From a virus: a DNA stretch of 24,640 nucleotides. The stretch covers positions 1 through 24,640 of IMG/VR virus record IMGVR_UViG_3300017744_005557, one strand, 5' to 3'. The notes below the pieces were generated by a model. The model was given only the letters and a program-made list of their open reading frames with translations, had not been told where the DNA came from and ran no database searches. A program made the position numbers and the translations under genes. Positions 1-24,640 of this stretch are shown here, one piece after another (the stretch's first letter is position 1; the number at the start of each line of letters is the position of its first letter).

Positions 1-38
1 ACAAAACCCTTTGGCTACGATTTATAACTATTCGCATA

Positions 39-464
39 TTAGTGATTATAGTACTTTATGCACTCAGAATAAAAGTAATGGGCTGCTGGTGCTAAATAAC
101 TTAGACAGTTGTTACAAAATTCCTCTTTACCAACCCACTTAAAGCCGGTATGTTCTAGTATTCCTGTATGTGGGTTTTTTGTAACAATTGGTAGTTTATT
201 AGTCGCAGCGCAGTATGTTGTTAGGCGACCATGTACAAAGCTATCAAACATTATTTCATCATCATCTATCATTAGAGAGCACTCTTCAAAACACTCTCTT
301 TTGGCTGCTGCTATTGTACTTTCGCCATCGTCAATTTCACCTTTAGGTATATCAAACTGTCCGTCTTCTCTTACTAGAGCCAATATTAGCGGCTCGCTTA
401 ATTCCACTGTGTCTTTTTTAAATACAATAAAACCTGCCCCAACCTTATTCGACCTATCTGTCAT
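39..464 (-). CDS. Nudix hydrolase
   Basis: 141 aa, a full-length minimal Nudix domain. The Nudix box is visible at residues 42-64: G42, five residues, E48, seven residues, then REcfEE (56-61). The usual Gly near the end of the box is Ser63, a common variation. The family hydrolyses nucleoside diphosphates linked to another group (NDP-sugars, dinucleoside polyphosphates, oxidised NTPs); the substrate cannot be read from sequence. It is the last gene of the region 1 operon, and its start lies inside the end of the cupin gene (11-nt overlap), so translation is probably coupled. Next to sugar-phosphate enzymes, a sugar-nucleotide substrate is plausible but is inference. Confidence 0.88.
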   Translation of the reverse strand: MTDRSNKVGAGFIVFKKDTVELSEPLILALVREDGQFDIPKGEIDDGESTIAAAKRECFEECSLMIDDDEIMFDSFVHGRLTTYCAATNKLPIVTKNPHTGILEHTGFKWVGKEEFCNNCLSYLAPAAHYFYSECIKYYNH

Positions 465-789
465 AATCGTCCTCTAGCCTAACAACATCGCTTAAATGGT
501 TAGTACTGACCTCAACAATTTTTGCGTATCTTTTTTCTGTAGCACCAAATCTGTGAATTTGACCTACAGCGACGTGTATCGTATCACCTGGGTAATACAA
601 TTTCTTATTATCATCCTTGTCATAATTTACCAAAATACCCTCCATAACATAAATAGTCTCTTCTTTTTCTTGATGATACTGCTTAGAGAGTCTATGACCA
701 GGATTTATTACCAGTATTTTTCCAACGTAGTCTTTTGTTTCGGCCCAAATTTCTTCATGTCCCCATGGTTTCTTTACAATTCTACCCAT
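454..789 (-). CDS. Cupin, mannose-6-phosphate isomerase-like
   Basis: 111 aa from ATG at 789; an ATG-like start 18 nt further up would sit deeper inside the upstream gene. The protein opens KPWGHEEIW, has PGHRLSKQYHQEKEE (30-44) with a metal-ligand His39 and the acidic residues after it, VMEG (48-51) and a second His cluster IHVAVGQIHRF (71-81). This matches the single-domain cupin of type II mannose-6-phosphate isomerase / GDP-mannose pyrophosphorylase C-termini. The likely reaction is fructose-6-P to mannose-6-P isomerisation, though many small cupins of this kind are untested. It overlaps the nucleotidyltransferase by 8 nt and the Nudix gene by 11 nt. With the phosphomannomutase upstream it suggests a mannose-phosphate route. 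Confidence 0.8.
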   Translation of the reverse strand: MGRIVKKPWGHEEIWAETKDYVGKILVINPGHRLSKQYHQEKEETIYVMEGILVNYDKDDNKKLYYPGDTIHVAVGQIHRFGATEKRYAKIVEVSTNHLSDVVRLEDDYDR

Positions 790-1273
790 CTGAAGACTCC
801 TCAGCACTTTTTATTAACCAGGATGAGCTTTGTATTTTCCCACCGCCAACATTAAATAGCACTTCACACCCTACTTTTTGACAGATATTCCATTCTGCTA
901 CTTCCTCAGGTTTGGCTCTATCTCCGCCTTTCGTAAAAAAGTTAGGCTTAAGTCTCTCCACAGCACCAACAACAGTTTGAGTACCATCATCCCAAATTAT
1001 AGCAGCGTCAACCCCTCGAATACCAGCGATTATTTCTGCTCTTTCTTCTTGGTTCATAAATGGCTTTCCTTTTTTTCTTCGAAGAAAGCCATCACCATTA
1101 ACCATGATCACCACATATCCTCCGTCTTCTTCTGCAAGATCGACTGTACCTAATATGCATCTAAGGTGACCGATATGTAATGGGTCAAATCCACCGCTTG
1201 TCATGTAGACTGGTGAATCTTTAAACATTTCTTTCTCTTTTAAAAATTGATCTATGTTTTGATAAACTTTCAT
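782..1273 (-). CDS. HIGH-motif nucleotidyltransferase (cytidylyl/adenylyltransferase-like)
   Basis: 163 aa. The N-terminal half has GGFDPLHIGHLR (27-38) with the H33-x-G-H36 motif of the nucleotidylyltransferase superfamily, and the C-terminus has KIQSSSWLI, equivalent to the (I/K)xSST(x)L signature. Length and motif spacing fit the HldE/RfaE C-domain and TagD group, which transfer AMP or CMP onto a sugar- or polyol-phosphate. The exact nucleotide and acceptor are not deducible. Its ATG overlaps the helicase stop (ATGA, 1270-1273), indicating coupling. Neighbours (cupin isomerase, phosphomannomutase) suggest it activates a sugar-phosphate for glycosylation or DNA/capsule modification; that role is inferred. 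Confidence 0.82.
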   Translation of the reverse strand: MKVYQNIDQFLKEKEMFKDSPVYMTSGGFDPLHIGHLRCILGTVDLAEEDGGYVVIMVNGDGFLRRKKGKPFMNQEERAEIIAGIRGVDAAIIWDDGTQTVVGAVERLKPNFFTKGGDRAKPEEVAEWNICQKVGCEVLFNVGGGKIQSSSWLIKSAEESSDG

Positions 1274-2907
1274 TTTTTTAATGACTCCTTAAACGTCTGT
1301 GGAAACATATTCCTGTTAGAATTGTAGAATCTTTCAAAATCAGAATCTAAGATGTATGTAACAGCTGTATCATCCTTTGATCTAACTGATCTACCAACAG
1401 CTTGTAAAATAGTTTTAGCGGTTTGTAACGGATACCACCACTTCCACTTATACATTTTTTTCTTAACAAGTTTATCGCCTAAGTATGGATATGGAACTTT
1501 ACATATTACTTGAAATCTGCTTAAGTTGCCTTTAAGATCCACACCTTCAGCCATAGAGGGTGATAATAGTACTGATGCCGACTTAGACTTTTTATGCTTT
1601 TCTAAAATTATATCTCTATTGCTAGAGTTATGGATTAGTAGTCTAGAGCTTCTTATATTCTTCTTAAGATAATTTGCAACCTTATACGAGTGACAATGGA
1701 TAATACCTTTTTCGCCTTTATGTTGTGCAAGTATAGCCTTTACAGCTTCAGCCATCCTTGGCAAAGTATCATTGATTGACGATGCATTCATCTTTCCAAT
1801 ACCACTGTACATTATAGGACGGTTCTCTACAGGGAAAGGCGAAGGTAGAGAAATAAAAGCTGCGGATTCTTTAGGGATACCGACACACTCCATAAACGCA
1901 TCTTTGTCTATAATAGTAGCAGACATCATAATGATTGTATCACCATGATCGTATAGCATTTCATGAGTGTAAGGTGCGATATCGATAGGTTTAAATTGAA
2001 TCTTTCTGCTACTCTTAGAATAAGAATCCGCAGCTATTTCGCTAAGTACCCAGTTATCTTTGTCATAAAGATCAAGAAACCTTTTTACCTTACATACATG
2101 CTTATCAAGCATTTCAAACTTTTTCGCCACAGACGCAAACTCACCCGACTTTATTTTGTCTGCTAGTCCTATGTACTTACCCATCATTTTTTCCAAGTGC
2201 TTAAGTTTCGAGGATATTGTCGGGACGTACGTATTACTAATCCAATTGATATACTGAAGTTGGGTAAAGCTTTCAGGCAAAGAAAAGTTTAGGAAAGACT
2301 TACAAAATCTTTCGGATATTGTTACCTCAACAAACTTGCTTAATTCGGAATCAACGTTATGGGCCTCATCAATTACTAGTACTTTCCTTGGTAGTATTTT
2401 TCCAGAGTATTGTGTCTCAGCTAAAAAGTACGGAAAGTTTGTAACGCCCTCTTTGGATTCTACAAATCTGGTTTTTTCATTTCTATAGACGCAGTTAAAG
2501 GTGCAAGACTTCCAGAACCGACCACCTTTTTCTGCTGTCTTTAAAGCCCTTAGACTTTCCCCACATGATGTTTTCTTATTAAAGTTGCATGTATAGTTTG
2601 ATGAAGACTTAATCGACTTCATTGGCCCTTTAAAGCCCCCAAAGTCTTCTATGTATTGATCTTGAAGGATTTTCTGTGTAGTTAAAAAATGCGCACCAGA
2701 CTCTTTTTCCGAGGCACCAGACAAGTCTTTATAAAGACATCTTGCAACTGTCAAGCCAATAGCAGATTTACCAACGCCAGTACCGGCCTCGATAATTATG
2801 AACTTTTTACCTTCTTTCCTTACAGCGTTAAGTGCGAAATCAATAGCCATTTGCTGCTGTTCTCTTACACTGCTATAGGGAAAATACTTCTTAACTTCTT
2901 GATTCAT
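1270..2907 (-). CDS. XPD/DinG-family superfamily 2 helicase with Fe-S cysteines
   Basis: 545 aa. Walker A is EAGTGVGKS (40-48). Four Cys at about 107, 115, 135 and 139 sit between motifs I and II, exactly where XPD/DinG/Rad3 helicases hold a 4Fe-4S cluster. The DEAH box is VIDEAHN (178-184). Later motifs include MMSATI and the motif VI-like QAVGRSVRS near the C-terminus. The family unwinds DNA 5' to 3', including R-loops and damaged substrates. I start at ATG 2907 because AGGAG lies 6 nt upstream; a TTG at 2913 would sit on the ribosome site. It is an unusual neighbour for sugar genes, and its stop overlaps the nucleotidyltransferase start. A replication or recombination role is inferred from the family. 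Confidence 0.9.
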   Translation of the reverse strand: MNQEVKKYFPYSSVREQQQMAIDFALNAVRKEGKKFIIIEAGTGVGKSAIGLTVARCLYKDLSGASEKESGAHFLTTQKILQDQYIEDFGGFKGPMKSIKSSSNYTCNFNKKTSCGESLRALKTAEKGGRFWKSCTFNCVYRNEKTRFVESKEGVTNFPYFLAETQYSGKILPRKVLVIDEAHNVDSELSKFVEVTISERFCKSFLNFSLPESFTQLQYINWISNTYVPTISSKLKHLEKMMGKYIGLADKIKSGEFASVAKKFEMLDKHVCKVKRFLDLYDKDNWVLSEIAADSYSKSSRKIQFKPIDIAPYTHEMLYDHGDTIIMMSATIIDKDAFMECVGIPKESAAFISLPSPFPVENRPIMYSGIGKMNASSINDTLPRMAEAVKAILAQHKGEKGIIHCHSYKVANYLKKNIRSSRLLIHNSSNRDIILEKHKKSKSASVLLSPSMAEGVDLKGNLSRFQVICKVPYPYLGDKLVKKKMYKWKWWYPLQTAKTILQAVGRSVRSKDDTAVTYILDSDFERFYNSNRNMFPQTFKESLKK

Positions 2908-2953
2908 ACGCAACTCCTGATAATGATAATTGTAACAAGGAGCAGCTATATGT

Positions 2954-3760
2954 TCAGGTCTGTAAATCCTCTATAAAGCCATTGATTAGATTAATCGTTT
3001 CGCTAGTGTCATGAATATGAAAAGCTTTACCTTCGCTTTTTAAAGCCTCGTAAATATGCCAGTCATTTCCACCCTTTTCACAACGATCACCGGTAAAATA
3101 TACGTCTGCTCCTGGATAGTGTTTTAAGCCATACGTCTTGTCCCACCCCTTTGGATATATGTCCAAGCTTGTTGATCCTCCCAGGGCGGCCGTAAGGTTA
3201 CCTCCCAGCCCTTCTATCTCAGTGGATAGCAGTGAAGCGTAAAGATTTCTGATTTTGCTTTTATTATCTGCGTCAATCCATGCTTCTCTTTGAGCGGTAT
3301 CTGCGTCTCTACCAATAGGGCACCAGTTCAGTAAGGATCCTCTGTATTGTAAAAACGTGCCTGTATAAGGTAGCATCTTAAAGTCATTCATGATCTTTAC
3401 TTGCCATTCGACGCATAATCTAACAACTTCGTTATATTTTTTTCTGCCGATCTCATTGAGCATATCAGCTTCAGACACAAGATCAAATCCCTTACCTTGT
3501 TTATAGTCTTTCTTATGGACATATTTTTTTGTGCCATTGCATGGAAGCAAGTCTATTTTATCTAAAGGAATACCCTCTGTGTCGAACAGCGCCCCTAATT
3601 GCTCCATTATATAATCGTAGTCTGATCCTGTTATAACACCAATACGAGCATGCTTGCTAAGCTCCTTGAGGGCTTTTATCATATTGGGTTCTATACATTT
3701 TCTAGCGGGAGTTAACGTTCCGTCCATATCAAACAGGAAGACTTTTTCTTTTGTTGTCAT
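2954..3760 (-). CDS. Phosphomannomutase, eukaryotic-type HAD (PMM family)
   Basis: 268 aa from ATG 3760, which has GAGAG about 9 nt upstream; an ATG at 3775 adding five residues is the alternative. The HAD nucleophile motif FDMDGTLTP is at residues 10-18, ITGSD follows near 44, then TGTFLQYRGSLLNWCPIGR, IYPKGWDKTYGL and FTGDRCEKGGNDWHIYEAL. These correspond segment by segment to human PMM2-type phosphomannomutase, including the cap-domain PIGR and the C-terminal GD...GGND acidic loop. The reaction is mannose-6-P to mannose-1-P. Bacteria normally use the unrelated alpha-D-phosphohexomutase family, so this type in a phage is uncommon. First gene of the operon, divergent from the protease gene. 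Confidence 0.9.
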   Translation of the reverse strand: MTTKEKVFLFDMDGTLTPARKCIEPNMIKALKELSKHARIGVITGSDYDYIMEQLGALFDTEGIPLDKIDLLPCNGTKKYVHKKDYKQGKGFDLVSEADMLNEIGRKKYNEVVRLCVEWQVKIMNDFKMLPYTGTFLQYRGSLLNWCPIGRDADTAQREAWIDADNKSKIRNLYASLLSTEIEGLGGNLTAALGGSTSLDIYPKGWDKTYGLKHYPGADVYFTGDRCEKGGNDWHIYEALKSEGKAFHIHDTSETINLINGFIEDLQT

Positions 3761-3807
3761 TGAATATACTCTCATCTTTCATATTTAAAGTTTAAAGGGG
3801 GAATAAA

Positions 3808-4596
3808 ATGCCAAGCACTAGAAACATAGTATCTTCTATCTTCTTTAGCCTTGTTGTTCTGCTTCTTACCCTTACAGGATGCCTTAATCTTAAGATACCA
3901 AGTAAGATAATAAGAACATCGAACAACACTGTAATAAAAAAAGCAAACACTCTTTTTCCAATCAGATCATTCGTTATAATAAATCAACAGTTCATATTTC
4001 ATTCAAACGTTTGTGTAGAAGGTGACTGCAGCAAAAGAGTAGTAGGATCTAACGGATCAACAGGATCAGGATTTGTTGTTAAAAGTGGTAAAGACCTATC
4101 ATATATTATAACAGCAGGTCATGTTTGTGCACCAAATCCGGAAGCCTTTCTATCTACGGTTACGAATGTTGATGTATCTTACAGAACAGACTTAACCTCT
4201 GGTTTTGGAAGAACTTCGACAGCTGAGATTATAGCTGTAGACAGCAATAATGATATATGCTTGCTTAAATCAACAAAGAATATGGGCCCAGCACTAAAGA
4301 TAAGTAACAGTGACGTCTTGCTACATGAAGAAGTATATAATATGGCTAGTCCTGCTGGTTTAGCAAGCCCTCTAGCCGTGCCTGTATTTAAAGGATATTA
4401 TGTTGGTGATGTGGCAACACTTAGCATATTCTCAATACCTGCAGTCCCGGGGTCCAGTGGGTCCCCAATAATGACTAAAAATAATGAGGTTGTGTCTATA
4501 GTATCTGCAGCTGCTGTAAGATTCGATGAATATGCCATAGGTCCGCAAACAAAGGCTCTTAGAGAATTTTTACTAGCCAACCTACCTGAAGATTAA
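3808..4596 (+). CDS. Lipoprotein trypsin-like serine protease
   Basis: 262 aa. Hydrophobic signal peptide (residues 9-24) ends in a lipobox LTLTGC with Cys25, so the mature protein should be lipid-anchored in the envelope. Catalytic triad in S1/HtrA order: ITAGHVC (H105), SNNDICLLK (D149) and GSSGSP (S217). No PDZ domain follows, so it is a bare protease domain with a linker of about 60 residues. The start has a strong AAAGGGGG ribosome site. It is the only long plus-strand gene here, divergent from the sugar operon and converging (15-nt overlap) on the next gene, which suggests independent, moron-like expression. Possible roles, all inferred: remodelling the host envelope, superinfection exclusion or stress protection. 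Confidence 0.88.
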   Translation: MPSTRNIVSSIFFSLVVLLLTLTGCLNLKIPSKIIRTSNNTVIKKANTLFPIRSFVIINQQFIFHSNVCVEGDCSKRVVGSNGSTGSGFVVKSGKDLSYIITAGHVCAPNPEAFLSTVTNVDVSYRTDLTSGFGRTSTAEIIAVDSNNDICLLKSTKNMGPALKISNSDVLLHEEVYNMASPAGLASPLAVPVFKGYYVGDVATLSIFSIPAVPGSSGSPIMTKNNEVVSIVSAAAVRFDEYAIGPQTKALREFLLANLPED

Positions 4597-4848
4597 TCTG
4601 CTGATAATCGCTTCTTGCATTTTAGCATCTAAAATAGTCGTTAACTTATTTGTAAGATTTATAGCAAATAAATTCGCTTCCTGTTCTGTTGCAAATTGCT
4701 TAAGTCCAGAGTTATATCCGAGAACGCTACACTGGATGGTCGCAGCAGTTTGCCCATCTGCTGTTGGGTATAATTCAACAGATATACGAGGATCATTAAA
4801 ATGACTTATTGGATCGTTGTTAACTGTTCTTAGATTTGTGCTGCTCAT
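4582..4848 (-). CDS. Small hypothetical protein
   Basis: 88 aa, not recognised. A beta-rich N-terminal half (ISVELYPTADGQTAATIQCS) is followed by an amphipathic helix with LKQFATEQEANLFAINLTNKL. The order short strand, variable loop, strand, then a helix with 'EQEA..FA..L' resembles small phage proteins of the type seen again at 4857-5123. It overlaps the 3' end of the convergent protease gene by 15 nt and is the last gene of the leftward region 2 run. No membrane segment or Cys motif. Confidence 0.65.
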   Translation of the reverse strand: MSSTNLRTVNNDPISHFNDPRISVELYPTADGQTAATIQCSVLGYNSGLKQFATEQEANLFAINLTNKLTTILDAKMQEAIISRLIFR

Positions 4849-4856
4849 AAAGTTAA

Positions 4857-5123
4857 CTATTCACTATCATATACATCATATACATGATTACGAATTATTT
4901 GATCAGAATCTGAACTGGCATAAAGAGTACAGCTTTTAGAAACTTTATTTATTTCTACAACATCAAAGATAAATTCTTCAGATTCTCTATAATCATTTTT
5001 TTGAATATTTTTTTCTTTTAAAAAATTGATCTTTACAGCATTCGCCGCTTCCATCGAATCAAAGACACCTAATATTCTACTACCGTCCCATCCTTTGATT
5101 GTTAATATAACGCAATTGCTCAT
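4857..5123 (-). CDS. Small alpha/beta hypothetical protein
   Basis: 88 aa, unknown function. The N-terminus reads as strand (CVILTIKGWDG), strand (RILGVFDS), helix (MEAANAVKINFLKEK), then two more strands (FIFDVVEINK, SCTLYAS). This layout, 'V...I.GVF.S.E.A', is typical of tiny phage accessory proteins and is loosely shared with the 82-aa product at 9483-9731. It abuts the gene at 5124-5405 with no gap. No catalytic motif seen. Confidence 0.68.
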   Translation of the reverse strand: MSNCVILTIKGWDGSRILGVFDSMEAANAVKINFLKEKNIQKNDYRESEEFIFDVVEINKVSKSCTLYASSDSDQIIRNHVYDVYDSE

Positions 5124-5405
5124 TTATGCCTCATTACTTTCACCATACATATCACACCACTCAACGATGGCTGACTCTATGGATAGTATTTCTTTTTTTA
5201 TTGTAAAGTCAGTCTTATTAGGTTCGCTAAAATCTTCAGTTATGTCCCGTAAGCCTTCTAAAAACTTAAGTCTTGCTACGAGATCTTGAAAATGTTGCGC
5301 TGCAGCCAGTCCTGATATCAATTTTGCAGAGTTATAGTGCGCTTGCTCAAATGGAGTTAGCCTAATCTCTTCTTTATGCTCTATGCTTCCTGACAATTTC
5401 TGCAA
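5124..5405 (-). CDS. Small helical hypothetical protein
   Basis: 93 aa if read from TTG at 5405. I choose this start because AGGAG lies 5 nt upstream, whereas the longer TTG start at 5429 has no ribosome site. The product is mostly helical: TPFEQAHYNSAKLISGLAAAQ, then HFQDLVARLKFLEGLR, then a helix near the C-terminus. Charged and without membrane segments; a coiled-coil-like or oligomeric protein is plausible. Unknown function. Located between the ferritin-like gene and two small unknowns on the same strand. Confidence 0.62.
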   Translation of the reverse strand: MQKLSGSIEHKEEIRLTPFEQAHYNSAKLISGLAAAQHFQDLVARLKFLEGLRDITEDFSEPNKTDFTIKKEILSIESAIVEWCDMYGESNEA

Positions 5406-5460
5406 GATTGCTCCTGGATTAATAAGCAAATAATAACAAAAACCGTATGCTTGTTCTGAT

Positions 5461-6012
5461 TTACTTTAGACGCTGACGTAGTAGATAAGCGTAGTTTTCA
5501 TGAGTGTCGACAAGCCCAGCTAGCATATTGTCCATCCCGTAGGTTAGCACATCAAGACCTTCTAGCGTTTTAGCAGTTCCTTCACCAATACTAACAAGGT
5601 GTTTTGTATACTCTAGAGCTAGCGCCGCGATGCGCTCGGATGTTTGATCTGAAGGTGACTCCCAATCCTCGAGTATGATCATGGCATCTGATGTAATCTT
5701 CATTGGACATGCGATCGCTTCATCTTGATAAACGCCCACTCCTTTTTCGATTACTCCATCTATGACATCTTGTACTTCGTTGTAAATCTTTCCATAGATA
5801 ACAACGTGGTCACCAGCAAATGATGGTCCCTTTACAACGTTATGAGCGCCATGCATCCATAAGTGATAAGCTCTTAAAAATCCAATATACGCAGATAAAA
5901 TCTCTGAAGGTGACGGACCCATAAGATCTTCTAGTACATTAATATCTACTACAGCACCTGGCATTTCTTCAATTGGTGAACCGCAAGACCCGCAGCATTC
6001 TTTTAACTTCAC
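5461..6012 (-). CDS. Dps/ferritin-like protein with N-terminal CCxxC
   Basis: 183 aa from GTG (GTGA overlap with the upstream gene; AGGAG 8 nt upstream). Residues 57-69, HNVVKGPSFAGDH, match the Dps ferroxidase signature HWNxxGxxFxxxH, with identical H-x11-H spacing, and a D-x3-E pair (D85, E89) follows as in Dps, one residue further on than usual. The C-terminal helix LAGLVDTHENYAYLLRQ resembles the last Dps helix. Dps proteins oxidise iron in 12-mers and protect DNA. The extra N-terminus KECCGSCGSP looks like a metal- or redox-active Cys cluster, not standard for Dps. It lies directly downstream of the tagged-protein cluster. Assigned by motif only; the fold is likely, iron activity is inferred. 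Confidence 0.66.
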   Translation of the reverse strand: MKLKECCGSCGSPIEEMPGAVVDINVLEDLMGPSPSEILSAYIGFLRAYHLWMHGAHNVVKGPSFAGDHVVIYGKIYNEVQDVIDGVIEKGVGVYQDEAIACPMKITSDAMIILEDWESPSDQTSERIAALALEYTKHLVSIGEGTAKTLEGLDVLTYGMDNMLAGLVDTHENYAYLLRQRLK

Positions 6013-6335
6013 GTGTCACTCTCCTGTTCCATACGTTTCATCTTATAGTCAAGGTAATGATATACCTTCCCGATGTTCTCAGCAGCCACTGCGACCTTTG
6101 ATTGCACCCATTCTGGTAGGTCATCATCATCCATAAGCTGATCGTGCAAAGACTGTGAGTATCTAGCGAGTTTATCTAACTGAGACTTCGTCATGCGACC
6201 TTCACCTTCGCCATATCCAAGATCCCTACCATGATCGTCATGATGATCATCAACAGGTAAGATTTCTTCAATAACATCTTCTAAAGACAGCTGTTCTTTA
6301 ATAATGCTTCTAAGTTGTGTTCTAGTGATTTTCAT
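6009..6335 (-). CDS. Tagged protein 1 (MKITR N-terminus), helical LPEWVQSK domain
   Basis: 108 aa. Opens with the shared tag MKITRTQLRSIIKE (1-14), then an acidic His/Asp-rich linker (DDHHDDHG), then a helical segment MTKSQLDKLARYSQSLHDQL and DDLPEWVQSKVAVAAENIG ending YHYLDYKMKRM. The LPEWVQSKV helix pair is, from memory, a recurrent small domain in marine phage proteins, without assigned function. The tag ends I-K-E, a T4-type prohead protease site. It overlaps the Dps-like gene (GTGA) and begins inside the previous stop (TAATG), so translation of the cluster is likely coupled. Confidence 0.82.
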   Translation of the reverse strand: MKITRTQLRSIIKEQLSLEDVIEEILPVDDHHDDHGRDLGYGEGEGRMTKSQLDKLARYSQSLHDQLMDDDDLPEWVQSKVAVAAENIGKVYHYLDYKMKRMEQESDT

Positions 6336-6820
6336 TACACATCCCCTAATATGGTATTTATGATATCTTCCACAGCTGTTCTTATTCTTTTATCGTCACC
6401 AAAATCACTGGGGTCTAAACTGTTGGTTAATCTATACTTGTCAACAAATCCTACGATAGCCTGCATAATGGCACGCTCTTCCGCAGCTAAGGCTGGGTTT
6501 CCGGACGACCTCTCATTAAGGCGTGCTTGTTTGGTTATTGCCCTTTTAATTCTTGACTCCAGCTGGGTAGTGTCAATAAAGTCTCCATCAGCATGGCGCT
6601 TTACCCCTGTGACATCGCTAACTACATCTTCAAGATCTTCATCAGGTAAACTAACATCTTCATCTTCAAGATCTTCAAGCGCATCCTCGATAGGTTCAAG
6701 CCCAGCGGCGCCACCTTCGTCACTGAGCACTTTCATTACAACATCCTCAATCGTATCGTCTGTGACTGTTGCGATTTGCTCTGCTATGATTCTTCGTAGT
6801 TGTTTTCTTGTAATCTTCAT
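6335..6820 (-). CDS. Tagged protein 2 (MKITR N-terminus), acidic
   Basis: 161 aa. Tag MKITRKQLRRIIAE (1-14); here the end is I-A-E, the same tripeptide at which T4 internal proteins are cut. The next ~60 residues are strongly acidic (EDALEDLEDEDVSLPDEDLE), followed by a helical part with basic patches (SRIKRAITKQARLNERSSG, AAEERAIMQAIVGFVDKYR). No known fold recognised. The acid-rich body recalls phage core/scaffold polypeptides in composition only. ATG 6820 is 10 nt after the preceding gene's stop. Confidence 0.82.
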   Translation of the reverse strand: MKITRKQLRRIIAEQIATVTDDTIEDVVMKVLSDEGGAAGLEPIEDALEDLEDEDVSLPDEDLEDVVSDVTGVKRHADGDFIDTTQLESRIKRAITKQARLNERSSGNPALAAEERAIMQAIVGFVDKYRLTNSLDPSDFGDDKRIRTAVEDIINTILGDV

Positions 6821-6829
6821 TTGCTATTT

Positions 6830-7192
6830 CTATCCTGCTGTCGTAGCGTATACACTATATACGTCATATTGATCTACATTATCCCTCGCTTTAGCGAACG
6901 TAATGTTTTTTTGCATCATGTTTTTATCCAAAGCGCGTTGAATTTCTGGATCATTATCATCTAGCTTAGTAACTTCCCTAAAATCATCTTGCTTTGTTTC
7001 TGGCTCTTCACCTTTTAGTACAAATTCAAGCCATGCTCTGTCTCGAGATATGATCTTTCGACCGCCGTAACCTGTCATTCTATACATAGACTTCCAAGTC
7101 TTTAAAAGGCCTTGATCATTTACTTTACGGCTGCTGGTGGCTGGTAAAGCTTCTTTGATAATTCGTCTCAATTGTTTCTTTGTAATTCTCAT
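6830..7192 (-). CDS. Tagged protein 3 (MRITK N-terminus)
   Basis: 120 aa. Tag MRITKKQLRRIIKE followed by Ala15, a perfect (I/L)-x-E/A cleavage context. Body: a basic segment (SSRKVNDQGLLKTWKSMYR), GYGGRKIISRDRAWLEFVL and a C-terminus with VDQYDVYSVYATTAG. No known domain. Unlike most tagged paralogues the body is near neutral or basic. The two conservative K/R swaps in the tag (R2, K5) keep its charge pattern, which argues that the tag is selected as a peptide and not just as DNA. Confidence 0.8.
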   Translation of the reverse strand: MRITKKQLRRIIKEALPATSSRKVNDQGLLKTWKSMYRMTGYGGRKIISRDRAWLEFVLKGEEPETKQDDFREVTKLDDNDPEIQRALDKNMMQKNITFAKARDNVDQYDVYSVYATTAG

Positions 7193-7201
7193 AGCGTAAC
7201 C

Positions 7202-7873
7202 TTAGTCGTACATTGATGGAGTACGCTGGACAGGAGGGCTTTTCTTTCTTAGTTTTGCTTTTCCAGCAGAAAGAATTTCTTCGATATCCGTAATAGATAG
7301 ACCAGCACGTTTTATTTGATCTGCTGTGATGTTTGCGTAATCGACCCCACCAACGCTAGGGTCGCTATAATCAATATCAATCCGTACAGGAACGCCACCC
7401 GTCTTTCTAATTTGGTAAGTTATATTCTTAATGTCATCAAAGTCTATATAGTCCATCGTAAGAGAGTTACCAATGACTTCTCTTTCCTTGACACCCGGAT
7501 CAGACTTGTGTTTGCTATCAGAAGCAGCACCTTGGCTATCTAGCCAGGCTGTTTCCAGATCTTTAATAAACTTATAGACTTTATCGGCATTCCAATTATC
7601 AGGGACTACAGAGTCTTTTGTAAAGCGGTCTTCACCACCGCCGACGTACTTGACCAATCCCTTCATTTCGTCCAAGTCCAGATCTAGATTTTCATGATTG
7701 ACGCTGCTATCAGAAAGAGCACCTTTGATATCATTTGTCAAAGCGTAGTTAGCAATCCGGTTCATCGTTTCAAAGTTTTCAAATCGACTGACAATAATTG
7801 GAAGCATCTCTTTGCTTTCGGTAAAAAGAGCTTCTTTAAGGATTGATCTGATATGACTTCTTGTAATTTTCAT
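7202..7873 (-). CDS. Tagged protein 4 (MKITR N-terminus)
   Basis: 223 aa from ATG 7873, chosen because the tag MKITRSHIRSILKE then begins at residue 1; a start 39 nt upstream would overlap the preceding gene. The tag ends L-K-E followed by Ala. The body has helical segments with alternating acidic loops (NHENLDLDLDEMKGLVKYVG), a beta-like stretch VPVRIDIDYSDPSVGG, a helix ADQIKRAGLSITDIEEILS and a basic tail KAKLRKKSPP. No known domain. Its first 50 bp are nearly identical to those of the next tagged gene upstream (7875-8204). Confidence 0.8.
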   Translation of the reverse strand: MKITRSHIRSILKEALFTESKEMLPIIVSRFENFETMNRIANYALTNDIKGALSDSSVNHENLDLDLDEMKGLVKYVGGGEDRFTKDSVVPDNWNADKVYKFIKDLETAWLDSQGAASDSKHKSDPGVKEREVIGNSLTMDYIDFDDIKNITYQIRKTGGVPVRIDIDYSDPSVGGVDYANITADQIKRAGLSITDIEEILSAGKAKLRKKSPPVQRTPSMYD

Positions 7874-7874
7874 T

Positions 7875-8204
7875 TTAGTGATACGCTCCTGTACGACGTG
7901 CATTGTGACCATTCATCTCTGCCCATAGCTCGACATAATATCCAGCGATCCCATTACGAACCAAGTGCCACGCTTCACCGCCAAAGTCTTCGATATTAAA
8001 TTGAAATGGACCTTCGCCATCGTCAAAGTCTATGGTTTGACCCTCAAGACTTTCGATCATTTCCTCGAAAGTGGTTGGGACCCCATTAATTTCTACTGTT
8101 GGACCACCATCAAATTCATCTTCTAAAACATTATAGGTAAAGGATCCTTCCGTTAAGAGAGCTTCTTTAAGGATTGATCTAATATGATGTCTTGTGATCT
8201 TCAC
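7875..8204 (-). CDS. Tagged protein 5 (MKITR N-terminus), acidic
   Basis: 109 aa from GTG at 8204, overlapping the previous stop (TAGTG). Tag MKITRHHIRSILKE then Ala-Leu-Leu. The body is acidic and beta-rich: YNVLEDEFDGGPTVEING, FEEMIESLEGQTIDFDDG, then WHLVRNGIAGYYVELWAEMN. No recognised fold. The tag-coding DNA shares a long near-identical stretch with tagged gene 4, pointing to recent duplication or exchange of the 5' cassette while the bodies are unrelated. Confidence 0.8.
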   Translation of the reverse strand: MKITRHHIRSILKEALLTEGSFTYNVLEDEFDGGPTVEINGVPTTFEEMIESLEGQTIDFDDGEGPFQFNIEDFGGEAWHLVRNGIAGYYVELWAEMNGHNARRTGAYH

Positions 8205-8689
8205 TAGTCTAACCTTATATCAATAATTTGTGGCATTGCCTTCTTTACAGCACGAAGTCCTTCGGGATACATACCACCAGGAACAGCTGTTATTGTCTCT
8301 AAAGCGCGACCTTCAGGGCTAAGAAGAACAATAACACCATCCATCATGCCGTCGTTATCTGCATTTCCGTATTCATCGTATGATTGTTCAAAAGCGTCGA
8401 ATCCCATGACAAAGTTATCAGAGTCTGGATCATATCCAAGATATGATTCTTGACCATCTTCGTATCCTTCTCGGGAAATCCAATCCTCAGCATCATGAAC
8501 ACCGCGGCCAGGTAACTCATAAAAGGTTCTAAAAACGTTTTGACCGTTGTGATTAACACCATCTGGCCACGCAGCGGAAACCGCGGCTTTATCTGGGGAT
8601 TGCATAAGCTCCACAGCCATACCAGATCCGGCTTGCTCATTTAAGCTTTCTTTAATAATGCTTCGAAGTTGCGCTCTAGTAATTTTCAT
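8204..8689 (-). CDS. Tagged protein 6 (MKITR N-terminus)
   Basis: 161 aa. Tag MKITRAQLRSIIKE followed by Ser15, again a permitted residue after a prohead-protease site. Body: DKAAVSAAWPDGVNHNGQNV, ELPGRGVHDAEDWISREGYE, then DSDNFVMGFDAFEQSYDE and VIVLLSPEGRALETITAVPG. This looks like a compact mixed alpha/beta domain with many Asp/Gly loops; no family recognised. Tag-coding DNA closely resembles that of tagged gene 1. A 98-codon frame overlapping most of this gene on the same strand is a shadow. Confidence 0.82.
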   Translation of the reverse strand: MKITRAQLRSIIKESLNEQAGSGMAVELMQSPDKAAVSAAWPDGVNHNGQNVFRTFYELPGRGVHDAEDWISREGYEDGQESYLGYDPDSDNFVMGFDAFEQSYDEYGNADNDGMMDGVIVLLSPEGRALETITAVPGGMYPEGLRAVKKAMPQIIDIRLD

Positions 8690-8692
8690 TGA

Positions 8693-8980
8693 TTAACCCT
8701 TTGCCAAAAAATCAGCTAAATACCTTTGTTGTTCGTCACTAAGCTCAAGCATGGCGGAAGAGCCAGAATCTTCAATTGGAGCAAATTCGTCAAAAGGTGC
8801 AAAATTAGTAATGACGTCTAACTCATCCGAAGTTAATTCTTCTAAAGATAAAGGAGTGTATTGTTCAAACTCTTCTGCTTTTTCGTAGAACTTGTCTATG
8901 ATATTCTCAATAACGTTTGCAAGGTCTTGATCATTTACTTCTTTAATGATCTTTCTGAGCTGTCGTCTTGTGATCTTCAT
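8693..8980 (-). CDS. Tagged protein 7 (MKITR N-terminus), small acidic
   Basis: 95 aa. Tag MKITRRQLRKIIKE, the most basic copy, then a very acidic helical body: DLANVIENIIDKFYEKAEEF, PLSLEELTSDELDVI and a C-terminal helix LSDEQQRYLADFLAKG. The strong charge contrast between a basic 14-residue head and an acidic body is clear here. No known domain. It overlaps the upstream tagged gene by ATGA (8977-8980). Confidence 0.82.
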   Translation of the reverse strand: MKITRRQLRKIIKEVNDQDLANVIENIIDKFYEKAEEFEQYTPLSLEELTSDELDVITNFAPFDEFAPIEDSGSSAMLELSDEQQRYLADFLAKG

Positions 8981-9486
8981 AATTCGCTTTCCAGTTCATC
9001 TGCCATTTCGCGGAGAGCCTGGACAGCGTATGCAATCTCTTCCGGTGGGACCGGTCCGCCCATGTTAACAGAGAAAAGACTCTCTGCAATGGCGTCATAG
9101 TATTCATCTGATTTAGCAAGGTCAGCTTCTTTAAGTGTACCGTCCTTCTCTGCTGCGTCAATAATACCTTTTTGTAGACTATCTGGAAGCTTTGTTTGGT
9201 CACCCTTAAGCGCTGGATCAGCATTATACTTTACAGTCGCTTTGTTACCGTCTTTTTTCTCGCTTATTCTTCGTCGAATTTCCTTGACAATAATATCAAG
9301 TACTTCGGGTTTAGAAACGTTTTCTTCACCGGTAAGAACCTTAACGTAATCAACCGCCTGAACAAGGTCATCACCACCAGCCCATGCATCCTCAACTGCC
9401 TCAACATCTTCTGGTCGATCAGGAAGATCAGACGCTTCTAATTCTTCCTTAATAATATTAGCAAGTTGTTGTCTTGTAATTTTCAT
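8977..9486 (-). CDS. Tagged protein 8 (MKITR N-terminus), acidic helical
   Basis: 169 aa. Tag MKITRQQLANIIKE followed by Glu15, so the residue after the putative cut is atypical. The body is acidic and helical (ELEASDLPDRPEDVEAVEDA, then LVQAVDYVKVL and VLDIIVKEIRRRISEKKDG), with a C-terminal helix EEIAYAVQALREMADELESE. No family recognised. Starts inside the stop of the gene upstream (ATGA, 9483-9486). Confidence 0.82.
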   Translation of the reverse strand: MKITRQQLANIIKEELEASDLPDRPEDVEAVEDAWAGGDDLVQAVDYVKVLTGEENVSKPEVLDIIVKEIRRRISEKKDGNKATVKYNADPALKGDQTKLPDSLQKGIIDAAEKDGTLKEADLAKSDEYYDAIAESLFSVNMGGPVPPEEIAYAVQALREMADELESEL

Positions 9487-9731
9487 CTTGTTTTCCTGTC
9501 ATAATCGCTTGATAATAGCGGAGTGATCTGCCACCGCCGCGGTTTGGAAGAAGTATATAAAATAGAATCTTCTAAGAAGAATATACCTGTAGAAATGTTT
9601 TCCATACCATCGACCTTTTTCTTAATAGAGTAGAGGCGCTTAGCCATGTCGTGTGCAGTATCCCAGGAGCTTGATATCCCAACTACTCGCTCCTTTGTAG
9701 AACTAGCGTTTTGATACCACACAGCGTACAT
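9483..9731 (-). CDS. Small alpha/beta hypothetical, untagged
   Basis: 82 aa. Lacks the MKITR tag although it sits between tagged genes. N-terminus MYAVWYQNASSTKERVVG (strand-loop-strand), then a helix SWDTAHDMAKRLYSIKKKV, then FFLEDSILYTSS and a basic tail. The fold order loosely resembles the 4857-5123 product. Unknown function. ATGA overlap with tagged gene 8 and a 1-nt gap to the next gene place it in the same translation-coupled string. Confidence 0.7.
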   Translation of the reverse strand: MYAVWYQNASSTKERVVGISSSWDTAHDMAKRLYSIKKKVDGMENISTGIFFLEDSILYTSSKPRRWQITPLLSSDYDRKTR

Positions 9732-9732
9732 A

Positions 9733-9930
9733 TTAGTCTTTTAACAGACCAGCTAATTTTTTCCATCTTTGAAGTTGTGCACCCTCACTTAATTGATCCT
9801 CAGCTTCCTCAGAATCGACTTGTGCTTCGTGTTCATCAGACGCTATTTCACCTGCATCTGTTGAATCTTCATTAAGAGCTTCAGTTATCAATGTACGTAA
9901 TTGTTCTAAAGTAAGCTTCTTAGTTTCCAT
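9733..9930 (-). CDS. Diverged tagged protein 9 (LTLEQLRTLITE), acidic
   Basis: 65 aa. N-terminus METKKLTLEQLRTLITE followed by ALNED: same pattern as the MKITR tag (basic start, QLR, hydrophobic pair, then L-I-T-E before Ala) but longer and diverged, so I count it as a ninth, weaker member. The middle is very acidic (TDAGEIASDEHEAQVDSEEA), ending with GAQLQRWKKLAGLLKD, which could be a second basic peptide. Good ribosome site AAGGAGGA upstream. Small size and charge resemble T4-type core peptides in character only. Confidence 0.75.
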   Translation of the reverse strand: METKKLTLEQLRTLITEALNEDSTDAGEIASDEHEAQVDSEEAEDQLSEGAQLQRWKKLAGLLKD

Positions 9931-10117
9931 TTGGGCTTCCTCCTTGTTTCTCTAAATATACACCATGAGGTATAACTTGCTTATCATGCTTCACATGATA
10001 TTTTTTAACATACCAGAATGTGCAAAGCGATATTATAATAGACACTATTGCTAAGTTCTTATCAATTTTGCTTATGTCAGATTTTAGTTTATCAAAAATG
10101 CCCGGCCGTCCCCACAT
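9920..10117 (-). CDS. Small single-span membrane protein
   Basis: 65 aa. One membrane helix at about residues 23-40 (LAIVSIIISLCTFWYVKK), preceded by a Lys/Asp-rich helix DKLKSDISKIDKN and followed by a short hydrophilic tail with PHGVYLEKQGG. Ribosome site AAGGGG lies very close to the ATG. First gene of the leftward run that contains the tagged cluster; overlaps the next gene by 11 nt. Could be a holin/spanin-like or membrane-anchoring accessory, but nothing specific supports either. Confidence 0.7.
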   Translation of the reverse strand: MWGRPGIFDKLKSDISKIDKNLAIVSIIISLCTFWYVKKYHVKHDKQVIPHGVYLEKQGGSPNGN

Positions 10118-10398
10118 AACCCCCTTAAATATAATACATCCGCATCATTCATAAACAAAGGCGCCGCCGGAGAATCAAGTGGGTTTTTTCTTTAACGGCG
10201 CATCGCGCCGGACACACGCGGTTTTCAAGCCAATAAACGCGGCACGCGTTTTCGGCACACAGAGATTTGCGGTGTTGGGTGCACCCTCGCGCCGAAGGCG
10301 TGCCTTCTCACTCGGTTGACACGCCAGTACAACCACATAAACTCTTATCAGCCCTATATTTAATAATAGCGTAAGAACAACCAGCCAAAGGATCTAAT
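10118..10398. other. GC-rich divergent intergenic block
   Basis: 281 bp between divergent genes. Positions ~10160-10315 are much richer in G+C than the neighbouring genes and full of CpG and short inverted repeats, for example CGGCGC-atc-GCGCCG (about 10195-10210) and a GCAC...GTGC stem around 10278-10305. No ORF or tRNA seen. TTGACA at 10316-10321 could be a -35 for the plus-strand gene, but no good -10 follows at 16-18 bp. Probably holds both divergent promoters; an origin-like role cannot be shown. Confidence 0.5.
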
Positions 10399-10665
10399 AT
10401 GTCTCAAGAAATGGCATTCTACTTTTTGGCGCTCGTATTAGTTGGTACTCTAGTGTTTGTAGTACAAGGAGTACTCAGTCTAAACAGGCGTGTTAATGAC
10501 CGAATCACGGAAGTCCGAAATCAGCTTCTTAGCTTGATCTATAATATACCCGATCAAAAGGGGAAAAAAGCAGATCCAAGTCACCTTACAGGAGAAGTTG
10601 AAATGATTCACCCGAAAACAGGCGAAAAGCTAAGAGCTCGGGCTCGATTCACGATAAAGAAGTAA
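10399..10665 (+). CDS. Small membrane-anchored protein
   Basis: 88 aa. N-terminal membrane helix at residues 6-28 (FYFLALVLVGTLVFVVQGVL), then a basic amphipathic helix SLNRRVNDRITEVRNQLLS and a short beta-like tail GEVEMIHPKTGEKLRARARF. AAAGGA ribosome site 7-8 nt before ATG. One of only two plus-strand genes, divergent from the tagged-cluster run and convergent with the gene at 10768. Unknown function; the layout (N-in anchor, cytoplasmic coil, small beta unit) suits a membrane-tethered accessory protein. Confidence 0.72.
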   Translation: MSQEMAFYFLALVLVGTLVFVVQGVLSLNRRVNDRITEVRNQLLSLIYNIPDQKGKKADPSHLTGEVEMIHPKTGEKLRARARFTIKK

Positions 10666-10767
10666 TCACAGTCCGGACGACAGACGGCCCAAGAGCCGAG
10701 AGCCTTGTATATCCTCGTATCATCGAGTCCGATGACACCAGCGCCCAACTCCGGGCCCGATAAGCGG

Positions 10768-11019
10768 CTAATCAAGTGGCCGGCCAGTATCAACGACAGA
10801 GCAGCCGTTCATTTCTTTACGACTTAAACTACAGATGGTACTTGAACCGGCCCATAATACTTGATATACGCTGCTACTCGGCTGATCCAAGCGACCGCAA
10901 GGATAGATGATGTGTCCCGTAACAAGTCCGACTCCGTGTATAGGGTGTTCTACAAGCTGACCGATCAGACGTCGGCTTGTTGTTGCGGGTAGATGTCGAT
11001 GAACACTTTCCTTCGCCAT
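10768..11019 (-). CDS. Small SH3/KOW-like beta-barrel protein
   Basis: 83 aa. Core pattern IGQLVEHPIHGVGLVTGHI then VYQVLWAGS and SLSRKEM follows the 'G.LV......G.GLV.......Y.V.W' layout of the small beta-barrel proteins found elsewhere in the window (11480, 19346, 21926, 22851, 23264). The N-terminal region is basic (MAKESVHRHLPATTSRR). No convincing Shine-Dalgarno, so the start is uncertain. Codon use is more GC-rich than in region 2. Unknown role. Confidence 0.55.
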   Translation of the reverse strand: MAKESVHRHLPATTSRRLIGQLVEHPIHGVGLVTGHIIYPCGRLDQPSSSVYQVLWAGSSTICSLSRKEMNGCSVVDTGRPLD

Positions 11020-11151
11020 AATGGTAACTATACTTATTCATCTGCATATACCTGATAGGCGAGTTGTGTGTTGACGAGTGTGACTGCCCCGTACCTATGT
11101 GATTCGCGATACTCGGGGTATGCTGAATTATTCGATAGTCCGGCGCTCGAT

Positions 11152-11478
11152 TTACTCACTTGTTACAGAACCACTAGTGAATGGGATCGTACCACATGTT
11201 GCTCGAGTGTCAGACGGACTCTGTGCATCTAGTACTATCCGATTAAGCGTGTCCTCTATACTTTGCATACCTTTGAGAGTGTAAAGCATCCTGCTAGCTG
11301 TATGGATCCGTTGAGCATGTCTGAACACATCACTATTAATACTGTAGTTACCGAGTACGCCCTCTGCTTTCATCTTAGACTTGAGTCTGTCTAGCTCTTT
11401 CTGTAATGCTTCGACACCGATCTGAAGACTGTCATATTCCGCGGCTCGTCTGTCCCATATAATCGTGCTAGTTGTCAT
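11152..11478 (-). CDS. Coiled-coil hypothetical protein
   Basis: 108 aa, not recognised. Residues 12-38 (AAEYDSLQIGVEALQKELDR and on) form a likely coiled coil; a second helix, FRHAQRIHTASRMLYTLKGM, follows; the C-terminal 25 residues are Ser/Thr-rich and probably disordered. One base separates it from the SH3-like gene upstream, so they are co-transcribed. Oligomerisation is the only property I would infer. Confidence 0.62.
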   Translation of the reverse strand: MTTSTIIWDRRAAEYDSLQIGVEALQKELDRLKSKMKAEGVLGNYSINSDVFRHAQRIHTASRMLYTLKGMQSIEDTLNRIVLDAQSPSDTRATCGTIPFTSGSVTSE

Positions 11479-11479
11479 A

Positions 11480-11671
11480 TTACTCTACCTTGACTAGATT
11501 AGTCTTTAATGCTGCGCATGCGCGCTCTTTTAATCCGGCTTCGTCAATCCATTGGATCTTGCATGCGTTATAGTTCTTTGCTAAGCCGGTAAGGATGGCT
11601 AGCCGTCCTGAGTCTTTACAGTGCTCCTTGAGTGTTACCATATCTCCTATTTTGAAATCATCACTTGACAT
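11480..11671 (-). CDS. Small SH3/KOW-like protein
   Basis: 63 aa. Starts FKIGDMVTLKEHCKDSGRLA, then ILTGLAKNYNACKIQWIDE and a C-terminal strand LKTNLVKVE. This is the compact beta-barrel pattern 'IGD.V......G.i........v.W......v......L..V', shared with at least six other genes here. Overlaps the upstream gene by 11 nt. Function unknown; such barrels often bind nucleic acid or protein, but nothing specific is visible. Confidence 0.7.
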   Translation of the reverse strand: MSSDDFKIGDMVTLKEHCKDSGRLAILTGLAKNYNACKIQWIDEAGLKERACAALKTNLVKVE

Positions 11672-11909
11672 AACCGTATCCCTCTATCGTAAGCATCCAT
11701 CCGCCACATGGGGTCTTGCTCCATAGGCGGTGAGCGTAACGTGTGTCGCCTCTGTATATTGGATCTGTGAAGTAACGGCAATACTGTCCCGGACCCCACT
11801 CACGGCTCTTTTGCTCGCAAAGGTGCTGAGTGATCTGTTTATACCGCGCTCCTGGATTACCAAACAAGTAGTTGGCGATGATGTTTAGATTATTGAGTTT
11901 CGTTTTCAA
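11661..11909 (-). CDS. Small hypothetical, possible helix-turn-helix
   Basis: 82 aa from TTG at 11909, chosen because GGAG lies 5 nt upstream; the GTG at 11933 has no ribosome site. The N-terminal part LNIIANYLFGNPGARYKQIT followed by QHLCEQKSREWG reads like helix-turn-helix, and the C-terminal part RYAHRLWSKTPCGGWMLTIEGYGYV like a winged hairpin, so a wHTH DNA-binding role is possible. Two Cys (in HLCEQ and QYCRYF) could bind metal. Family not identified. Confidence 0.6.
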   Translation of the reverse strand: MKTKLNNLNIIANYLFGNPGARYKQITQHLCEQKSREWGPGQYCRYFTDPIYRGDTRYAHRLWSKTPCGGWMLTIEGYGYVK

Positions 11910-11939
11910 AATATCTCCGAGATTTTTTTTCACTTTTAG

Positions 11940-12151
11940 GCGGTTTGGTTTTGAAATCTTCTCCGAAAAAAAAATTTAGGAGCTAAGGCATCGAGCCCTC
12001 CGAAAGGTCCCACAGAGTATGTTTTTAGGCCCTCCGCCAGGGGCTAAAAGGGGCCACTTTTTAAGCCCCCCAAATAGGCCCCTAAATAGCCTAAATCATT
12101 GGCTTTTCTAAGGCCCCTAACACAGATTCCACAGGGCCAGTAACAGGCCTA
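11940..12151. other. Non-coding GGCCCC hairpin block
   Basis: About 210 bp without a gene, downstream of the gene at 12152-12508. AGGCCCCTAA occurs exactly twice (12076-12085, 12111-12120), and inverted GGGGCC/AGGGGC words lie around 12040-12056. On the minus strand these can form AGGGGCC...GGCCCCT followed by TTTT (12045-12083), and next a TTTTAG...CTAAAA-flanked hairpin (12022-12049). Most likely a terminator or RNA-processing region separating two transcription units. Confidence 0.5.
12045..12083 (-). terminator. Candidate terminator, GGGGCC stem
   Basis: Minus strand: AGGGGCC pairs with GGCCCCT (7 bp, G+C-rich) around a ~21-nt loop, followed directly by TTTT. The U-tract is short and the loop long, so efficiency is uncertain, but it follows the stop of the 12152-12508 gene by about 70 nt. 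Confidence 0.4.
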
Positions 12152-12508
12152 CTACTTTTTCCTCACGTAAATCCGACGGGGCGCAAACGCTTTTTTGACC
12201 CGGTTGACTACTCCAGCATCCGCTATATACCCCGACACACATGCCTTGGGTAGCAGCTCTTGGTATAGAGCAAGTAACTCAAGCTCACTCCAGTCTCCAG
12301 TCATTAACTCTAGATCGGGTGGTGCTTGCCATGATGGGAGCTGTTCTTCGCTTAGCATGATAATGTAGTTCATACAGTTGTTGATGTGCCATATAATATT
12401 ATCTGTATCGTTATCGTAGCATGACATCTTATACCAGTCACCCTTATAGAGCAACGCTGTAAAATCTACTTTTTCTCTATCTATACTCTTAGCTTTATTC
12501 ACGCGCAT
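12152..12508 (-). CDS. Hypothetical protein
   Basis: 118 aa, not recognised. Starts with a basic segment MRVNKAKSIDREKVD, has a Trp/Tyr-rich strand region YKGDWYKMSCYDND, two helices (IIWHINNCMNYIIML, SELELLALYQELLPKA), then a short GYIADAGVVNRVKKAF segment and a very basic tail PRRIYVRKK. The KR-rich end suggests nucleic-acid or nucleoprotein contact, as inference. Three nt after the 12512-12814 gene; followed by the GGCCCC hairpin block. Confidence 0.65.
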   Translation of the reverse strand: MRVNKAKSIDREKVDFTALLYKGDWYKMSCYDNDTDNIIWHINNCMNYIIMLSEEQLPSWQAPPDLELMTGDWSELELLALYQELLPKACVSGYIADAGVVNRVKKAFAPRRIYVRKK

Positions 12509-12511
12509 CCC

Positions 12512-12814
12512 TTACTGTAGTTCGAATGTACCGACTAGTTCAGGTAGCTCTCCTGCTACCATACCGCCGTGACTATCAATACATAGGCGAATTTTATCAG
12601 CTGGTACCCAACCGTATACCGTCTCTGTTGGTCGGCTTGGATCTTCTGCATACTCATTCAACCAATAGTCATACTTTGATGGCATACCGACCTCGACTTC
12701 TGACCAGGGTCCTGCATTATTACGTGGTGTGCAATAGTTTCCTTCACTAGCCTGTACTGACATTGTGAACCCATCCTTACATACTACTAGATTAAATTGC
12801 TTTCTTGCTGTCAT
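12512..12814 (-). CDS. Conserved-type phage hypothetical protein
   Basis: 100 aa. Recognisable as a recurrent small phage protein by order of motifs: strand NLVVCKDGFTMSVQASEGNY, then CTPRNN, VEVGMPS, YWLNEYAED, TETVYGWVPADKI and IDSHGG. I recall this 'SVQA...YC.PR....VE.G.PS....VYG.VP......HGG' pattern in diverse tailed phages with no assigned function. AAAGGA ribosome site. Lies 59 nt after the VWA protein gene, with the 3' repeat between them. Confidence 0.78.
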   Translation of the reverse strand: MTARKQFNLVVCKDGFTMSVQASEGNYCTPRNNAGPWSEVEVGMPSKYDYWLNEYAEDPSRPTETVYGWVPADKIRLCIDSHGGMVAGELPELVGTFELQ

Positions 12815-12843
12815 TTTACTGTCCTTTGTTCTGTTAACGGTAC

Positions 12844-12873
12844 TCTAAGTGGTTGATTTTATTGGCTTTTTTC
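12844..12873 (-). repeat. 3' repeat, copy A
   Basis: 30-bp sequence directly after the stop of the 12874-14286 gene, matching copy B at 16444-16473 at 28 of 30 positions. Minus-strand core AATCAACCACTTAGAG. It is placed at the 3' end of a promoter-led gene in both cases. Confidence 0.7.
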
Positions 12874-14286
12874 TTATGCCACCGATTCCATAGCCTTAGG
12901 CCACTTCATCTGAACGACAATATCCTTCTTGTAGTTGAGCATCCAGTCTTGGATTGCACCTTCTGGCGTAACAACCCATGCTCGGGGAATACGACTTGGA
13001 CCAGGATCTGGTGCGTAGCCATCGGTAAGGATGATATAGCCGTCAAAGCTCTTACGATTCTTGACTGCATGCTTAGTTGGAGCCTTAAAACACGTTCCAC
13101 CAGCTCGAGTACGGCCAGCTGCAGGGTTCTTTGACCGCTTCCAAACTGCTTTACTCTTCTCATCTACCTCTGTATCGAAGTGATAGCACGTAAACTCGGT
13201 GTTTTTAGCTAGATTTTTAAGCTCTCCGAAGCACAATGCCAACTCTCGGTCACTTACCGACCCACTCTGGTCAATATAAGTTGCGACTGAAGAGGTATAT
13301 CCACGCTTTGCACCAGGAACAAGCCGTCCAAGAGTGCTATGGATACGACTATAAGAGGTTGTACGGTGAGCACGTCGGCTATATCCGCAAAATCTATCAA
13401 TAATCTTCTGCCACGGAACCTCTGCAACCAACGCTGCCTTGATTTGTCGCCGCAATTCAGCAGGAACGCTACCCCAAGAACCCTTGGAATCACACTCTTT
13501 AGCCGCTTCACCTGCCGCTTGCTTTACTTTTGCCTTGATATACTCACGATCTTCCTCTGACATTTCGTCCCAGCCATCATGATCGTCCAAAGTACCCGGC
13601 ATTGTAGGCAATGGATTACCATCTGCATCACAGATTTCGCCATTTGGGCCCATTGTAACGTCTCCGTCACGTAAAGCGTCGGCCAAACTCTTACCATTTT
13701 CACCACTTTTTGGGTTTTCAATGGCATCTTTAACCTCGTCGTCCTCCATCAGACGTGCGAAATACCATTCTGCGGCCATTCCCTTAGGAAAACTACCGAT
13801 TTTTTGGCTTACAGCCTCATATTGTTTGACTGCAGCTTCACCCATTTTCTCTTTTGACTCTTCAGATAGCGGCTTGAAGGCCTTTCCAGGGAACAATCCG
13901 AACTCTGGGAGCTCATCCATGAGGTGAGAGTTGATAGCAAGGTCAGTTGCGTAGTTCCAAACCTTATGTGGTTCGTACTTTCTAGTGGTAGTATGCTCAA
14001 AGATGAGGTGGAGCATCTCGTGTTTAAGGACTCCGCGTACCTGTTTACCCGGAAGAGCGGCCATAAACCGGTCATTCCAGTACATTTTAAGGTCTCCGTC
14101 CTTAGCAATAACGCCTGCAGTAGGGATTTGCTGGGTTCGGACCTTACTAAGCACTCGCAGAACCTTAGCGTAGAAGGGTTCTTCCAACATCATGCCGACC
14201 AAATGGGGCTGAAGATTGAATGCTTTACCTTCTGCCTCAGTGGCGTGCTTGAAGGGTGCGTCTGTTGCGGTGGTTTTATCAGCCAT
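12874..14286 (-). CDS. VWA-like / putative metallopeptidase protein (DUF2201-type)
   Basis: 470 aa from ATG 14286 (GGAG 6 nt upstream); a longer in-frame ATG at 14316 lies in the conserved leader. N-terminal half: KHEMLHLIFEH with HExxH at 89-93 and His98, the zincin-type motif of the 'putative metallopeptidase domain' found with VWA-like domains. Middle: an acidic linker. C-terminal half: YIDQSGSVSD, a DxSxS MIDAS motif, and later IILTDGYA, its second metal-site loop. This two-domain architecture is usually encoded beside a MoxR-type AAA+ ATPase, here at 14677-15765. The pair is thought to act as a metal-dependent chaperone/remodelling system; its target is unknown. Confidence 0.88.
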   Translation of the reverse strand: MADKTTATDAPFKHATEAEGKAFNLQPHLVGMMLEEPFYAKVLRVLSKVRTQQIPTAGVIAKDGDLKMYWNDRFMAALPGKQVRGVLKHEMLHLIFEHTTTRKYEPHKVWNYATDLAINSHLMDELPEFGLFPGKAFKPLSEESKEKMGEAAVKQYEAVSQKIGSFPKGMAAEWYFARLMEDDEVKDAIENPKSGENGKSLADALRDGDVTMGPNGEICDADGNPLPTMPGTLDDHDGWDEMSEEDREYIKAKVKQAAGEAAKECDSKGSWGSVPAELRRQIKAALVAEVPWQKIIDRFCGYSRRAHRTTSYSRIHSTLGRLVPGAKRGYTSSVATYIDQSGSVSDRELALCFGELKNLAKNTEFTCYHFDTEVDEKSKAVWKRSKNPAAGRTRAGGTCFKAPTKHAVKNRKSFDGYIILTDGYAPDPGPSRIPRAWVVTPEGAIQDWMLNYKKDIVVQMKWPKAMESVA

Positions 14287-14305
14287 TTTTACTCCGAATG
14301 CTAAG

Positions 14306-14322
14306 GGGGAAACCATTTCCCC
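14306..14322 (-). promoter_or_regulatory. Leader hairpin / upstream AUG, copy 1
   Basis: Minus strand GGGGAAATGGTTTCCCC: a 6-7 bp perfect stem with AUGG in the loop, ~23 nt after the -10 box. The AUG is in frame with the VWA gene and would add ten residues (MVSPLAFGVK). Confidence 0.6.
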
Positions 14323-14330
14323 ACCTCTTT

Positions 14331-14375
14331 ATAGTAATATTATACCATATTCTGAGGCTTTCTTGCACGATTATC
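14331..14375 (-). promoter_or_regulatory. Conserved promoter P1
   Basis: Minus strand: GATAATCGTGCAA, 18 bp, TATAAT, then ATTACTATAAAGAG. CGTGCAA occupies 14363-14369 and TATAAT 14339-14344. Drives the VWA-protein unit. The -35 differs from TTGACA but is shared by the other promoters. Confidence 0.75.
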
Positions 14376-14383
14376 AGAATAAG

Positions 14384-14581
14384 TTAGCTCTTTTTTTCTT
14401 TTTCTTCTACTTCTGGCGGTCGTAAAGTATCCATTACTGCAGTAACACGGGCATGAAGGGTCTCAAGTCGGTCCTTATAGTCTTGTTGGACCCACCCATC
14501 ATTACGAAAATTGACTGCTTCTGAGTGCCACTCTTGAATCTGTCTAATGATTTCAGTCAGGTCTTTGTTACGGTCATTCAT
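14384..14581 (-). CDS. Small helical hypothetical protein
   Basis: 65 aa, unknown. Helices LTEIIRQIQEWHSEAVNF and YKDRLETLHARVTAVMDTL, with a charged tail EVEEKEKKS. GAGGA ribosome site upstream. It sits between the AAA+ gene's terminator (14612) and promoter P1, so it depends on read-through or an unseen promoter. Confidence 0.6.
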   Translation of the reverse strand: MNDRNKDLTEIIRQIQEWHSEAVNFRNDGWVQQDYKDRLETLHARVTAVMDTLRPPEVEEKEKKS

Positions 14582-14611
14582 ACATCCTCACAGGGTTATT
14601 AGATTTAGTAT

Positions 14612-14653
14612 AAAAAAAAGGGGAGCCAGGTTAACCCAAAACCTTAGCTCCCC
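14612..14653 (-). terminator. Rho-independent terminator after AAA+ gene
   Basis: Minus strand: GGGGAGC...GCTCCCC (7 bp) with an inner AGGTT/AACCT stem, followed by eight T's. It starts 24 nt past the stop of the 14677-15765 gene. A textbook terminator. Confidence 0.9.
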
Positions 14654-14676
14654 TTTAGGGTTCCTCCCCTTCGAGA

Positions 14677-15765
14677 CTACTTGTTGGTAGTTGCTCGAGC
14701 GGCGTTAACCAACTCTACAACCTTCATTCCGATCTGCTGGTTGAGGGGGAGGAGGTTCTTCATGTTACCAGCCTTTTGAACTCCGGTAAACACCTGAATA
14801 AGGAACTCACCACCAACATCTTCAGCGAACTTAGCAATCCGCTTGACCTGTGCCGGCTTCCAGTTGTTCTCCTTACCGTGATTAGCAATCTTCTCTACCA
14901 AGCTGGCGAGTTGACTAGCAGGAGCATCTTTAACATCCTTGGCCTTAACCTTGCCATCAAGGATATCTTCTGCAGTGATCTGCAACTCGTAGTTCTTAAC
15001 GTAGTCGCGGAATGCAATTGCAGCCTCAACACCGATGAATCCAGTAAGGACACTGTAGAAGTGACCGGGGACATCATTACCAGCCAACTCTGCAGGTGCC
15101 ATATTCATATGTACCAAGGAGTCACTGAGACGGTGCCAAGATGCCGGAGTAGGAACAACGGTACCAGGCTCAACGCTAGCAGGGTCAACACGCCAGTGAG
15201 CTGGCTCTTGCTTGATGAACTCAATAAGGATATTATCCAAACCAAACTCCTCAGCCCAATCGGTCCAGTCAGCCACAGTAGGCTCTACATCACAAACCCA
15301 AAAACGACGTAGAAGAGCTGGATCCATCTCGTTGACATCATATTCATTACCTGCGTTGATAGCAGCGATAACCCGCGTTTCAGGGTGGAGTCGGTAAGGG
15401 ATACCGTCCTCGTCATTACCAAGCTCACGGTCCAGAACGATCTGGAAGAAAGCTTGCATAACGGTAGGCATTGAGCGGTTAAGCTCGTCCAGCATGATAA
15501 CGCAAGGGCGTTCACAAGCAGTCTTGAACCAGCTTGGAACTACGAAGGTAGCAACCTTCTTTTCATCTACGGCCTTCATATCGGGAAGACCACCGACCTT
15601 AGCTTCATCCATCGTAGAACCACGAACGTCGATAAACGGAATACCGAGGTCCTTAGCGATCGCCTTAGCGACATGAGACTTACCGACGCCGGTAGGACCA
15701 CGCATAAGCGCAGCAATCTCAGGAGGAAGATTAGGGATAATAGCTTTGAGAGTTGCGATGTTCAT
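14677..15765 (-). CDS. MoxR-type AAA+ ATPase
   Basis: 362 aa. Walker A GPTGVGKS (23-30), Walker B VIMLDELNRS (89-98), sensor-1 region RVIAAINAGN with N137, and an arginine-finger segment DPALLRRF (148-155). The short N-terminus before Walker A and the layout match MoxR/RavA-type ATPases. Such proteins remodel or load cofactors into partners together with VWA-domain proteins; the VWA/metallopeptidase gene is next downstream (separate promoter). AGGAG 7 nt before ATG. The start codon overlaps the stop of a 13-codon leader ORF (ATGA). Unit is bounded by promoter P2 and a strong terminator, so it is probably expressed on its own. Confidence 0.9.
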   Translation of the reverse strand: MNIATLKAIIPNLPPEIAALMRGPTGVGKSHVAKAIAKDLGIPFIDVRGSTMDEAKVGGLPDMKAVDEKKVATFVVPSWFKTACERPCVIMLDELNRSMPTVMQAFFQIVLDRELGNDEDGIPYRLHPETRVIAAINAGNEYDVNEMDPALLRRFWVCDVEPTVADWTDWAEEFGLDNILIEFIKQEPAHWRVDPASVEPGTVVPTPASWHRLSDSLVHMNMAPAELAGNDVPGHFYSVLTGFIGVEAAIAFRDYVKNYELQITAEDILDGKVKAKDVKDAPASQLASLVEKIANHGKENNWKPAQVKRIAKFAEDVGGEFLIQVFTGVQKAGNMKNLLPLNQQIGMKVVELVNAARATTNK

Positions 15766-15803
15766 AATGAACTCCTTTTTGGGTTTTTAAAGGGAGGAAC
15801 CAT
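15762..15803 (-). CDS. 13-codon upstream ORF coupled to AAA+ gene
   Basis: ATG at 15803 lies in the leader hairpin loop; the frame reads MVPPFKNPKRSSL and stops at TGA sharing ATGA with the AAA+ start at 15765. GAGG lies upstream in the hairpin stem. The exact overlap suggests translational coupling, but expression is unproven and so short a frame could be chance. Confidence 0.35.
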   Translation of the reverse strand: MVPPFKNPKRSSL

Positions 15804-15809
15804 TTCCTC
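15794..15809 (-). promoter_or_regulatory. Leader hairpin / upstream AUG, copy 2
   Basis: Minus strand GAGGAAATGGTTCCTC: perfect 6-bp stem, AUGG loop, 22 nt after the -10 box. Second stem pair is A-T where copy 1 has G-C, so pairing is preserved despite base changes. Confidence 0.62.
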
Positions 15810-15814
15810 ATTCC

Positions 15815-15860
15815 TTATATTACTATTATACTCTATTTCTAAGTATTTTTGCACGAGTTT
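15815..15860 (-). promoter_or_regulatory. Conserved promoter P2
   Basis: Minus strand ACTCGTGCAA (CGTGCAA at 15849-15855), 18 bp, TATAAT (15825-15830), then AGTAATATAAGG. Upstream of the AAA+ gene and immediately past the end of the 15869 gene. Confidence 0.75.
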
Positions 15861-15868
15861 CAAAACTA

Positions 15869-16069
15869 TTATGCACTTTTTTGTGCTTTTTTTTCTGCCC
15901 TTCGAGCAACCCTTTCATGGTATCGTTCGCTCAACTTTTTACGGATTAGACGTTCGATGACGTGCTTGCTTCGACCCTGCATCCACAGATCCATTACATA
16001 GTCACGCATCTCTTCCGTATAGTGGTCGTTGATGGTACGCAAGTTGTTGTTATTATTAGCCTTTTTCAT
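15869..16069 (-). CDS. Small basic helical protein, possible DNA binder
   Basis: 66 aa from ATG 16069 (AGGTGAG upstream; an in-frame GTG at 16078 falls within that ribosome site). MKKANNNNNLRTINDHYTEE, then YVMDLWMQGRSKHVIERLIR, which reads as helix-turn-helix, then a strongly basic helix RYHERVARRAEKKAQK. The Asn run is a low-complexity oddity. A DNA-binding regulator is plausible; no family identified. Confidence 0.6.
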   Translation of the reverse strand: MKKANNNNNLRTINDHYTEEMRDYVMDLWMQGRSKHVIERLIRKKLSERYHERVARRAEKKAQKSA

Positions 16070-16122
16070 ATCTCTCACCTAGCTCTCTTTTTTTATAGAC
16101 GGTGATTAATTGCCAGCCTGCC

Positions 16123-16410
16123 CTATGCAGCGCTGAGCATTCCCATAGGAACGTCCCAAGAGACACCCCCAACTCGAACAAGTGCTTTCTTAGTTTTTAT
16201 CTTAGTGATCTCCCCAATAACTCGAGTACCCTCGTTGTTGATAAACGACACCTCGTCGCCAACTCTCAGACTTCTTTTATTTTCGCTAAATGCCCGTTCA
16301 CGGCGCACTCTACGCTCTTCCTGAATTAACTTCTGCGCTTCAAGCAACTCATCATCTGACATTGTAAGCCGCGCGGTAGTGATTACTTCCAAAAAACCAT
16401 TCTTATTCAT
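16123..16410 (-). CDS. SH3/KOW-like protein with N-terminal helix
   Basis: 95 aa. Long charged helix DDELLEAQKLIQEERRVRRE (residues ~18-40), then a small barrel LRVGDEVSFINNEGTRVIGE and ITKIKTKKALVRVGGVSWDV, ending PMGMLSAA. The 'GD.V.F....G....G.I..I....A.V......W.VP..ML' pattern is one I recall from many phage hypothetical proteins. Larger member of the window's barrel family. Unknown function; the helix could mediate oligomerisation or partner binding. Confidence 0.78.
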   Translation of the reverse strand: MNKNGFLEVITTARLTMSDDELLEAQKLIQEERRVRRERAFSENKRSLRVGDEVSFINNEGTRVIGEITKIKTKKALVRVGGVSWDVPMGMLSAA

Positions 16411-16443
16411 TATAACTTACCTAACTTGTTTTTACAAGAATCC

Positions 16444-16473
16444 TCTAAGTGGTTGATTTGATTAGCTTTTTTC
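16444..16473 (-). repeat. 3' repeat, copy B
   Basis: Second copy of the 30-bp 3' repeat (see 12844-12873). Here it covers the last codons and stop of the 16462-17277 gene as well as 18 bp beyond, so a coding constraint alone does not explain the match. Confidence 0.7.
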
Positions 16474-17277
16474 AGAAACGTCGAATCCCTGCTGGACACA
16501 ACTGTTGATCGTGAACGTATCGACCATTGACATAATGTCATTAGTAGCTGCAATTTGCTGTTGAAGCTTCTCGATCTTTTCTCGACGACGAGAATTGTCA
16601 ATCTCTAGCTGATTAACAAAGTCTTGGTTGTCTTTCATGATTTCATGTGCGCCATGACTTGGACCTGCAAAGTCAAAGCTCATTCGCAATTGCGAGTCGT
16701 CGCTGTAGTAGCCTGAACTTACCGCACCGCTTGGGATACCAGCCAAGAAAGCTGAACTCAACAGCAATTCAAATTGTTGCTTAGCATGTTCTTCACTATC
16801 GCCAAAGAGAGTCATGTGAGCGTTGATGCCGCCAACTCGCAGTCGGTAAAGATTCGCACTACTAGCGTTCTCAACTGCTCGACGAACTGCGCGAAGGCGA
16901 GACTCAAGACGACGAATACGACGTGTGATCTGAGGACCGGTCTTAAACAGGTGCCGAGTAGTACCTCGAACGCGTTCACCGTCATTGTTATACACATATT
17001 CGAATCGACCCATACCGGCGCCTTCAACATTTGTAGTGAGCCGCTCCATATCACTGGTATAGAAAGCGCCCTTACTCAATTCGTAGAGCTCGAACATATC
17101 GTAACCCAGCTCGCCGCCAATCAGCTTTTCGCTAGAGGGCTCTTCCCATTGAGGATTATTGTAATCCCGCTTCCGCAGTTTTGCCATTGGACCGCGTGGG
17201 AATCGTTCGCTCAAGTCGAAGATCATCGCCGTTCGTGGGTTTTCTTGTTGTAGTGCTTTAAATGATGATAACTTCAT
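16462..17277 (-). CDS. Hypothetical protein, basic coiled-coil segments
   Basis: 271 aa from ATG 17277 (AGGAGA 6 nt upstream). Not recognised. N-terminus MKLSSFKALQQENPRTAMIF; middle with a Gly/Tyr-rich region (VEGAGMGRFEYVYNNDGERV) then ITRRIRRLESRLRAVRRAVE, a very basic helix; a domain-like part VGGINAHMTLFGDSEEHAKQ; and a C-terminal coiled coil (FVNQLEIDNSRRREKIEKLQ). The Arg-rich helix suggests nucleic-acid binding. It has its own promoter P3 and leader element, the same control as the AAA+/VWA genes, so it probably acts at the same time. Confidence 0.7.
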   Translation of the reverse strand: MKLSSFKALQQENPRTAMIFDLSERFPRGPMAKLRKRDYNNPQWEEPSSEKLIGGELGYDMFELYELSKGAFYTSDMERLTTNVEGAGMGRFEYVYNNDGERVRGTTRHLFKTGPQITRRIRRLESRLRAVRRAVENASSANLYRLRVGGINAHMTLFGDSEEHAKQQFELLLSSAFLAGIPSGAVSSGYYSDDSQLRMSFDFAGPSHGAHEIMKDNQDFVNQLEIDNSRRREKIEKLQQQIAATNDIMSMVDTFTINSCVQQGFDVSEKS

Positions 17278-17304
17278 GTGCTCTCCTAGCTGGCGTTTTG
17301 AGAG

Positions 17305-17321
17305 GGAAGAACCATTCCACC
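17305..17321 (-). promoter_or_regulatory. Leader hairpin / upstream AUG, copy 3
   Basis: Minus strand GGTGGAATGGTTCTTCC: stem with one U-U mismatch and one G-U pair, UGG loop, 23 nt after the -10 box. The AUG opens a 9-codon frame MVLPSQNAS whose TAG stop touches the AGGAG of the main gene. Confidence 0.5.
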
Positions 17322-17324
17322 AAC

Positions 17325-17375
17325 TCTCTATAATAATATTATACCATAAGAGCGTACGTGTTTGCACGATTATCA
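17325..17375 (-). promoter_or_regulatory. Conserved promoter P3
   Basis: Minus strand GATAATCGTGCAA (CGTGCAA at 17362-17368), 18 bp, GG-TATAAT (17338-17343), ATTATTATAGAGAG. Drives the 16462-17277 unit. Confidence 0.75.
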
Positions 17376-17431
17376 CGAGTTATTCAAAAAAATAGATTTT
17401 TCTTTGGCAGGAACACGTGTTCTAGAAGAAG

Positions 17432-17463
17432 AAAAAAAAGTGGGCGCCCTTGCGGACGCCCAC
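17432..17463 (-). terminator. Rho-independent terminator
   Basis: Minus strand GTGGGCGTCC-gcaa-GGGCGCCCAC, a G+C-rich stem with small imperfections, followed by eight T's. 26 nt past the stop of the 17489 gene. Confidence 0.9.
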
Positions 17464-17488
17464 CGGGATCACAACCCTACCTAGTCGC

Positions 17489-17728
17489 CTAGATCTCTGA
17501 CTGCTGGTCGTCCACCAACGTTGAGTTCAAGAAGCTTTGGAATGCACGAGCTTCCTTCACCGTCATTGAGAGCTGCGTAGTTGGAGTGCTGTAGAAACTG
17601 TTCTCGTCCGTACGAGTTGAGATAGTTACCACGTTACTGCCCGCTTGCTTGCTCGTAGTGTTGCGCTCGACCCCGAAGGTAAATCGCGCGGTGTTCTTGT
17701 ACTTTGAATAATTGCTATCGTTGATCAT
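17489..17728 (-). CDS. Small hypothetical protein
   Basis: 79 aa from ATG 17728 (AGGAG upstream). Polar and beta-like: INDSNYSKYKNTARFTFGVE, then SNVVTISTRTDENSFYSTP, then a helix MTVKEARAFQSFLNSTLVDD. Not recognised. It is a single-gene unit between promoter P4 and a strong terminator. An in-frame ATG at 17779, in the leader hairpin, would add 17 residues. Confidence 0.65.
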   Translation of the reverse strand: MINDSNYSKYKNTARFTFGVERNTTSKQAGSNVVTISTRTDENSFYSTPTTQLSMTVKEARAFQSFLNSTLVDDQQSEI

Positions 17729-17767
17729 GCATTTTCTCCTATTTGATTTGCATTCTGTCCAAATTGT

Positions 17768-17787
17768 GTGGAGTACCATTTCCCCAC
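17768..17787 (-). promoter_or_regulatory. Leader hairpin / upstream AUG, copy 4
   Basis: Minus strand GTGGGGAAATGGTACTCCAC: 6-bp outer stem (one G-U) with AAATGGTA in the loop, 19 nt after the -10 box. AUG is in frame with the 17489-17728 gene. Confidence 0.55.
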
Positions 17788-17789
17788 CA

Positions 17790-17835
17790 ACATATAGATT
17801 ATATCCCCGGATGGCCGAGTGTTCACGGGTTATAC
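17790..17835 (-). promoter_or_regulatory. Conserved promoter P4 (diverged)
   Basis: Minus strand CCCGTGAAC in the -35 region (17821-17829), TATAAT at 17798-17803, then CTATATG. The -35 element lacks the C of CGTGCAA, so this is the weakest match, yet position and downstream leader agree with P1-P3. Confidence 0.55.
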
Positions 17836-17927
17836 GAATGTTTTTAAATCTTTTTTTGCTTCCGCCCCCGGGGCGCCGAGACTCGGGGTGCGCTCTCGTG
17901 GAAAGTGCCGCGACCGAAACATGAGTG

Positions 17928-18054
17928 GTTACAACTCCGTTACATCTAAATGTTACAACTCGTGATTATTTTCAAAAGCGCGTGTACATTTTCCGAAGAT
18001 TGTACAGAAGAAACATAAAAAAAATGTGTAACATTTGTAACATTTTAAAGTAAC
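17928..18054. repeat. TGTAAC/GTTACA iterons
   Basis: GTTACA at 17928, 17939 and 17952 (two within the exact 10-mer GTTACAACTC), TGTAAC at 18027 and 18036 (tandem TGTAACATT), plus a related AGTAAC at 18049. The two groups face each other across about 75 bp. Confidence 0.65.
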
Positions 18055-18217
18055 GGTGTACATCCACTCGTATATGTACTAAGCCGAGAGCAGAAAATTC
18101 ACTATAGAAATTACTCCACGTGGAATGCGACCAGATGGAATAGCCGAGAAACTGCCCCCTACGAGCATAGACACATGGTCAAATAACCACCTGTCACGAC
18201 CCAAGAGGGATAGTGGA

Positions 18218-18271
18218 GTGTAAGCTGGTGTAAAGCGGTGTTAGTGAGTGTTTCTGAGTGTTAAAGAGTGT
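18218..18271. repeat. 10-bp phased GTGT array
   Basis: GTGT begins at 18218, 18228, 18238, 18248, 18258 and 18268: six words exactly 10 bp apart, one DNA turn, with degenerate six-base fillers. This puts every word on nearly the same helix face, as expected for cooperative protein binding. Confidence 0.75.
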
Positions 18272-18416
18272 AAAGAGAGCTGAGATAGAGAGAGCAGAGC
18301 GGGCTGAAATATAGACTCCTTCTTATGGAGTAATAGCGTGATCGTGGGTGGGTGTCGTAGTACCTGCTCTTATAGTAGATGCGCTCTCTCTTCCTTATGG
18401 CGCTCTTACTCTTCCT

Positions 18417-18632
18417 TTAGATATTTCTGTTTTTAGCCGCGCCGTTTTTCACTTTTGGGTAGGGACAATGCCGACAATCACCGCGACAACAGAACCCACG
18501 CTCTTTTAGAAAATGCGACGTCAAGACCAGCCGTCCGGTGGAAGGATCAATGTAGGTATCCTCACCGCGGTCGCATGCTTCTTGATGAAGTCTCTCTAAC
18601 TCCAATTTCAGCTTAGTTCTTTCACGATACAA
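18417..18632 (-). CDS. DUF5522-like Cys-rich protein
   Basis: 71 aa from TTG 18632; the start is uncertain because no ribosome site is seen and another TTG exists at 18605. The C-terminal part follows a pattern I know from DUF5522: TYIDPSTGRLVLTSHFLKER then GFCCRGDCRHCPYP, with CCxxxCxxCPY and a His, suggesting bound Zn or an Fe-S cluster. These proteins are usually encoded in bacterial chromosomes. Overlaps the zinc-knuckle gene by 25 nt, so the two are translated together. Function of the family is unknown. Confidence 0.75.
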   Translation of the reverse strand: MYRERTKLKLELERLHQEACDRGEDTYIDPSTGRLVLTSHFLKERGFCCRGDCRHCPYPKVKNGAAKNRNI

Positions 18633-19117
18633 TTGGGGAGCTTTCTAGTGAATGCCGGATGACGCTTCTTACCTTTGAACATTGCTTTGAAATCATCAAA
18701 TCCTAAGAGTTGAGTTTGCATCCAGTTTCCAGTTGTATCCCATTCAGATGTAGACCCTTCTACAACTTCGTAACAATGCTTTACACTTACTAGCTTTTCA
18801 TTGGCATCGTCTAGCTCAATCAGCTCTTGGCTCTCAATGTAGATGCTCGTAATACTTCGGCCGATCTTCTTGTAGTGGGAAAAAACATCTAGACTGGCAA
18901 GAGATGTTACCCGCGTCTCTGAAGACTTCTGCATAAAATTGTCAGTTCTGTTGTAGGTGCGAACTAGAGCTCCGGGGTTGATACCCTTCTTCAGGAGAGT
19001 GTTGATGTACTTCCTTCTTGCTTGGATACTTACCTTCTCGTAAGTCTTAAAGTCTTTTTCAAAATTATCACACTTTGAGCGAGTGTGTTCGTTACTACCG
19101 CAGTAAGTGCATGGCAT
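18608..19117 (-). CDS. Zinc-knuckle protein
   Basis: 169 aa. Residues 3-16, CTYCGSNEHTRSKC, form an exact CX2CX4HX4C zinc knuckle, the fold best known from retroviral nucleocapsid and eukaryotic RNA-binding proteins, which binds single-stranded nucleic acid. Then a basic helix EKVSIQARRKYINTLLKKG, an alpha/beta part with IYIESQELIELDDANEKLVS and a C-terminal basic stretch MFKGKKRHPAFTRKLP. No other domain recognised. Upstream of, and overlapping, the DUF5522-like gene: two Cys-rich metal proteins side by side. An RNA- or ssDNA-binding role is inferred from the knuckle alone. Confidence 0.78.
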   Translation of the reverse strand: MPCTYCGSNEHTRSKCDNFEKDFKTYEKVSIQARRKYINTLLKKGINPGALVRTYNRTDNFMQKSSETRVTSLASLDVFSHYKKIGRSITSIYIESQELIELDDANEKLVSVKHCYEVVEGSTSEWDTTGNWMQTQLLGFDDFKAMFKGKKRHPAFTRKLPNCIVKELS

Positions 19118-19329
19118 TATCTTAACCCCTGTCGTCGTTGGTGCTTTTTAGGTTCTTTGAAATCTTTCCACTCTTTGTAGTACTCTTTTGTCTCTTCGAT
19201 GATCTCATAATACTCTTTACTTGTAATGTCTCCCCTCTTCATTCGAATCTTCAGTAAAGACTTCTCGGTTTTAAGCGCTTGCCCCTTCTTACGAAGCATG
19301 CTGTCGATTAATAATTCTTTAGTCCACAT
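19117..19329 (-). CDS. Small basic helical protein
   Basis: 70 aa, nearly all helix: TKELLIDSMLRKKGQALKTE, then SLLKIRMKRGDITSKEYYEI, a short-coil hairpin like those of SHOCT-type oligomerisation motifs (RGDITSKEYYE), then a Lys/Trp-rich tail KEWKDFKEPKKHQRRQ. Stop and next start overlap (TAATG). Unknown role. Confidence 0.65.
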   Translation of the reverse strand: MWTKELLIDSMLRKKGQALKTEKSLLKIRMKRGDITSKEYYEIIEETKEYYKEWKDFKEPKKHQRRQGLR

Positions 19330-19345
19330 CTTTACACATCATCCT

Positions 19346-19534
19346 TTAGTCGTTTCGTAAAACTTCAATATTCTTAGACAAGAAAGGGATCAACTCTCCT
19401 CCGTCTATCATCACTATGTATACGGTCTTGGCGTAGGCTCTAGCTGGTATGACCTCAACAACAATACCAGTGTGACGACCCAGTGTATTACAGGTGACTA
19501 GGTCGCCACACTCTGGTGATTGCTTTTTATCCAA
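19346..19534 (-). CDS. Small SH3/KOW-like protein
   Basis: 62 aa. CGDLVTCNTLGRHTGIVVEV, then AYAKTVYIVMIDGGELIPFL and NIEVLRND fit the barrel pattern 'GDLV......G.VV.......V...DG......I.V'. The first codon is TTG with no clear ribosome site, so the start is uncertain; coupling to the upstream gene (10 nt away) is likely. Member of the window's barrel family. Confidence 0.68.
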   Translation of the reverse strand: MDKKQSPECGDLVTCNTLGRHTGIVVEVIPARAYAKTVYIVMIDGGELIPFLSKNIEVLRND

Positions 19535-19543
19535 CAGAATGTC

Positions 19544-20602
19544 TTAACATGGATAGCATTTTCGAATCTCGTCCCACTTTAGATTATAGTCATCATCAAC
19601 TACCTTTTTAGCTGCCTTGCGTGTTGAAAGTTCTTCCAAAGCCTCTAGATGGCCAGATTTAATCTTATCATAGATTACTTGATAAGGGTTTTCTAGGCTA
19701 GCCAAACTTGCAAAGCGATCATTACGAGGTTCATTATACAAAGCATGAGCTAAATCATGTTCTAATTTACACCACGAAGAACCTCGGGTCGACATCCAAT
19801 GTTTACTCGTTTGCCAGCTTCTATTATTAGCTCTAAAGATATGGTAACACTGAATTACAGGTACTTCTTTTTCTTTCATATCTTTATAAAGCTTTACAAA
19901 CTCTTCTTCAAGTTGTGAGTGTTTATTCAACTCTTCAACTCCAAGCTTACCAACGTACCTCTTGCTAACAATCCCGTAGCTCTCTGTCTCATCTCTTAGA
20001 TCGGTCTTCCAAAGATACTCGCCTTGATTTGTCACACTACCATTTACCACATGAGAACCAAAAGGCGCTTTGCTTAAGCCGGAAGAAATCAGGATGTGTT
20101 TGCTTTCAGAAACTCTAGGAAAACTAAGCAGGTCCGAGATCTTGTACATGAAGTCGTAATTCTCTTTCTTGAACTCTCGAACCTTCTTTTGACTCTCTGC
20201 TAGAGCATCAATTATAGTGTTAGAAAAGTCTTCTAAGGATTCTGTTCCGAAATACTTCTGAGCGAGGTCTCCGTATTCGCTGTAAGGTACGGTGCCATCA
20301 TAATAATTGCCAAGTAAACGACTTAGATTACGAACAATATATTCCTGATCCTTAACAGCTCTATCAACTAGAGAACGCTTACCTGCAAACTCTTCGTCCA
20401 ATGAAGCCCTACACTCTCTACGTTGTTCTTCATTGTGCCGGTGCTGTGAATATGAGTTGTTGTAATTGCTATAGCTTCTTGCTGAATATGTACTCACTGG
20501 TGTGTATCCTTCATCATCGTAATCATCATAACCGTCGTCTTCTTCATTGTTCCAGCGTCCGCCGCCAGATGGATTTCCTGTTGTTGATGGCCAACCTCCC
20601 AT
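19544..20602 (-). CDS. Hypothetical protein with acidic Tyr/Ser-rich N-terminus
   Basis: 352 aa, not recognised. Residues 1-60 are low complexity: Gly/Pro-rich, then acidic-Tyr (EEDDGYDDYDDEGY), then Ser/Tyr/Asn-rich, so probably disordered. The rest looks folded and mostly helical (SLVDRAVKDQEYIVRNLSRL, FSNTIIDALAESQKKVREFK), with a C-terminal part containing SSWCKLEHDLAHALYNEPRN. H-D-L-A-H recalls zinc-protease helices but lacks the catalytic Glu, so I do not call a protease. AGGAG ribosome site; overlaps the upstream gene's stop (TAATG). The largest unknown in region 6. Confidence 0.68.
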   Translation of the reverse strand: MGGWPSTTGNPSGGGRWNNEEDDGYDDYDDEGYTPVSTYSARSYSNYNNSYSQHRHNEEQRRECRASLDEEFAGKRSLVDRAVKDQEYIVRNLSRLLGNYYDGTVPYSEYGDLAQKYFGTESLEDFSNTIIDALAESQKKVREFKKENYDFMYKISDLLSFPRVSESKHILISSGLSKAPFGSHVVNGSVTNQGEYLWKTDLRDETESYGIVSKRYVGKLGVEELNKHSQLEEEFVKLYKDMKEKEVPVIQCYHIFRANNRSWQTSKHWMSTRGSSWCKLEHDLAHALYNEPRNDRFASLASLENPYQVIYDKIKSGHLEALEELSTRKAAKKVVDDDYNLKWDEIRKCYPC

Positions 20603-21099
20603 TATACTTCTCCTTTAGTTCTTTTTTGCCATGCCTCAGACAGCATGTAAGCATCGTAGTTCCCTAGCTCATAGTGTTCTGCCTCTTTAGCTTCCTCAGA
20701 CGTTGGAGCCCACTGGTATTGCGAAAGATCAAAATTTAAGACAGGCTGGAGCTGGGCGTCTTTTAAGCAGGTCGGAAAAGCTGGGTCTTCATTGCTGACG
20801 ATAAGGGCGTCTCCATGTAGGGAACCAATCTTAGGAGCAGTAGCTGCAGGAGCAAACTCGGCTTTAGCGTACTCGGGCAGCATATCTTCATGGTTCTGGT
20901 AGGCTTTAAACTCTTCAGACGTTACCCAGTCAACGAGCTGGCTCGATATGTATCGGTGGATACTAACTACTCGACTTACGTCGTCACCCCGCTGCAGACA
21001 GCTCCATAAAGCAATTCCTTGTCTGTGATTTTGTCCGGTCATCATCGCTACGATCTCTTGATCGGTTGCGTTATCTACCCACTCTTCAATCTTGCTCAT
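20602..21099 (-). CDS. Hypothetical protein
   Basis: 165 aa, first gene behind promoter P5. Not recognised. N-terminal helices KIEEWVDNATDQEIVAMMTG and HRQGIALWSCLQRGDDVSRV, then VSIHRYISSQLVDWVTSEEF, a Pro/Ala-rich middle, and a C-terminal helix AEHYELGNYDAYMLSEAWQK. AAAGG upstream of ATG. Its promoter leader carries a short upstream ORF, MDYPSRV (21135-21112). No functional call. Confidence 0.65.
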   Translation of the reverse strand: MSKIEEWVDNATDQEIVAMMTGQNHRQGIALWSCLQRGDDVSRVVSIHRYISSQLVDWVTSEEFKAYQNHEDMLPEYAKAEFAPAATAPKIGSLHGDALIVSNEDPAFPTCLKDAQLQPVLNFDLSQYQWAPTSEEAKEAEHYELGNYDAYMLSEAWQKRTKGEV

Positions 21100-21159
21100 A
21101 TCATGAGCCTTTCATACCCTACTAGGGTAATCCATTCCGCAAGAAATAAAGACCTATTC

Positions 21160-21215
21160 CTTATTCCTTATAGTTTATAATACCACACCTGCCGGTTGGC
21201 TTGCACGATTGTCTA
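21160..21215 (-). promoter_or_regulatory. Conserved promoter P5
   Basis: Minus strand AGACAATCGTGCAA (CGTGCAA 21201-21207), 18 bp, GG-TATTAT (21177-21182), AAACTATAAGGAATAAGGA. From TATTAT downstream it is practically identical to P6. Drives the 21099-to-18417 unit. Confidence 0.75.
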
Positions 21216-21219
21216 TTTT

Positions 21220-21447
21220 TTATGCTGTTTTCTTAAACCAAAGAGAAGGACCGGTTACAACCTTCCCCTTCATGGCAGCGGCTTTGGTCTCATTCCAGAA
21301 CCTTAAGAACAATGTCCATGTCCCGAATTCACCGGGATGGACACCGGAGTCGACGACCTCCCGCCACGCACGTGATCGGGTCATCAATGGGTTCGTATGT
21401 TCTTTAACTGCTGTTCTTACTTTCTCAGCTAGCTCTTCATGCTTCAT
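21220..21447 (-). CDS. Small hypothetical protein
   Basis: 75 aa. KHEELAEKVRTAVKEHTNPL is a helix; TRSRAWREVVDSGVHPGEFG and TWTLFLRFWNETKAAAMKG follow, Trp-rich and basic. AAGGAG upstream. Second gene of the two-gene unit behind P6. Not recognised. Confidence 0.62.
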   Translation of the reverse strand: MKHEELAEKVRTAVKEHTNPLMTRSRAWREVVDSGVHPGEFGTWTLFLRFWNETKAAAMKGKVVTGPSLWFKKTA

Positions 21448-21458
21448 TAGTAGACTCC

Positions 21459-21641
21459 TTACCAGAACCGAACGTTAGGGGTGTCACCTTTAGCTTTGAT
21501 GAAAGCCTTAAGGGAACTGAGCTTGTTACGAGTGTAAACAATACGCTCGCCGTCCTCCTTGACGTGAACCGCAACGAACCACTTAGAGCGGCCGGCTTGT
21601 TTCATAGTGATATCGAAATTTCTTTTATTTGTTTTGTACAT
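21459..21641 (-). CDS. Small basic hypothetical protein
   Basis: 60 aa, pI clearly basic. Beta-hairpin-like start KRNFDITMKQAGRSKWFVAV, then HVKEDGERIVYTRNKLSSLK and a helix AFIKAKG. AAGGAG upstream, first gene behind P6. May bind nucleic acid; unproven. Confidence 0.65.
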   Translation of the reverse strand: MYKTNKRNFDITMKQAGRSKWFVAVHVKEDGERIVYTRNKLSSLKAFIKAKGDTPNVRFW

Positions 21642-21650
21642 TCTGTACTC

Positions 21651-21705
21651 CTTATTCCTTATAGTTTATAATACCATGGAATCAAGGTAGTTTGCACGAA
21701 TGTCT
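21651..21705 (-). promoter_or_regulatory. Conserved promoter P6
   Basis: Minus strand AGACATTCGTGCAA (CGTGCAA 21692-21698), 18 bp, GG-TATTAT (21668-21673), AAACTATAAGGAATAAGGAG. The transcript would begin just upstream of the ribosome site of the 21459-21641 gene. Confidence 0.75.
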
Positions 21706-21713
21706 ATTTTTTT

Positions 21714-21896
21714 TTAATTTTCTTGCAGTTTAATGATTTCGTCTTCAATACCTTGGGCTTTCTCAGTAAGCTTTGCGTAAGTCCTAAGATCACCATTTCG
21801 TTGGGCAATCATTGCTTGGGTCTGAATATTCGATAGCTCTCTCTTCTTTTTGCTCAATGGATCGCCTATTCCTAATAGTGACATAAGCCAGTTCAT
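21714..21896 (-). CDS. Small coiled-coil protein
   Basis: 60 aa. Short hydrophobic N-terminus MNWLMSLLGIGDPLSKKKRE followed by one long helix (LSNIQTQAMIAQRNGDLRTY, AKLTEKAQGIEDEIIKLQEN). GGAGA ribosome site. Probably oligomeric; unknown function. Last gene of the P7 unit. Confidence 0.62.
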   Translation of the reverse strand: MNWLMSLLGIGDPLSKKKRELSNIQTQAMIAQRNGDLRTYAKLTEKAQGIEDEIIKLQEN

Positions 21897-21925
21897 GATT
21901 TATCTCCGTGGTTTGGGGTTTCTTG

Positions 21926-22156
21926 TTAGCGCTTTTTAACGTAACATGCGTGCTCTGACGTGACCGTATTGTTAGCCCATAGTATTGTATAAGCTCTTTG
22001 ATTATATCCGATTGCAGGCTTATTTTGTCTTTCTCTCATTTCAACTTTTAGTACTACACCCGGGTTCTTAAGACTATCTTCTGGATGACTAAAGACCCAT
22101 GAGTTGGCGTAAAAGTCTACAATATCTCCAATACGTATTTCTTCTTGTTTACTCAT
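21926..22156 (-). CDS. Small SH3/KOW-like protein
   Basis: 76 aa. IRIGDIVDFYANSWVFSHPE, then NPGVVLKVEMRERQNKPAIG and YTILWANNTVTSEHACYVKK match the barrel pattern with a longer first loop. Overlaps the 46-aa membrane gene upstream by 8 nt. Member of the barrel family. Confidence 0.75.
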   Translation of the reverse strand: MSKQEEIRIGDIVDFYANSWVFSHPEDSLKNPGVVLKVEMRERQNKPAIGYNQRAYTILWANNTVTSEHACYVKKR

Positions 22157-22289
22157 CGTCTTTTCTCAAGAACGTTGCGTGAAGCCACATCAAAATGCCA
22201 AATACCAAAAGTAGCTTCCAGAATACATGTCCTGGAGGGATTTGAATCTCTTGATATCTTTCGAATAATGACGTCACTTCCGGTTTCAT
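22149..22289 (-). CDS. 46-aa single-span membrane protein
   Basis: ATG 22289 to TAA 22149. Starts MKPEVTSLFERYQEIQIPPG, then a membrane helix VFWKLLLVFGILMWLHATF and a charged tail LRKDDE. Its ATG overlaps the upstream stop (ATGA, 22286-22289) and its end overlaps the next start, so the frame fits exactly into the gene string; this is the main evidence that it is real. Function unknown. Confidence 0.7.
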   Translation of the reverse strand: MKPEVTSLFERYQEIQIPPGHVFWKLLLVFGILMWLHATFLRKDDE

Positions 22290-22633
22290 TTTATCTCCAC
22301 CCACTGCATTGAGTGAGGCTCTACAACAGACTCAGCGCCATCATACTCATCAATGTAGTATTTGTTACCGCGTAGCTTATGGATTGCTAGCCTTGAACCT
22401 TGAGCACTAGCAGCCTCAAGACCAAGCTCTTTAATAGCAAGAATAAGAAGCGGGTCATGTCTTGGATATCCGCTTAGGTGGCCTACCCATATTTCATCCT
22501 CATCGCTTAAAGAAAGCATTTCTTGAGCATCTTCGCAGCCCCTGTCAGCCATAAATTGAGCACATTTTCTTGATACCCCAAATCCGCCATAGTCGTCGTT
22601 ATAAGCAACGTAGTGTATGATCTTACTTTTCAT
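22286..22633 (-). CDS. Conserved viral hypothetical (YGGFGxS / RHDP / DEYDG family)
   Basis: 115 aa. Motifs in order: YNDDYGGFGVSRKC (11-24), GYPRHDPLLILAIKELG, then ASAQGSRLAIHKLRGNKYYI, DEYDGAESV and W near the C-terminus. I recall this same order in hypothetical proteins of phages and of large eukaryotic DNA viruses (YNxxYGGFGLS ... RHDP ... DEYDG.E.V). No function is known to me. ATGA overlaps on both sides. Confidence 0.8.
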   Translation of the reverse strand: MKSKIIHYVAYNDDYGGFGVSRKCAQFMADRGCEDAQEMLSLSDEDEIWVGHLSGYPRHDPLLILAIKELGLEAASAQGSRLAIHKLRGNKYYIDEYDGAESVVEPHSMQWVEIK

Positions 22634-22854
22634 TTTTTGATTACCTCCAGATCACTTTGGCGCGCCCGGACGATATCTCCGTTAGCTGTCATATAATCAA
22701 CTGCAGGTTCATTATAATCCCAACCGAAGGAATCTTCACATATTTTTAAAATAATCCCGTGCTCACCCCACCCTCTTAGGTTAGAAGCTACTTCATTGAT
22801 AGGAACATCTCCTGCCTTCCGGGATCTATACCTTATCAAATCGCCCACCTTCAC
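22630..22854 (-). CDS. Small SH3/KOW-like protein (MKVGDLI)
   Basis: 74 aa. MKVGDLIRYRSRKAGDVPIN, GWGEHGIILKICEDS, AVDYMTANGDIVRARQSDLE and VIKK: clear barrel pattern, ending in the '.LEVI' strand also present in the 22851 and 23264 products. ATGA overlaps at both ends. Adjacent paralogues suggest tandem duplication. Confidence 0.8.
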   Translation of the reverse strand: MKVGDLIRYRSRKAGDVPINEVASNLRGWGEHGIILKICEDSFGWDYNEPAVDYMTANGDIVRARQSDLEVIKK

Positions 22855-23060
22855 CTAACTACCTCGACTAAGCTTTCAGCGATATCATATACCTCTTTAG
22901 TCTTAGGGTAATAAACAGTTACGCAAGGATGTATTGGGTTACCCGCCATCTCCTTTGACAGAATGATACCGGAACCAAGTCTATCCCTTTGCTCTTTAGC
23001 GGGTTGGTGTTTCCAGCCCTCTAGAGGCAGTTTTCTAATCACTAAGTCACCAATATTCAT
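22851..23060 (-). CDS. Small SH3/KOW-like protein (MNIGDLV)
   Basis: 69 aa. MNIGDLVIRKLPLEGWKHQP, then RLGSGIILSKEMAGNPIHPC and VTVYYPKTKEVYDIAESLVE. Same barrel order as the neighbour downstream, with little identity outside GDL, G.IL and V.Y. Function unknown. Confidence 0.8.
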   Translation of the reverse strand: MNIGDLVIRKLPLEGWKHQPAKEQRDRLGSGIILSKEMAGNPIHPCVTVYYPKTKEVYDIAESLVEVVR

Positions 23061-23063
23061 GTG

Positions 23064-23264
23064 CTACTTCCCTATATTCTTTGCGTCATCGATAGTGCCT
23101 ATGTACTGATATGCACCTTTATTAAAGGCCGGCGCAACGCACTTTGACCTTCTTGTGACTTCTATCTTAGCATTTGCTTCACCACAGTCTAGACAGGTTT
23201 TATACCCTAGCTTCTTACGCTTAACGCTGTATTCATTCCAGCATTCATTACAAATAGCAATCAT
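23064..23264 (-). CDS. Small zinc-ribbon protein
   Basis: 66 aa. CNEC (5-8) and CLDC (24-27) form a CxxC-x15-CxxC zinc ribbon. The rest, KCVAPAFNKGAYQYIG, matches a 'APAFNKGAYQ.I' tail that I recall from short phage proteins. Nucleic-acid binding is likely for the fold. Stop/start overlap (TAATG) with the gene upstream. Confidence 0.78.
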   Translation of the reverse strand: MIAICNECWNEYSVKRKKLGYKTCLDCGEANAKIEVTRRSKCVAPAFNKGAYQYIGTIDDAKNIGK

Positions 23265-23476
23265 TACTTTATAACCTCGATATAGTCTTCATCAGCTGTA
23301 AACGTTTTAACCTCGCCGTCAACAAGAACGCGGACGTATGTCGTGACCTCAGTGATCGCGTACTTTTCGCTAAATAAATCTGTTACTTCCTCGATATCAA
23401 CAATAGTACCGAAGAACTTTTTGCCTTCCGATTTTTCAACGATATAAGATACCTTTACCATATCACCGATCTTCAT
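23264..23476 (-). CDS. Small SH3/KOW-like protein (MKIGDMV)
   Basis: 70 aa from ATG 23476, chosen because GGGAAG precedes it; an ATG at 23488 would overlap that site. MKIGDMVKVSYIVEKSEGKK, FFGTIVDIEEVTD, TYVRVLVDGEVKTFTADEDY, IEVIK: strongest form of the barrel pattern in this window. Overlaps the membrane protein gene upstream by 14 nt. Confidence 0.78.
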   Translation of the reverse strand: MKIGDMVKVSYIVEKSEGKKFFGTIVDIEEVTDLFSEKYAITEVTTYVRVLVDGEVKTFTADEDYIEVIK

Positions 23477-23696
23477 TACACTTCCCAACTTTAGAGTTCA
23501 GTCTGGCATTCTCACCCTCTAAAGCAATTGCATAAGAGATAACTCCGCTACACTTATTTGTTACTTCTTCAATGCATTCTGCAAAAGCGTCTTCTTTTTC
23601 TAGCGCCTCATTGTATGTCGTATAAGCGATTGTGACCAGAGCAAGATTCCCGAGCAGAAAAATTGCGTTTAGAGGATTGATTTTTAATAACTTCAT
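23463..23696 (-). CDS. Small membrane-anchored protein
   Basis: 77 aa. N-terminal membrane helix LNAIFLLGNLALVTIAYTTY (9-28), then a periplasmic or cytoplasmic helix EALEKEDAFAECIEEVTNKC and SYAIALEGENARLNSKVGKC with three Cys. Resembles the layout of spanin- or Rz-like proteins (anchor plus coiled coil) but is short and no lysis genes are adjacent, so I leave it unassigned. Confidence 0.68.
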   Translation of the reverse strand: MKLLKINPLNAIFLLGNLALVTIAYTTYNEALEKEDAFAECIEEVTNKCSGVISYAIALEGENARLNSKVGKCNEDR

Positions 23697-23697
23697 A

Positions 23698-24045
23698 TTA
23701 CACCTTCGGGCGGCTGTTAACTTTGCGACCCATTCCTTCCATGTTTAGTTCTGGTTTAAGTACCGCGATTAGCTCTCGTTCTCTTTTATGAGCTTCTTTC
23801 TTGCCTCTGATCACTTCCATGATTTCCCTATTGAAGTTTTCTACACCATGCTCTCTGATAGAAATACTGAGTAGATTTTCTCTTCCATAGTCCAGAGCGT
23901 TTCTTACGTGAGCTTCCCAGCGGATTTTTGCAGAGCGTTTAAAAGCACGACCTCGTACGAACGTAATCCCAATATACCGTTCTCCATTAGGAGCAACGAT
24001 TTGATAAATAATGTGATTTCTATCGCTTCTTTTCTTCCGTGCCAT
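23698..24045 (-). CDS. GIY-YIG endonuclease
   Basis: 115 aa. IIYQIVAPNGERYIGIT (12-28) is the GIY-YIG core (first motif changed to IYQ), followed by basic residues in RAFKRSAKIRWEAHVRNA, the GVENFNREIMEVI strand-helix, a Glu in RERELIAVLKPE and N101 in LNMEG, as in the family. No C-terminal DNA-binding (NUMOD) domain, so it is a minimal nuclease domain. Such genes are often free-standing homing endonucleases in T4-like phages. First gene of the unit behind promoter P7, co-directional with small genes. Confidence 0.85.
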   Translation of the reverse strand: MARKKRSDRNHIIYQIVAPNGERYIGITFVRGRAFKRSAKIRWEAHVRNALDYGRENLLSISIREHGVENFNREIMEVIRGKKEAHKRERELIAVLKPELNMEGMGRKVNSRPKV

Positions 24046-24054
24046 GTTGGCTCC

Positions 24055-24108
24055 TTACTCTCTATAATAATATTATACTATAGTTCAGTAAGCTTTTGCA
24101 CGATTATC
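24055..24108 (-). promoter_or_regulatory. Conserved promoter P7
   Basis: Minus strand GATAATCGTGCAA (CGTGCAA 24096-24102), 18 bp, TATAAT (24072-24077), ATTATTATAGAG. Drives the GIY-YIG gene and the small genes down to about 21714. Confidence 0.75.
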
Positions 24109-24115
24109 AAAAAAA

Positions 24116-24292
24116 TTATCGCCATTCCCATTCATCAAAATCTTCGCCGCAATGCTCGTACATCCAAGATAACGCATCTTCTTCCTCTTTTTTGTCGAGG
24201 CAATCTATTCTGTGAAAGTCATCGGTTCCCGGGATTGTAAACTCTAAAGTCACGGGGTACCAGTCTTCATCGTCAATTTCAGGAATCGTCAT
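24116..24292 (-). CDS. 58-aa acidic hypothetical protein
   Basis: ATG 24292 to TAA 24116. MTIPEIDDEDWYPVTLEFTI, then PGTDDFHRIDCLDKKEEEDA and LSWMYEHCGEDFDEWEWR: acidic, Trp-rich, strand-loop-helix. Overlaps the 33-codon membrane gene by 14 nt. Unknown. Its end lies just before the -35 region of P7. Confidence 0.62.
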   Translation of the reverse strand: MTIPEIDDEDWYPVTLEFTIPGTDDFHRIDCLDKKEEEDALSWMYEHCGEDFDEWEWR

Positions 24293-24380
24293 CGTCTTCC
24301 CACCCTCCTGTAAGAAGTAAAAGTGCTACAGTTGTACCACAAATAATTGCTGTTAAAATCCAAACTACTGTTATAGTCAT
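24279..24380 (-). CDS. 33-aa membrane peptide
   Basis: ATG 24380 to TGA 24279. MTITVVWILTAIICGTTVAL LLL forms a membrane helix, followed by a short acidic tail GGWEDDDDS. ATGA overlap with the lipoprotein gene's stop (24377-24380) supports translation. Function unknown. Confidence 0.58.
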   Translation of the reverse strand: MTITVVWILTAIICGTTVALLLLTGGWEDDDDS

Positions 24381-24640
24381 TGTTGTAAGCTCCAACAGAC
24401 ATTCGCTGCAAAGCAACCGCCAGCTAAGTCCATCAACGCAAGATCCCCCACACAATCTTGTGGTTCTGCGCTACGAGGATTGCAAAGCGTGAATACATTC
24501 TCAACGTTATCCTGCGTAGGTTCCCCACAATAAATCACTGTATGAGAATAGTTGTCGTTATAAGGTTGACATTCTCCTTGGACTTCAACAAACTCTTCTC
24601 CACATCCAAATAGCGCTAAAGCTAAAATATAATACTTCAT
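24377..24640 (-). CDS. Small Cys-rich lipoprotein
   Basis: 87 aa. Short signal MKYYILALALFGCG with lipobox ALFGC, so Cys13 would be lipidated; the mature part has seven further Cys (GECQPYND, VIYCGEPT, FTLCNPRS, QDCVGDLA, GGCFAANVC), fit for disulphides in the periplasm. The ATG is at the very edge of the window, so a longer upstream start cannot be excluded. With the 262-aa protease, a second lipoprotein in this window. Superinfection exclusion or lysis roles are possible, unproven. Confidence 0.7.
   Translation of the reverse strand: MKYYILALALFGCGEEFVEVQGECQPYNDNYSHTVIYCGEPTQDNVENVFTLCNPRSAEPQDCVGDLALMDLAGGCFAANVCWSLQQ

Follow-up and report, generated by a model that had tools for sequence, protein, structure and literature searches.

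A shared N-terminal tag on unrelated proteins of large uncultured phages as a likely capsid-targeting propeptide

Results

A gene cluster with a common start and unrelated bodies

The window, by which we mean the whole 24,640-base stretch analysed here, is an IMG/VR contig and a fragment of a large phage that does not include the head genes. On its minus strand, eight consecutive genes (6009-9486) encode proteins whose first 14 residues are shared (MKITRxQLRxIIKE or close variants of it) while the bodies behind them are unrelated, and a ninth protein (9733-9930) begins METKKLTLEQLRTLITEALNE, in which the tag is recognisable though diverged (Table 1). The gene listed as 7202-7912 on its longest open reading frame probably starts at an internal ATG, and with this start its tag falls at the N-terminus. 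With the limit set at E <= 0.1, the tag profile misses the ninth protein; its identification with the core protein of the head operon was not supported by a profile comparison, which gave a probability of only 4%.

Table 1. Coordinates of the tagged genes and their untagged neighbour in the window, and of cargo bodies from other records with similarity to known domains
Feature	Coordinates	Strand	Details
Tagged gene 1	6009..6335	-	108 aa; tag 6294-6335: MKITRTQLRSIIKE, then Q
Tagged gene 2	6335..6820	-	161 aa; tag 6779-6820: MKITRKQLRRIIAE, then Q
Tagged gene 3	6830..7192	-	120 aa; tag 7151-7192: MRITKKQLRRIIKE, then A
Tagged gene 4	7202..7873	-	223 aa from probable internal ATG 7873; tag 7832-7873: MKITRSHIRSILKE, then A
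Tagged gene 5	7875..8204	-	109 aa, GTG start; tag 8163-8204: VKITRHHIRSILKE, then A; later LLTE, then G
Tagged gene 6	8204..8689	-	161 aa; tag 8648-8689: MKITRAQLRSIIKE, then S
Tagged gene 7	8693..8980	-	95 aa; tag 8939-8980: MKITRRQLRKIIKE, then V
Tagged gene 8	8977..9486	-	169 aa; tag 9445-9486: MKITRQQLANIIKE, then E (non-permissive)
Ninth gene	9733..9930	-	65 aa; diverged tag at 9880-9930: METKKLTLEQLRTLITE, then A
Untagged neighbour, downstream of the tag cluster	5461..6012	-	weak match to phage DNA-binding (Dps-like) families
AAA/polynucleotide-kinase-like protein	L026:4786-5502		domain match among 100 bodies
Exonuclease	L068:2280-3413		domain match among 100 bodies
GNAT acetyltransferase	L056:76-627		domain match among 100 bodies
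2H phosphoesterase-like domain	L035:297-794		just below curated cut-off

An earlier note on this DNA had described eight tagged genes and a diverged ninth, bodies that are dissimilar beyond residue ~15 and mostly acidic, and tags that end in I/L-x-E with A, Q, S, V or E as the next residue, and all of these claims held. Each of the eight tags was confirmed, with a mean pairwise identity of 9.0/13 over residues 2-14 (2000 shuffles gave a mean of 0.83 and a maximum of 1.64), as opposed to only 2.9/30 over residues 15-44, such that the likeness stops past residue 14. When the bodies were compared with each other by BLASTP, the best pair reached only E = 0.38, and 7/8 tagged proteins have acidic bodies, that of 6830-7192 being about neutral. 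I/L-x-E terminates all eight tags (8/8), followed by Q, Q, A, A, A, S, V and E, and the tag pattern reversed as a control gave 0 matches. Scanning the tagged proteins of the window against Pfam and PHROG returned no convincing match.

At the level of DNA, the window tags differ from one another at 6.25/14 third codon positions, compared with 5.9/28 first plus second positions. Tag codons were also found to differ at 37% of third positions and 16% of the other two, with several synonymous codons per residue. As third positions differ most, it is the peptide that is conserved, and selection acts on the peptide rather than on the DNA.

Elsewhere in the window, a minus-strand group (39-3775) brings together a Nudix hydrolase, a cupin, a nucleotidyltransferase and a HAD-like phosphatase, resembling a small sugar-nucleotide pathway. 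The sole long plus-strand gene nearby (3808-4596) looks like a secreted lipoprotein and shows the pattern of a trypsin-like protease (GSSGSP), and a similar gene occupies the syntenic place in a related phage (L167:8290-9114). A minus-strand pair at 12874-15765 (phrog_1297, phrog_1314) consists of the genes for an AAA ATPase and a vWA-like protein. The capsid gene of Rhodothermus phage RM378 has as neighbours genes with the annotations ATPase and HNH endonuclease.

Bodies are rearranged behind a common tag in related phages

Two large phage records, G022 (110,588 bp) and G007 (280,913 bp), are close relatives of the window, with helicases at 78% and 73% identity and vWA-like proteins at 83% and 85% identity to those of the window, respectively. 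The untagged gene at 5461-6012 keeps its synteny in both records, at 67-73% identity. At the syntenic place G022 carries a single 201-residue tagged protein (L167:6524-7129), the N-terminal half of which corresponds to the body of window gene 8977-9486 (56% identity) and the C-terminal half to the body of 6009-6335 (58% identity), so that both bodies are tagged individually when separate and stand behind one common tag when fused. The body of 8977-9486 is also kept in G007.

Homologues of further window genes were found in other records, being tagged for gene 2 (L013:10904-11524, in G002), gene 3 (L046, L031 and L027) and gene 6 (L071 and L040), with homologues of gene 4 present in L067, L102 and L040. 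Across other phages, homologues of the window bodies occupy varied positions within longer proteins, and the profile detects a tag upstream of the body in 18/23 homologues, compared with 22% of all ORFs in the set. The body of 6009-6335 is also present in the T4-like cyanophages S-H9-1 and S-WAM2, behind the sequence MKTFKQLREE. This sequence resembles MKTYQEFIAE of T4, a resemblance that may be a hint and no more, since it rests on one S-WAM2 protein; the broader proposal that a T4-like targeting sequence is widespread in cyanophages was rejected, MKTFKQL occurring on only one protein of S-WAM2.

The tag recurs on many genes of large uncultured phages

The earlier note had proposed searching for the tag on other genes, and this check was favourable, with many other genes found to be tagged. 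A degenerate DNA pattern of the tag matched at least 119 stretches in IMG/VR, many of them in contigs of 100-293 kb, and the same pattern matched only 6 stretches (four metagenome-assembled contigs) in bacterial and archaeal genomes amounting to 257 billion bases. Records longer than 100 kb (n=21) carry 2-34 tags each, with 0 matches to the reversed pattern. The clear cases of tagged proteins with 60 or more residues (n=372) fall into 250 body-similarity clusters, 199 of which hold a single member, and their bodies are mostly short and in 81% of cases net acidic. The consensus of the tag is MKITKRQLRRIIKEE, and conservation is over by residue 22. A tblastn search with the 22-residue tag as query, which has low power, found no cultured phage. 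In the library searched, no publication prints the tag, although it may have been described before in another place.

Few of 100 representative bodies match known domains (Table 1). The anti-CBASS enzyme Acb1 is generally known to belong to the 2H phosphoesterases (PMC9117128); an anti-CBASS function has not been shown for the 2H-like body.

A gp21-type protease and a tagged head-operon gene in tag-bearing genomes

A further check proposed in the earlier note was the presence of a gp21-like prohead protease in the genome. This also proved favourable, the protease being found in G022 and G007, and the window fragment itself lacks it. The S77 family of gp21 (PF03420) scored above cut-off in 20/21 tag-bearing records longer than 100 kb and in G022 (21/22 altogether), the sole exception being a 101-kb record, compared with 4/21 viral contigs (30 kb or longer) drawn at random and 9/27 tag-bearing fragments of 30-94 kb. 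This association is confounded by common descent. The G022 protease matches the T4 gp21 structure 5JBL with an E of 6.7e-14.

Gene order around the protease is T4-like, running from terminase and portal through the protease, small proteins and the scaffold to a gp23-like capsid protein. The small gene between protease and scaffold, which by position is the same gene in all these head regions, often opens with a version of the tag, such as MAKMTRNNLKSLVKECLFEILLE followed by A, and its product carries two glutamates whose spacing of 8 residues matches that between positions 14 and 22 in the cargo tags. The tag profile finds this gene in about 12 head regions at E <0.5, some at 1e-3 or better; as the best reversed-sequence match scored 0.38, only the stronger matches stand alone. 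Two of the head operons contain two tandem, near-identical major capsid protein genes (L164:13111-16966 in G002 and L165:13270-17004 in G005).

Sequence patterns point to one cut site per tag

The apparent invariance of glutamate at residue 14 was at first partly imposed by the search expression, and we retested it without any demand on that residue. Among tags collected in this way, residue 14 was E in 231/240 and D in none; in T4, D at this position stops processing, not targeting (PMC9026906). A second L/I-x-E is enriched at residues 21-22, with 103 occurrences at residue 22 against 5.4 expected from shuffles, and its presence depends strongly on residue 15: it was found in 183/259 proteins with E15 but in only 14/113 with another residue there (within-locus odds ratio 17, chi-square 62). 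The dependence remained in tags that had not been used as search anchors (Fisher p 1.7e-16). After the second site A, Q, G, S and N are enriched, with E in 22/207 cases. Near residue 60, capsid proteins carry L-(R/K)-E, and the next residue is A, S, Q or T at each of the 15 distinct sites. One of these sites comes from LR756508, outside the tag-bearing group.

These patterns likely reflect one usable cut per tag, inferred to fall after E14 or otherwise about eight residues later. The earlier claim that proteins are clipped at the end of the tag (residue 14) held in part, such clipping being probable only for most of the window proteins: residue 15 is permissive in 7/8 window tags, and 8977-9486 has E with no second L/I-x-E nearby. 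Most relatives have E15, and their cut probably lies about 8 residues beyond residue 14.

Tags within longer open reading frames

Tags were also found inside ORFs, where 17/22 of those examined have E followed by N, G or S 3-7 residues upstream, compared with 11% of random positions; the same holds for 7 of the 8 internal tags at which no start codon is possible. A protein of 743 residues in G022 (L167:3599-5830, plus strand) carries a tag at its C-terminus (SILKITRQQLSTILEVAIQEG). It contains glycine-rich hydrophobic stretches, its C-terminal half is similar to an N-terminally tagged protein of 467 residues in L037, and it is conceivably an ejected or pore-like protein. Internal tags may mark chained cargo that would be freed by cuts on both sides, the least certain part of our inference, and some may instead have a separate in-frame start.

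Discussion

A putative route for tagged cargo

We consider it likely that the tag serves as a capsid-targeting propeptide and that a gp21-type protease cuts it, with packaging, cleavage and injection all inferred in the absence of virion data. The earlier claim that the tag routes a diverse cargo into the prohead and is then clipped off is supported by comparison, and is not proven in virions. In the proposed model, the basic, amphipathic MKIT(K/R)xQLRxII(K/R)E would dock tagged proteins on the forming prohead core, the docking partner probably being the scaffold or the small core protein in the head operon that bears a version of the tag. During maturation the S77 protease would cut after L/I-x-E at residue 14 if A, S, Q or V comes next, and where residue 15 is non-permissive it is predicted to cut at the second L/I-x-E about eight residues on. 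By analogy with the internal proteins and Alt of T4, the freed bodies would remain in the head with the DNA, be injected and act early in the next host. That the cargo set changes fast, with the same bodies reshuffled after a single tag or strung together with internal tags, is shown at the sequence level.

This reading is supported by the occurrence of the tag on about 250 unrelated body clusters, with a reversed-pattern control of 0, and furthermore by the S77 protease, the tag copy in the head operon, E14, the residue-15 dependence, the match to capsid-protein sites and the G022 fusion. Against it stand the lack of virion data, the absence of the protease from the window fragment, confounding by common descent, a tag that cannot be aligned with the T4 sequence except at MK and the closing I-x-E, the tag of 8977-9486 without a usable site, and E after 22/207 second sites.

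Alternative explanations

The tag could be an assembly signal only, the tagged proteins being extra core or scaffold parts that are digested by the protease and no longer present in the mature head, rather than injected effectors. One tagged protein does sit in the head operon, adjoining the scaffold, and many bodies resemble T4 gp67 in being short and acidic; however, up to 34 fast-changing bodies per genome suit cargo better than scaffold, as do the enzyme domains (kinase-like, exonuclease and GNAT), and we regard this alternative as unlikely. Still less probable is that the tag sorts proteins elsewhere, for example to a phage nucleus, the host membrane or the nucleoid, with the glutamate pattern incidental. 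The basic and amphipathic character of the tag would fit such a role, as would the many large phages among its carriers, but the dependence of the second L/I-x-E on residue 15 would be left without a reason, the capsid-protein cut-site match and the head-operon tag copy would go unexplained, and the capsid genes are gp23-like and not of the nucleus-forming type.

The shared 5' end might also be a DNA or RNA element, such as a recombination site or a translation signal, as tandem genes shuffled between genomes could suggest. This is all but excluded, given the excess of third-position differences (37% vs 16% elsewhere), the several synonymous codons per residue, and the presence of tags inside ORFs without a start codon. 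The codon data refute such an element as the main cause, and an aid to recombination remains possible as a side effect.

Relation to known systems and significance

Returning to the propeptide reading, the closest precedent is T4, where the targeting sequence of internal proteins is cut by gp21 (PMC9026906). As in T4 IPI, IPII, IPIII and Alt (MKTYQEFIAE, gp21-cut), a short N-terminal peptide that ends in L/I-x-E stands on unrelated bodies and the cargo set is variable; the window's relatives, moreover, have a gp21-family protease and a gp23-like capsid protein. Unlike in T4, the tag is longer (14-22 residues) and different in sequence, only MK and the terminal I-x-E being common to both by eye, and homology to MKTYQEFIAE is not supported. 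There are 2-34 tagged genes per genome as opposed to a handful in T4, the cut site is set by residue 15, tags also occur internally and at a C-terminus, and packaging has not been shown. We infer that the two systems likely share the same design and differ in tag sequence, cargo number, cut placement and internal tags.

In phiKZ and SPN3US, a prohead protease strips N-terminal propeptides off many inner-head and ejection proteins, as is inferred here, and SPN3US gp53 and gp54 have an identical 15-residue start (PMC5694885). However, SPN3US propeptides are mostly >100 residues with an A/S-x-E motif, whereas here we find L/I-x-E and gp23-like capsid genes, and the tag does not fit phiKZ/SPN3US-type propeptides of about 80-160 residues with A/S-x-E.

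A bolder reading is that a large uncultured T4-like clade practises modular delivery of injected proteins, using one tag on as many as about 34 cargo genes in a genome, polyproteins with protease-flanked internal tags and quick cargo exchange, perhaps with anti-defence factors among the cargo; taken jointly, these claims seem to us as apt to fail as to hold. The T4 internal proteins are the textbook example of proteins that are injected alongside phage DNA. Among them, IPI acts against a restriction system of the host, and one E. coli strain cannot be infected without IPIII (PMC9391042).

The cut-site logic yields exact predictions of mature N-termini that can be checked by proteomics, and the tag offers a new packaging peptide to load chosen proteins into phage heads. 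For the phages themselves, the tag provides a handle in sequence data by which hundreds of such cargo proteins, almost none with a known function, can be predicted from large uncultured phages, and it opens a direct search for injected anti-defence factors.
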